Source of the DNA: an uncultured bacterium
GTDB taxonomy: Bacteria; Desulfobacterota_D; UBA1144
Assembly (NCBI GenBank): GCA_913050325.1
Contig: CAJWZP010000003.1
Span: 62,001 to 126,000, forward strand
DNA: 64,000 nt
Direction of reading: 5' to 3'
Shown: positions 1-64,000 of the stretch, one piece after another
Position numbering within the stretch: position 1 is the first letter of the stretch
Layout: the number at the start of each line of letters is the position of its first letter
The notes under the pieces: generated by a model
Told to the model about the DNA's origin: nothing
What the model saw: only the letters and a program-made list of their open reading frames with translations
Databases searched by the model: none
Made by a program: the position numbers and the translations under genes

Positions 1-77
1 ATCATTTACACCTGTAAAAAATATTTGTGATTTGTTTTTAGATATTCATCAGCCATAATTTATAATTATTTTTATTT

Positions 78-167
<90 letters not shown>

Positions 168-245
168 AAGTAGTTGTTTTAGGTTAATTATTTATGGCAA
201 AATAATTTAGTAAATAATTCTTTAATTTGGAATTTAAAAGTTAAT

Positions 246-320
246 GCGCCTGTAGCTCAGTTGGATTAGAGTGCCAGATTACGGCTCTGGAGGTCGAGGG
301 TTCGAGTCCTTCCAGGCGCG
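246..320 (+). tRNA. tRNA-Arg(ACG)
   Basis: GCGCCTG/CAGGCGC acceptor, anticodon stem ccaga-ttACGgc-tctgg, GGTTCGAGTCC T-arm. Confidence 0.95.
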
Positions 321-321
321 T

Positions 322-987
322 TTATTTTTTTTTGATATTTTTTAATATTAAATCAACATTTTTTATAGATCTCTTAATCCATTCAAATCTTAATGCTTTT
401 TTTTCATCATTTGAAAGATAAATTCTTTTTTTGTTATTTCTAAGCTTAAAAATAATATTACTTAAAATTATTGCACAAGATACAGAAATATTATAACTCT
501 CAGTGAAACCATACATTGGTATTGAAATTATTTCATCACAATTTCTTATTAAATTATCACTAAGTCCTTTTTCTTCATTTCCAAATGCAATAATTATCTT
601 TTTATCAAACTTAATTTTTGATATATCAATAGTTGAATCTTCAAAATTTGGTACTGTCCCGATTATCTTATAACCACTTTTTTTAATACCGTCTATATAA
701 TGTTTATAATCTTCATTATCAGCTTTGGTCTTAATAGTTAACCACTTTTCAGCACCCAAAGAAACATTCTTTCCTGATTTCTTAATTTTATCTGATTTTA
801 AGGAATAAATATCTTGAATGCCTAAATTATCACAAGTTCTCATAACCGCACTTATGTTATGGGATTGATATATATTTTCTAATAAAACTGACACAAACCT
901 CGTTCTTTTTGATAATACAAGGTCAATGTTTTGTTTTCTATTTTTTGATATTAATTTCTCTAAAATATCTTGATATTTTTGATTCAT
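322..987 (-). CDS. TrmH/SpoU-family RNA 2'-O-methyltransferase
   Basis: NISAVMRTCDNLGI, IIAFGNEEKGLSDNLI and SIPMYGFTESYNISVSCAI SpoU motifs. Confidence 0.88.
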   Translation of the reverse strand: MNQKYQDILEKLISKNRKQNIDLVLSKRTRFVSVLLENIYQSHNISAVMRTCDNLGIQDIYSLKSDKIKKSGKNVSLGAEKWLTIKTKADNEDYKHYIDGIKKSGYKIIGTVPNFEDSTIDISKIKFDKKIIIAFGNEEKGLSDNLIRNCDEIISIPMYGFTESYNISVSCAIILSNIIFKLRNNKKRIYLSNDEKKALRFEWIKRSIKNVDLILKNIKKK

Positions 988-1037
988 TTTTTATTTTCCA
1001 ATTATAAATCCTAGGATATCATATTAGATAGTAAATT

Positions 1038-2045
1038 ATGTCAAAAAAAGATATTTTGGTTACTGGAGATAGACCTACAGGTAGTTTGCACTTAGGACAC
1101 TATGTTGGTACCTTAGAGAATAGATTAAAATTACAAAATGATTATGAGTGTTTTTTCCTCATTGCAGATTTACATATGCTCACAACTCATAATGAAAGAG
1201 TTAGTGAGCTTAGAGAAAATATTGAATCTTTAGTTATTGATTGGCTGTCTATTGGACTAGATCCAAATAAATCATGTTTTTATCTTCAATCACTTGTTCC
1301 AGAGATAAATGAATTAACTTTACTTCTCTCAATGATTTGCTCAGTTCCGAGAGTTCAAAGAATTCCAACACTTAAAGAAAAAACTGCACAGATGGGTGAT
1401 AATGAAAATTATTCAGTAGGTTTATTGTCATATCCTATATTGATGTCTGCTGATATTCTTATTTTTAATGCAAATAAAGTTCCAGTAGGTGAGGATCAAC
1501 TTAGTCATGTTGAGCTTGCTCGTGAATTGTCAAGAAGATTTAATTCTTTATATGGTGAAACAATTGTTGAGCCTGAACCCTTAGTAAGTGAGTTTTCAAG
1601 GTTAGTAGGAATCGATGGAAAAAGTAAAATGAGTAAATCATTAAACAATTGTATATATCTATCGGATAATGAAGACCATGTGATAAAAAAAGTAATGAAG
1701 ATGTTTACCGATCCAAATAGAACGAGTCCAGATGTACCAGGAAAGATTGAAGGTAATCCAGTATTTATTTATCATGATATATTTAATAAAGATACCGATG
1801 AGCTTAATGACTTTAAAGATAGATATCGCAAGGGAAAGATAGGTGATGTAGAAGTAAAGAAATCATTAGCAAAGAATATAAATAGCTTTCTAGAGCCAAT
1901 AAGAGAAAAAAGAGCTCAAATTTTTAAGAACAGAGGAGAATTATTTGATATAATAATAGAAGGTTCAAAAAGAGCTAGAAAAATAGCTAAAGAAAATATA
2001 GAAAAAATAAAAGATTCTATGAAGATAACTTTTAAGGAGATTTAA
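1038..2045 (+). CDS. trpS: Tryptophanyl-tRNA synthetase
   Basis: TGDRPTGSLHLGHYVG and KMSKS motifs. Confidence 0.96.
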   Translation: MSKKDILVTGDRPTGSLHLGHYVGTLENRLKLQNDYECFFLIADLHMLTTHNERVSELRENIESLVIDWLSIGLDPNKSCFYLQSLVPEINELTLLLSMICSVPRVQRIPTLKEKTAQMGDNENYSVGLLSYPILMSADILIFNANKVPVGEDQLSHVELARELSRRFNSLYGETIVEPEPLVSEFSRLVGIDGKSKMSKSLNNCIYLSDNEDHVIKKVMKMFTDPNRTSPDVPGKIEGNPVFIYHDIFNKDTDELNDFKDRYRKGKIGDVEVKKSLAKNINSFLEPIREKRAQIFKNRGELFDIIIEGSKRARKIAKENIEKIKDSMKITFKEI

Positions 2046-3278
2046 ATGTCACAAAATTCATATTCAGATCCGTTACCTATTGGTGTTATTCCAGATTTAG
2101 ATTTTACTCCCAAACAAATGAGAGCTTGGGTGATAAGGAAAGAGAGACATGGAGAACCAACAAAATCTTTTCAAGAAGAGATTATGCCTGTTCCTGAATG
2201 TGGCCCTAATGATGTTTTAGTTCTAGTTGTAGCTACTGGAATTAATTTTAATGGAGTTTGGGCTGGGTTAGGTGAACCTATTTCAGTATTAGATGTCCAT
2301 AAAGGAGATTTTCATATCGCTGGTAGTGATTGCTCTGGCATAGTTTGGGATGTAGGATCTAATGTTAAAAGTTGGAAGAAAGGAGATGAAGTCATAATAC
2401 ACTGTGGAGTTGAGAGTGAGGAACCTCATTCTAATATGACACAGAGTAATGCTGATTTTATAAGTTATGATCCTATGGTTAGTAAAGGGGCTCAAATATG
2501 GGGTTATGAGACTCCTAATGGATGTTTTGCTCAATTTACAAGAGTACAAGCTCAACAGATTTTAAAAAAGCCTAAACATCTATCTTGGGAAGATGCAGCT
2601 TCTTACGCTTTATGCTACTTTACTGCTTATAGAATGCTTGTAACAAAAGCAAATATTCAGCCTGGGGAAGTTGTTCTAGTCTGGGGTGCTGCCGGTGGCC
2701 TGGGAGTTTTTGCTTTACAAATTTGTAAAATGATGGGTGCAAAAGCAATTGCAGTGGTTTCATCAAATGATAAATTTAAAATGTGTGAAGATTTAGGTGC
2801 AGTTGGAGTTATAAATAGAAAAGATTTTCCTAATTTACCATACAAGAAAAATGAAACCGAAGAAGAGTCACAGCTCAGATTTAAAGAAATGAAAAATTTT
2901 GGAAAAAAGATTTGGGAAATTTTAGGTGAAAGAAGGAGTCCAAACGTTGTATTTGAACATCCTGGTGAAACAACTTTTCCTGCAAGTGTTTTTGTATGTG
3001 AAAGATTTGGTAGGGTAGTTATATGTGCAGGTACTACTGGATATGATTGCATGTTTGATGTTAGATATTTATGGATGCTTCAAAAAGATGTTATAGGCTC
3101 ACATTTTGCAAATGCATTAGAGTGTGTAAGAGCAAATGAGTTGGTCCATCAAGGTTTAATTAACCCCGTTGTTTCTGAGATTTTTAATTATGATGAGATT
3201 CCTAAAGCACATCAACTTATGTATGAAAATAAACACTCAGGAAAAATGGTTTGTATGGTTCAGGGAACTAAACCTTAA
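2046..3278 (+). CDS. ccr: Crotonyl-CoA carboxylase/reductase-like MDR family protein
   Basis: MDR fold: AGSDCSGIVWDVG, GEVVLVWGAAGGLGVFALQICKMMGAKAIAVVSS; N-terminus and length resemble Ccr; ORF abuts trpS stop with AAGGAG just upstream. Confidence 0.85.
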   Translation: MSQNSYSDPLPIGVIPDLDFTPKQMRAWVIRKERHGEPTKSFQEEIMPVPECGPNDVLVLVVATGINFNGVWAGLGEPISVLDVHKGDFHIAGSDCSGIVWDVGSNVKSWKKGDEVIIHCGVESEEPHSNMTQSNADFISYDPMVSKGAQIWGYETPNGCFAQFTRVQAQQILKKPKHLSWEDAASYALCYFTAYRMLVTKANIQPGEVVLVWGAAGGLGVFALQICKMMGAKAIAVVSSNDKFKMCEDLGAVGVINRKDFPNLPYKKNETEEESQLRFKEMKNFGKKIWEILGERRSPNVVFEHPGETTFPASVFVCERFGRVVICAGTTGYDCMFDVRYLWMLQKDVIGSHFANALECVRANELVHQGLINPVVSEIFNYDEIPKAHQLMYENKHSGKMVCMVQGTKP

Positions 3279-4047
3279 GATTTTTTTTTATATATGTTGG
3301 ATTAGTTTTACTTTCTTTTACTAATTTCATATTAGTTTTTCCAGTTAAAACTAGAAGAGAGTCAATGCCAGAATCGTTGGAGCCCTGAATATCTGTATTC
3401 AAGTTGTCACCTATAGTTAATATTTTATTTTTTTTATTTTTTAATTTATTAATTGCCAACTTAAAAATTTCTTTTGAAGGTTTTCCAAGATTTATTACTC
3501 TTGTATCGTGTGTTTTGAGTATTGCTGCAATTATTGAACCAGTTGCAGGTACATTTCCCATTTTTGTTGGATAAGAGTTGTCAATACTTGTTGCATAAAG
3601 CTTTGCCCCGTTCTGAACACATAACGATGAATACATTAAATCATCATAAGAGAAATCTTTGTTTCCCGAAACAAGAAGATTTTTTGCTTGTTTATAATTC
3701 TTATTATTTATTATATTTAAACCTTCTTTTATCAAGAATTTTCTTAATTCTTTACTGCAAAAAGCCAAAGTTTTTTTATTCTTACTCCTTATAGTTTCTA
3801 TAAAATTATTTATTGGCGTTATAACTTGATTTGATGAACATTTAATTCCTTCTCTATTTAAAATCTTAGTATACTGTGAAGGAGACAGAGTAGAATCGTT
3901 TGTTAAAAAAACATAATTTTTATTCTTTTTAATTAGTGTATTTATAAAAGTTTTTGAATAGGACAGTGGTTTTTTATCAAGATAGATAACACCATCAAGA
4001 TCGATTATATAACCATCATATTTTTCAATTAATTCAATCATCCCCAA
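3268..4047 (-). CDS. HAD-superfamily (NagD-like, IIA) hydrolase
   Basis: YIIDLDGVIYLDKKPL, FLTNDST, ILTIGDNLNTDIQGSNDSGIDSLLVLTG. Confidence 0.9.
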   Translation of the reverse strand: MGMIELIEKYDGYIIDLDGVIYLDKKPLSYSKTFINTLIKKNKNYVFLTNDSTLSPSQYTKILNREGIKCSSNQVITPINNFIETIRSKNKKTLAFCSKELRKFLIKEGLNIINNKNYKQAKNLLVSGNKDFSYDDLMYSSLCVQNGAKLYATSIDNSYPTKMGNVPATGSIIAAILKTHDTRVINLGKPSKEIFKLAINKLKNKKNKILTIGDNLNTDIQGSNDSGIDSLLVLTGKTNMKLVKESKTNPTYIKKNLKV

Positions 4048-4361
4048 ATTTCTTTTGCTAATTTTTGATCCCTGACTCTAGATGATTCTTTTTTCATTAT
4101 TTTTATAATTTTTTCTTCGGGTTCTTCCGCTATTACTATTTCCAGAAAATCTAAGACTTGTAATGAAGCTTTTTTAAAACCTTCATAATAATCAGTAGAC
4201 TCTCCAGACGCTTTTGCAGTTTTATTATCTAAAAATAACGCAATAGCTGCAAAATCTCTATTTATATCATCATCAATTTTAATTTCCCATCCTTCATAAT
4301 CACCTATTAAGTAAACTTTGCTCCATTCGTCTAATATTTGATCAAAATCTAAATTACTCAT
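4038..4361 (-). CDS. Small acidic hypothetical protein
   Basis: 107-aa ORF overlapping neighbours in a same-strand run; no family recognised. Confidence 0.6.
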   Translation of the reverse strand: MSNLDFDQILDEWSKVYLIGDYEGWEIKIDDDINRDFAAIALFLDNKTAKASGESTDYYEGFKKASLQVLDFLEIVIAEEPEEKIIKIMKKESSRVRDQKLAKEIWG

Positions 4362-4756
4362 GTTATATCAAGTTCTCCTGCTACAATAATATTTTCTTTA
4401 CAAGAATTAACAATAATCTTAACTGCTTCTTCAAAATTATCATTATTTTCCAATGTTGAAGCTTTCAAAAGCATTGGCAAATTGACTCCCGAAATTATTT
4501 CAATTTCATTTTTTTTAAAATACGGGAGGCTTATATTGGATGGTGTACCACCAAACATATCAGTAAAAATTATATTATATTTAGATTCAATTAAACAATT
4601 TGCTATTTTATTGGAGTAAGTTTCAAAATCCCTAGAATTTTCATCAATACTAATAGTAAATATTTTTCTATTCATTTTATTATCTAAAATAAATTCTACA
4701 GATGCTTTTAACTCTTCACATAAATTTCCATGTGTAATTATAAGTATGTTAAACAT
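4358..4756 (-). CDS. PTS mannose-type EIIA component
   Basis: FNILIITHGNLCEEL (active His) and IIFTDMFGGTPSNI motif. Confidence 0.85.
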   Translation of the reverse strand: MFNILIITHGNLCEELKASVEFILDNKMNRKIFTISIDENSRDFETYSNKIANCLIESKYNIIFTDMFGGTPSNISLPYFKKNEIEIISGVNLPMLLKASTLENNDNFEEAVKIIVNSCKENIIVAGELDIT

Positions 4757-4784
4757 TTATAAATTCTAAAACTTAAATTGTATA

Positions 4785-5261
4785 TTACAATCTTCCTTCA
4801 AAATTTAGTTTTTTTACTGCAATTTCAATTAACGTTGATATATTTCTACCTGGGCTAACAGGAATTTCAATTGATGGGATTTTTATACCTGATATTTCTT
4901 CTTCTTTTGTATCATATCCTAACCGGTCATATTTATTTTCTTTATTAAAATCAACTAAATTAACTATCAATTTTATCTCTGATTCGTCCAGAGCTGATAA
5001 GTAACCAAATATATTTTTAACATTTAATATTCCAATTCCTCTAATTTCAATCAGATTTTTTATATTCTCAGGCGCATATCCAAGCAACTTATTTTCTATT
5101 TTTTTTAATAGAACTAAATCATCAGCTACTAACTGTGCACCTTTATTTAAAAGTTCCACAGCACATTCACTTTTACCAATACCACTTTTTCCTTTTATAA
5201 GAACTCCAAATCCACTGATACTTATTAGAACCCCATGAATGTTGTTATTTTCTTTATTCAT
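4785..5261 (-). CDS. hprK: HPr kinase/phosphorylase, short catalytic-domain form
   Basis: Walker A GKSGIGKSECA, LVADDLV, IEIRGIGILN HprK signature; no N-terminal domain. Confidence 0.88.
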   Translation of the reverse strand: MNKENNNIHGVLISISGFGVLIKGKSGIGKSECAVELLNKGAQLVADDLVLLKKIENKLLGYAPENIKNLIEIRGIGILNVKNIFGYLSALDESEIKLIVNLVDFNKENKYDRLGYDTKEEEISGIKIPSIEIPVSPGRNISTLIEIAVKKLNFEGRL

Positions 5262-5706
5262 TATCTTTTATAATATTAAATACTTCAAAATTATCAGATG
5301 TATTAATAATCCTCTCTATAACCTCTTTACTTGAAAATAAATTTGCAATATTTCTAAGTATTAATAAATGTTTTTTTATGTCGGAATCAGGATGTAGTAA
5401 AAGTATTATAATTTTAGTATCTTTTCCATCAATAGATCCAAACTGAATTCCTTGTTTATTAATTGCTAAGCAACAATATGTTTTATTTAATCCAGATATT
5501 TTAGCATGAGGTATTGCGATATGATTATCTAAAGCAGTACTACAAAGATTTTCTCTTTTAATTATGGATTCATGCACTAAATTAAAATCCAAATCACTAT
5601 CAGATAAACATAAATTTTGAACAATTTCTTTAATACATAAATCTTTTTTATTAGATTTTATCTTAGTAAAAATTAATCCTGGAGTCAAAATTTCAGATAA
5701 ATTCAT
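5254..5706 (-). CDS. ptsN: PTS IIA-like nitrogen regulatory protein
   Basis: ENLCSTALDNHIAIPHAKI fructose/Ntr EIIA active site. Confidence 0.88.
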   Translation of the reverse strand: MNLSEILTPGLIFTKIKSNKKDLCIKEIVQNLCLSDSDLDFNLVHESIIKRENLCSTALDNHIAIPHAKISGLNKTYCCLAINKQGIQFGSIDGKDTKIIILLLHPDSDIKKHLLILRNIANLFSSKEVIERIINTSDNFEVFNIIKDNE

Positions 5707-7022
5707 CTTTTTTTTCTTCTATTTGAGGATGTAGGTATTTTAAGTATATTTCTATATTTTGCAATAGTTCTTCTAGCAATATTTATTCCTTTTCTTTTTA
5801 AAATATCTAAAATATCTTGATCCGATAACGGTGTTCTTTTATCTTCGTTTTGAATAAGCTCTTTTATAATAGATCTTATTGATACAGATGAAAAATTTTT
5901 ATTTGAATCAACTTTATTACTGAAAAACTCTTTTAGATTTATAAATCCATTCTTTGTAAGTATATACTTGTTACTTGTTATTCTGCTAACCGTTGATTCA
6001 TGTATACCTAGTTCAGTGGCAATATCAGCCAGTCTTAAAGGTTTTAAATACTTTTCACCTTTAAGAATATAATCTTTTTGAGTATTACATATAAGTTTTA
6101 TAGCTTTTTCGCACATTTGATTTCTCTCTTTTATTGTGTTTAAAATTGTTTGAGCTTCATTTATTCTGGAATCTAAAAAATTTAAGACTTCATTAGATAA
6201 ACTTTCTTTATTTTTCATAAGGGATGAATAGTATTGTGAAATTTTAATTTCTCTATAATTTTTATTTGATTGATATATCAATTTCTTATTTTCAAAAAAA
6301 ACAAAAGCTTCATAATCTGTATTATATTCAACTTCACTATTATTATTTATTGTTAGACCTGGTCTTGGATCAAGACCAGATAGCTCTTTTATAAAATTAT
6401 TAATAAAAAACTCAGTACATTTATATTTTTTTATTAAGAATTTATTTTCTTTTTTATTTAATAAATTGAAATCATTAAAAATTATATTTTTTTTTATTTC
6501 GATTTCTTTACTGTTGTTTAATTCTAATTGAATGATTAAGCTTTCTTTAATATCTTTTACAAATATTCCAGAAGGTTCAAACTTTTCTCGACAGAATATT
6601 ATTAATTCATCAATTTCAATTCTAGTTAAATTTTTATCTAGTTTATTTTTAAATAGTTCAATTATTTCATCATATTCTAAGTCTAAAAAACCATTTTCAT
6701 CAAGTAATAAAATTAAATAATAAATAAGTTCTTTCTTTATCTTTTTAATGTTTAATGTAATTAATTGCTGGCTGAGATAATTTTTAAGATCTAGTTTTTT
6801 TTCTTCATGTTTTGAAGAATCAAAGTATTCCATCACTTCATTTCTTTTAGATCTATTAAATGATTTTTCTTCAATACATGGGTTATTTTCAAGTTGCTCA
6901 CCAATATATTCATCTAATTGAGTTTTACTAAATGATATTAATTTTATAAATAACTTTGATTGAGGGCTTAAATTGATTTTAGTTTTTACATTCCCTTTCT
7001 GTTTTGTAATAATTCTTTTCAT
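5703..7022 (-). CDS. rpoN: RNA polymerase sigma-54 factor
   Basis: C-terminal RpoN box ARRTIAKYRNILKIPTSSNRR; LADIATELGIHESTVSRITSNKYI. Confidence 0.95.
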   Translation of the reverse strand: MKRIITKQKGNVKTKINLSPQSKLFIKLISFSKTQLDEYIGEQLENNPCIEEKSFNRSKRNEVMEYFDSSKHEEKKLDLKNYLSQQLITLNIKKIKKELIYYLILLLDENGFLDLEYDEIIELFKNKLDKNLTRIEIDELIIFCREKFEPSGIFVKDIKESLIIQLELNNSKEIEIKKNIIFNDFNLLNKKENKFLIKKYKCTEFFINNFIKELSGLDPRPGLTINNNSEVEYNTDYEAFVFFENKKLIYQSNKNYREIKISQYYSSLMKNKESLSNEVLNFLDSRINEAQTILNTIKERNQMCEKAIKLICNTQKDYILKGEKYLKPLRLADIATELGIHESTVSRITSNKYILTKNGFINLKEFFSNKVDSNKNFSSVSIRSIIKELIQNEDKRTPLSDQDILDILKRKGINIARRTIAKYRNILKIPTSSNRRKKR

Positions 7023-7046
7023 TAATAAATAGTTTAAAATGTTTAT

Positions 7047-7250
7047 ATGTCATTTGGCAAATTGATAATAGTTTTAGGATTCATTGTAATCATTATTGGT
7101 CTACTCATAGAATTTACATCTTTTTTTGCAATCTTAAAAAAGAATCCACTAGATTTTCAATTTACTATAGGTAATACAAAAATATTTTTTCCATTAGGTT
7201 CGTGTATTTTACTAAGTATCTTAATAGCAATTATCATGAGGTTATTTTAG
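7047..7250 (+). CDS. DUF2905-like small membrane protein
   Basis: 67 aa, two hydrophobic segments, GxLIEF..LG/NPLDF-like pattern. Confidence 0.65.
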   Translation: MSFGKLIIVLGFIVIIIGLLIEFTSFFAILKKNPLDFQFTIGNTKIFFPLGSCILLSILIAIIMRLF

Positions 7251-7844
7251 ATAATTTTTTTCAAAAATATCAATTTTTTTCTTATGCTCTAATGTTAATG
7301 CAATATCATCAAGACCTTCAAGAAGACATTTTTTCCTGAAAGCATCAACATCAAACTTGAATTCATTATTAAGATTATCCTTAATAGTTTGATCATTAAG
7401 ATTTATATCCATTTCATAATTAGAATCATCATTGATAAATTTAAAAAATTTAGAAAGAAGGTCGTTATCAACAACGATTGGTAATATTCCATTTTTAAAA
7501 GAATTATTATAAAAAATATCTGCAAATGATGTAGAGATGATAACTTTAAACCCATAATCTCTTAGAGCCCATGGGGCGTGTTCTCTGGAACTTCCACATC
7601 CAAAATTATCTTGAGCTAAAAGTATACTAGAGTTTTTATATTCTGGCATATTTAAAACAAAATCTGGATTTTCCGAACCATCATCATGGAACCTCCAATC
7701 AAAAAAAAGAAATTGGCCAAAACCTGTTCTTTCAATTCTTTTCAAAAATTGCTTTGGTATAATTTGATCTGTATCTACATTCGCTGAGTTTAATGGTGTT
7801 GGTTTACTTCGGAAATTAATAAATTTCTCCATTTTAATAATCAC
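7242..7844 (-). CDS. leuD: 3-isopropylmalate dehydratase small subunit
   Basis: [28 protein letters not shown]. Confidence 0.96.
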
Positions 7845-9240
7845 CTAAATCAATATCATATTCTCTTACATCAACAAATCTTCCATTAATTGCCGCCGCC
7901 GCCGCCATAATAGGACTGACAAGGTGAGTTCTTCCGCCTTTTCCTTGGCGACCTTCAAAATTTCTATTTGAGGTACTCGCACATCTTTCACCTGGAGAAA
8001 GTTTGTCAGGATTCATTGCTAGACACATACTACAACCTGATTCTCTCCATTCACACCCAGCATCTTTAAAAATTTTATCTAGACCAAGTTTTTCAGCTTG
8101 ATATTTTACTAACTGAGATCCAGGAACAATAATTGCATTAACAGAACTTGCGACTTTTTTTCCTTTAAAGACTTTACTAGCCGCAATTAAATCTTCTATT
8201 CTTGAATTTGTACAGGAGCCAATAAATACAGTATCAAGTTTTATATCTTTAATATCTGTATCTGCTTTTAGGCCCATATATTCTAGTGCATCTTCAAGAG
8301 ATTTCTTTTTAACGGGATCTTCCTCAGTATTTGGATTTGGAACTCTAGTATCAACTCCAGACACCATGCCAGGGCTAGTTCCCCAACTAACTTGAGGTGA
8401 CATTTTACTAGCGTCTAAACTTAAAGTTTTATCAAACGTAGCTCCTTCATCACTAGCAAACTCCAACCATTCTTTTTTCATTTCTTTTAGATTATTCATA
8501 TTTGGCTTATCTTTTAGATATTCACAAGTAATTTCATCGGGACTTATCATACCGGCTCTTGCACCACCTTCTATTGACATATTACATATTGTCATTCTTT
8601 GTTCCATTGATAAAGTGGATATAGCCTCTCCTCTGTACTCTATAACGTAGCCTGTAGCACCAGCAGTTCCAATATTTCCTATAATACTTAAAATAATATC
8701 TTTTGCAGTGACACCTTTTTGTCTTGAACCAGAAACATTAACTTCAAAAGTTTTAGGTTTATTCTGCCAAAGACATTGTGTGGCCAAAACATGTTCTACT
8801 TCACTAGTACCAATACCAAAAGCAAGTGACCCAAAAGCCCCGTGTGTTGATGTATGACTATCCCCACAAACGATGGTCATTCCTGGCTTTGTAAGACCTT
8901 GCTCGGGCCCTATAACATGAACAATTCCTTGATAAGGACTATTTAAATCAAATAATTTGATACCAAATTCTTCACAATTCTTAATTAAGGTTTCAATCTG
9001 TTGGGCTGATATCGGATCATCTATATTATTTCTATTTAGCGTTGGAACATTATGATCCATTGTTGCAAAAGTTAAATTTGGTCTTCTAACCTCTCTTTTC
9101 GTTTCTCTAAGACCTTCAAAAGCTTGTGGAGAAGTAACTTCATGAATTAGGTGTAAATCAATATATAATAAAGATGGTTTACCATCTTCTTCATGGACTA
9201 AATGTTTATCCCATATTTTATCAAATAAAGTTTTTTTCAT
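7834..9240 (-). CDS. leuC: 3-isopropylmalate dehydratase large subunit
   Basis: [57 protein letters not shown]. Confidence 0.97.
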
Positions 9241-9266
9241 AACTCGACAAGATATTATAATACCAA

Positions 9267-10538
9267 TTAAGATAGAGATTTAAAAGTCATAAGACCGGCA
9301 AATTTTCCCTTATTTTGTAGCTCTTCTTCGATTCTTAAAAGTTGATTATATTTAGCCGTTCTATCAGTTCTTGAACAAGAACCAGTTTTTATCTGCCCAG
9401 AACCCATCGCTACCGATAAATCAGAAATAAATGAATCTTCTGTTTCACCAGATCTGTGTGAGATAATATATGAAAAATTATTATCTTTTGCTAATTTTAT
9501 TGTATCAATAGTTTCCGATATTGAACCGATTTGATTAATTTTTACCAAGATACTGTTTGCAGATTTGGATTCAATGCCTTTTTGTAATCTTTCTTTGTTA
9601 GTAACAAAAAGATCATCACCAACGAGTTGTACACTATCACCAATTTCTTGAGTCAATTCGCTCCATGAGCTCCAATCATCTTCATCCAAAGGATCCTCTA
9701 TTGATATTATTGGAAATTTTCTAGTTAAATTCTTGTATATAGATATTAATTCGTTCGTATCAACTAGTTCATTGTTATATTGATATTTGTTATTTTCAAA
9801 TAATTCTGATGCTGCAACATCTAACGCCAAATATATATCTTTACCTGGTTCATATCCTGCTAATTTAATTGAATCTAAAATTAGTTCTAGTGCTTCTTCA
9901 TTTGATTTTAAATCAGGTGCAAAACCACCTTCATCTCCAACGGCTGTACTATATGATTTTTTGTTGAGTAATTCCTTTAGTGATATAAAAGTTTCAACAC
10001 CAGCTTTAAGAGAGTCGGAAAATGTTTTAAATCCTGCTGGTACAATCATGAATTCTTGAATATCTAACCCATTATTTGCATGGGCTCCACCATTGATAAT
10101 ATTCATTAGTGGACTTGGTAAGATATAATTTTTTGATTCATTTAAATATTCATATATTTTACTTTTTGATTTATAAGCCAAGCATTTAGTAAAACCAAGA
10201 GAACAGGCTAAAATACTATTCGCACCCAGAAAAGATTTATTTTTACTATTGTCAAGATTATTTAATAAATTATCAAAATCATGAATTGAATTAAAATTTT
10301 TATTTAAAATTTCTTTATTTATAGTCTCATTTATGTTTTGAACTGCTTTTCTAACTTCTTTACCATTATAAGCTTCTCCACCATCTCTTAATTCTACAGC
10401 TTCATATTTACCAGTTGAGGCTCCAGATGGTACTGAACTTCGTGAGAAGAAATTGTCATCAATTGACATATCAACTTCAACAGTTGGAGTTCCGCGTGAA
10501 TCTAAGATTTGTCTTGCTTTTAAAAATGTTATTTTAGA
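9267..10538 (-). CDS. eno: Enolase (likely start at internal [11 protein letters not shown]; track ORF extends to 10583)
   Basis: [53 protein letters not shown]. Confidence 0.95.
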
Positions 10539-10625
10539 CATATAATTAAATATTGATATTATATTAAAGAATTCTTTTTTCAAATTCTTTCTTTTTTGAA
10601 TCTAAGGATTATTTTTTATGTTGCT

Positions 10626-12590
10626 ATGAATAGAAAATTTGCAAATGCTATAAGATTTTTATCTGTTGATGCGGTTGAAAAGGCTAAATCTGGTCATCCA
10701 GGCATGCCTATGGGTATGGCTGATATAGCTACTGTATTATTTACCGAGTTTATTAAGATTAACCCTAAAGACCCTGATTGGTTTGATAGAGACAGATTCG
10801 TATTATCAAATGGTCATGGATCAATGTTAATTTATTCTTTGCTCTACCTTTTGGGTTATAAAGAGCCAACAATAACTGATATAAAAAATTTTAGAAAAGT
10901 TAATTCAAAAACACCTGGTCATCCAGAGTTTCATCATACTAAAGGAATTGAAACTACAACTGGACCTTTAGGCCAAGGTCTTGGAAATGCAGTAGGTATG
11001 GCTCTTGCTGAAAAAATATTATCTCAAAGATTTACATCTACACTAGTAAATCATTTTACATATGTGTTTGCAGGTGATGGATGTCTTATGGAAGGTATTA
11101 GTCATGAAGTTTTAAGTTTTGCTGGTCATCATAAGTTAAATAAGTTAATCGTCTTTTATGATGACAATAAAATATCAATTGACGGACCAACCGATTTATC
11201 TTTCACAGATGATACATCTAAAAGAATCAAAAGCTATAATTGGAATTATATAAAAATTAATGGGCATGATTACCATGAAATTAGGGATGCAATTAGAAAA
11301 GCAAAAAAATCGAAAAAGCCCACTATGATTGGGTGTAGAACTACTATTGGTTTTGGGTCTCCAAATAAACAAGGAAGTCATGAATCTCATGGGGCAGCAT
11401 TGGGTAAAGATGAGATTAATTTAACAAGAGAAAATTTAAATTGGAATTATAAACCTTTTTTCATACCAAAAGATATAAAAGATTTCTGGAACAAGGCAGG
11501 GTTAAAATCATTAAATAAATATAAAGATTGGAAAAACAAAATAAAGAAAAATAAAAACTATAAAGAATTTAGAGACTTTATTAATTTTAATATGAACTCT
11601 GAAATTGAAAAAAAAATTATTTCCAATTTCGCATTAAATACTAAAGATATTAGTAAGATTTCAACCAGGAAGGCAAGTCAGTTATGTTTGGATAGTATAA
11701 ATTCAATAATTAATAACACTTTGGGTGGGTCAGCTGACTTGACACCATCTAATAATACTAAATCAAAAAATCTAAAATCATTAAAAAATAAATATTCTAC
11801 TGAAAGATATATACATTATGGTGTACGTGAGCATGGTATGGCTTCAATCATGAATGGTCTTGCGCTTCATTCAAAATTTATTCCATATGGAGGCACCTTC
11901 TTAGTTTTTTCAGATTATTGTAGACCTTCTATAAGACTTTCTGCATTAATGAATAACAAAGTTATTTATGTAATGACACATGATTCTATTGCTTTAGGTG
12001 AAGACGGACCAACTCATCAACCTATTGAGCAATTAATGTCATTGAGGTTGATTCCTAATCTGAAAGTTTATAGACCTTGTGATCTTAACGAAACGATGGA
12101 TTCTTGGATAAATGCATTAAATTATAACGGTCCAAGCGTTATAGCGCTATCAAGACAAGATTTACCTGTCTTAAATCAAAATTTAAATAAAAGACAAGTT
12201 TTCTATAAAAAATATTTAGCAAATATAATTTATGGAGATTTAAATAAAAGAGATATTACTTTAGTTGCAACAGGCAGTGAAGTTGAACTAGCTTTAAAAT
12301 CCGCAGAGATTTTAAAAACAAAAAAAATTAGAGCGGTAGTGATATCTATCCCTTGTATTGAAGATTTTATTAAAAATAAGAAATCTGATATTGATATGAT
12401 ATTGGGAAAGAAGAATAGGATATTTATTGAGGCAGGAGTTTCAACTGGATGGAAATCGCTTTTATCCTTCGATGACAATACAATTTCAATAGATTCTTTC
12501 GGGGCAAGTGGTCCAAAAGATGATGTATTAGAAAATTTTGACTTTACTGTTAAAAATGTCGTAAAAAAATCTTTAAAATTATTTAAATAA
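10626..12590 (+). CDS. tkt: Transketolase (likely start at MNRKFANAIRFLSVD; track ORF begins 10596)
   Basis: AKSGHPGMPMGMADIA, GDGCLMEGISHE, THDSIALGEDGPTHQP. Confidence 0.96.
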   Translation: MNRKFANAIRFLSVDAVEKAKSGHPGMPMGMADIATVLFTEFIKINPKDPDWFDRDRFVLSNGHGSMLIYSLLYLLGYKEPTITDIKNFRKVNSKTPGHPEFHHTKGIETTTGPLGQGLGNAVGMALAEKILSQRFTSTLVNHFTYVFAGDGCLMEGISHEVLSFAGHHKLNKLIVFYDDNKISIDGPTDLSFTDDTSKRIKSYNWNYIKINGHDYHEIRDAIRKAKKSKKPTMIGCRTTIGFGSPNKQGSHESHGAALGKDEINLTRENLNWNYKPFFIPKDIKDFWNKAGLKSLNKYKDWKNKIKKNKNYKEFRDFINFNMNSEIEKKIISNFALNTKDISKISTRKASQLCLDSINSIINNTLGGSADLTPSNNTKSKNLKSLKNKYSTERYIHYGVREHGMASIMNGLALHSKFIPYGGTFLVFSDYCRPSIRLSALMNNKVIYVMTHDSIALGEDGPTHQPIEQLMSLRLIPNLKVYRPCDLNETMDSWINALNYNGPSVIALSRQDLPVLNQNLNKRQVFYKKYLANIIYGDLNKRDITLVATGSEVELALKSAEILKTKKIRAVVISIPCIEDFIKNKKSDIDMILGKKNRIFIEAGVSTGWKSLLSFDDNTISIDSFGASGPKDDVLENFDFTVKNVVKKSLKLFK

Positions 12591-12634
12591 TTCACTATTG
12601 ACATAATTGTTACCATCATTTACTTTTTAGGCTT

Positions 12635-12829
12635 ATGCCAGGAATACATGTAGGAACTAATGAAAATTTAGAAAATGCTCTCAGGCGTTTTAAAAGACAA
12701 ATTGAAAAGGGTGGGATTCTTTCAGATTTTAAAAAGAAAGAATTTTTTGAAAAACCAAGTGAAATTAAAAAGAAAAAACTTTTTGCAGCAAAAAAAAGAC
12801 AAAATAAAAAAAATAGAAAATTTCGTTAA
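12635..12829 (+). CDS. rpsU: Ribosomal protein S21
   Basis: VGTNENLENALRRFKRQIEKGGILSDFKKKEFFEKPSEIKKKK. Confidence 0.93.
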   Translation: MPGIHVGTNENLENALRRFKRQIEKGGILSDFKKKEFFEKPSEIKKKKLFAAKKRQNKKNRKFR

Positions 12830-12832
12830 TTT

Positions 12833-14584
12833 ATGTCCTCAGACTATGAATACCTAACACTTGAAGAGATCTTAAGAAAAACTTCATTATTAAAATATAT
12901 TGAACAGAATTGGCAGCCTGCAAAGAAGCTAGGTTCAGAATACAAATCTTTATGTCCATTTCATGATGATAAAAATCCTTCTATGTCTATTAATGATGAT
13001 AAAGGTGTTTATTTTTGTTATTCATGTAAAGCAGGCGGAAATTTGATAACTTTCATAAAAGAATATAAAAATTTCAGTTCCGAAGAGGCACTGGATGAGA
13101 TTTCAAATTTTTTTAATTTAAGAATAAAAAAAATTAAATTCCAGAATGATAATAATACAGATAAAAAAAATATGCTATTGAAATTAAATTCTTCAGTAGC
13201 TGAACTTTTTCATAAGTTTTTATTAAAGAAATCAGAATCAAGAATAGCATTAGATTATCTTCAGAGTAGGGGTTTTAATTTAAAAGATATTGAAGAAAAT
13301 CAAATTGGTTTTGCTCCAAATTCATGGGATTTTTTAACTTCTTTTGTAAAAAATAATAAAGAAAAACTAATATGTCTTGAAGAGCTAGGACTTATAAAAC
13401 AAAAAGAGGATTCAAAGAAATATTTTGATTTTTTTCGAAATAGAATAATTTTTCCAATTAAAAATAGACAAGGTTCAATACTAGCATTTGCCGGTAGAAC
13501 AATTGATAACTCTAATCCTAAATATTTAAACTCTAAAGAGTCAGTAATTTTTTCTAAAAGAAAGGCTCTTTATGGAATAGATAAGTTTAATAATTTTAAA
13601 GGAAAGAAGCCTAAGTTTATTTTTATAGTTGAAGGCTATACAGATGTTCTGATGATGAATAAAGTTGGAATATATAATGTAGTTGCATCAATGGGAACTT
13701 CTTTAACATTTGAGCATACTAATGAAATAAAAAAATTCGCTGATAAGGTTATTTTAAACTTTGATTCAGATGATGCTGGATTGGAGGCTTCATTTAAAAG
13801 TATCGAACCATTATTTGATAATAAGCTTGATGTCTATACGCTCAATTTACCTTTAAAACAAGATCCATGTGAATTTATAAAAGAAAGCGGAAAGGATGAG
13901 TTTTTAAAATTAGTTAAAAATTCATCTTCAATAATAGATTATTTTATTGATTATTCAAAAGAACAATATCTTAATAAAGAAAAAAGTATAAATAGTATTA
14001 TTGAAGACTTTTCTGACAAAATTTCTAATGTTGGTGATGTTTTTAATAAAGACTTAATGATAAATAAATTTATATCTGCTTTCGGTATATCTAAAAATGA
14101 ACTTCAAAATAAAATGATCACAAAAAATGAAAAAGATATTAATAATGAAGATAAAAATAATAAATCCTTAGATGCACTGGAAATGGCGTTAAAGATATTA
14201 CTCGAAAATAAACAATTAAGAGATAATGATATAATCAATGAACTAAAAGGTTTATCTAAAAACTTAGAATTAGAATTATTAGATTTGATTAGTAATAACA
14301 ATTCCTTTGAACCTTCAGATATTATAAATATAGCTAATAATGAGGTTTCAAGTTATATCACTGAAATTATCTTCTCTAATACACAAATTGATTCAAACGA
14401 GAAGAAAAAAATTAAATTATTAAACGATTGTCTTATAAAGTGTAAGCTTGATGATTACAAAGAAAAAAGAAGAAGAATTAATATGAAGTTAAATCAGAAA
14501 GAAAATATAAATGAATCAACTGAAATGGAATTATTAAAAGAATTAAAGAAAATTATTGAAGAAGAGAAAAAACTAAAATCTTAA
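12833..14584 (+). CDS. dnaG: DNA primase
   Basis: CPFHDDKNPSMSINDDKGVYFCYSCKAGGN zinc finger, FAGRTI, VEGYTDVLMM toprim. Confidence 0.96.
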   Translation: MSSDYEYLTLEEILRKTSLLKYIEQNWQPAKKLGSEYKSLCPFHDDKNPSMSINDDKGVYFCYSCKAGGNLITFIKEYKNFSSEEALDEISNFFNLRIKKIKFQNDNNTDKKNMLLKLNSSVAELFHKFLLKKSESRIALDYLQSRGFNLKDIEENQIGFAPNSWDFLTSFVKNNKEKLICLEELGLIKQKEDSKKYFDFFRNRIIFPIKNRQGSILAFAGRTIDNSNPKYLNSKESVIFSKRKALYGIDKFNNFKGKKPKFIFIVEGYTDVLMMNKVGIYNVVASMGTSLTFEHTNEIKKFADKVILNFDSDDAGLEASFKSIEPLFDNKLDVYTLNLPLKQDPCEFIKESGKDEFLKLVKNSSSIIDYFIDYSKEQYLNKEKSINSIIEDFSDKISNVGDVFNKDLMINKFISAFGISKNELQNKMITKNEKDINNEDKNNKSLDALEMALKILLENKQLRDNDIINELKGLSKNLELELLDLISNNNSFEPSDIINIANNEVSSYITEIIFSNTQIDSNEKKKIKLLNDCLIKCKLDDYKEKRRRINMKLNQKENINESTEMELLKELKKIIEEEKKLKS

Positions 14585-14598
14585 GTTAAAATTATATT

Positions 14599-15915
14599 AT
14601 GAGATTATCAACTGATAATACAGAAATAAACAAGATAGTTTCCTATCTGCCAAATTTTGTTAAGTCGGTTTTACCAAATATTAAATTTGAGTTTAAATTT
14701 AAGAAAAAAATAAACTTTGAAATAGCTGAAAAAAAACAGGAATCCCACGTAGATCCAATAAAAAGTTATCTTAACACAATTGCCTATCACTCTTTATTAA
14801 ATAGAAATGACGAATTAGGGGTTGCTAAAAAACTATACGAATCCAAAAAGGAGATTGCTGGATTTGTTTCAGCAAATTATTCGATTGCAAAATTATTTTA
14901 TATGCAATTAATTTCAAGCCCTGAGTCAGAAAATATTTCTGATGAAATTGATCTTAGCGAGTTTAAAAACTCATCCTTAGGTAAGACAAGAAGAATTATA
15001 AATTTAAAGGATGCACTTTCAGAACTATTTGATAAAAAAACTCTTACAAAACAAATATCAATTAAAATAAAAAAAATTATGATGCAGGTTGAATTTCAGT
15101 CAGATTTTTTAAAATCAGTCGCAATGTATGCAAAACAAAGCGAAATTAATCAAATTGAATTAGATCAATTTAAGAAATCTAAAATAAATTATTTAAATAG
15201 CAAAAAAAAGTTGGTGGAATCAAATTTACGTTTAGTAGTTAGTATCGCTAGAAAATATATAAATAAAGGACTACCTTTCTTGGATTTGATTCAAGAAGGA
15301 AATATTGGCTTGATTAGAGCTGTAGAAAAGTTTGAATATCAAAGAGGTTATAAATTTTCTACATATGCAACTTGGTGGATTAGGCAAGCGATAACTAGGT
15401 CCTTAGCAGATCAAGCACGAATAATAAGAATTCCTGTACATATGACAGAACAAATTACGAGAATCAATTCTGTCACAAGGACACTTGTGCAAAAACTTGG
15501 TCGTGAACCCTCAAATTCTGAAATTGCATTAGAGTCTAATTTCAGTGAAGATAAAGTAGATAAAATACAAAGGGTGACAAAAGATCCAATAGCATTAGAC
15601 GCACCTATTAATGATGATGAACCAGGACAAACAATATTGGATTCTATAAGTGATAAAAATCCCAATCAGCAGGATTATATTGAAACAAATGAGTTAAAAG
15701 ATTTAATTAATAATTCACTTTTAAAAGTTTTAAATGATAGAGAAAAAGATGTCATAAAAAAGAGATTTGGAATTGACGAAGATCAGGCATTTACTTTAGA
15801 AGAGATAGGAAAAGAATTTAATGTTACTAGAGAAAGAATTAGACAAATTGAGTTAAAAGCTCTTAAAAAATTAAAAAAAGTAAGAAAATCTCCTGTTTTA
15901 AATTACTTAGACTGA
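14599..15915 (+). CDS. rpoD: RNA polymerase primary sigma factor (short sigma-70)
   Basis: [79 protein letters not shown]. Confidence 0.95.
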
Positions 15916-15920
15916 TTTTA

Positions 15921-15946
15921 TTGACAAGAATTTTATTTTGTATAAG
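15921..15946 (+). promoter_or_regulatory. Putative promoter of 5S rRNA
   Basis: TTGACA, 14-nt gap, TATAAG; lies 11 nt upstream of 5S 5' end. Confidence 0.55.
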
Positions 15947-15956
15947 ATTAAACTTT

Positions 15957-16072
15957 CTAGGCAGCCATACTGGAGGGGGTACACCCGGTTCCATTCCGAA
16001 CCCGGAAGTTAAGTCCTCAGAGGCCGATGATACTTGGACCAGTTGGTTCTGGGAAAGTAGGTAGCTGCCTAG
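15957..16072 (+). rRNA. rrf: 5S rRNA (unlinked from 16S-23S)
   Basis: Closing stem CTAGGCAGC/GCTGCCTAG; ACACCCGGTTCCATTCCGAACCCGGAAGTTAAG 5S core. Confidence 0.97.
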
Positions 16073-16083
16073 TTATTTTTTAA

Positions 16084-16689
16084 ATGGCTAAAAACTTTAA
16101 GATAGCGATATTTTCATCTGGGAGTGGTTCAAACTTTGAAGCCATTATAAAAGCTGATTTGCCATCTGTGGAAACTGCTTTTTTATTTTCTAATGTTCCT
16201 GATGCTTATGTTGTTGAAAGAGCAAAAAAATTAAATATTCCACAAATTATTCTGTCACATAAAAATTTTAAGACAAGAAAGGAATATGAGGTTGAGATTA
16301 TTAATTTAATTGATGAATATAAATTAGATTTAATTGTTTTAGCAGGATTTAAAAGAATTTTATCTCCTTTTTTTACATCAAAGTTTCAAAATAAAATTAT
16401 AAATCTTCATCCTTCAATTTTACCTGCATTTACTGGCTTACACGCACATAAACAGGCATTAGAATATGGTGCAAAATATACAGGTTGTACTGTTCATTTT
16501 GTTGATGATGGTATTGATACAGGTCCTATAATTTTACAGGGTATTGTTGAAATCAATAAAAATGACACTGAAGAAAGTCTTTTATCAAAAATTAATCTAA
16601 AAGAACATGAAATACTACCTAGAGCTATTAAGCTTCTTTCTGAAGATAAATTTGAAATCAGCGGAAGACAAGTTCACATAAAAGATTAA
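16084..16689 (+). CDS. purN: Phosphoribosylglycinamide formyltransferase
   Basis: IFSSGSGSNFEAII, INLHPSILPAFTGLHAHKQALEYGAKYTGCTVHFVDDGIDTGPII. Confidence 0.96.
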   Translation: MAKNFKIAIFSSGSGSNFEAIIKADLPSVETAFLFSNVPDAYVVERAKKLNIPQIILSHKNFKTRKEYEVEIINLIDEYKLDLIVLAGFKRILSPFFTSKFQNKIINLHPSILPAFTGLHAHKQALEYGAKYTGCTVHFVDDGIDTGPIILQGIVEINKNDTEESLLSKINLKEHEILPRAIKLLSEDKFEISGRQVHIKD

Positions 16690-17705
16690 ATATCTTTTCC
16701 TATTGAATTTGCAATAATCCTAGCTTTTTCAACCATACTGTTAAATTTTTTAGGTTTTAAAGATTGTCCTCCATCACTTAATGCAATTTCAGGATTGTTG
16801 TGCACCTCGACAGCAAGACCATCAGCACCAGCAGCCACTGCAGCATATGCAATTGGTGAAACATATTGCCAATAGCCAGTTCCATGTGCAGGATCAGCAA
16901 TTACTGGTAAATGTGTTTTTTCTTTTAAAACAGGGATGGCGTTAATATCAAAAGTATTTCTTGTTGCTGTTTCAAATGTTCTAATACCTCTTTCACATAA
17001 TGCTACCGACATATTTCCTTCTGCAAGTAAATATTCGGCACATAATAAAAATTCATTTAAAGATGTAGACATACCTCTTTTAAGAAGAACTGGTTTTTTC
17101 GATTTTCCTGCTTCTTTTAATAAAGCATAATTTTGACAGTTTCTTGCACCAATCTGAAGCATATCGGCATATTTACAAATAAGATCTAAATCTTTAACGT
17201 CAAGTACTTCAGTAACTATAGGTAAACCAACTTCATTACCAGCATTTTTTAAAATTTTTAAGCCTTCTTCCCCAAGACCTTGGAAAGTATAGGGTGAAGT
17301 TCGGGGCTTGAACGCACCACCTCTTAAAATTGACGCACCACCCAATTTAACAGCTTTTGCAATTTCATTTATTTGATCTTCATTCTCAACTGAGCAAGGA
17401 CCAGCTATAAGAGTTAGCTTGTCTCCACCTACCGATGTATTACCTACTTTGAATATTGTATCTTCATTTTTAAATTCTCTACTACCTAGTTTGTTTGGTT
17501 GCATAATTGGAACTACTGCTTCAACTCCAGGAAGTTGACCAAGTAAGTTCATATGTTGTTGTTTTTCTTTCTGATTACCAACAGCACCAATTATTGTTCT
17601 GGCTTCACCTTTAACTTTTTCGGCTTTATAACCAAATTCTTGAATCGACTTCTCAATCTTAGTAATTTCTTCATCAGAAATATTAGGTTTTAAAACAACT
17701 ATCAT
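16686..17705 (-). CDS. aroF: 3-deoxy-7-phosphoheptulonate synthase (class I-beta)
   Basis: N-terminal ferredoxin-like domain; LIAGPCSVENEDQI, LRGGAFKPRTSPYTFQGLGEEGL, PVIADPAHGTGY. Confidence 0.94.
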   Translation of the reverse strand: MIVVLKPNISDEEITKIEKSIQEFGYKAEKVKGEARTIIGAVGNQKEKQQHMNLLGQLPGVEAVVPIMQPNKLGSREFKNEDTIFKVGNTSVGGDKLTLIAGPCSVENEDQINEIAKAVKLGGASILRGGAFKPRTSPYTFQGLGEEGLKILKNAGNEVGLPIVTEVLDVKDLDLICKYADMLQIGARNCQNYALLKEAGKSKKPVLLKRGMSTSLNEFLLCAEYLLAEGNMSVALCERGIRTFETATRNTFDINAIPVLKEKTHLPVIADPAHGTGYWQYVSPIAYAAVAAGADGLAVEVHNNPEIALSDGGQSLKPKKFNSMVEKARIIANSIGKDI

Positions 17706-17799
17706 ATTTTTCCTCCAAATCTTATCTATAGTATTTTATGAAAAAAAATATATATATCAAATAAATTGAAATTAAATTGAATTAAATTAATCTCTATTA

Positions 17800-18501
17800 A
17801 TGATAACTTCATTTATAAAATGGTTAATAATAGGCTCTTTAACAATAATATTGGCAATTATTGCAATATTAATTTCTTTTTTTTCTCCAATGTTAGCTAC
17901 ATTAACAGTTGTTAAATTTTGGGGAAAATCTATTTTGTTTATTTCTGGTGTAAAACTCAAAGTTGATGGAATTGAAAATATAGAAAATAAGCCAACAATT
18001 GTAATGTATAATCATAAAAGTTTTTTTGATATTTTTGCTTTTGCATCTTTTATGAAATTTGATTGGCGAGCAATGATGAAAAAAGAATTATTAAAAATTC
18101 CTTTTTTTGGTCAAGCAGTACAAGTCATGGGTCATTACTTTGTTGCCCGTGATGGATCATTTTCAGATAGAAGAGAAGTTGTAAAAATATTGAAGAGAAT
18201 AAAGTCTGGTAAAACAATATTTATAGCACCAGAAGGAACTAGAAATACTAATCCAGGATTATTAGAATTTAAAGATGGTGGTTTTTTTATAGCAAGTAAA
18301 ACACAGGTAAACATTGTTCCCATGATAATTAAAGGAGCTGATTCTATAGTCAAAAAAAATTCTTTTAAAATTAATAAAGGTGAAATTAAAATTAAAATTT
18401 TGAAAGAAATTGATATTACATCTTATGATAAAGATAAAAAGGGTATATCTGAATTAAAAAAAGATATTAAAAAAATATTTGAATCTGAAATTAGCTCTTA
18501 A
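17800..18501 (+). CDS. plsC: 1-acyl-sn-glycerol-3-phosphate acyltransferase
   Basis: YNHKSFFDIF, FIAPEGTRNTN. Confidence 0.93.
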   Translation: MITSFIKWLIIGSLTIILAIIAILISFFSPMLATLTVVKFWGKSILFISGVKLKVDGIENIENKPTIVMYNHKSFFDIFAFASFMKFDWRAMMKKELLKIPFFGQAVQVMGHYFVARDGSFSDRREVVKILKRIKSGKTIFIAPEGTRNTNPGLLEFKDGGFFIASKTQVNIVPMIIKGADSIVKKNSFKINKGEIKIKILKEIDITSYDKDKKGISELKKDIKKIFESEISS

Positions 18502-19081
18502 TTATTTTTATAGAATGTATTTCTTTATTAATACTACTATAGTAATTTTGGAATTTTGTAATCGGTAAGTTTTGATTTACATTCTCTTTATACTCTTTAA
18601 ATTTAGAATTGCTGATTTGATTCTTTATAAAGTCTAAATATTCTTTCGAATCAGTATTTATATTAATTTCACCTTTTTTTTTAATTATTGAAAAGAGGGT
18701 ATCTAAAAATTCCTTAGTTAATATCCTATTTTTAGAGTGTCTGTCTTTAGGCCATGGATCAGGGTTATTGATATAAATTTCGTTAATATTTTTTGAAAAA
18801 AAAATTTTATTTGTTAAAAATGAAACATTAAAATTCATAAATTTTACATTTCTAACATTATCTTTGTTTAATTTTTTTAATCCTTTAAGTATTCTTCCAT
18901 ACTTTATATCTATACCGAGATAAAATTTATTTGGATTTCTTTTACCTAATTCAATTATGAATTCTCCCTCACCACATCCTATATCTAGTGATAAGTTTTC
19001 CTTATTATTGAGAAGGAAAATATTATTTGGTTCAGAAGGATCAACGTAGCCTTCTTCAAAGTTTCTTATTTTATATTTCAT
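18491..19081 (-). CDS. trmB: tRNA (guanine-N7-)-methyltransferase
   Basis: LDIGCGEGEFIIELGKRNPNKFYLGIDI, NNPDPWPKDRHSKNRIL. Confidence 0.95.
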   Translation of the reverse strand: MKYKIRNFEEGYVDPSEPNNIFLLNNKENLSLDIGCGEGEFIIELGKRNPNKFYLGIDIKYGRILKGLKKLNKDNVRNVKFMNFNVSFLTNKIFFSKNINEIYINNPDPWPKDRHSKNRILTKEFLDTLFSIIKKKGEININTDSKEYLDFIKNQISNSKFKEYKENVNQNLPITKFQNYYSSINKEIHSIKIIKS

Positions 19082-20147
19082 TTAAATATTCTTTTAAAGT
19101 TTGTTCTATTTTTTTATCAGTTATTTCTACAGTAAATTTTTTATTTCTTTTCTTTATGTTTCCAATTTTATCAGGAAGTGAGAAAGTAATTTTTGATTTT
19201 TTATTTTTTTTATCTAATTTGATAAATTCCAAAATTTTTGGTATGTCAGATTTCTTATATATTGTTTTCCTTAAATGATATTTATCTAATATTTTTAATA
19301 TTCTTTTATAATCCCCACTCGAGAACTCTAAATATTTTTTTGCTATTAATGACTCGATTGCCATACCTGTTCCGATACAGTCACCATGCGATTTTTTATA
19401 TGAGTATAACTTCTCAAGACCATGACCAATAGTATGTCCAAAATTTAAAATACTTCTTAAATCTGATTCTTTAAAATCTTTTTGGATAACCTCTACTTTT
19501 ATTTTGATGCATTTTTTCAATATTTTATTAATTTCAAACTCATTATTATCAAGAAAATTATCATTTATTTTTTCTAGTTTTTTGAAAAGGTTATAATCTT
19601 TAATAATTCCATATTTTATTATTTCAGCCATTCCTTGTCTAATTTCTTTATTTGGTAGAGTTTTGAGAAAATCTGAATTTACAATAATTTCTTTTGGATT
19701 ATAAAATGTTCCAATTAGATTCTTTCCTTTATTATTATTAATTCCAGTTTTTCCACCTATAGAGCTGTCTACTATCGCTACCAACGATGTAGGGATGTGA
19801 ACTAAATCTACACCTCGGAGATAAGTTGATGCTAAATATCCCGTCAAATCACCTATAACACCTCCACCAAAGGCGATTATTAATGAATCCCTATTAAATT
19901 TTAATTCCAGTAATTTATTTTCCAGTTTTTCTTTGACTCTATTTGATTTAGATTTTTCTCCAGGGGAAATTTTCAATATATTAATGTCTTTATTCATTAT
20001 TTCTTTATGAAATATCTTGTGAACGTTACTATCTGTAATTAAAGCAATATTATGATATTTTTTTGTGGAAGCTCTAAAAAAGTCTTTTAATGATTTATTG
20101 AAATTTATTGAATAAATTTCATTCCTATGTTTATTTCTTACAATCAT
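19071..20147 (-). CDS. aroB: 3-dehydroquinate synthase
   Basis: AFGGGVIGDLTGYLASTYLRGVDLVHIPTSLVAIVDSSIGGKTGIN, LNFGHTIGHGLE. Confidence 0.96.
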   Translation of the reverse strand: MIVRNKHRNEIYSINFNKSLKDFFRASTKKYHNIALITDSNVHKIFHKEIMNKDINILKISPGEKSKSNRVKEKLENKLLELKFNRDSLIIAFGGGVIGDLTGYLASTYLRGVDLVHIPTSLVAIVDSSIGGKTGINNNKGKNLIGTFYNPKEIIVNSDFLKTLPNKEIRQGMAEIIKYGIIKDYNLFKKLEKINDNFLDNNEFEINKILKKCIKIKVEVIQKDFKESDLRSILNFGHTIGHGLEKLYSYKKSHGDCIGTGMAIESLIAKKYLEFSSGDYKRILKILDKYHLRKTIYKKSDIPKILEFIKLDKKNKKSKITFSLPDKIGNIKKRNKKFTVEITDKKIEQTLKEYLNEI

Positions 20148-20657
20148 TTAATAATTAATTAATGAAAAAATATTTTTACAATTAATATTTTTTCTACCCT
20201 CTAAATTTAATAACTCGATAACAAATAAGGTTGTTTCAACTTTAGAATCAAAATTATTAACTAATTTTTCTAAAGCTGATATAGTTCCTCCTGTTGCAAG
20301 TAAATCATCAATAATTGCGACTTTAGAATTAGGTTTTAAAGAATCAATATGCATTTGAAAGCAATCAGAACCATATTCAAGTTCATATTCCACCTCAAAA
20401 GTCTTGTATGGGAGCTTCCCTTTTTTTCTAGCTATTACTAAATTTTTATCCAAATTAAAGCAAACTGCAGAGGCAAAAATAAAACCTCTAGATTCTGGTG
20501 CTATAATGGAATCAATATGCTCAGGGATGTTGGCAGATAATTGATTTACAACATATTTAAAAGCTGATGAGTCTTTAAGAATTGGGGTTATATCTCTGTA
20601 AGTAATCCCATCTTTAGGAAAATCAGGAACACTTCTAACTAATTTTTTTAAATCCAT
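20148..20657 (-). CDS. apt: Adenine phosphoribosyltransferase
   Basis: VRSVPDFPKDGITYRDITPIL, AIIDDLLATGGTISA. Confidence 0.95.
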   Translation of the reverse strand: MDLKKLVRSVPDFPKDGITYRDITPILKDSSAFKYVVNQLSANIPEHIDSIIAPESRGFIFASAVCFNLDKNLVIARKKGKLPYKTFEVEYELEYGSDCFQMHIDSLKPNSKVAIIDDLLATGGTISALEKLVNNFDSKVETTLFVIELLNLEGRKNINCKNIFSLINY

Positions 20658-21223
20658 TTATAGTATAAATATATAATCAAAATTAGTATTAAGCTAATCA
20701 TTAAAATTTTAAATTTATTTGAATTTGTTATTTTATAAAACTTATCACCAAATTTAAAAGCTAAAATTCCGAAAAGATAAAATCTTAAACCCCTACCTAT
20801 AATTGAACCAAGTAAGAAAGGAATAAAATTCACCTTCATCACACCTGCTGTAATACAAAAGATTTTGTACGGTAGTGGCGTAAAAGCTGATGTCAACATT
20901 ATTAAAAAAGTCTCATCGTTAATTGATATTTTTAATTTCTCTATCGAATCTAAATTTTTAACAATAAAATCAATATTTTTTTTTAATGCATAATTAATAA
21001 GTATTTCACCAAAATAATAAGCTAATGACCCACCTAATACTGAAAAGAAAGTACATATAAGAATATTTTTTATAACATTTTTATATTTATTTTTTATACA
21101 TAACAAAGCCAAAAAAGGATCAGGAGGTATTATGAATACAATAGATTCAGTAAAAGATATCAATGACATTATAAAAATGCCTTTCTTTCCTTTTGCCAAT
21201 TGATTTAATTTATCTTTTATCAT
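20648..21223 (-). CDS. VTT/YqaA-like membrane protein
   Basis: SLISFTESIVFIIPPDPFLALL, FTPLPYKIFCITAGVM, GSIIGRGLRFYLFG. Confidence 0.85.
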   Translation of the reverse strand: MIKDKLNQLAKGKKGIFIMSLISFTESIVFIIPPDPFLALLCIKNKYKNVIKNILICTFFSVLGGSLAYYFGEILINYALKKNIDFIVKNLDSIEKLKISINDETFLIMLTSAFTPLPYKIFCITAGVMKVNFIPFLLGSIIGRGLRFYLFGILAFKFGDKFYKITNSNKFKILMISLILILIIYLYYKWI

Positions 21224-21956
21224 CGATGTTAATATTAAATTTTTTAAACTTATTATCTGTATAATTTGTTGTTAGTGGAGTTATTGTTACATAACCATTT
21301 TTTAAAGCATTTATATCACTTCCATTTTTTGACTTATAACTTAAATCATTACCGCCAATCCAATGATACTCATATCCTCTTGGATCTTTTTTGGTTAATA
21401 TTCTATGACCATATGCTCTTTGTCCTTGTTTTGTAAATTTAATACCTTTTATATCTTCTTCGATTAAATTAGGAAAATTAATATTTAAGAAAAAATTTTT
21501 AACTTTAGTCTTTATTATTTTATCTAATATTTTGCTAAATAGATTTGCACAATTATCAAACTTTGGATTTTTTTTATTACCAATTGATACAGCAATGGCA
21601 TTAATACCATGTAAATAGCCTTCTCTCGCGGCACCCACTGTTCCTGAATAGTTTATATCATCTCCAACATTTGCACCATCATTAATACCCGATATTACTA
21701 AATGAAATTTTTCGTGGATTTTATCACTATTAATTGCAAAATTTACACAATCTGCAGGGAGACCCGAGACCGAATAAATATCCTTCTTAATCTTTTTACA
21801 TCTCAAAGGTCTATTTAAGCTAATAGAATGACTTGTAGTGCTTTGATTATTTTCAGGTGCTACTATAATAACTCTACCAAATCTTAATAAATATTTTTTT
21901 AGGATATTGATTCCATCAGCTCTATAACCATCATCATTTGTTAACAATATATTCAT
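21210..21956 (-). CDS. surE: 5'-nucleotidase SurE
   Basis: ILLTNDDGYRADGI, APENNQSTTSHSIS, VISGINDGANVGDDINYSGTVGAAREG. Confidence 0.96.
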   Translation of the reverse strand: MNILLTNDDGYRADGINILKKYLLRFGRVIIVAPENNQSTTSHSISLNRPLRCKKIKKDIYSVSGLPADCVNFAINSDKIHEKFHLVISGINDGANVGDDINYSGTVGAAREGYLHGINAIAVSIGNKKNPKFDNCANLFSKILDKIIKTKVKNFFLNINFPNLIEEDIKGIKFTKQGQRAYGHRILTKKDPRGYEYHWIGGNDLSYKSKNGSDINALKNGYVTITPLTTNYTDNKFKKFNINIDDKR

Positions 21957-21964
21957 AAATTAAA

Positions 21965-22037
21965 TCGGGGTGATTGGACTTGAACCAACGACCCCTGGTC
22001 CCCCAGACCAGTGCGCTACCAGCTGCGCCACACCCCG
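21965..22037 (-). tRNA. tRNA-Pro(GGG)
   Basis: Reverse complement CGGGGTG...CACCCCG acceptor; anticodon stem ctggt-ctGGGgg-accag; GGTTCAAGTCC T-arm. Confidence 0.95.
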
Positions 22038-22041
22038 TTAT

Positions 22042-22383
22042 TTATGGAGCATCAATAATTTTTTGAATTTTATTTTTAATAATTTGTAATTTTTTGATAA
22101 TATTTTTTTCCCTATCAATTTTTTCAGATAATTTCTTATCAAAATTATTATAATTTGTATTTATTTTAATTTCATTATGAAATTTATTTAAACTTATTAT
22201 AATTTCTATAGCATCATGATGATATAATTTATGAGTATAACCTGAAGTAGTTCTAAGTTGTTTTTTTAATGACTCAAATTTATTAGTCCAATATCTTATT
22301 TTAGATGAACTAACGCCTGTTATTTTTTCTAATTCTCCAATCTTATAGTAATATTTAATTTTTTCATCTGAGACTGACAACAT
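22042..22383 (-). CDS. MerR-family transcriptional regulator
   Basis: YYKIGELEKITGVSSSKIRYWTNKFESLKKQLRTTSGYTHKLYHHDAIEII. Confidence 0.85.
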   Translation of the reverse strand: MLSVSDEKIKYYYKIGELEKITGVSSSKIRYWTNKFESLKKQLRTTSGYTHKLYHHDAIEIIISLNKFHNEIKINTNYNNFDKKLSEKIDREKNIIKKLQIIKNKIQKIIDAP

Positions 22384-22407
22384 TAAATGAAAATAAGATA
22401 TTAAATT

Positions 22408-23003
22408 TTATCTGTCAATTGATTTTATTTTAAAACTATTTCTATGGAGAAATGATCTTTGAAATTTTCTTATGTTTTCAATATGTTCTTTTGTACCATA
22501 TCCAACATTGTTATATAAATTGTAAAAAGGAAAAATTCTATCATATTTTCTGATAATAAAATCTCTAATAAATTTTGCTATTATTGATGCTGCTCCAATA
22601 ATTTTACATTTATCATCACCTTTGATAATTTTAAATTGTTCACAATCTAAATTTGGTATTTTTTTGTCTCCATCAACAAATATAAAATCTACAGGATTAT
22701 CTAAATCAACAATTGATTTTCTCATAGCTTCAAAGGTTGCAAATGAAATATTAGTTTTATCGATGAATCTGTTTGAAGAAAATCCCAATCCAAATTTACA
22801 TTTAGTTAATAAGAATTTTCCAACAAATTCATTTCTTTTTTTTTCTGATAATTTTTTAGAATCTTTAATTAAGCTCATATTTAATGATAGAAATTCTTGA
22901 TTTAATAATACGCAACAAGCTATAACAGGGCCAAATAAAGAACCTTTTCCTACTTCATCAATCCCAATAATATTTTTATATTTTTTAAGTGCATTGGATT
23001 CAT
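22408..23003 (-). CDS. rnhB: Ribonuclease HII; true start unclear (track ORF 22408-22878 omits catalytic N-terminus)
   Basis: Reading upstream of 22878 in frame gives KKYKNIIGIDEVGKGSLFGPVIACCVLLNQEFLSLN then MSLIKDSKKLSEKKR; IDEVGKGS is the RNase HII active site. Confidence 0.85.
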
Positions 23004-23012
23004 AAGTAGAAA

Positions 23013-23906
23013 TTATATTTTCTGAATTTTCTTTAATCTTTTTAATTCCTCGTTAATTTTCTTGTAATATTTTGGATCTAACTTAGTCAACGGTAACCTT
23101 AATTCGTTTTTTATTAGATTATTTTTTGCTAGTGCATATTTTATGGGTATCGGATTTGTTTCAACAAATAATAGTTTATTAATCTTTTTTAAATAAGAAT
23201 TTATTTGATTTGATTTCTTTATATTGTTACTCATGTAGAAATTATACATTTGAGAGCAATAGTGTGGATATAGATTTGATGTTACTGAAATAAATCCACT
23301 ACCTCCATTCTTTAAAATATCTAGATTAAGGTTATCCTCTCCAGATAATATTAAAAATTTCTCAGTACATTTTTTTTTAATTTCAATAATTTTTTTTAAA
23401 TCTCCGCTAGCTTCTTTAATTCCTATTATGTTTTTATTCTTTTTTTCAAGTTCTTGAATTGTTTTAGAATCTAAACTAATTACTGATCTACCTGGAATGT
23501 TATATAAAATTATTGGCAATTTAGTATTGGATGCTATTGAATTAAAATGATTATATAATCCTCTTTGTGTGGGTTTATTATAATATGGAACAACTTGTAA
23601 ACTTGCATCAGCACCAAGAGATTCAGCTTTTTTTGTTAATTCAATTGCTTCTTGTGTTGAATTTGATCCTGTGCCTGCTATAACTGGAATTCTTCTTTTT
23701 ACCTCTTTAACTGTAATTTCAATAACTTTTATATGCTCTTTATGGCTCAAGGTAGGTGATTCCCCAGTTGTTCCACATGGTACAAGTCCGTGAACACCAT
23801 TATCAATTTGTCTCTTTATTAACTTTTTTAAATTCTTTTCATCAACTTTACCAAGTGAATTAAATGGTGTAACCAATGCTGTTATACAACCACGAATATT
23901 AACCAT
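23013..23906 (-). CDS. dapA: 4-hydroxy-tetrahydrodipicolinate synthase
   Basis: GCITALVTPFN, GLVPCGTTGESPTLSHKEH, LPIILYNIPGRS, IIGIKEASGD. Confidence 0.96.
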   Translation of the reverse strand: MVNIRGCITALVTPFNSLGKVDEKNLKKLIKRQIDNGVHGLVPCGTTGESPTLSHKEHIKVIEITVKEVKRRIPVIAGTGSNSTQEAIELTKKAESLGADASLQVVPYYNKPTQRGLYNHFNSIASNTKLPIILYNIPGRSVISLDSKTIQELEKKNKNIIGIKEASGDLKKIIEIKKKCTEKFLILSGEDNLNLDILKNGGSGFISVTSNLYPHYCSQMYNFYMSNNIKKSNQINSYLKKINKLLFVETNPIPIKYALAKNNLIKNELRLPLTKLDPKYYKKINEELKRLKKIQKI

Positions 23907-23927
23907 GCATATATTCTACAACACATA

Positions 23928-24935
23928 TTACATTACTAAAAGTTCTGCAATTTGAACCGCGTTTAAGGCGGCACCTTTCCTAATTTGGTCACCAACAATC
24001 CAAGCAGATATGGCATTTTTTTTTGTGAAATCCTTCCTTATTCTACCTATTATGCAGTTGTCTTTATTGGTTGAATCTAATGGTGTCGGATATTGATTTT
24101 TCTTTATATTGTCACTGATATCAATACCTGGAAATTTTTTAATTTCATTTTTAATTTTATTGATATTAAAACTTTTTTTAAATTCTATATTTAAACTTAT
24201 ACTATGTGATCGCATAACAGGAACTCTAACAGTTGTTGCGGAGAATGATATATCTTTATTGTCTAATATTTTTCGTGATTCATTATGAAGTTTCATCTCT
24301 TCTTCTGTAAAACCATTATCAAGAAAATTACCAATTTTTGGTATAACATTGAAGGTAATATTTTTATCAAAAACATTTTTTCTTATTTTATCTTCATTTT
24401 TATAGAATCTAGTATTATGAATTAATTCATCAATTCCAGAATTCCCTGCACCTGAAACTGATTGAAAGCTGGTAGCGACGACTCTAACAATTTTATTGGA
24501 GTTGTCGATTGGTTTTATACCCATTAAGCTTATAATTGTAGTACAGTTTGGGTTAGCAATAATTTTTCTTTTAGTTTTTTTTATTGCACCAGAATTAATC
24601 TCTGGAACAATTAAAGGAATATCTTTATTAAGTCTAAAAGCTGAACTATTATCTATGACGTAAGAACCAAGCTTTTCACAAATTGGTGCATAGATTTTAC
24701 TTAATTTGGAACCTGCGGCAAAAAAAACAATATCAAGGTTTTCTAAATTTTTCTTACTAATTAAGTTTAATTTATATCTATTTTTCTTAAAGGTAATTCT
24801 CTTTCCTAAGGATTTTTTAGAGGCAAAAAGTTTTAACTCAGAAATAGGAAATTTTCTATTATCTAATATTTTTAATATTTCCTTACCAACAGCTCCTGTA
24901 GCACCTACAATCCCAATTCTCATTTTAATTATCAA
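23928..24935 (-). CDS. asd: Aspartate-semialdehyde dehydrogenase
   Basis: GIVGATGAVGKEIL, IANPNCTTIISLM, ATSFQSVSGAGNSGIDEL. Confidence 0.96.
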   Translation of the reverse strand: MIIKMRIGIVGATGAVGKEILKILDNRKFPISELKLFASKKSLGKRITFKKNRYKLNLISKKNLENLDIVFFAAGSKLSKIYAPICEKLGSYVIDNSSAFRLNKDIPLIVPEINSGAIKKTKRKIIANPNCTTIISLMGIKPIDNSNKIVRVVATSFQSVSGAGNSGIDELIHNTRFYKNEDKIRKNVFDKNITFNVIPKIGNFLDNGFTEEEMKLHNESRKILDNKDISFSATTVRVPVMRSHSISLNIEFKKSFNINKIKNEIKKFPGIDISDNIKKNQYPTPLDSTNKDNCIIGRIRKDFTKKNAISAWIVGDQIRKGAALNAVQIAELLVM

Positions 24936-25362
24936 TGCTCCTAATATTTTTCATCTCAGCTTTATCTACTTTAGTATTGTGCCAGCCATCTATAATTTTT
25001 TTTATATTTTCTCTATCAACTGACATTATTCCCATTGTAAGTATATTCGAATCATTCCATTTTTTTGCACATATTGCAATTTCCTCTGTATTACATAGAC
25101 TAGCTCTAATGCCTTGGAATCTGTTTGCAACAATTGTTACACCTGTCCCTGTATAGCAAAATATTATTCCCTTATCTATTTCCTTTGATTGAATATCAAT
25201 TGATATATTTTTAGCAATTTCTACCCATGAAATTTTTTCATTATTTATTGTTCCATATAGCTTTATAATAAATCCCATATTTTCTAAAATAGTCTTAGTT
25301 TTTTTAACAATTTCGTCATCACTATCAGCACCAAGTCCAATTTTAAGCTTTTTTAAATTCAT
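24925..25362 (-). CDS. rpiB: Ribose-5-phosphate isomerase B (RpiB/LacAB family)
   Basis: IGLGADSDD, GIIFCYTGTGVTIVANRFQGIRASLC. Confidence 0.85.
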   Translation of the reverse strand: MNLKKLKIGLGADSDDEIVKKTKTILENMGFIIKLYGTINNEKISWVEIAKNISIDIQSKEIDKGIIFCYTGTGVTIVANRFQGIRASLCNTEEIAICAKKWNDSNILTMGIMSVDRENIKKIIDGWHNTKVDKAEMKNIRSIDN

Positions 25363-25370
25363 TTTACTTT

Positions 25371-28085
25371 CTATATATTTAAATATTTACCCGTGACTGA
25401 ATTTGTATTTTTTGAAATCTCTTCAGGGGTTCCACACGCAATAACATTTCCTCCTTTATCACCACCACCCGGGCCAATATCAATTACATAATCTGCTATC
25501 TTTATTATATCTATATTATGTTCAATAATTAAAACAGTATTTCCCCTATCTACAATCATATTGAAAGTTTTTATTAATTTCCTTAAGTCATCAACATGTA
25601 ATCCAACAGATGGCTCATCTAATATAAATAAAACGTTTTTTTTGTTTTTAGATGTTAGATATTTAGCAATTTTAATTCTTTGGGACTCCCCACCTGATAA
25701 CGTACTAGATGGTTGTCCAAGTTTTAGATATCCTAATCCTACATCAACTAAAATATTTAATAATTCAATGATCTTTTTATTTTTTTTAAAAAAAATTGTT
25801 GCTTCATCAATTGTTAAATCCAATATCTCAATTATATTTTTATTTAAAAATTTTATATTTAATATTTCATCTTTAAATCTCTTACCGTTACAAACTTCAC
25901 ATTCTATTTCGACATCCGAAAGAAACTGCATTTCAATTGTTTCTTTACCTTCTCCTTTACAGTGTTCACATCTTCCACCAGCAGTATTAAATGAAAAATT
26001 TCCAGGAGTAAAATTCAATTCCCTCGCTTCTTCTGTTTCAGACATTATTTTTCTTATCTCATCATATATTTTCAAATAACTAGCCGGATTTGATCTTGTA
26101 CTTTTTCCTATTGGTTCTTGTGTAATCATTACAATTTCATCAATATTTTTTAATCCTTTGATTTGATCAATATTTCCCGCATTTTCAAAACTTTGACCAA
26201 ATTCTTTAATTGCATTTCCATAAAAACAGTCATAGATAAGTGAGCTTTTTCCTGACCCTGAGACGCCAGTTATTGCTGATATTAGATTCAATGGAATTCT
26301 TATATCAACATTCTTAATATTATTTTTTGATGCGCCTTTAATGATAATGAATTCATTTGCTTTTCGCCTTTTATTTGGAATCTCTATTTTTTCTTTACCA
26401 AATAAATATTTTCCAGTTATGGAATTATGATTTTTCTTTAGGCCTTTTGGATTACCATAATATACTACATCACCACCGAGTTGCCCTGCTTTAGGACCCA
26501 TCTCAACAATCCAATCAGCTTTTTTAATAATATCTAAATCATGTTCAATTAAAATTACTGTGTTGTCTAAATATTGAAGATCTTTGATTGTTTTAAATAA
26601 TTTTTCCACATCCATTTGATGAAGTCCTATAGATGGTTCATCTAATACATAAAGTGTATCTGTTAGTTCTGATCCCAATTGTTGAGCAAGGTTTACCCTT
26701 TGAGCTTCTCCACCAGATAGAGTTCTAGAGAGTCTCGACATAGTTAAATAATCTAATCCAACTTCTCTCAAATATTTTAATCTTGACTTTATTTGCTTCA
26801 TTGGTTCATCTATTATTTTTAAATCTTTTTCTTTAACTTTAAGACTAGTAAACATCTTTAAAAGATCATCAACATTTAATTCTCCAATATCTTTTAATGT
26901 TTTATTTTTTAATTTTACGTTTGAAGCAAGAACGCCAACCTTGGAACCATTACACTTTATACATTCATTGGGCGATCTGTATTTTGATAATAAAACTCTG
27001 ACATGCATTTTATATGCTTTTGCTTCTAATCTTTTAAAAATTCCTCTAAGCCCTTTGTATTCATCATCGCCATTTAATAAAAGATTTATAGTTTTTTTTG
27101 ATAATTTTTTAAATGGTATTTCTGTATCAATTTTTAATCTATTACAAAATTCCATGAATCTTTTCTTTGGAAAAGAGAGAGATGGCCTATTAAGAATTGA
27201 AATACATCCTTGATGAATAGATAAGTTTTTGTCTTGCACAAGTAAATCAATATCTGGTAGAAGAACATTGCCAAAGCCTTTGCACTCCTTACAGGCACCA
27301 TCTGGGCTATTAAAAGAAAATTTATTTGGTGATAGAGATTTATATTCTTTTAAACAATTTGGGCAACTGAATTCTTTTTTATAGTCCTTTGACTCATTTG
27401 TTTCACTATTGTCAAAAATTGTTACCGTTTTAAAAGTTTGAAAAGCTAACTCTAGAGATTCAATTATTCTAGATTTATTTTTTAAATTTGATTGAATATT
27501 ATCAAATAAAGGAAAGTTTATTTTTTCCTCAGATGAAATATTTAATAATTCCGGTTTGCCATTCAATATATGCTCGACAACACCAATTTTTTTTAATTCT
27601 TTAGTGGAAATATTTTGAATATTTTTTCCACATATATAAATTTTTTCATCTTTATATTCTTTAATTAAATTATCACATATCTGACTATTGGATAAATTCT
27701 CACATTTATCTCCACATTCAGGGCAATGTATCTCTCCAATTTTACTAAAAATAATTCTTATAAAATCATAAATTTCAGTCATCGTCCCCACGGTGGATCT
27801 TGAATTTTTAATGTTATTTCTGCTTTCAATACAAATAGATGGAGGAAGTCCCTCTAAACTATATACATCAGGTTTTTCAATTTTTTCTAAGAATTGTCTT
27901 GCATAGGTTGACATTGACTCAAGATATCTTCTGCGACTCTCAGAGTGAATTGTATCCAAAGCAAGAGAAGATTTTCCAGACCCAGATAAGCCAGTTATTA
28001 CAGATAACGAATACCAAGGGATTTCTAAATCAATATTGTTTAAATTATTGGCATTTGCACCTTTTATACTAATCTTTTTATTCAC
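25371..28085 (-). CDS. uvrA: Excinuclease ABC subunit A
   Basis: Two ABC ATPase cassettes ([22 protein letters not shown]), zinc CxxC motifs, [16 protein letters not shown] signatures. Confidence 0.97.
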
Positions 28086-28153
28086 ATTATTATTTTAACC
28101 ATTTTTTTGATACCTTGAATTTTTTTAACAATCGAGTAATTTATTTTTATCTA

Positions 28154-29401
28154 ATGAATTCCTATAAAGAACAAGATCCGGAAATTTACTCAATAATTTA
28201 TGATGAAGTTTTGCGTCAAGAAAATGAACTTCAAATGATCGCATCTGAAAATTATGCAAGTAAAGCAGTAATGGATGCAGTTGGATCTGTTTTAACTAAT
28301 AAATATGCTGAGGGCTATCCGCAGAAAAGGTATTATGGTGGATGTGAATTTGTTGATAAAGCTGAAGAACTTGCAATTTCCAGAGCCAAAAAGCTCTTTG
28401 GAGCTGAGGCAGTTAATGTTCAACCTCATTCCGGTGCGCAAGCAAATATGGCGGTTTTTTTAGGCTTTCTTCAGCCTGGAGATACTGTTTTAGGCATGAG
28501 CCTAGACCATGGAGGCCATTTATCTCATGGTTCAAAGGTAAATTTTTCTGGAAGAATCTATAATTCAATTTTTTATGGGGTAAAAGAGAGTGATTTTTTG
28601 ATTGATTATGATCAAGTAGAGGATTTAGCAATTAAAAATAAACCTAAGCTTATTATTGCCGGTTGGAGCTCTTACCCTAGAGATTTAGACTATGCAAGGT
28701 TTAGAGAAATAGCTGATAAATCTGGTTCCTTATTATTGGCAGATATAGCTCATCCCTCAGGTTTAATTGCTGCGGGTTTATATTCTGATCCCGTTCCATA
28801 TTGTGATTTTGTTACTTCCACAACTCATAAAACATTACGAGGCCCTAGAGGTGGAATTATCATGATGAAAGAGGAACATGCAAAAATAATTAATAGTAGA
28901 GTCTTCCCCGGAACTCAGGGCGGACCACTAATGAACACGATAGCGGCTAAGGCCATAGCTTTTAACGAAGCACTTGATAATTCTTTTAAACTTTACCAAG
29001 AGCAAGTTTTAGTAAATTCTAAATTGCTTGCCAGTCTATTGATAGATAGTGGTTTTGAATGCATAACTGGCGGAACCGATACTCATTTAGTTCTACTTGA
29101 TCTTAGAAATTCAGGAGTTACCGGGAAAGATGCTGAAAAAGCTTTATCTGATGCAGGAATTACTACTAATAAAAATGCTATACCTTTCGATCCTCAACCT
29201 CCTGCAGTTGCGTCCGGGGTAAGAATTGGTACACCTGGAATTACAACCAGAGGAATGAAAGAAAATGAAGTTAAAATAATTGCAAAATTGATTACTGATG
29301 CAATAAAAAATCATAATAATGAAAAAGTATTAGTAGAATGTAGACAAAAAGTTAATGAATTGTGCTCAAAATTTCCAATATATAGTGATTTAATATCATA
29401 A
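28154..29401 (+). CDS. glyA: Serine hydroxymethyltransferase (likely start MNSYKEQ; track ORF begins 28115)
   Basis: [45 protein letters not shown]. Confidence 0.97.
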
Positions 29402-29443
29402 TCTTATACATTAAAATTGTTCTTTTTTATGATAATATGAATT

Positions 29444-29896
29444 ATGTTTTGTGATTGTGGTTCATCCGATGGTTCTCGCGTAATTGATTCAAGGCAAAGT
29501 TCTGATACGAAATCAATAAGAAGAAGACGAGAATGTATTAAATGTGGAAAAAGATTTACAACTTATGAGCGAGTAGAGGAACACGAACTTATAGTTGTAA
29601 AAAAAGATGGCTCTACTCAAGAGTATGATAAATCAAAAATAATATCTGGAATTTTAAGAGCTTGTGAAAAAAGACCTGTAAGCATAAAGCAGATTGAAAA
29701 TATAGTCTTTCTAATTGAGAAAAAACTAATTGAAAGTGGTAAACGCGAAGTAAGCTCTATTGAAATTGGCGATTCTGTTATAAGGAATCTTTATGAAATT
29801 GACCAAGTTGCATATATAAGATTTGCTTCTGTTTATAGATCGTTTGATGATTTAAATGAATTTCTTAGTGAACTAAATAATATTTTAAAAAAATAA
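29444..29896 (+). CDS. nrdR: Transcriptional repressor NrdR
   Basis: MFCDCGSSDGSRVIDSRQSSDTKSIRRRRECIKCGKRFTTYERVE. Confidence 0.95.
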   Translation: MFCDCGSSDGSRVIDSRQSSDTKSIRRRRECIKCGKRFTTYERVEEHELIVVKKDGSTQEYDKSKIISGILRACEKRPVSIKQIENIVFLIEKKLIESGKREVSSIEIGDSVIRNLYEIDQVAYIRFASVYRSFDDLNEFLSELNNILKK

Positions 29897-29898
29897 TT

Positions 29899-30651
29899 AT
29901 GTTAATAGATACTCATTCACACCTTGCTGATATAAAAAAAATAGATAAACTTTTATCAGATTGCAAAAATAATTTCGTTACTGAAATAATATCAATTTCA
30001 ACAAATATAGATGATTCTAGAAAAAATGTTGTTATTTCTAATGATTTTCAAAATATTTATTGTTCAGTTGGAATTCATCCCGGTGAGATATTAAATACTG
30101 ATCTTCAAAGTCTAGATGAGATAGAACAATTGGCACATAATCCATATTGTAAAGCTATTGGAGAAATTGGACTAGATTTTTATTACAAGCCTTATGATAA
30201 GAAATTACAATTAAATTTTTTTGAAAAACAAATAGAGATTTCCGAAAAATTAAACCTCCCATTTATAATACATTGTAGAGATGCATACCAAGATGCCATT
30301 AAATTTCTTAAAAAAAGAAAGCCACAAGTTCAATTTGTTTTTCATTGTTTTACAGAGAATTATGAAACAGCTAAACAAATCTTAGACTTAGGTGGCTATA
30401 TATCTTTTACAGGCATAATAACATTTAAAAAATCAGCTAGTTTAAGAGAATTAATAAAGAAAATACCTATTGAATCTTTTATGATAGAGACTGATTCTCC
30501 TTACCTTTCTCCTGAACCGAAAAGAGGTAAAATTAACAATTCATCCAACCTAATATATATTGCTGAGTGTATATCAAAAACATTGAATATAGATTTTGAA
30601 AAATTAGGACAACAATTAAGATTTAATTCTGTTAAATTTTTTAACATATGA
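29899..30651 (+). CDS. tatD: TatD-family metal-dependent hydrolase
   Basis: LIDTHSHLAD, SVGIHPGE, AIGEIGLDFYY, ETDSPYLSPEPKRG. Confidence 0.93.
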   Translation: MLIDTHSHLADIKKIDKLLSDCKNNFVTEIISISTNIDDSRKNVVISNDFQNIYCSVGIHPGEILNTDLQSLDEIEQLAHNPYCKAIGEIGLDFYYKPYDKKLQLNFFEKQIEISEKLNLPFIIHCRDAYQDAIKFLKKRKPQVQFVFHCFTENYETAKQILDLGGYISFTGIITFKKSASLRELIKKIPIESFMIETDSPYLSPEPKRGKINNSSNLIYIAECISKTLNIDFEKLGQQLRFNSVKFFNI

Positions 30652-31559
30652 AGAAAATAATAATTACTTTGGGGGACTATAATGGGATTGGGCCAAAATG
30701 TGTCGAAGGTGCATTAAATAAATTAAATTCTAAAAGAACAAAATTTTATCTTGTCGGAGATAAAAGTATCTTTAAAAGATTAAAGTTTAAATCTAGTCTT
30801 AATGTTGAAATTTTAGAGAGAAACAATAAGGTTATTTTTAATCCTGGAAAAGCTAGTGTTTATTCAGGTCGTGCATCAATTGATTACTTGAACTATGCTT
30901 TAGATTTTATGAAAAAAAATGATATACATTCTTTAGTTACAATGCCAATAAGTAAAGAAGCTATATCAAAAGCAGGATCAAAATTTAAAGGTCATACAGA
31001 TATGTTACAAAAAAAATTTAATGTTGATGAAGTGGTAATGGCATTTTGGTCTAATAAAATTAAAGTTACTTTATCTACTATTCATGTTCCATTAAGTAAA
31101 GTTTTAAATAATATAAATACTGAAAAGCTAATTAAACAAATAAAAATTATCAATGAAAATTTTACAAAGATATTAAACCGTAAACCCTCAATTGCTCTTT
31201 GTTCAATAAACCCTCATGCTTCAGAAAATGGAACTCTAGGATCAGAGGATTTGGATATTACAATTCCCGCTTATAAAAAATTAAAAAAAAATGGAGTTAA
31301 TATTTCAGCGCCTTACCCATCAGATACATTATTCAGTAAGAAAAATATTGATAAGTATGATATTTTCCATGCAATATATCACGACCAAGGTTTAATTCCT
31401 TTCAAAATGCTATCTTTTGATACAGGTGTTAATTTTACATTAAATTTACCCATAATAAGGACTTCTCCAGATCATGGTACAGCATATGATATAGCCTGGA
31501 AAAAAGAACCTAGCTATTTAAGTACCCAAGAAGCTATCAAATTAGCTCAAAAGTTATAA
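30648..31559 (+). CDS. pdxA: 4-hydroxythreonine-4-phosphate dehydrogenase
   Basis: TLGDYNGIGPKC, GHTDMLQ, ALCSINPHASENGTLG, IYHDQGLIPFK. Confidence 0.94.
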   Translation: MKKIIITLGDYNGIGPKCVEGALNKLNSKRTKFYLVGDKSIFKRLKFKSSLNVEILERNNKVIFNPGKASVYSGRASIDYLNYALDFMKKNDIHSLVTMPISKEAISKAGSKFKGHTDMLQKKFNVDEVVMAFWSNKIKVTLSTIHVPLSKVLNNINTEKLIKQIKIINENFTKILNRKPSIALCSINPHASENGTLGSEDLDITIPAYKKLKKNGVNISAPYPSDTLFSKKNIDKYDIFHAIYHDQGLIPFKMLSFDTGVNFTLNLPIIRTSPDHGTAYDIAWKKEPSYLSTQEAIKLAQKL

Positions 31560-31561
31560 AT

Positions 31562-33667
31562 TTATAGATAAACTTTTCTTGGTTTACCAGCTGATTCTTG
31601 TTCACCAACTATGCCATCTCTTTCCATCATTTCTATTATATTTGCAGCTCTGTTGTAACCAATCTTTAATCTTCTTTGTATCATAGAAATTGATGCCTGT
31701 TGCGTTTGTTTGATTATTTCCAATGCTTGATCATATAATGGATCTTTCTCAATATTTAATTCATCATTTTCAACATTATCGTTAATAAGTTTTGTAATAT
31801 CAGAATTATAATCGGGTTTGCCCTGGATTTTTAAATGGCTTGCTATATTTTCACGTTCTTTGTCTGATATGATTGAACCCTGGATTCTTATTAAATTATT
31901 TGGAGGTTGCAATAAAAGCATATCCCCTTTTCCTAAAAGCTCCTCAGCACCAGAGGAATCAAGAATAATTCGAGAATCAGTCTTTGAAGATACAGCAAAA
32001 GATATTCTTGCAGGAAAATTGGCTTTTATGAGTCCAGCCACTACATCAGCCGATGGTCTTTGACTTGCAACAATTAAGTGAATACCTGCCGCTCGAGCCA
32101 TTTGAGATAATCTTGTTATTGACTCTTTAATTTCATTAGGAGCTACAAACATTAAATCGGCTAGCTCATCAATTATTATAACTATGTATGGTAGAACATC
32201 AGTTTTACTGTCATAATCAGAGCTATTTTTAATTTTATTATTATATGAATCAATGTCTCTAACACCTATATCAGAAAGTAATTTATATCTTGTCTCCATT
32301 TCTTTAACAGCCCATTTTAAAGCTGCGGCAGATTTTTTTGGATCGGTAACTACTGGATGAAGTAAATGAGGAATATCTTCATATCCAGATAATTCTAACA
32401 TTTTTGGGTCGATCATTATGAATCTTAAATCTTGTGGGCTTGCTTTATAAAACATACTGGCAATTATGCTATGGAGAAAAACACTTTTACCTGAGCCTGT
32501 AGTTCCTGCAATCATTAAATGTGGAGCTTTTTTAAGATCCATAAACATAGGTGAACCTGAAATATCTTTTCCTAAAGAAATAAAAATTGGGCTAGTATCT
32601 TTTTTGAACCTATCTTTAGATAAAAGCTCTTTAAGATAAACGGTTTCTCTATTTTCGTTAGGAACTTCAATTCCCACTACATCTTTTCCTGGAATAGGAG
32701 CAACTATCCTAACTCTTGTTGCTTTAAGAGACATTGCTAAATCATTAGATAGTGAAGCAATTTTATTTATTTTTGTTCCAGCTTGAGGTTTATATTCATA
32801 CATTGTTATAACTGGACCTGGTTTGATTTCTGTTATTTTTCCTTCAATACCAAAATTTAAAAGTTTTTCTTCAATATTTTTTGCTTTTTCAATTGCGACA
32901 GTTTTATCATACGGAAGCTTAGGCTTGTTTGGTTCATCAAGTAGTGTAAGAGCTGGTAATTTATAATTTGAATAATAGTCTTTATTTTTTGCTTTTAGTG
33001 ATACATTATTTTCATTTTCTACTTTCTCAATTATTAATTCTTCTTCTGGAACTTTATCTAAATCCTTATCAATATTTATTTTAATTTTATTATCACTCTT
33101 ATTTACATCACTAACCTTTATATTAGATTTTCTAAATGAAAGTTTTTTAAATAATTTTTTTACAATGTTTATAACATTAGAATTTATTTGTATGATTGAA
33201 AATATAGATAAAAAAATATAAAAGATTGTAGTTCCTATGCTTCCAGATAATTTGATTATTAAAAAATCCGTAATCTTATAAGAAATGAACCCAATAATTT
33301 TATAATTATCAAATAATGTTATGTACTCCCTAAATATAAAAATTAATCCTCCTAAAGAAACTGATAATAAGAAAACAAAGAAAGTTTTTTTAATTATATT
33401 TTCATCTTTTTTATTTGAAAAATAATTTAATAATTTATATAATCCGTAAAGAGATATAATTAAACCTGATAAGCCAAAATAATAATAAAATCCTGAAGAA
33501 ATATAAGATCCATAATATCCTATAACTTGTTGTTTATTTTCAATATCAAGCAATTCAATAAAAATTCCAATTGTTATTATTAGAAAAGTTAGTAGTCCAA
33601 ATATTACTAAAATATATTGAGGTATTATTTTTAAAAAATTATTAAATTTATCTTTTATCTTTGACAT
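31562..33667 (-). CDS. ftsK: DNA translocase FtsK
   Basis: N-terminal TM helices, IAGTTGSGKSVFLHSI Walker A, ASQRPSADVVAGLIKANFPARISF, C-terminal gamma winged helix. Confidence 0.96.
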   Translation of the reverse strand: MSKIKDKFNNFLKIIPQYILVIFGLLTFLIITIGIFIELLDIENKQQVIGYYGSYISSGFYYYFGLSGLIISLYGLYKLLNYFSNKKDENIIKKTFFVFLLSVSLGGLIFIFREYITLFDNYKIIGFISYKITDFLIIKLSGSIGTTIFYIFLSIFSIIQINSNVINIVKKLFKKLSFRKSNIKVSDVNKSDNKIKINIDKDLDKVPEEELIIEKVENENNVSLKAKNKDYYSNYKLPALTLLDEPNKPKLPYDKTVAIEKAKNIEEKLLNFGIEGKITEIKPGPVITMYEYKPQAGTKINKIASLSNDLAMSLKATRVRIVAPIPGKDVVGIEVPNENRETVYLKELLSKDRFKKDTSPIFISLGKDISGSPMFMDLKKAPHLMIAGTTGSGKSVFLHSIIASMFYKASPQDLRFIMIDPKMLELSGYEDIPHLLHPVVTDPKKSAAALKWAVKEMETRYKLLSDIGVRDIDSYNNKIKNSSDYDSKTDVLPYIVIIIDELADLMFVAPNEIKESITRLSQMARAAGIHLIVASQRPSADVVAGLIKANFPARISFAVSSKTDSRIILDSSGAEELLGKGDMLLLQPPNNLIRIQGSIISDKERENIASHLKIQGKPDYNSDITKLINDNVENDELNIEKDPLYDQALEIIKQTQQASISMIQRRLKIGYNRAANIIEMMERDGIVGEQESAGKPRKVYL

Positions 33668-33754
33668 CTAGTTTTAGTATGAAAATAGCGAAGACTAAAA
33701 AATAAGTCAATATTTAATTTTCTTAATTTTTATTATTGAGTAAAATACTCCTGA

Positions 33755-34795
33755 ATGATATACAATTTATTAAAACCTTTAATTTGGAAAATTGACCCTG
33801 AAAAAGCACATGAGTTAGTAATAAAATTATTAAAATTAAACTTTTTAAGTGAATATACTTTAGATGATACAGAGCTACTTAATGTTAAGTTGTGTAATCA
33901 AACTTTTCCAACACCTGTAGGCCTAGCAGCAGGATTTGATAAAAACTTTGAGGTTTTTGATAAAATGTTCAATTTGGGCTTTGGATTTGTAGAGGGTGGA
34001 ACAGTGACACCATTACCTCAATCTGGTAATCCTAAACCAAGAATATTTAGACTTATAGAGGACGAAGCTTTAATTAACAGATTAGGCTTTAATAATGATG
34101 GTCTAGAGATAATAAAGAAAAATATAATAAATAAGCTTGATAGATTTAAACCTAACAAACTTGGCGTTAATATTGGTCCAAACAAAGACTCACACAATAG
34201 AATTTCTGATTATATTAAATGCTATAAATCTTTGGCTAAATATTCAGATTATATTACGATAAATATTTCATCACCCAATACGCCAAATTTGAGAAATTTC
34301 GAAAATAGTGAGATTGATGATTTATTATCTGAAATAAATCTTAATAAAAAAAATGAAAAAAATATCTTTATAAAATTATCACCAGATTTAGATGTAAAAA
34401 CTTTTGAAAAAACTTTAGATAAAATATTGAGTTACAAAATGAATGGGATTATTTTAACCAATACAACAATCTCTAGAAATAATAATTTAACTTCATCTTT
34501 ATCAACAGAAGAAGGAGGACTATCAGGAAAGCCACTAACCAGAACTTCGCTTGAAAGAATTTCACTTGCTTATAAATTAGTCGGTTCAGATATCCCAATA
34601 ATAGGTGTTGGAGGAATATTTAATTCTAATGATGCTATTGATAAAATTAAAGCAGGTGCGAGTGCAATCCAAATCTATACTGGCTTGATCTATAAAGGAC
34701 CTGGAATCGCAAGGGATATTAATAAAGGAATAAGTGAATATTTAAAAAGAAATGGGATGACCAATGTAATGCAGCTAATTGGAACTAGTCATTAA
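33755..34795 (+). CDS. pyrD: Dihydroorotate dehydrogenase (quinone, class 2)
   Basis: PVGLAAGFDKN, GFGFVEGGTVTPLPQSGNPKPRIFRL, ISSPNTPNLR, IGVGGIFN. Confidence 0.96.
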   Translation: MIYNLLKPLIWKIDPEKAHELVIKLLKLNFLSEYTLDDTELLNVKLCNQTFPTPVGLAAGFDKNFEVFDKMFNLGFGFVEGGTVTPLPQSGNPKPRIFRLIEDEALINRLGFNNDGLEIIKKNIINKLDRFKPNKLGVNIGPNKDSHNRISDYIKCYKSLAKYSDYITINISSPNTPNLRNFENSEIDDLLSEINLNKKNEKNIFIKLSPDLDVKTFEKTLDKILSYKMNGIILTNTTISRNNNLTSSLSTEEGGLSGKPLTRTSLERISLAYKLVGSDIPIIGVGGIFNSNDAIDKIKAGASAIQIYTGLIYKGPGIARDINKGISEYLKRNGMTNVMQLIGTSH

Positions 34796-35494
34796 GCTTT
34801 CTGCATTTTCAATCATTATGTTCTTACCATTAACAAATTTATTTTCTAAAATATAGTCAATTGAATTTAATATTGAATTAATACCATTTTTGCTTTTATA
34901 TTTATTTTTATAAATATTTTTAATTTTCTTATCATTAGGTTTTAAAATTGGTCCTAACTCTATAGAATTTACCCTTACATTATTTTTTAATTCTTTAGTT
35001 AAAGATTTTGTAAAAATTTGAATATAACTTTTTGATATTGAATAACTCATAAAACTTTTCCAAGGATTCTTAACAGCAACCGAATCACCAATATTTATTA
35101 TGTTGCCACCATTATCCTCTTGCATTAATTTCCCTAGTTCAACTGAAAGTAAAATTGGAGAAATCATATTTATATTAAATTGTTTTTTTATTCTTTTTAT
35201 ATTTAAATCATCTTTTTCAAAAATTGAAGCATTATTAATTAAAAGATCAATCTTACCAAACTTTGAGTAGCATTTATTAGAAAATTGAATAATATTTTGT
35301 GTATTAGAAAAATCATATTTAATAATTTTAGATTTTATATTTAAATTTTTTAAATGGTTTTTTAAATGCTTAGCTTCATAATCTGAAGAATTATAGTGAA
35401 TTATAAAAAAATATTTCTTCTTAGCTAAATGTAAAACTATTTCTTTACCAATTCTTTTACAACAACCAGTAACTAGTGCAATTTTATTATCCAT
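34775..35494 (-). CDS. Short-chain dehydrogenase, FolM/pteridine reductase-like
   Basis: ALVTGCCKRIGKEI (TGxxxRIG), LLINNASIF, YSISKSYIQ. Confidence 0.75.
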   Translation of the reverse strand: MDNKIALVTGCCKRIGKEIVLHLAKKKYFFIIHYNSSDYEAKHLKNHLKNLNIKSKIIKYDFSNTQNIIQFSNKCYSKFGKIDLLINNASIFEKDDLNIKRIKKQFNINMISPILLSVELGKLMQEDNGGNIINIGDSVAVKNPWKSFMSYSISKSYIQIFTKSLTKELKNNVRVNSIELGPILKPNDKKIKNIYKNKYKSKNGINSILNSIDYILENKFVNGKNIMIENAESLMTSSN

Positions 35495-35912
35495 AAATAC
35501 TAGTTTTTATTTCCTCAAATATATCTTTTTTTTCGTTAATTTCCCAAGAAATAAGATTCTTAAATTTAGAATCATATATAGAATAAATTAAATAAATCAT
35601 ATCAGGCCACGCATAAAGCTTATCAGTTTCTGATGCAATTGCAGGATGATTGGGATGTGAATGATAAATTCCAATTATTGCTTGATTATTTGACTTAGCA
35701 TAATCCTCAGCTTTTATATAATCACGAGGATTCAGTTCATATCTGTCTGAGGCTCTTTCTTTATTTAAATTTTCACAAATGTAGCTAGATTGAATAAAAT
35801 AATTACTTTCTTTTTTATTTCCAATTAGTACTCCACAAACTTCATGTGGAAATCCTTCCTCACAAATTTTTATTAAATCGTCATTGACTGATTTATTAAT
35901 TTTTACCACCAT
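35487..35912 (-). CDS. JAMM/MPN (Mov34, Mec-like) metallopeptidase
   Basis: HEVCGVLIGN and IIGIYHSHPNHPAIASETD (HxH-x-SxxD zinc motif). Confidence 0.9.
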   Translation of the reverse strand: MVVKINKSVNDDLIKICEEGFPHEVCGVLIGNKKESNYFIQSSYICENLNKERASDRYELNPRDYIKAEDYAKSNNQAIIGIYHSHPNHPAIASETDKLYAWPDMIYLIYSIYDSKFKNLISWEINEKKDIFEEIKTSIYG

Positions 35913-36844
35913 ACACCACCGCTAAGATATCGATAGCCACCATCTGGAATTACACAAACTACTATAGCTTGTTCTATTTTTTTAATTTCCTCTAAAGCGG
36001 CAAGAACTACTGCACCTCCAGAGTGTCCAACAAACATACCCTCATATTTAACTAATTTTTCCATTACATCATAAGACTCTTCAGTATTAGCCCAAAATAT
36101 TTCATCAAGATTACTTTCTTTATAGATTCCAGGAACAATTGATGAAGGTATATGTTTTAACCCTTCTAGACCATGTAAAGAATTATCTGGTTGAACTCCA
36201 ATTGTTTTTATATTGGGATTTTTTTCTTTTAAAAATTTAGAAGTCCCCATTGCAGTTCCCGAGGTACCGATACCAGATATGAAATGAGTAATTTTTCCAT
36301 CAACTTGATCCCATATTTCGGGACCTGTTGTACTATAATGAGCTAAAGGATTTGCCTCATTATTGTATTGATCAGGCATAAAATATTTATCGGGAAATTT
36401 AGAAGCCATTTTGCGTGCTTCTATTATAGCGCCATCTGAGCCCTCAAAAGGACTAGAGTAGATAATTTTTGCTCCATACGCTTGAAGAGTTTTTTTTCTT
36501 TCTATGTTTATATTTTCAGGAGTGACCAATTCAACTTTAAAACCTAATGCGGAGCCAATCATGGCATAAGCTATTGCAGTATTTCCAGACGATGAATCCA
36601 TGATTATTTTTTTTGAATTTAATTTTTTTTTATTTATTCCATCTTTTATCATTGAGAGGGCAGCTCTATCTTTAATTGAACCACCTGGATTAAACCATTC
36701 AGCCTTAATAAATATTTGCTTGTCAGATGACAAACCATTAAACCCATTTAATTTAATTAATGGTGTATCCCCTATAAGGTCTACTATAGAATTTATATTA
36801 TTTAATTGCTTAGACAGATTATCCATTAAAATTAAATTTAACAC
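35903..36844 (-). CDS. cysM: PLP-dependent cysteine synthase (CysK/CysM family)
   Basis: NPGGSIKDRAALSMI, MDSSSGNTAIAYAMIG, FISGIGTSGTAMGTSKFLKE. Confidence 0.92.
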   Translation of the reverse strand: MLNLILMDNLSKQLNNINSIVDLIGDTPLIKLNGFNGLSSDKQIFIKAEWFNPGGSIKDRAALSMIKDGINKKKLNSKKIIMDSSSGNTAIAYAMIGSALGFKVELVTPENINIERKKTLQAYGAKIIYSSPFEGSDGAIIEARKMASKFPDKYFMPDQYNNEANPLAHYSTTGPEIWDQVDGKITHFISGIGTSGTAMGTSKFLKEKNPNIKTIGVQPDNSLHGLEGLKHIPSSIVPGIYKESNLDEIFWANTEESYDVMEKLVKYEGMFVGHSGGAVVLAALEEIKKIEQAIVVCVIPDGGYRYLSGGVWW

Positions 36845-36850
36845 ATAAAA

Positions 36851-37567
36851 TTAAATGTTATGAAAATGAATTATTGATTTGAAGAAATTCAATCCCATAG
36901 TATTGTTGAAAATTGATTCACAAGCTCTTTCTGGATGAGGCATCATTCCAATTACGTTCCCCTTTTTATTCATAATACCTGCAATGTTCATAATTGATCC
37001 ATTAGGATTGGATATCTCATCTATCTTTCCATCCTCTCTTGAATATGAAAATATAATTTGATTGTTCTTAACCAAATCCTTTATTGTTTTTTTATCAGCA
37101 TAATAATTACCCTCAGCATGAGCTATAGGTAGTTTTATTACTTCTCCATTTTTATATTTTGATGTGAATCGAGATTTATTATTAATTTTTAAGTATTCAT
37201 CTTTACATAAGAATTTCAGACTTTTATTTTTTAATAAAGTACCAGGTAAAAGTTTTAACTCAGTTAATATTTGGAAACCATTACAAATCCCTATTACTGA
37301 GCCTCCTTTATTGGCAAAATCTATTATTTTATTAGCAATCTTACTTTGAGACGCTATAGATCCAGTCCTTAAATAATCTCCATAGGAAAATCCTCCAGGA
37401 ATAATTAAACAATCAATTTTATTTGGAATTGATTCTTGATGCCAAAGATAATCACAATTATGTTTTAAAATTTTTTTTATTACATAAAAACAATCTTTTT
37501 CACAGTTTGAACCTGGAAAATTAATAACTGCAAAATTAATTTTTTTCATCTTGAATGATATATTCAT
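36851..37567 (-). CDS. purQ: Phosphoribosylformylglycinamidine synthase subunit PurQ
   Basis: FPGSNCEKDC, IPGGFSYGDYLRTGSIA, GICNGFQIL, MMPHPERAC. Confidence 0.95.
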   Translation of the reverse strand: MNISFKMKKINFAVINFPGSNCEKDCFYVIKKILKHNCDYLWHQESIPNKIDCLIIPGGFSYGDYLRTGSIASQSKIANKIIDFANKGGSVIGICNGFQILTELKLLPGTLLKNKSLKFLCKDEYLKINNKSRFTSKYKNGEVIKLPIAHAEGNYYADKKTIKDLVKNNQIIFSYSREDGKIDEISNPNGSIMNIAGIMNKKGNVIGMMPHPERACESIFNNTMGLNFFKSIIHFHNI

Positions 37568-37796
37568 ATTTTTCTATGACTTCATTAACTAAAAGTTTTT
37601 TACATAGTTCTTGTACTTGTGAGTCTACAATTTTTTTATTTGGTGCTGAGATAATAAAATTAATTTTTTTACCCACTCTAAAGTTTGAGGCTTTTATATT
37701 CCCAGAATTTTTCAAGGATATTTCAATTGCCTCACCTTGGGGATCTAAAACATTTTTCAATGGCATTATGTCGATAATAATTTTATATCTTGGCAT
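37536..37796 (-). CDS. purS: Phosphoribosylformylglycinamidine synthase subunit PurS
   Basis: YKIIIDIMPLKNVLDPQGEAIEISLKN, upstream of and overlapping purQ. Confidence 0.92.
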   Translation of the reverse strand: MPRYKIIIDIMPLKNVLDPQGEAIEISLKNSGNIKASNFRVGKKINFIISAPNKKIVDSQVQELCKKLLVNEVIEKYEYIIQDEKN

Positions 37797-37797
37797 T

Positions 37798-38649
37798 CTA
37801 TTTAAAAAATCTTAATAGATTATTTAACTCCTCTAAATTTGTATATTTAATCTCAACTTTTCCTGAATTCGAATTCCCTTTTATTTTAGTTGATAATCCT
37901 AATCTATTTTCTAACTCTTTTCCAAGATTTAGTATGTAAATTTGATTTGAATCGTTTTCTTTTTTAACTTCTTCATTGTTATTTGCTTTGTATTTTTTTG
38001 AAATTTTTTCAACATCTCTGACACTTAAATTTTTTTCAAGAATAATCCTTGATACTTTCAGCATTTCTTTTTCAAAACCTATTGATAAAAGTGCAATAGC
38101 ATGACCCCTGCTAAGTTTTCCTTGGATAATTAAATCTTGAATTTCGTTAGGAAGCTCTAGAATTCTTAATGTATTTAATATGCTACTTCTTTTTTTTCCT
38201 ATTATTTGTGATATTTCTTCATTTGTTAATTTATAAATATCTATTAATTCTTTAATTGCCTTAGCAATTTCAATTGGATTCAAATCTTCTCTTTGTAAAT
38301 TTTCTACAAGTGCTAATTCAGAAAATTTCTTTTCATCCGCCTGAATTACTCTAACAGGGACTTTAGACAAACCAGCGATTTGCGCTGCCCTCCATCTTCT
38401 TTCCCCTGCAACTATTAAATACTTTCCGTCATTGTTATCTTTGATAGTTAAAGGCTGAATGATACCATGTTGTTTTATTGATTCTGATAAGTCAGTCAGT
38501 GATTCTTCATCAAAATTTTTTCTTGGTTGTTTATCGTTTGGAATAATATCAGAAATAAATACTTCATTTAAATTCCCAACTTTTGAGTTTTCACTTTCAT
38601 TGTTTGACCTTATTAAAGAATCTAATCCTTTACCAAGAGATTTTTTCAA
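37798..38649 (-). CDS. parB: Chromosome partitioning protein ParB
   Basis: LGKGLDSLI, PNDKQPRKNFDEESLTDLSESIKQHGIIQPL, AGERRWRAA. Confidence 0.96.
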   Translation of the reverse strand: MKKSLGKGLDSLIRSNNESENSKVGNLNEVFISDIIPNDKQPRKNFDEESLTDLSESIKQHGIIQPLTIKDNNDGKYLIVAGERRWRAAQIAGLSKVPVRVIQADEKKFSELALVENLQREDLNPIEIAKAIKELIDIYKLTNEEISQIIGKKRSSILNTLRILELPNEIQDLIIQGKLSRGHAIALLSIGFEKEMLKVSRIILEKNLSVRDVEKISKKYKANNNEEVKKENDSNQIYILNLGKELENRLGLSTKIKGNSNSGKVEIKYTNLEELNNLLRFFK

Positions 38650-39436
38650 CGTAACTTCCTCCGTTGTTAGTAATTATTTCTTTTGATAAATTCATGTAAG
38701 ATTTAGAACCTAGGCAATTTTTATCATAATCAAAAATACATTTTCCAAAACTAGGGCTTTCGGCAAGTTTAACATTTTTTGGAATCATTGTATTTAAAAC
38801 TTTTTCTTTAAAATAATTTTTAACTTCATTTACAACTGTTTTACAAATATTGTTTCTTGCATCAAACATTGTTAAAAGAAAACCTTCAATTCTAAGATTT
38901 TCATTTATTCTTTCTTTTACTAATTCAATTGTTTTATTTAACTGAGCTAATCCTTCCATAGCATAAAATTCGCATTGAATCGGAACTAGTATTGAATTTG
39001 CAGCAGATAATGCATTTATTGATAAGAGACTTAATGAAGGAGGACAGTCTATTAAAATATAATCATAAATTTCGATATCACTATTTTGAAACAATATCTC
39101 TTTTAATACGTTCTCCCTATTGTTTTTGTCAAAAAGTTCAACATCAGCACCCGACAGATCAGCAGTTGAAGGAAGAATATTAAAGCTTTTGTTGTCTGAT
39201 AATTGAATCTTTTTAATTATTTCAGATAAAATATTTCTCTCCATAATTAAATCATAAGTGTTTAAAGACAAATCATTTTTATCTATTCCTAGACCACTTG
39301 TAGCATTTCCTTGTGGATCTAAATCAATCACTAATATTTTTTTTCCTAAAAAAGCTAATCCAGCTGACAAATTTACTACAGTAGTAGTTTTCCCAACACC
39401 ACCTTTTTGATTTATTACTGAAATAATTTTAGGCAT
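38630..39436 (-). CDS. parA: Chromosome partitioning ATPase ParA/Soj
   Basis: INQKGGVGKTTTVVNLSAGLA, LVIDLDPQGNATSGLG. Confidence 0.97.
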   Translation of the reverse strand: MPKIISVINQKGGVGKTTTVVNLSAGLAFLGKKILVIDLDPQGNATSGLGIDKNDLSLNTYDLIMERNILSEIIKKIQLSDNKSFNILPSTADLSGADVELFDKNNRENVLKEILFQNSDIEIYDYILIDCPPSLSLLSINALSAANSILVPIQCEFYAMEGLAQLNKTIELVKERINENLRIEGFLLTMFDARNNICKTVVNEVKNYFKEKVLNTMIPKNVKLAESPSFGKCIFDYDKNCLGSKSYMNLSKEIITNNGGSYVEKISW

Positions 39437-39491
39437 TTTTACTATTATATAGTCAATTTTAACTATATTAAAAATATATTTTCAAACCTCC

Positions 39492-39517
39492 TTGACAATT
39501 AATGTGATTGATATAAA
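39492..39517 (+). promoter_or_regulatory. Putative rRNA operon promoter
   Basis: TTGACA, 14-nt gap, TATAAA upstream of the 16S leader; same geometry as the 5S promoter. Confidence 0.5.
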
Positions 39518-39543
39518 TTAATTAGCTCCACGTTTTCGTGGGT

Positions 39544-39559
39544 GGTATTTGAAAATTTA
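39544..39559 (+). promoter_or_regulatory. boxA-like antitermination element in 16S leader
   Basis: GGTATTTGAAAATTTA, near-identical to 41390-41405 before 23S. Confidence 0.55.
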
Positions 39560-39587
39560 TTAGAAGATACGTGTGAGTTTTTCGAGC
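39560..39587 (+). other. 5' arm of putative pre-16S processing stem (pairs with 41146-41173)
   Basis: TTAGAAGATACGTG...TCGAGC complementary to GCTCGA...CACGTATCTTCTTCTAA. Confidence 0.7.
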
Positions 39588-39616
39588 CAATTAAATTATT
39601 AAACAAAATCTTTTTT

Positions 39617-41127
<1,511 letters not shown>

Positions 41128-41190
41128 AACTGGAGTTATTCCAGTGCTCGAAGTAGCACGTATCTTCTTCTAAACATTCAACTTACAGCC

Positions 41191-41264
<74 letters not shown>

Positions 41265-41285
41265 TAAGATGAAGCTCTGAAACAG

Positions 41286-41358
41286 GGGGGTGTAGCTCAG
41301 TTGGGAGAGCGCCTGCTTTGCAAGCAGGAGGTCGTCGGTTCGATCCCGATCACCTCCA
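41286..41358 (+). tRNA. tRNA-Ala(TGC)
   Basis: GGGGGTG/CACCTCC acceptor; anticodon loop in cctgctTTGCAAgcagg. Confidence 0.97.
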
Positions 41359-41389
41359 GAACTCTCATCTTTGGCATTTTTAATGCTGT

Positions 41390-41405
41390 GTTATTTGAAA
41401 ATTTA
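41390..41405 (+). promoter_or_regulatory. boxA-like antitermination element in 16S-23S spacer
   Basis: GTTATTTGAAAATTTA, second copy of the 16S leader element. Confidence 0.55.
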
Positions 41406-41418
41406 AGAGAAGGCAATA
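41397..41418 (+). other. 5' arm of putative pre-23S processing stem (pairs with 44527-44548)
   Basis: GAAAATTTAAGAGAAGGCAATA vs downstream TATTGCCTTCTTTTAAATTTTT; inner stem 41467-41485 pairs 44498-44516. Confidence 0.7.
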
Positions 41419-41491
41419 GATATAACTTTGAGATTAATTTAATTAATTTCAATACCTTGGTGAAATGGATAAGTAAATATGTACTTTGTAG

Positions 41492-44495
<3,004 letters not shown>

Positions 44496-44642
44496 AGAGT
44501 ATGTATATACTTATTCATTTTCACATTATTGCCTTCTTTTAAATTTTTAAATTTCTAAAGATCTCTATTTAGTATTTTGTAAAGATTTTTTTAATATTCA
44601 TTTATCTTTGCAACTAATTTATCATTTGATTTTAAATTCATT

Positions 44643-45590
44643 CTATTTTTTTTTAAGATTTTCTTTTAATACTCTATGAATATTTTGTCCGAAGAATTTA
44701 TCAATAGTACTTTGTTTTATTTTATTTTTTTTTAACATATCACCAATTTTTTCAAAGTCTGATGGCTTTCTAATTTCTTTAGGAAAATCTTCAATTGGAG
44801 CGCCATCAATATCTGACCCTAAGCTTATATGATCTTCTCCACAAATATTTAATATATTTTTAAAGTGTGGAAAAATATCAGAAATAGAAACATTTTTTTT
44901 TGATGATATAAATTTATTATACAAAACTATTCCAATTACACCTCCACGATCTGAAATTTCTTTTAATTGTTTATCTTTTAAATTCCTTTCATGCCTTCTT
45001 ATTTTCTTACAATTTGAATGAGACGCAATTGGTATTAGCTTTGTTTCTTTTATAGCACTAATAAAGCTTTTTTCTGATAAATGTGATAGATCTAACGATA
45101 TACCTAAGTCATTCATTTTATTGATTAATTTTATACCATCTTTTTTTAAAGGACCATCTTTTGAAACTCCAAAAGCATACTTATTTTCATCATTCCATGT
45201 AAGTCCAATAGTCCTTACTCCTTTTTTGTAAAACATATTTAGATCTTTAATTTCATTTATAGGCTCAGCCCCTTCCATTAAAAAATATAAACCAATTTTT
45301 TTTTCAGGAATCTTATCTAAGTATTTTTTATTGGTAAGATGATAAAAATTTTTATATTTTTTAAAAATATTTTCATATAATTTTATTTGTGAAAGTGCCT
45401 CATCATAATATGCATCTCTTCTTCTATGAGAAACAAAAATAGTTGAAAAAATAATATTGATATTTGAATTAACTAATGAATCATGTGAAATCATGAGTTT
45501 GTCGATATTTTCTTCAAAGAGACGTCGATTGGCTCTTACTGAATAAGCAATATCTTGATGACAATCTACCAAAATAGAATTTCGATTCAC
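44643..45590 (-). CDS. Membrane dipeptidase (peptidase M19)
   Basis: LVDCHQDIAY, YFLMEGAEPI, GVRTIGLTWNDENKYAFG, LDLSHLSEKSF, SHSNCKKIRRHERNL, SLGSDIDGA. Confidence 0.9.
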   Translation of the reverse strand: MNRNSILVDCHQDIAYSVRANRRLFEENIDKLMISHDSLVNSNINIIFSTIFVSHRRRDAYYDEALSQIKLYENIFKKYKNFYHLTNKKYLDKIPEKKIGLYFLMEGAEPINEIKDLNMFYKKGVRTIGLTWNDENKYAFGVSKDGPLKKDGIKLINKMNDLGISLDLSHLSEKSFISAIKETKLIPIASHSNCKKIRRHERNLKDKQLKEISDRGGVIGIVLYNKFISSKKNVSISDIFPHFKNILNICGEDHISLGSDIDGAPIEDFPKEIRKPSDFEKIGDMLKKNKIKQSTIDKFFGQNIHRVLKENLKKK

Positions 45591-45614
45591 GAGAATATTA
45601 TAACAAAATTAAAT

Positions 45615-46481
45615 TTATAAAAGTGATTTAAGAGTTTCACCCATTTCTGCAGGGCTAGGTGATACCTTTATTCCTACTGATTCTAAAACGGTTTTCTTTT
45701 CTTCAGCCGACCCGGAACTACCAGAGACAATTGCTCCAGCATGTCCCATTCTTTTTCCTTTTGGAGCAGTTGCGCCAGCTATAAATGCGGCAACAGGTTT
45801 GTTAAAATTATCTTTAATCCAGTAAGCTGCTTCTTGTTCTGCACTTCCACCAATTTCGCCAATCATTATAACCCCGTGAGTTTCAGGATCATTATTGAAT
45901 AATTCTAGTATGTCTATGAATGTAGAGCCAATAATTGGATCCCCTCCAATTCCAACACAACTGGATTGACCAATACCTAGCTCGGTTAATTGCCATACCG
46001 CCTCATAGGTTAAAGTTCCACTTTTAGAGATTATTCCTATATTTCCCTTTTTATGAATATATCCAGGCATTATGCCTACTTTAGCTTCTTCAGGTGTAAT
46101 AACACCAGGACAGTTGGGACCTATTAGAGTTGAGCTTGAAGCATCTATAACTTTTTTAACACTAACTAAGTCATTTGTTGGGATTCCCTCTGTTATACAT
46201 ATGATAAGCTCGATACCTGCATCAGCGGCTTCTAATATAGCATCAGGAGCAAAAGCAGCAGGTACAAAGATTAGACTAGCATTTGCATTAGTCTTAGCTC
46301 TTGCATCTGATACAGAATCAAAAACCTTAAAGCCTTCTACTTCTGTACCTCCTTTACCAGGAGTAACTCCACCTACAACATTTGTCCCATATTCTCTACA
46401 TTGTGTAGCATGGAAAAGACCTTGGCTACCTGTTATCCCTTGGACAATTAATTTTGTATCTTTATTTACTAAAATACTCAT
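45615..46481 (-). CDS. sucD: Succinate-CoA ligase alpha subunit
   Basis: [57 protein letters not shown]-like motif. Confidence 0.96.
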
Positions 46482-46597
46482 TAGAATTTTCGAGAATAAA
46501 TATTATCACACAAAAGTTAATATTCAAATTAATTAAAAATTTTTTTTAAAAAATTAATTATACAGATACAATATTGATATCTTTTTGGAGTATTAAT

Positions 46598-47455
46598 TTG
46601 AAAATTGGAATAATAGGTGGAAGTGGACTGTACGATATTGATAATCCCTCTGAGGCAGAGGAATTAAATATATTAACACCATGGGGCGAAACCTCTTCGT
46701 CAATTTTAAAAACTAATTCGGGTGAGAATGAAGTTTTTTTCTTATCAAGACATGGCAAGGGTCATTTAATTTCTCCTTCAGAAATAAATTATAGAGCTAA
46801 TATTTATGCGTTAAAATTTCTTGGAGTTGATTGGATTATTTCAGTCTCTGCAGTTGGTAGTTTAAAAGAAGATATAGCGCCTGGAATTATTGTTATTCCT
46901 GATCAGTTCATTGATTTTACTAAAAATAGAAAATCAAGCTTTTTTGATGAAGGCATTGTCGCCCACGTTTCGATGGCTAAACCAGTGAGTGAGAAACTTT
47001 CAAGTCAGCTAGCCGATTCTTGTAAAGAGCTTGGAATTGATTATAAGTTTGGCGGGACATATGTTTGCATTGAGGGACCACAATTTTCTACTCTTGCAGA
47101 AAGTAATTTTTATAGATCCTTAGATGCAGATATTATAGGGATGACAAATATGCCCGAAGCTAAATTAGCTAGAGAGGCAGAAATTTGCTATTCTACACTT
47201 GCATTAAGTACCGATTATGATTGTTGGAATGAAGCTCATGAGTCTGTTTCAGTAGATCAAGTTCTTGATACAATGAATAAAAATATTAACAACGCAAAAA
47301 AAATAATTAAAAATACAACTGAACTTTTTGATTCAAGAAAAGACGAATATATAGAAAATGCTTTAAAAAGTTCAATAATTTCTTCACTAGACTCTATTAA
47401 AGAGGATTCTTTGGAGAAGCTTTCGGCAATAATAAGAAAATATTTACTTTCATAA
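46598..47455 (+). CDS. mtnP: S-methyl-5'-thioadenosine phosphorylase family (probable TTG start; track ORF begins 46574)
   Basis: KIGIIGGSGLYDID, SRHGKGHLISPSEINYRANIYALK, IEGPQFSTLAES, IGMTNMPEAKLAREAEICY. Confidence 0.93.
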   Translation: MKIGIIGGSGLYDIDNPSEAEELNILTPWGETSSSILKTNSGENEVFFLSRHGKGHLISPSEINYRANIYALKFLGVDWIISVSAVGSLKEDIAPGIIVIPDQFIDFTKNRKSSFFDEGIVAHVSMAKPVSEKLSSQLADSCKELGIDYKFGGTYVCIEGPQFSTLAESNFYRSLDADIIGMTNMPEAKLAREAEICYSTLALSTDYDCWNEAHESVSVDQVLDTMNKNINNAKKIIKNTTELFDSRKDEYIENALKSSIISSLDSIKEDSLEKLSAIIRKYLLS

Positions 47456-47471
47456 ATATAGGGGGTTTTAT

Positions 47472-48380
47472 ATGTCAATAATTGTAGTAGGTTCAACCGC
47501 TTTTGATGATATTGAAACACCTAAGGGTAAAAGAAAAAGAATCATTGGCGGCTCATGTATTTATTTTTCTTTGGCGGCATGTTTTAAATCTAAACCTAAA
47601 ATTGTCTCTGTTGTTGGTAAAGATTTCTCAAAAAAAATATTTGATAAATTAAATAAAAAAAATATTGATACAGAAGGTCTAGTTGTAGCTAATGGAAAAA
47701 CTTTTTCTTGGGGTGGAAAATATAAGTCAATATCGGAAGACCCTGAAACTAAATTTACAAATCTTAATGTTTTTGAAAATTTTAAACCATCAATTCCTGA
47801 TTCTTATGTTAGAAATAACAAAATAATTTTTTTGGCAAATATTGATCCTGACTTACAAAATAATGTTTTAGATTCTATGAAAAAGAAAAAGTTTATTGGT
47901 TTAGATACTATGAATTTTTGGATTTTGTCAAAAAGAAAATCACTAGATAGAGCTTTAAATAAAATTGATTTATTAACTATAAATGAACTTGAATTGAGTT
48001 TAATTTCAAATAAAAAAAGTTTTAAAAAATCTATTCAATATATTTTTAATAATTATCCAATTAAATATTTAATAGTTAAAAAAGGAAGTGCTGGTTCAAT
48101 TTTAGCAACTAAGAAATCTTTTAAATGGATACCCTGCTTTCCTTTTGCCAATATGACAGATCCAACAGGAGCCGGGGATAGTTTTGCAGGGGGCTTATTT
48201 AGCTTTTTAGAAAAATCAAAAAAGATTGATGAAAACTCTATTTGCTTAGGAATGATATATGGTAGTGCAATTGCTTCTTTTACAATTGAAAGTTTTGGAA
48301 TTAATAAAATTATGAACTTAAAATCTAATGAGTTAAATTTAAGATTCAATGAATTAAAAAAAATTTCAAAAATTTTGTAA
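47472..48380 (+). CDS. PfkB-family carbohydrate/nucleoside kinase
   Basis: IIVVGSTAFDDIETP, GGSCIYFSLAA, DPTGAGDSFAGGLFSFL. Confidence 0.9.
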   Translation: MSIIVVGSTAFDDIETPKGKRKRIIGGSCIYFSLAACFKSKPKIVSVVGKDFSKKIFDKLNKKNIDTEGLVVANGKTFSWGGKYKSISEDPETKFTNLNVFENFKPSIPDSYVRNNKIIFLANIDPDLQNNVLDSMKKKKFIGLDTMNFWILSKRKSLDRALNKIDLLTINELELSLISNKKSFKKSIQYIFNNYPIKYLIVKKGSAGSILATKKSFKWIPCFPFANMTDPTGAGDSFAGGLFSFLEKSKKIDENSICLGMIYGSAIASFTIESFGINKIMNLKSNELNLRFNELKKISKIL

Positions 48381-48381
48381 A

Positions 48382-48648
48382 TTAATCACTAGTAGATGAT
48401 GCTTTAACATAAAGCATCTTAAGATTGGATAAAGTTTCATCCATAACTTTCTCTTCATCTTCTGTTAAGTTGCCTTTTGTCTTATCTCTTAATGTATCAA
48501 GAATATCAATTAAATCTTTTGCTCTATTTAAATCTATTTCAACTTTACCAGTATTAGGATCTGGACTTAGACCAAGATGAATAGTTGCATTTACAGCATA
48601 AGATAATATTATGTTTGAAAAATCTAATATTTTTTCTTTATTTTCCAT
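48382..48648 (-). CDS. DUF1844-like protein
   Basis: HLGLSPDPNTGKVEIDLNRAKDLIDILDTLRDKTKGNLTEDEEKVMDETLSNLKMLYV. Confidence 0.8.
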   Translation of the reverse strand: MENKEKILDFSNIILSYAVNATIHLGLSPDPNTGKVEIDLNRAKDLIDILDTLRDKTKGNLTEDEEKVMDETLSNLKMLYVKASSTSD

Positions 48649-48669
48649 TTAAATATTCTAATTTAAATA

Positions 48670-49704
48670 TTAAAGATTTTCTAATATTCTTTCAGCTATA
48701 TCTTGAAAAGCTTTAGACGTGCTGGAGTCAGGGTCTGAAAATACTATTGGTAATCCTAAGTCACCACCTTTTCTTATGCTGGGATCAATTGGAATTTCGC
48801 CAAGAAATGGGACCTCAAATTTTTCTGCTATTTTCTTTCCTCCACCTCTGCCAAAAATATCAATAATTTCATCTCCATTTTGAAGGTAGCTCATGTTTTC
48901 AATAATACCAAGTACAGGCACATTTAATTTTCTGAACATTTGTATTCCTCTTTTAACATCGATTAATGCTACATCTTGGGGAGTAGTAACAATTATTCCG
49001 CCACTAAGTGGAACAGTTTGAATTAAGGATAAGTGTGCATCTCCCGTGCCTGGGGGCAAGTCTATTACTAAGTTATCAACTCCATCCCATTCTACATCCT
49101 CAATAAACTGCTTAATTGCTCCATGAACCATAGGACCTCTCCATATAACAGTATCTTCTTCATCAAGTAGAAATCCGATAGACATCATCTTTATATTAAA
49201 CTTTTCTATTGGAACAATCTTTTCTTCTTTAGTAGCCATTGGTTTAGTATCAATTCCACACATCATGGGAATACTTGGACCCCAAATATCAGCATCCATT
49301 AATCCCATATTTTTCAGTTTTCTTGAAAAAGCAATTGCTAGATTGACAGCAACTGTAGATTTTCCGACACCACCTTTACCACTTGCAACTGCAAGATATT
49401 TAGAAATATCAGGAAGTTTGACATTTTCTTTGGTTGCTTCTTCAGTTGTTGCTCCATTAGCTTTTTTAAAAACAGAAAATATAAATTCAGGTAAAGAGAG
49501 ACCTTCTCTAGAAAATGCGTTATTAATTGATTGTGCAATTTTTTCAGCAACTTCAGTATCTTCTTTGGGAAGTTCTATAGAAATTTCGGTTTTACCGTTA
49601 TCAATATTTATATCTTTTATTATCCCAAAAGAAACAATATCACGAGTAAAGCCTGGAAAGTTGACCTCTTTTAAGATAGATAAGACTTTATCTTTATCCG
49701 ACAT
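48670..49704 (-). CDS. mrp: Mrp/NBP35-family Fe-S carrier ATPase
   Basis: N-terminal MIP18-like domain; ASGKGGVGKSTVAVNLA, DADIWGPSIPMM, DLPPGTGDAHLSL. Confidence 0.94.
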   Translation of the reverse strand: MSDKDKVLSILKEVNFPGFTRDIVSFGIIKDINIDNGKTEISIELPKEDTEVAEKIAQSINNAFSREGLSLPEFIFSVFKKANGATTEEATKENVKLPDISKYLAVASGKGGVGKSTVAVNLAIAFSRKLKNMGLMDADIWGPSIPMMCGIDTKPMATKEEKIVPIEKFNIKMMSIGFLLDEEDTVIWRGPMVHGAIKQFIEDVEWDGVDNLVIDLPPGTGDAHLSLIQTVPLSGGIIVTTPQDVALIDVKRGIQMFRKLNVPVLGIIENMSYLQNGDEIIDIFGRGGGKKIAEKFEVPFLGEIPIDPSIRKGGDLGLPIVFSDPDSSTSKAFQDIAERILENL

Positions 49705-49708
49705 TTTT

Positions 49709-50125
49709 TTACATTCCTAATTTTTGTTTTGCTTCATCACTCATCATATTAGGATTCCAAGGTGGATCCCATATAATTTCAAGAATTACATTTTTTGCAC
49801 CTAACGCATATAGAACATTTTCAACTTGTTTTGAAATAGCAGCACCCATAGAGCAACCGGGAGTAGTTAGTGTCATCTTAATGCTTATATTATTATCAGC
49901 AGTTTCAACCGAATATATTAGACCTAGATCGACTATACTAACAGGTAATTCAGGATCCATGACATTTTTTAAAGCATCAAAAACTATTTCCTCAGTGAAA
50001 ACAAAATCATCTTTTGGTTTATCTTTTTTGAAAGATGTCATTTTCACTTCTTGATTATTGTCAGGTGAAGGTTTGTTAATATCTTTTTTAAAAATAATTT
50101 TTTTCATTATTTTCTTATTATACAT
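49709..50125 (-). CDS. MIP18/DUF59 (SufT-like) protein
   Basis: ALKNVMDPELPVSIVDLGLIYSVE, TTPGCSMGAAI, WDPPWNPNMMSDEAK; starts upstream of mrp on same strand. Confidence 0.9.
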   Translation of the reverse strand: MYNKKIMKKIIFKKDINKPSPDNNQEVKMTSFKKDKPKDDFVFTEEIVFDALKNVMDPELPVSIVDLGLIYSVETADNNISIKMTLTTPGCSMGAAISKQVENVLYALGAKNVILEIIWDPPWNPNMMSDEAKQKLGM

Positions 50126-50184
50126 AAAAATATTTTAGATACACTTTTATAGTATATTAGTAATAATAATAATTGGATTATTAA

Positions 50185-50589
50185 ATGGATTTTTTAGTTG
50201 TTTCTTATCTCTTATCAGGCTTTGTAATTGGGTTAATATGTTTTCAATCTTTCATTGTTGCTCCAACTGTATTCACATTACTATCCAAAGATAATTCAAA
50301 AGTAATTATTAGAGCAATTTTTCCAAAGTTATTTAAAACTTTAATTATTATTGGGATTATAATGCTAATTTTATGTTATTTATCTCAGAAAAATATATTA
50401 CTTTTTTCTACTCAATTAATATCTTCATCCGCTACGATATTGCTTCCAACTATTTGTTTAATAATGGTCAAATTTACCAATAATGCGGCCGATAAAGAGA
50501 ATGTTAAGCTTTTTAAGTTATATCATACTTTGAGTGTTATTTTTATTCTTATAGTGTTGATTTTAAACATAATCTGGCCATTCTTATAG
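50185..50589 (+). CDS. DUF4149-like integral membrane protein
   Basis: 134 aa, about four hydrophobic helices, FIVAPTVFTLL. Confidence 0.6.
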   Translation: MDFLVVSYLLSGFVIGLICFQSFIVAPTVFTLLSKDNSKVIIRAIFPKLFKTLIIIGIIMLILCYLSQKNILLFSTQLISSSATILLPTICLIMVKFTNNAADKENVKLFKLYHTLSVIFILIVLILNIIWPFL

Positions 50590-50619
50590 TTTTATATAAT
50601 AATATCTACTAGGTTAATC

Positions 50620-51678
50620 ATGAGAAGGAAAACTAGAAATTTTAATTTAGGTAATATTGGTATCGGATCTGATTCACCAATTTCAGTTCAGTCAATGACT
50701 AAAACTGATACTAGAGATATAGATAAAACGGTTAATCAAATAAATGAACTAGAGTTGGCTGGATGTGACATTATAAGATGTGCTGTTCCAAATATTGATG
50801 CAGCCATGGCATTAAAGCAAATTATTAAAAAAACCAATATACCAGTAGTTGCTGATATCCATTTTGAGTACACTCTTGCACTAGAAGCTATCAAGTCCGG
50901 TATTCATGGACTAAGGATAAATCCTGGGAACATTGGGCAAAGAAAAAGAATAGTGACAGTTGTTAATGCTGCAAAAGATGCGGGAATACCAATCAGAATT
51001 GGTGTAAATTCAGGCTCATTAGAAAAAGATATTTTACAAAAACATGGATCCCCAACTCCTGATGCACTCGTTGAAAGTGCCGAAAGACATTTAGGAATTT
51101 TAGATGAATTAAATTTTACAAATGTCAAAGTGTCTGTTAAATCCGCTAACGTGAATATTATGAAAGAATCATATAGAAAACTTGCAAAAATTACTGATGT
51201 TCCTTTTCATCTTGGTGTGACCGAGGCTGGAACTTTTGAAATAGGATCAATAAAATCTTCTATTGGTATTGGTGGCCTTATTTCTGATGGAGTGGGAGAT
51301 ACCATCAGAGTTTCTTTGACAGATGATCCAGTTAAAGAGGTTAAAATGGGTAGAAATATTTTAAAAGCCTTAGGACATTTTGAAAATGGAATTGAATTAA
51401 TAACATGTCCTGGGTGTGGTAGGTTGGAAATTGACTTACATTCATTAGTAAATGAGGTTGAAGAAAGAATTGCTAAAATAAAAATTAAGAAGACGTTAAA
51501 AGTTTCTATTTTAGGTTGTGTTGTAAATGGGCCTGGGGAGGCCTTAGGTTCAGATATTGGTATTGCAGGGGGAAGAGGAAAGGGGCAGTTGTACAAGAAC
51601 GGAAAAATTTACAAATCATGTAAAGAAAGTGAAATAGTAGATGTATTAGTTGAGGAAATCGAGAAACTAAATGCATGA
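50620..51678 (+). CDS. ispG: 4-hydroxy-3-methylbut-2-en-1-yl diphosphate synthase
   Basis: SVQSMTKTDTRDIDKTVNQINEL, PVVADIHFEY, LRINPGNIG, CPGCGR, GCVVNGPGEA. Confidence 0.96.
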   Translation: MRRKTRNFNLGNIGIGSDSPISVQSMTKTDTRDIDKTVNQINELELAGCDIIRCAVPNIDAAMALKQIIKKTNIPVVADIHFEYTLALEAIKSGIHGLRINPGNIGQRKRIVTVVNAAKDAGIPIRIGVNSGSLEKDILQKHGSPTPDALVESAERHLGILDELNFTNVKVSVKSANVNIMKESYRKLAKITDVPFHLGVTEAGTFEIGSIKSSIGIGGLISDGVGDTIRVSLTDDPVKEVKMGRNILKALGHFENGIELITCPGCGRLEIDLHSLVNEVEERIAKIKIKKTLKVSILGCVVNGPGEALGSDIGIAGGRGKGQLYKNGKIYKSCKESEIVDVLVEEIEKLNA

Positions 51679-51687
51679 GGTCTGTGA

Positions 51688-53433
51688 ATGAAACTCTCTG
51701 AATACTTATTAGCTACATTAAAAGAAGCACCAAATGATGCAGAAACAATAAGTCATAAATTGATGGTAAGGGCTGGAATGATCAGGAAGGTTGCATCTGG
51801 AATATATAATTTTTTACCAATAGGATTGAGAGTCTTTAGAAAAGTTGAGAATATCATAAGAGATGAAATGAACAAAGCTGGTGCCATTGAAGTTATGATG
51901 CCCTACGTTACACCATCTGATTTATGGATAAAAAGTGGAAGGTGGGATATATATGGTAAAGAGCTTTTACGATTTAACGATAGAGCTGGAAGAGAATTTT
52001 GTCTTGGCCCAACTCATGAGGAAGTCGTAACTGATTTAGTGGATAAGGAAATAAAATCATATAAAAATTTACCCTTAACTATTTATCAAATTCAACCTAA
52101 GTTTAGAGATGAAATAAGACCTAGATTTGGAGTTATGAGAGCTCGTGAATTTGTAATGAAGGATGCATACAGTTTTGATATAAATGAAGAATCTGCGGAT
52201 AAATCTTATTCAAAAATGTTTGATGCATATAAAAGAATATTTGAAAGATGCGGATTAAAATTTAGAGCTGTAGAGGCAGATTCTGGAAATATTGGAGGAA
52301 GTTTTTCACACGAATTTATGGTTTTAGCTGAAACAGGTGAAGACGTCATAATGGTTTGCGATGAATGTGATTATGCTGCTAATATAGAAACCACTCCAGT
52401 TGTTTTTAAACAAAAAGATTTAGATTTACAAGAACATGAAAAGAAAAGGGGTGCAGGTAAGAATATGCCTGAAAACAAAATTGAAAAGATCTCTACTCCA
52501 TCGTGTGTAAGTGCAAAAGATGTCGCAGAATTTGTTGGAGTTAAAATTTCAAAGATTGTAAAGACAATGGTCTTATCTACTAACGAAGGCATTGAGGCTG
52601 TCTTATTGAGAGGAGATCATGAACTTAGTTTAACAAAATATAAAAAACATAGAGGTTTAGATTTTGCTGAACTTGCTTCAGATAATGAAATATCAAAATT
52701 AAAAACAGTAAAAGGTTTTACTGGCCCAATGAACCTGGAATTAAAAATTTACGCTGATAATGAATTAAAAAATATGACATCCTATGTTACTGGAGGTAAT
52801 GAAAAAGATTTTCATTTGCTTAATGTAAATCACGGAAGAGATTTTCATATAGAGGGTTTTATGGATTGTAGACAAAGTATGGATGGCGATGAATGCCCTG
52901 GATTTCCTGAATATACTTTGAAATCTACAAGAGGGATTGAAGTAGGTCATGTTTTTAAGCTTGGAACAAAGTATAGTGAGTCAATGAGTGCTGTATTTAC
53001 AGATAAAGATGGCAAAAATCAACATTTTTTCATGGGTTGTTATGGAATTGGAGTAGGACGTGTTGTCGCAGCAGCAGTGGAACAAAACAATGATGAAAAT
53101 GGAATTACTTTGCCTATAAATATTGCGCCTTTTCATGTCACTGTTATACCGACAGACACAAAGAATATTGAAGTCATGAATAATGCAAATAATATTTATG
53201 ATTTATTAATTGATAAAAATATTGAAGTTATATTGGATGATAGAAAAGAGAGTGCTGGTATAAAATTTAAAGATGCCGATTTGATTGGCATACCATTGCA
53301 AATTATAATTGGTCCCAAATCACTTGAAAAAGGGATCATTGAATTAAGAGATAGATCAAGCTCAGAAAAAGATGAGATTTTGTTAGAAAATATCGAGGAT
53401 TTGTTGAATTTAATTAATGAAAAAGTTAGATAA
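51688..53433 (+). CDS. proS: Prolyl-tRNA synthetase (prokaryotic type with INS domain)
   Basis: SHKLMVRAGMIRKVASGIYNFLPIGLRV, FCLGPTHEEVVTDLV, GCYGIGVGRVVAAAVEQ. Confidence 0.96.
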   Translation: MKLSEYLLATLKEAPNDAETISHKLMVRAGMIRKVASGIYNFLPIGLRVFRKVENIIRDEMNKAGAIEVMMPYVTPSDLWIKSGRWDIYGKELLRFNDRAGREFCLGPTHEEVVTDLVDKEIKSYKNLPLTIYQIQPKFRDEIRPRFGVMRAREFVMKDAYSFDINEESADKSYSKMFDAYKRIFERCGLKFRAVEADSGNIGGSFSHEFMVLAETGEDVIMVCDECDYAANIETTPVVFKQKDLDLQEHEKKRGAGKNMPENKIEKISTPSCVSAKDVAEFVGVKISKIVKTMVLSTNEGIEAVLLRGDHELSLTKYKKHRGLDFAELASDNEISKLKTVKGFTGPMNLELKIYADNELKNMTSYVTGGNEKDFHLLNVNHGRDFHIEGFMDCRQSMDGDECPGFPEYTLKSTRGIEVGHVFKLGTKYSESMSAVFTDKDGKNQHFFMGCYGIGVGRVVAAAVEQNNDENGITLPINIAPFHVTVIPTDTKNIEVMNNANNIYDLLIDKNIEVILDDRKESAGIKFKDADLIGIPLQIIIGPKSLEKGIIELRDRSSSEKDEILLENIEDLLNLINEKVR

Positions 53434-54121
53434 ATTAATTCTATCAATTGATGAAAATGATATTAAGGATATAGAAGCCTTAGTAAATGATCTGTGCCCT
53501 CCTATGAAACTGGTAAAAATTGGGCCGATCTCATTTCTGAACAATCACAAGGTATTATTCGATTATCTTAAATCCAAACATGTATCAATAATGCTAGATC
53601 TAAAATTTTACGATATTCCTAATACAATGATGAATTCCATTGACTTTATGTTCTATAATAATATTAAAATATTCACAGTTCATGCATTAGCAGGTGAACA
53701 TTCACTACTGAAGGTTAAAGAACGTCTGGATAAATTAGAACAAGAAACAAGTATTAAATCTCCTGAAATGTTTTCAGTTTCAATCTTAACTAGTTTTAGT
53801 CAGCATGATATAGAGAAATTGAATTTTAAAGGAAGTGTTTCTGATAATGTTTTGAATCTTACAGAAATATCAATTAAAAGTGGTGCGGATGGAATTGTTT
53901 GTTCCGGAGAAGAAATCTCACTCCTAAGACAAAATTTTGGTGATGAAGTTAAGTTATTAGTTCCTGGAGTAAGGTTTGACAAAAAGGATGATGATCAAAA
54001 AAGAGTGATCTCTCCTAAGGATGCCATTGACTCTGGAGCATCTTACATTGTTTTAGGCAGAACATTAACAAATTCCAAAAATAAAAAACAGAGACTAGAT
54101 GATATAGTTACTTCATTGTAA
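53417..54121 (+). CDS. pyrF: Orotidine-5'-phosphate decarboxylase
   Basis: LILSIDENDI, VSIMLDLKFYDIPNTM, VPGVRFDKKDDDQKRVISPKDAIDSGASYIVLGRTLT. Confidence 0.94.
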   Translation: MKKLDKLILSIDENDIKDIEALVNDLCPPMKLVKIGPISFLNNHKVLFDYLKSKHVSIMLDLKFYDIPNTMMNSIDFMFYNNIKIFTVHALAGEHSLLKVKERLDKLEQETSIKSPEMFSVSILTSFSQHDIEKLNFKGSVSDNVLNLTEISIKSGADGIVCSGEEISLLRQNFGDEVKLLVPGVRFDKKDDDQKRVISPKDAIDSGASYIVLGRTLTNSKNKKQRLDDIVTSL

Positions 54122-54154
54122 TATTTTAAGAATCAAAGATAAGGAGAATGAAAA

Positions 54155-55030
54155 ATGCCTATAAATACCAATTTAGTAAATTTTAAAACGCCCGAGGTAA
54201 AAAATACTATCCAAAAAGAAGAAGTAGAAAGATATTTAAGAGCTATTAATTCAAAAAATAATTATTACTTAGATAATAATGTTGCACCAAATATTTATTC
54301 CGTTGCACAAGAAATTTCAATATTAGAAAGTATTTGGAAGATGCCTGATTTGCATGGTTCTATTGAAGAGATGGAACAAAATGTCCTTATGCTTGTCCAT
54401 GGGGAACAAACTATGAATTTTAAAAGGTTATTGAAGTTTGGTGAAACTGTTGAAACATATGCAAAGATTCAAAGTATTATTCAAAAAGGTGCTAATTATA
54501 TTCTTACTTTATTGGCAGAGCATCATGATGAGGATAAGAATAAAATATCAGATTCAACCTGGACTCTTTTTATTCGAGCTGCAGAATCAGATATTAAAAA
54601 AGAATCTAATAAGTTAAAAAATAATCAAAAAAAGAAAAATGATAAACCTAAAGCTGAGCCCGAAATTCTAAATTCCACTGGATTTGATATAAATAATGAT
54701 ATAACTAAAGCCTATTCAAAGGCATCAAATGATTTTAATCCTATTCATTTAGATGAGGATACTGCTAAAAAAGCTGGATTATCTGGAATTATTGTTCATG
54801 GTCTTTGCACAATGGCTATGACTATGGAGCAAATAATAGATACAAATTTAAACGGGAACCCCTCAGTTCTTGACTCAATTACTTTAAGATTTTCTAGCCC
54901 TGTTTATCCTGGAGATTCATTAGAAGTAAAGACTTACAAGTCTGAAAATCCCAATACAATTAATTTTGATGTAAGTAACTCATCAAATATTAAGGTTATT
55001 AAAAATGGGATTATAAAAACTAGAAGTTAG
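54155..55030 (+). CDS. MaoC-like dehydratase, two hotdog domains joined by Lys-rich linker
   Basis: KAYSKASNDFNPIHLDEDTAKKAGLSGIIVHGLCTMAM MaoC motif; N-terminal hotdog-like half. Confidence 0.85.
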   Translation: MPINTNLVNFKTPEVKNTIQKEEVERYLRAINSKNNYYLDNNVAPNIYSVAQEISILESIWKMPDLHGSIEEMEQNVLMLVHGEQTMNFKRLLKFGETVETYAKIQSIIQKGANYILTLLAEHHDEDKNKISDSTWTLFIRAAESDIKKESNKLKNNQKKKNDKPKAEPEILNSTGFDINNDITKAYSKASNDFNPIHLDEDTAKKAGLSGIIVHGLCTMAMTMEQIIDTNLNGNPSVLDSITLRFSSPVYPGDSLEVKTYKSENPNTINFDVSNSSNIKVIKNGIIKTRS

Positions 55031-56606
55031 CTGAGATTTTAATTTGTAAATTTCTTTTCAATTCTTTTATATTATTATCTAAGAAAATCTTGAATTGATC
55101 AATGCCTTCACCATTTGAAGAAGATACACATTGTTGAGGACTAGAATTTTTATAAATAATTTTATTTTGATCTGTTACTAAATCAATTTTATTATATACG
55201 GTAATTATCTTATTAAATTCCAGGCCTGTATCTTTTAAAGTTTTTTCAACTGATAAAATTTTCTCTTCAAAATTTATATCACTCAAATCTACAACATGGA
55301 TTAAAATATCTGACTCTCCAATTTCTTCTAGTGTTGCTCTAAAGGACGAAACTAGATCTTTAGGTAAATCAGATATGAAACCTACTGTATCGCTTAATAG
55401 AATTTGAGTTTCAGCAGAAATATAAGTTTTTCTAGTCGTGGGATTTAATGTAGAGAATGCTTTAGTGCTTTCTGTAACATTTGACCTTGTTAATTTATTG
55501 AATAATGTTGATTTTCCTGCACATGTGTATCCAATTAGTGTTGCAGATATCATTTGATTTCTCTCTCTTTGAGATCTAGTCAAGCTCCTTCTTTTGCTCA
55601 AATTATTAATCTCTCTTTCTAAATCTTTAATTCTTTTCCTAAGATATCTTCTTTTTTGTTCTAATTTTTTTTCTCCAGGACCCTTTGATCTTATACCTCC
55701 TGCTATTTGAGAATAGTTTTTTACTGTTCCAATCAATCTTGGTAGTTCATATTTTAACCTTGCTAGTTCAATTTGAATATGTGCTTCTTTAGACTTTGCA
55801 TTTTTTTCAAATATTTCGAGTATTAAGGATGTCCTATCGCAAATATTTATTGTGGTTGTATTAGAAATTTTTTTTGCTTGGTGAGGTAATAGCTCTTTAT
55901 TAAATATGATTTTATCTGCATTGTAGAATTTAGCCTCTAATAATATTTCATTTAAAACACCCTTTCCAATTAATGTAGTAGTATCATATTTTTTTCTCAC
56001 CTGTGTTTTTGACCCTACTACAATTTTGTCCAAAGATGAACATAATTCGTTAAGTTCATCCATTGAATAATCCAAATCATTTTGTGAATTATCTGATACT
56101 CCAACCAAATAAACTTTTTCTTTCATTGATTTGTTTTCAACCAATTTTAGATTATTTTTTTTCGAAAATTTCAGATTTGTCCAATATGCAGATTTGTTTA
56201 AATCATTTATATCATTATATAATTCAGAGGTCCAAAGATTTTTCTTGTTTCCTGAGTTTTTATAACAAATTTCAAAATTAATATTCACTGAATTTTGAAT
56301 TAATAAAAAATTATTTAGCTTAGAGTTGATTAATGCAACTTTATCTTTTTTTTCAAAAATATTTTTTTTATTAGATATGAAAATTAATCTTTTTTGCGTT
56401 GGATTTGATCTAAGTGTTTCATTATTAAAAAAATTTTCAATTTCGAATGGATTACCAAGAAATATCATGGTTATTTTACCTCTATGATTTACGATAAGGT
56501 TAAAGTCTTTATCTATTTCGGTATTACAGTTTGTAAGAATACGAAGAAAGTCTTTGGTGATGATATTTTCTTTAGTAAGTCTTTTTTTAAAAAGATTTGT
56601 TAGCAA
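55020..56606 (-). CDS. hflX: GTPase HflX
   Basis: KSKGPGEKKLEQKRRYLRKRI-type helical region, TLIGYTCAGKSTLFNKLT, LSDTVGFISDLP, VYNKIDLV. Confidence 0.93.
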   Translation of the reverse strand: MLTNLFKKRLTKENIITKDFLRILTNCNTEIDKDFNLIVNHRGKITMIFLGNPFEIENFFNNETLRSNPTQKRLIFISNKKNIFEKKDKVALINSKLNNFLLIQNSVNINFEICYKNSGNKKNLWTSELYNDINDLNKSAYWTNLKFSKKNNLKLVENKSMKEKVYLVGVSDNSQNDLDYSMDELNELCSSLDKIVVGSKTQVRKKYDTTTLIGKGVLNEILLEAKFYNADKIIFNKELLPHQAKKISNTTTINICDRTSLILEIFEKNAKSKEAHIQIELARLKYELPRLIGTVKNYSQIAGGIRSKGPGEKKLEQKRRYLRKRIKDLEREINNLSKRRSLTRSQRERNQMISATLIGYTCAGKSTLFNKLTRSNVTESTKAFSTLNPTTRKTYISAETQILLSDTVGFISDLPKDLVSSFRATLEEIGESDILIHVVDLSDINFEEKILSVEKTLKDTGLEFNKIITVYNKIDLVTDQNKIIYKNSSPQQCVSSSNGEGIDQFKIFLDNNIKELKRNLQIKISANF

Positions 56607-56653
56607 TTTCTTTTCATAGCTTTTTAAATTTTGAATATTTCCATATATTGAAG

Positions 56654-56995
56654 CTATTGTATTTCTCCCAATAGATCGACTTTGAATCCAAATCTTTGCT
56701 CTATAATTCTGTCTGGTTTATCTGAATATTTTATGTTTGAAACTTTATTTATAATATTTTCATCATTCATTTCATATGCATTGCCTTTATAAATTATCCC
56801 ATTAATTTCGATTTCTAAATCTTTTTTTAATAATAAATTTTTATACCAATTTGAATCTTTATTTCTCCTGGTTAGAAATATATTTTTATTCCAATAAACG
56901 ACTTTTAATTTCACTGTATTTTTACGATTGTCTTTTTTTGAGAAAGTTGAAACCTTGGTAATAAAAGTACTTGGATTTTGAACACTAATTTCCAT
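56654..56995 (-). CDS. Small DUF2255/nitroreductase-like protein (likely start MEISVQN; track ORF extends to 57289)
   Basis: VVYWNKNIFLTRRNKDSNWYKNLLLKKDLEIEINGIIYKGNA. Confidence 0.55.
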   Translation of the reverse strand: MEISVQNPSTFITKVSTFSKKDNRKNTVKLKVVYWNKNIFLTRRNKDSNWYKNLLLKKDLEIEINGIIYKGNAYEMNDENIINKVSNIKYSDKPDRIIEQRFGFKVDLLGEIQ

Positions 56996-57032
56996 AAATA
57001 TATATTGTATAATATAACATATAGAGGTTTCT

Positions 57033-57377
57033 GTGACAGAAGATAGTAAATTTTTTAAAGATTTAAAAAAAAATTTAGATAACAGTTTTACTTTTGAAAT
57101 ATTAGATAAAACAAGAATAAAATTATTATTAGACATTAATTCAACAAGCGAATCCCTTTTTATTATAAATAGAGAAAGGTCATTGGTAATTTTTCCTTTA
57201 AAAAATATAATCAATATTGTTGGAATTTCCTTAAATAATGAAAATAAAAGAAAAATGAGAAAAATTCTTGAGGTTAAATTATCAAACAAAAAATATTTCG
57301 ATAATACAGGAAACGAAATTGGTATGTTAGATATAGTTAATGTTTTAGATGTTTGGTTAAAAAAGTACGTAGCTTAA
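57033..57377 (+). CDS. Hypothetical protein
   Basis: 114-aa ORF with typical codon usage filling an otherwise empty interval; no family recognised. Confidence 0.55.
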   Translation: MTEDSKFFKDLKKNLDNSFTFEILDKTRIKLLLDINSTSESLFIINRERSLVIFPLKNIINIVGISLNNENKRKMRKILEVKLSNKKYFDNTGNEIGMLDIVNVLDVWLKKYVA

Positions 57378-57506
57378 AAGAACAAGCCCTATAATAGAGA
57401 AAACAAATAGAAAAATTCCAATTATGTAAGGAACCGCTAGCCACTGTTTCTCTTTGAGTTGAAACTGCTCTAATATTTTTTTTATTTCTTCAATGCTTGG
57501 TGGCAT
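57357..57506 (-). CDS. Small single-TM protein (49 aa), not in ORF track
   Basis: Reverse-strand ATG gives MPPSIEEIKKILEQFQLKEKQWLAVPYIIGIFLFVFSIIGLVLLSYVLF then stop. Confidence 0.6.
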   Translation of the reverse strand: MPPSIEEIKKILEQFQLKEKQWLAVPYIIGIFLFVFSIIGLVLLSYVLF

Positions 57507-57605
57507 AAAAGTATTATATGATATTTGTGATGATATTCAAAGAGATGTTTGAATTGTATTAACTGTAAAGTATATTTTTAATAGTATTTTTTTTGGAGGT
57601 TTTTT

Positions 57606-58541
57606 ATGAAAGTTTCGGTAACTACACCTGTATGGGGATGTTCAACTAATAATCTAATTGCTATAGCAAAAATGGCAGAGGATTCAGGAGTATATTCAAT
57701 ATTATCACCCGAGGTTCCACCTTATAGTGGTCTTGCAAATGCAAATTTAATGGCAAATCACACGTCCAATACAAAAGTAGGAACATGGATTTCAAATATT
57801 TATCTTAGACATTCTGTTTTATGTGCAGCGGAAGCGATGACCATTCAAGAATTTAGTAATGATAGATTATTGTTAGGATTGGGTGTTTCACATAAACCAG
57901 TAAATTCAAGATTAGGAATTGATATGGGTGATCCAATAGAATCAATGAGGACATATGTGAATGATATTAGGTCATATGTAGACGGTAGCTCTGAGCAGAT
58001 AAGTTTAAAAAGAAAAGTAACACAGTTCCCTATATTCATAGCAGGATTAACAGAAAAAACAGCCGAACTGGCAGGCGAGGTAGCCGATGGCTTAATGCCA
58101 TATTTAGCAAGCACTGAGCACATTAAAAAATTAATTAGTTCAGTTTCAAAAGGTAGAGAAAATTCTGACTTACAAGGTACACCATTCTGTATGACTGCAG
58201 GATTACCTTCGTTTATTTCAGATGATGAAGATAAAGCAATTGAATCTGCAATAAAAGGTTTATCAGGATATGCTAGGCTTCCATATTATCAAAGAGTTCT
58301 CGACTTAAGCGGGTATGGCGAAATAGTAAAGAGAATACAAGCTGGTGAAAACCCTGCTGAATGTTTGACAGCTGAACTAGTGAAAGATCTTGCACTAGTA
58401 GGTTCTGTTTCAAATTGTAAAAATACATTAAATAAATTTATTGAAGCTGGGGTTGAAATGCCAATTATTACACCTAATGCTGTAGGTAAACAAAGCCCAT
58501 TGGAAGTAATGCAAAATATTGTAGATGTTATTCAAAGCTAG
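57606..58541 (+). CDS. LLM-class (luciferase-like) flavin-dependent oxidoreductase
   Basis: TM-barrel pattern with TKVGTWISNIYLRHSVLCAAEAMTIQEFSNDRLLLGLGVSHKPV; strong GGAGG upstream. Confidence 0.9.
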   Translation: MKVSVTTPVWGCSTNNLIAIAKMAEDSGVYSILSPEVPPYSGLANANLMANHTSNTKVGTWISNIYLRHSVLCAAEAMTIQEFSNDRLLLGLGVSHKPVNSRLGIDMGDPIESMRTYVNDIRSYVDGSSEQISLKRKVTQFPIFIAGLTEKTAELAGEVADGLMPYLASTEHIKKLISSVSKGRENSDLQGTPFCMTAGLPSFISDDEDKAIESAIKGLSGYARLPYYQRVLDLSGYGEIVKRIQAGENPAECLTAELVKDLALVGSVSNCKNTLNKFIEAGVEMPIITPNAVGKQSPLEVMQNIVDVIQS

Positions 58542-60067
58542 TTTGTCTTTCTAATAATTTTGCCTGTTTTAGTTTTTTTAATTTTTGAAACTATTATTAT
58601 TTCTTTTGGTAACTTATAGTCAGCCAATTCCTTTTGAAGAAAATTTTTAATTTTATTTCTTTTTATTGTTTTTTCCTTATCGTTATCAATTACAATATTT
58701 AAAGACGTTATTTCTTTTCCATCTTTTTTTTTGACACATAATGCAGATTCTTGCACAAAGTTCAGTTTATTGACTGTATTTTCAATTTCGATTGGTGAAA
58801 TTCTGTACCCAAAAGCATTAATAATTTCATCTTTCCTAGATATAAACCATAGAAAGTTATCTTTATCTATTTTAAACAAGTCACCAGTATGAAAAAAATT
58901 TTTTTTTATTTTTTTATCTGTAGATATCTTGTCTTTCCAATAGCCCAACATCAAACCAGGATCATTTTTATTAATTACTAATTCTCCTATTTCACCTGTT
59001 TTAACCCTTCTTGAACTATTATTTATAATTTTTGCGCTATGACCCGGTTGTATTTTTCCCGAAGAACCAGGTTTTATTTTTTTATTTGGATCATTAGAAA
59101 TAAAATAACTAATTTCACTCATACCTAATCCTTCATATATAAATTTATTAGTTTTCTTTTTCCAAGCTAAAATTAGTTCTTTATCTAAGTGCTCACCAGC
59201 ACTAATGAATTTATTCACTGGAGTTAATTTTTTTATATTATTTTTGTTTTCATTCAGGTATCTATTAATTTGTCTAAAAACTCCAGGAACAGTCATAAAA
59301 ATAGATACATTAAATTTTTTTATTATATTTAAATAGTTATTAATATCGTGATTTCCAGAGTAAATAATTACAGTTGATCCAAACCTCAGGCAGTCAAGAC
59401 ATCCAGCACCTAAACTATAAGTCCAATTTAATTTCCCTGGATTAAAAACTATATCATCTTGCTTCAACCTTAACCAAAATCTTGTAGATGGTTCTCTTCC
59501 TAAGATTGACCTGTGTGCATGCAATACTCCTTTTGGGTCACCCGTAGAGCCAGATGTAAAACATATATAACACGGATCATTAGCTAGAGTTTTTTCACTA
59601 TAATCCAGAAAATTTGTTTTAGTTTTAATATTTAATATTTCTTTTCTTAAAGTTTTTATTTTATTTTCTTTAAAAAAATTAATCAAAGTGTCGGAAATAG
59701 CTGCCCTGGGTCTAGTTTTCTTTATTATAATTTCTAGTTCATTTTTTTTTAACATTGTGCTGGTTGGTATAGCGATTCCTCCAATTTTAACAATTGATAA
59801 AAAACAAATTATAAATTCGATTGAATTTTCCAATCTTAAAACAACCCTGTCACCTTTTTTTATCTTGTTTTCTTTTAAAAAATGAGAATAAAGTTTAATT
59901 TTTTTATTTAAGTCAGAATATGTAATTTTTTTTACTTTTAGATTATTATCTACTTCATATAGTGCTGTTTTTCTTTTTATAGAACTATGTTGATCCCATT
60001 TTTCAATGCAATCTAAAGTAAGATTAAAATATTTAGGGATTTTAAATTGAAATTTTTTATTTAACAT
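58538..60067 (-). CDS. AMP-dependent acyl-CoA synthetase (benzoate/medium-chain-CoA ligase-like)
   Basis: CYICFTSGSTGDPKGVLHAH, YEGLGMSEISYF, GDLFKIDKDNFLWFISRKDEIINAFGYRISPIEIE, TKTGKIIR. Confidence 0.92.
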   Translation of the reverse strand: MLNKKFQFKIPKYFNLTLDCIEKWDQHSSIKRKTALYEVDNNLKVKKITYSDLNKKIKLYSHFLKENKIKKGDRVVLRLENSIEFIICFLSIVKIGGIAIPTSTMLKKNELEIIIKKTRPRAAISDTLINFFKENKIKTLRKEILNIKTKTNFLDYSEKTLANDPCYICFTSGSTGDPKGVLHAHRSILGREPSTRFWLRLKQDDIVFNPGKLNWTYSLGAGCLDCLRFGSTVIIYSGNHDINNYLNIIKKFNVSIFMTVPGVFRQINRYLNENKNNIKKLTPVNKFISAGEHLDKELILAWKKKTNKFIYEGLGMSEISYFISNDPNKKIKPGSSGKIQPGHSAKIINNSSRRVKTGEIGELVINKNDPGLMLGYWKDKISTDKKIKKNFFHTGDLFKIDKDNFLWFISRKDEIINAFGYRISPIEIENTVNKLNFVQESALCVKKKDGKEITSLNIVIDNDKEKTIKRNKIKNFLQKELADYKLPKEIIIVSKIKKTKTGKIIRKTN

Positions 60068-60140
60068 AGTGTAATATTAATATAGAAATCATTTTGAATG
60101 AATTAATTTTTTCTTATTAGGTGGTATTCTTAAACTTCAA

Positions 60141-60557
60141 ATGAACGATTACATGACTTTATCAAAGAGAATTGAGTTTTCTGCTTCACACAGATACTGG
60201 AATGATGAATGGTCTGAGGAAGAAAATATTAAGAATTTTGGAAAATGTACAAGTAAATTTGGACATGGTCATAATTATGTTCTTGAAACTACAGTTAAAG
60301 GTCCCGTTGACCCTGAGACAGGTATGATTATAAATATTTATAATTTGAAACCAATCTTAAAGGGCGTTTTAAAAGAGTTCGATCATAAATTTTTAAATAT
60401 CGATACTGATTATTTTGAAAAATTAATTCCAACTACAGAAAACTTTGCTAAAATACTGTATGAATGTATTGATGAAAAATTAAAAGATACTAGTTGTAAG
60501 CTGTTAAAAGTGAGATTGTACGAAACTAAAGATTTATTTGTGGATTATTGGAAGTAA
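60141..60557 (+). CDS. 6-pyruvoyl-tetrahydropterin synthase/QueD family protein, paralog 1
   Basis: EFSASHRYW, GKCTSKFGHGHNY (C-x5-HGH), TGMIINIYNLK, FDHKFLN. Confidence 0.9.
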   Translation: MNDYMTLSKRIEFSASHRYWNDEWSEEENIKNFGKCTSKFGHGHNYVLETTVKGPVDPETGMIINIYNLKPILKGVLKEFDHKFLNIDTDYFEKLIPTTENFAKILYECIDEKLKDTSCKLLKVRLYETKDLFVDYWK

Positions 60558-60977
60558 ATGGAAGAAAATTGTACCTTAACAAAGATTTATTCTTTTAGTG
60601 CCGCACATAGGCTGCACAATGATAAATTTTCTGAAAAAGAAAATAAAGAAATTTTTGGTAAATGTAATAATCCCAATGGTCATGGACATGATTATTATTT
60701 GGAATTAACAGTTAGTGGTAAGGTAGCAGATGACACTGGAATGATAATCAAGTTAGATGTTTTAGATTCCATAGTTATGCAAGTAATTGATTATTTAGAT
60801 CATAAAAGGTTAGATGTTGAAATTGATCATTTTGTTAATGTTCGTGCATCTGGTGAAAATATTGCGAAATATTTATGGGATAAACTGGTAGATAAAATTC
60901 CACAGCCTGCCTATCTTTATCATATTAGATTGTGGGAAACATCTGAAAATTATTTCGATTATAGGGGTGAAAAATGA
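60558..60977 (+). CDS. 6-pyruvoyl-tetrahydropterin synthase/QueD family protein, paralog 2
   Basis: SFSAAHRLH, GKCNNPNGHGHDY (C-x5-HGH), TGMIIKLDVL, LDHKRLD, RLWETSENYFDYRGE. Confidence 0.92.
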   Translation: MEENCTLTKIYSFSAAHRLHNDKFSEKENKEIFGKCNNPNGHGHDYYLELTVSGKVADDTGMIIKLDVLDSIVMQVIDYLDHKRLDVEIDHFVNVRASGENIAKYLWDKLVDKIPQPAYLYHIRLWETSENYFDYRGEK

Positions 60978-61831
60978 AAACTATTGAATTAACATGGGAA
61001 GATATAATTTCTAGAATTGAGTATATTAAAAAGAAGAATAAAATCACTTCCAAAACAAAAATATTTGGAGTTCCAAAAAACGGCATGATTGTAGCTAGTT
61101 TTTTTGGCTGTAAAAATGTCTATAACCCTGAAGATGCTGATATCATAGTTGATGACATAATAGATTCTGGAAAAACTAAAAAGAAATATAGAAAAATGTT
61201 TCCAAAAAAGAAATTTATTGTTTTATTTGAAAAAGATAAAAAAGGAACATGGATTAATTTTCCATATGAGAAAAATTCTGAATCAGACTATCAAGATTTG
61301 GTTGTTAGGCTCTTGCAAGTAATAGGAGAAGATCCAAACAGAGAAGGTTTGCTTGATACTCCTAGAAGATACCTAGATGCATTTAAAGAGTTTTTATCTC
61401 CACCCGAGTTTAATATGACAACTTTTGATGTTGAAAATACTGATGAAATGATTGTCCAATTAGATATTCCCTTTTATTCTTTTTGTGAGCACCATGTTCT
61501 TCCTTTTTTTGGTAAAGGCTATATTGCGTATGTGCCGAATAAAAAAATTGTTGGTCTAAGCAAGTTGGCGAGAACTTTAGAAACGTTTTCAAGAAGATTA
61601 CAAAATCAAGAAAGGATTACTAACCAAGTGGCCCAATACTTACAAGCAAATCTTAAAGCCAAAGGAGTTGCAGTAGTTTTAAAGGCCAGACATATGTGTA
61701 TGGAAATGCGTGGCGTAAAAACTTCAGACACGCATACAATAACTAGTAAATTATTAGGAAGCTTTAAAAGTGATGAAAGAACAAGGGCTGAATTCTTAAA
61801 TCTTATTGGTAATCATAGGAATATTGTTTAA
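60974..61831 (+). CDS. folE: GTP cyclohydrolase I with N-terminal phosphoribosyltransferase-like domain
   Basis: C-terminal PNREGLLDTPRRYLDAFKEFL, FCEHHVLPFFGKGYIAYVPNKKIVGLSKLAR, ARHMCMEMRGVKT; N-terminal GVPKNGMIVA and ADIIVDDIIDSGKT PRTase-like motif. Confidence 0.92.
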   Translation: MKTIELTWEDIISRIEYIKKKNKITSKTKIFGVPKNGMIVASFFGCKNVYNPEDADIIVDDIIDSGKTKKKYRKMFPKKKFIVLFEKDKKGTWINFPYEKNSESDYQDLVVRLLQVIGEDPNREGLLDTPRRYLDAFKEFLSPPEFNMTTFDVENTDEMIVQLDIPFYSFCEHHVLPFFGKGYIAYVPNKKIVGLSKLARTLETFSRRLQNQERITNQVAQYLQANLKAKGVAVVLKARHMCMEMRGVKTSDTHTITSKLLGSFKSDERTRAEFLNLIGNHRNIV

Positions 61832-62530
61832 ATGAAAAACGTAGTAATTAGTGGCGGTACTAGTGGAATAGGTAGACAGCTCGTACATCTTTTTTTAGAT
61901 GAAGGCCATAATGTTGTTACTTTCTCGAGAAATAAAAAAAAATTAAATAAATTATTTAATGAGGTAAAAAATTTTCCTGGAAAATTATCTTGTATGCAAT
62001 GCGATGTAAGCAAACCAGAACAAATTAAAAAAATATCTTTAAAGCTGAAGAAAGATCTTAAAACTGTTCATTATTTAATAAATAATTCAGGTACCAATTC
62101 ACTAGGCACCATTGATAAAATAAAATTAAATGATTGGAAAAAAATAATTGATGTAAATTTGACTGGCCCTTTCTATCTTACACAATGTTTATTTTCTGCT
62201 TTAAGAAAAAATTCAGTTGTACTGAATATGGGTTCTATTGCGTCAAAAACGGGCTTTCCTAATTGGTCAGCATATTGTTCTTCTAAATTCGGATTAAAAG
62301 GTTTTACTGAATCACTCAGAGAAGAACTTAGGCCAAAAGGTGTAAGGGTTATTCATGCAGAAGTAGGTGCAACCAACACTGCTATTTGGGATGATCTTGG
62401 AGATGGATGGAATAAAGATTCGATGATGAATGAAAAAGAAGTCGCCTTAGTAATTTTTGATAATTTAAAATTAAAAAATACCGTAAACATTGACGAATTT
62501 ACATTAATGCCCCCCGCCGGAATTCTATAA
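61832..62530 (+). CDS. Short-chain dehydrogenase/reductase
   Basis: VVISGGTSGIGRQLV, INNSGTNS, NMGSIASKTGFPNWSAYCSSKFGLKG (YxxxK). Confidence 0.93.
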   Translation: MKNVVISGGTSGIGRQLVHLFLDEGHNVVTFSRNKKKLNKLFNEVKNFPGKLSCMQCDVSKPEQIKKISLKLKKDLKTVHYLINNSGTNSLGTIDKIKLNDWKKIIDVNLTGPFYLTQCLFSALRKNSVVLNMGSIASKTGFPNWSAYCSSKFGLKGFTESLREELRPKGVRVIHAEVGATNTAIWDDLGDGWNKDSMMNEKEVALVIFDNLKLKNTVNIDEFTLMPPAGIL

Positions 62531-62543
62531 AATTTTATAAATT

Positions 62544-63602
62544 GTGTATACTAAAATGTCTATTATGGATATTAATGATATAGATAATGAATTGTTGAAT
62601 ATTCTTCAGAGCAATTTTCCTGTTGAGGATTCACCATTTTTTAAAATTGGTAAACAATTAAATATTTCTGAATCTGAGGTCATAGAGAGAATATCTAATC
62701 TCAAAAAAATTAAATATATTAGACAGATTAGTTCTATTTTTGATACACGAAGCATGAAATATAAATCTTCTCTAATTGCTATGGCATTTGAGAATAAGAA
62801 TTTAGATAGTGCTGCAGAAATTATAAACCTCCATCCTGGCATTACGCATAACTACAAAAGAAATCATTTTTATAATTTATGGTTTACTTTAGCAGTTCCA
62901 CCATCAAGTAAAATTGGACTTGAGAATACTGTAAAAATATTATCTGAATTAACAAATGCTAAATCAACAAGAATCTTACCTACCCTTAAGTTATTTAAAA
63001 TTGGTGTAAGACTAGACATGACTGGAAAAGATAATATTGGATCAAAAGAAGAAAATAATTTTTATGGAGAAAGTAACATATCTAAAGATTATGATTTTAG
63101 TGATAAAGATATTTTAATTATAAAACAGGTCCAAGAGGATTTTCCTCTTATTCCAGAACCCTATAAGCATATTGCCAAAAATGTTGGCATATCCTCTGAT
63201 GAATTAATTGATACTTTATTAAAGTTAAAATCTAAAGGGATTATGAGAAGAGTGGCGGCAATATTACATCATAGAAAAGCTGGATTTAAAGCTAATGCCA
63301 TGGGTGTCTGGGATGTTCCTGTGGATAAAATTGAAGAGGTTGCACCCAAAATGGCTGCTTTTAAATCAGTCAGTCACTGCTACAGAAGACCAACTTATCC
63401 TGATTGGCCGTATTCCTTATTTACAATGATTCATGGAAGATCTGCTATGGATTGCAATAATCTAATTAAACAACTTTCAGAAGTTAGCGGAATTGATAAA
63501 TATGATGCATTATATAGTTCTAAAGAATATAAAAAAACTAGGTTAAAATATTTTTGTCCCGAGCAAGAGGATTGGGAATCAAGGCATTTGGAGATGTTAT
63601 AA
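62544..63602 (+). CDS. AhbA-AhbB-like siroheme decarboxylase fusion (Lrp/AsnC-fold)
   Basis: Two tandem HTH+ligand-like halves: ELLNILQSNFPVEDSPFFKIGKQLNISE...HNYKRNHFYNLWFTL and DILIIKQVQEDFPLIPEPYKHIAKNVGIS...MRRVAAILHHRKAGFKANAMGVWDVP...VSHCYRRPTYPDWPYSLFTMIHG. Confidence 0.88.
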   Translation: MYTKMSIMDINDIDNELLNILQSNFPVEDSPFFKIGKQLNISESEVIERISNLKKIKYIRQISSIFDTRSMKYKSSLIAMAFENKNLDSAAEIINLHPGITHNYKRNHFYNLWFTLAVPPSSKIGLENTVKILSELTNAKSTRILPTLKLFKIGVRLDMTGKDNIGSKEENNFYGESNISKDYDFSDKDILIIKQVQEDFPLIPEPYKHIAKNVGISSDELIDTLLKLKSKGIMRRVAAILHHRKAGFKANAMGVWDVPVDKIEEVAPKMAAFKSVSHCYRRPTYPDWPYSLFTMIHGRSAMDCNNLIKQLSEVSGIDKYDALYSSKEYKKTRLKYFCPEQEDWESRHLEML

Positions 63603-64000
63603 ATGTTATCAGTATTGACCATAAACCATAATAATTCAGAAATTTCTTTTTTAGAAAGATTTTCTTTTGATAAAGAATCAATAAATGATGCTTTGAGAAA
63701 ACTAAAGGAAATTCCAGGCGTAGATGAGTGTTTAATATTATCTACTTGTAACAGGGTGGAGCTTTATGTAAGTTCTAAAAATACTGATATTTCTTCACAC
63801 CTTGTTAAATTTTTATCAGAATTCCACTCTTTAGAAATAGAAAAATCACCTATTATCTATCAATTAATGTCAGGAAGTGATGCAGTGTATCATTTATTTA
63901 AAGTTGCATCAGGGATTGATTCAATGATTTTAGGCGAACCTCAGATAATTAATCAGATAAAAGATAGCTATAATAAAGCAAATGAGTTAAACACTGTTGG
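63603..64000 (+). CDS. hemA: Glutamyl-tRNA reductase, N-terminal part (runs off window)
   Basis: My translation MLSVLTINHNNSEISFLERF...ECLILSTCNRVELYV...HLFKVASGIDSMILGEPQIINQIKDSY; absent from ORF track because truncated. Confidence 0.95.
   Translation, partial: MLSVLTINHNNSEISFLERFSFDKESINDALRKLKEIPGVDECLILSTCNRVELYVSSKNTDISSHLVKFLSEFHSLEIEKSPIIYQLMSGSDAVYHLFKVASGIDSMILGEPQIINQIKDSYNKANELNTV

Follow-up and report, generated by a model that had tools for sequence, protein, structure and literature searches.

We analyzed a 64,000-nucleotide stretch of DNA (hereafter the window), and four genes in it, at 60141-62530 on the + strand, probably form an operon for a tetrahydrobiopterin (BH4)-type pterin, a reading to which we assign a probability of about 0.7. 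The main new point is that the proteins encoded by the first two genes, PTPS1 and PTPS2, appear from comparison of their sequences to be subunits of a single enzyme and not two separate enzymes of the pathway. The block and two conserved neighbors are as follows.

60141..60557, + strand: PTPS1, 138 aa, predicted PTPS-II-type; ortholog of the N-terminal domain of the two-domain bacterial PTPS
60558..60977, + strand: PTPS2, 139 aa, predicted PTPS-II-type; ortholog of the C-terminal domain of the Chloroflexi two-domain PTPS, with animal PTPS as its closest known type
60974-61831, + strand: PRT-FolE fusion ORF, an XGPRT-like N terminus joined to GTPCH-I
60974..61288, + strand: XGPRT-like phosphoribosyltransferase domain, residues 1-105 of the fusion (fold, weak Pfam match, alignments)
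61289..61831, + strand: GTP cyclohydrolase I (GTPCH-I) domain, FolE, in the same ORF as the XGPRT-like domain (Pfam, NCBIfam)
61832..62530, + strand: SDR, 232 aa, candidate sepiapterin-reductase-like enzyme (Pfam, NCBIfam and PDB profile matches)
62544..63602, + strand: fused siroheme decarboxylase AhbA-AhbB (NirDL), a conserved neighbor 13 nt downstream of the block, followed by hemA and hemC
57606..58541, + strand: LLM-class (F420/FMN, Mer-like) oxidoreductase, upstream; kept close to the block in both marine and sponge-type Dadabacteria

The four open reading frames of the block, with their positions and junctions, are as a first-pass annotation of this DNA had given them, and Pfam and NCBIfam agree on the families (Pfam E-values of 6e-34 for PTPS1 and 1e-30 for PTPS2 with PTPS, 5e-65 with GTP_cyclohydroI, and 1e-47 with adh_short). 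The junctions are 0, -4, and 0 nt: the TAA stop of PTPS1 is followed immediately by the ATG of PTPS2, PTPS2 and PRT-FolE overlap by 4 nt in an ATGA, and PRT-FolE abuts the SDR gene. The genes had also been said to stand in pathway order, and this is wrong because FolE, the first enzyme of the pathway, is encoded by the third gene. In the scheme that we propose, the XGPRT-like domain may channel guanine or GMP towards GTP, and GTPCH-I would make dihydroneopterin triphosphate. PTPS1 and PTPS2 would then act as a two-component PTPS that converts dihydroneopterin triphosphate to 6-pyruvoyl-tetrahydropterin, with an ancestral shared active site made of the Cys of PTPS2 and the Asp-His of PTPS1, and the SDR would reduce the side chain in the fashion of sepiapterin reductase to give a BH4-like pterin. 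The likeliest product, we infer, is 6-pyruvoyl-tetrahydropterin, which the SDR would reduce to a pterin of the tetrahydrobiopterin type.

The window is part of a 1.0-Mb MAG, and the relatives of this MAG go by the name Candidatus Dadabacteria (UBA1144 and similar marine MAGs). Marine Dadabacteria are a streamlined group (PMC8115339), and the words pterin and folate have zero occurrences in the text of that paper. Conservation in relatives had been proposed as a check on the block, which we observe to be complete in 11/11 marine Dadabacteria family loci examined, and the set recurs across several phyla, so it is not a chance arrangement. The PRT-FolE fusion is present in 12 of the 14 family genomes. 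Two genomes, G002 and G005, are without the block, and we reject true loss there because the neighboring hemA is missing too, which indicates an assembly gap. In all 11 loci, the 3′ side of the block carries the fused siroheme decarboxylase and then hemA, with hemC where the contig is long enough; this association of AhbA-AhbB (NirDL) with hemA and hemC, seen in all marine loci read, suggests that this bacterium of ocean surface waters makes heme by the alternative siroheme route. Upstream of the block, LLM-class F420/FMN oxidoreductases are frequently present in two copies (window, 57606-58541; L079, 6376-8263; L078, 3830-4720), and the upstream oxidoreductase is a possible partner of the block. 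A radical SAM protein is conserved upstream of the block in relatives and is absent at that position in the window's own genome.

The PRT-FolE fusion, the SDR, and candidate consumers

The FolE domain of the fusion scores over the cut-offs of both of its models (TIGR00063, 204.6 bits vs 181.6; PF01227, 218.7 vs 27), and the PRTase domain has a weak Pfam match (PF00156, E=0.028, 14 bits). When residues 1-105 were folded alone (pLDDT 87), the top PDB matches by Foldseek were the XGPRTs of E. coli and Yersinia (E 3e-6, TM(query) about 0.7); for the full-length AlphaFold model, FolE alone was found among the matches listed. The PRPP loop of the XGPRT-like domain reads DDIIDSGKT. The original label of a PRTase joined to GTPCH-I therefore holds, its PRTase part being supported by the XGPRT fold match where PF00156 is weak. 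The modeled fold and the PRPP loop point to a putative XGPRT-type phosphoribosyltransferase, and that this domain supplies GMP is a guess.

Phages with deazaguanine operons carry the same fusion (L174, with queD, queE, and queC; VpKK5; MMDA13). XGPRT-FolE is common in deazaguanine DNA-modification phages, where 33 phage records matched over at least 80% of the fusion length; the fusion locus of L174 spans 1531-6843, L196 and L197 are further phage loci, and in phage PaMx25 the part upstream of FolE is a separate ORF. The proteins of VpKK5, MMDA13, and IMG/VR L174 are like that of the window in domain order and length, and the L174 protein is 36% identical to it along its whole length, but they adjoin DNA-modification genes (queD, queE, queC, and a tgt/DpdA-like gene) rather than PTPS-II and an SDR. 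Terrestrial Dadabacteria have a plain FolE at the position of the fusion, and in a FolE tree the marine FolE lies apart from the FolEs of the other blocks and the phage branches are long. The fusion may have been exchanged between phages and marine Dadabacteria.

The block SDRs of three phyla have in common their length, a GFPxWSAY region, and a C-terminal segment, and PRK07454 is the best NCBIfam model for 4/4 of those scanned. When a block-SDR profile was compared with the PDB, Chlorobium sepiapterin reductase (2bd0) ranked third of 781 and was the most completely aligned, from end to end; clavaldehyde dehydrogenase (2jah) scored slightly above it. The Chlorobium tepidum enzyme resembles the block SDRs in its end-to-end alignment, in the common C-terminal segment, and in its 36% identity to the L101 ortholog, but the window SDR is just 27% identical to it and equally close to 2jah. 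From these comparisons, sepiapterin-reductase activity of the window SDR is plausible. The SDR is missing from several terrestrial Dadabacteria blocks. The window also encodes a second pterin-type reductase, an SDR at 34775-35494 (-) with the TGX3RXG motif of pteridine reductases (TGCCKRIG), which scores 141 bits with PRK09135, below the cut-off.

The absence of a pterin-dependent hydroxylase from the window, remarked on in the first-pass annotation, extends to the genome and its relatives. Protein-family searches, by which all genome-wide absences reported here were determined, covered the window genome and 13 relatives (G000-G013), and Biopterin_H (PF00351) was found in 0/14, so we reject an aromatic amino acid hydroxylase as the consumer. 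Pterin-4a-carbinolamine dehydratase (PCD, PF01329) is present in 14/14 genomes, divergently oriented to HPPK (L192 6842-7673, G000:C5); both are kept in all 14 despite the missing hydroxylase.

The product might instead be a pterin glycoside that serves, as it does in cyanobacteria and Chlorobium, in photoreception or in protection from light, and not an enzyme cofactor. A GT4 glycosyltransferase adjoins the block in L104, L110, L118, and L128, cyanobacterial BH4-glycosides have been linked to UV-A (PMC3546692), and proteorhodopsin-bearing surface clades exist among marine Dadabacteria (PMC8115339). However, the marine block is without a glycosyltransferase, and the block-linked GT4 resembles PimA-type enzymes more than it does 5zer, the BH4 glucosyltransferase. 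It has no clear ortholog in the window's genome, where the search gave no GT4 match, and we reject Dadabacteria orthologs because the relatives give just weak family-level matches of 20-28% identity. We consider a glycoside product unlikely.

Relationships and catalytic residues of the PTPS pair

In the window, the PTPS1 motif is CTSKFGHGH, with none of the Zn ligands, Cys, Asp-His, or Glu missing, and the PTPS2 motif is CNNPNGHGH, with a complete triad; both proteins read HCHHDHE at the seven scored positions and have the motif CxxxxxHGH. Neither has the QueD (PTPS-I) motif CxxxHGH, and both fall below the QueD cut-off (TIGR03367, 65.8 and 63.0 bits vs 89.25). The active-site Glu of PTPS-III (ExxHGH) is found in neither of them nor in PTPS3, a third PTPS of the genome (motif definitions from PMC5041015).

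Searching the GTDB species genomes with PTPS1 gave 80 named loci, of which 80/80 have two adjacent PTPS domains. Among the 36 non-cyanobacterial loci (L094-L129), FolE adjoins the PTPS pair in 31/36 and an SDR in 28/36, and the set of PTPS pair, FolE, and SDR recurs in Dadabacteria, Calditrichota, and Chloroflexi. PTPS1 and PTPS2 are separate genes in Dadabacteria and Calditrichota, and a single fused PTPS of about 270-300 aa is found in Chloroflexi, WOR-3, and cyanobacteria. The tree puts two loci, L104 (titled Caldisericaceae) and L126 (titled Gracilibacteria), in Calditrichota and Chloroflexi, and they may be misbinned.

In a tree of 92 domains, which has few alignment columns and of which we rely on well-supported forks only, one clade (100/98) unites PTPS1 with all N-domains, and a second (100/94) unites PTPS2 with animal PTPS and the C-domains of Chloroflexi and WOR-3. 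PTPS3 branches as the sister of the PTPS1 clade. The cyanobacterial C-domains lie outside the PTPS2 clade, beside the very long branch of E. coli QueD, where their placement is unsure. The phylogeny had been named as a check that could place both copies inside QueD; they fall outside it, and both are most probably PTPS-II-type. Each member of the pair corresponds to one domain of the two-domain Chloroflexi PTPS, and PTPS1 also to the first domain of the cyanobacterial one; PTPS1 and PTPS2 would be the split counterpart of the two-domain PTPS. Two PTPS-family enzymes had been proposed at first, and two PTPS-II-type proteins are indeed encoded, but they look like subunits of one enzyme.

According to later papers that cite Kong et al. 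2006 (PMC3546692, PMC5041015), bacterial BH4 synthesis is the work of PTPS orthologs with one or two domains, and Synechococcus PTPS-II has PTPS activity. The BH4-linked cyanobacterial bimodular PTPS-II of that study has the same two domains in the same order as the window pair, and its N-domains cluster with PTPS1; in the window, however, the domains are two separate abutting genes, and the cyanobacterial C-domains are not with PTPS2. Animal PTPS-II (rat 1b66, human 3i2b) has CxxxxxHGH, the Zn ligands, and Cys-Asp-His in common with the window proteins and lies in the same well-supported clade as PTPS2, but it is a homohexamer from one gene, whereas the window encodes two diverged subunits.

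We scored the Zn ligands, Cys, Asp, His, and Glu at the columns of rat PTPS. The Zn ligands and Glu are retained almost everywhere in both subunits. Of 34 non-cyanobacterial pairs, 17 are complete, 5 are without the Cys of PTPS1 (Cys1) only, 8 have the Asp-His of PTPS2 (Asp-His2) alone altered (3 of these 8 being Asp to Glu), and 4 have lost both (L105, L111, L115, and the Caldithrix MAG L118). In these four, neither subunit has a full triad, and what remains is the Cys of PTPS2 and the Asp-His of PTPS1. Overall, Cys1 is lost in 9/34 (at least 3 events by parsimony) and Asp-His2 is altered in 12/34 (at least 5 events), with zero losses of Cys2 or Asp-His1. If either subunit is equally likely to be hit and the events are treated as independent, the probability that 8/8 loss events fall at a single reciprocal site is about 0.008. 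The PTPS triad is described, in papers that cite Burgisser et al. 1995 (PMC7546909, PMC2229834), as an "intersubunit catalytic triad," and together with the complementary losses this predicts a heteromer. The simplest reading of the residues is a PTPS1-PTPS2 heteromer in which the Cys2/Asp-His1 site is active and the Cys1/Asp-His2 site can be dispensed with.

Cyanobacteria show the opposite losses (His1, as against Cys1 and Asp-His2 in other phyla). In L130 and L132-L173, Asp-His1 is lost in 38/43 N-domains, 14 of these 38 also being without Cys1, and the C-domain triad is complete in 43/43. Cyanobacteria therefore appear to use the C-domain triad, and a heteromeric site would not be universal.

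The window species has a full triad in both subunits, so each PTPS could act alone, and we infer the heteromer there from its relatives. This completeness favors a BH4-type block in which PTPS1 and PTPS2 are independent homomers with different substrates or products, for example, biopterin and another side-chain pterin, as does the report, as cited from Kong et al. 2006, that a single-domain bacterial PTPS works alone. Against it are the gene fusion in at least three groups and the four genomes without a complete triad in any single subunit, and we regard two independent enzymes as improbable. Returning to the two-subunit enzyme, our fullest version of it is tentative and somewhat short of even odds: in Dadabacteria, Calditrichota, and part of Chloroflexi, PTPS would be obligately or ancestrally heteromeric (Cys from PTPS2, Asp-His from PTPS1), the reciprocal site would be repeatedly decaying, and in streamlined marine bacteria the BH4-type pterin would serve a new consumer that is not a hydroxylase.

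Folate and queuosine genes, and what the block implies

PF01242 finds three PTPS proteins in the genome, the pair and PTPS3, which has the motif CNNKNYHGH, lies at G000:C4:108877 between glyoxalase I and a DPRP-type photolyase (L075 8492-10806), and is present in 14/14 genomes. TGT and QueC are also in 14/14, both away from the block, and queC-queE is an operon outside it without queD. HPPK is present in 14/14 and FolB (dihydroneopterin aldolase) in 0/14, a gap in folate synthesis across the group. PTPS3 is the best candidate to supply the function of the missing QueD or FolB. FolE2 is found in 0/14 genomes, and we thereby reject an alternative GTPCH.

These gaps are what would favor a division of labor, with one PTPS of the pair QueD-like for queuosine, the other PTPS-III-like in place of the missing FolB, the SDR a dihydropterin reductase, and the block a folate and queuosine supply for a streamlined genome, all the more as its FolE is the sole GTPCH-I found. 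We reject this as the main explanation and think it quite improbable, because both copies are without the QueD and PTPS-III motifs, the pair is fused in other phyla, the catalytic losses are complementary, and PTPS3 is free for one or both jobs. A complete queuosine set elsewhere in the genome with no other QueD had been named as evidence that could overturn the pterin reading; queC, queE, and tgt do lie elsewhere, but the third PTPS is available to them. The first-pass proposal of a dedicated BH4-type pathway, rather than plain folate or queuosine synthesis, keeps its core, given the PTPS-II motifs, the position outside QueD, the recurrence of FolE and the SDR, and the match to the BH4-linked two-domain PTPS. 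Its exclusivity does not extend to FolE, which, as the only GTPCH-I found, must supply folate and queuosine as well.

Biopterin has been described as rare in bacteria (PMC13259868), and our search for literature on BH4 in Calditrichota or Chloroflexi found nothing relevant. The tetrahydrobiopterin-type reading would extend BH4-type biosynthesis to Dadabacteria and Calditrichota, phyla not named in the literature found on it. Retention of the entire block for probable biopterin-type synthesis in a genome of only about 1 Mb implies a function under strong selection, and the split PTPS with its complementary losses would be a test case for the passage from a homomer with an intersubunit site to a two-gene heteromer.
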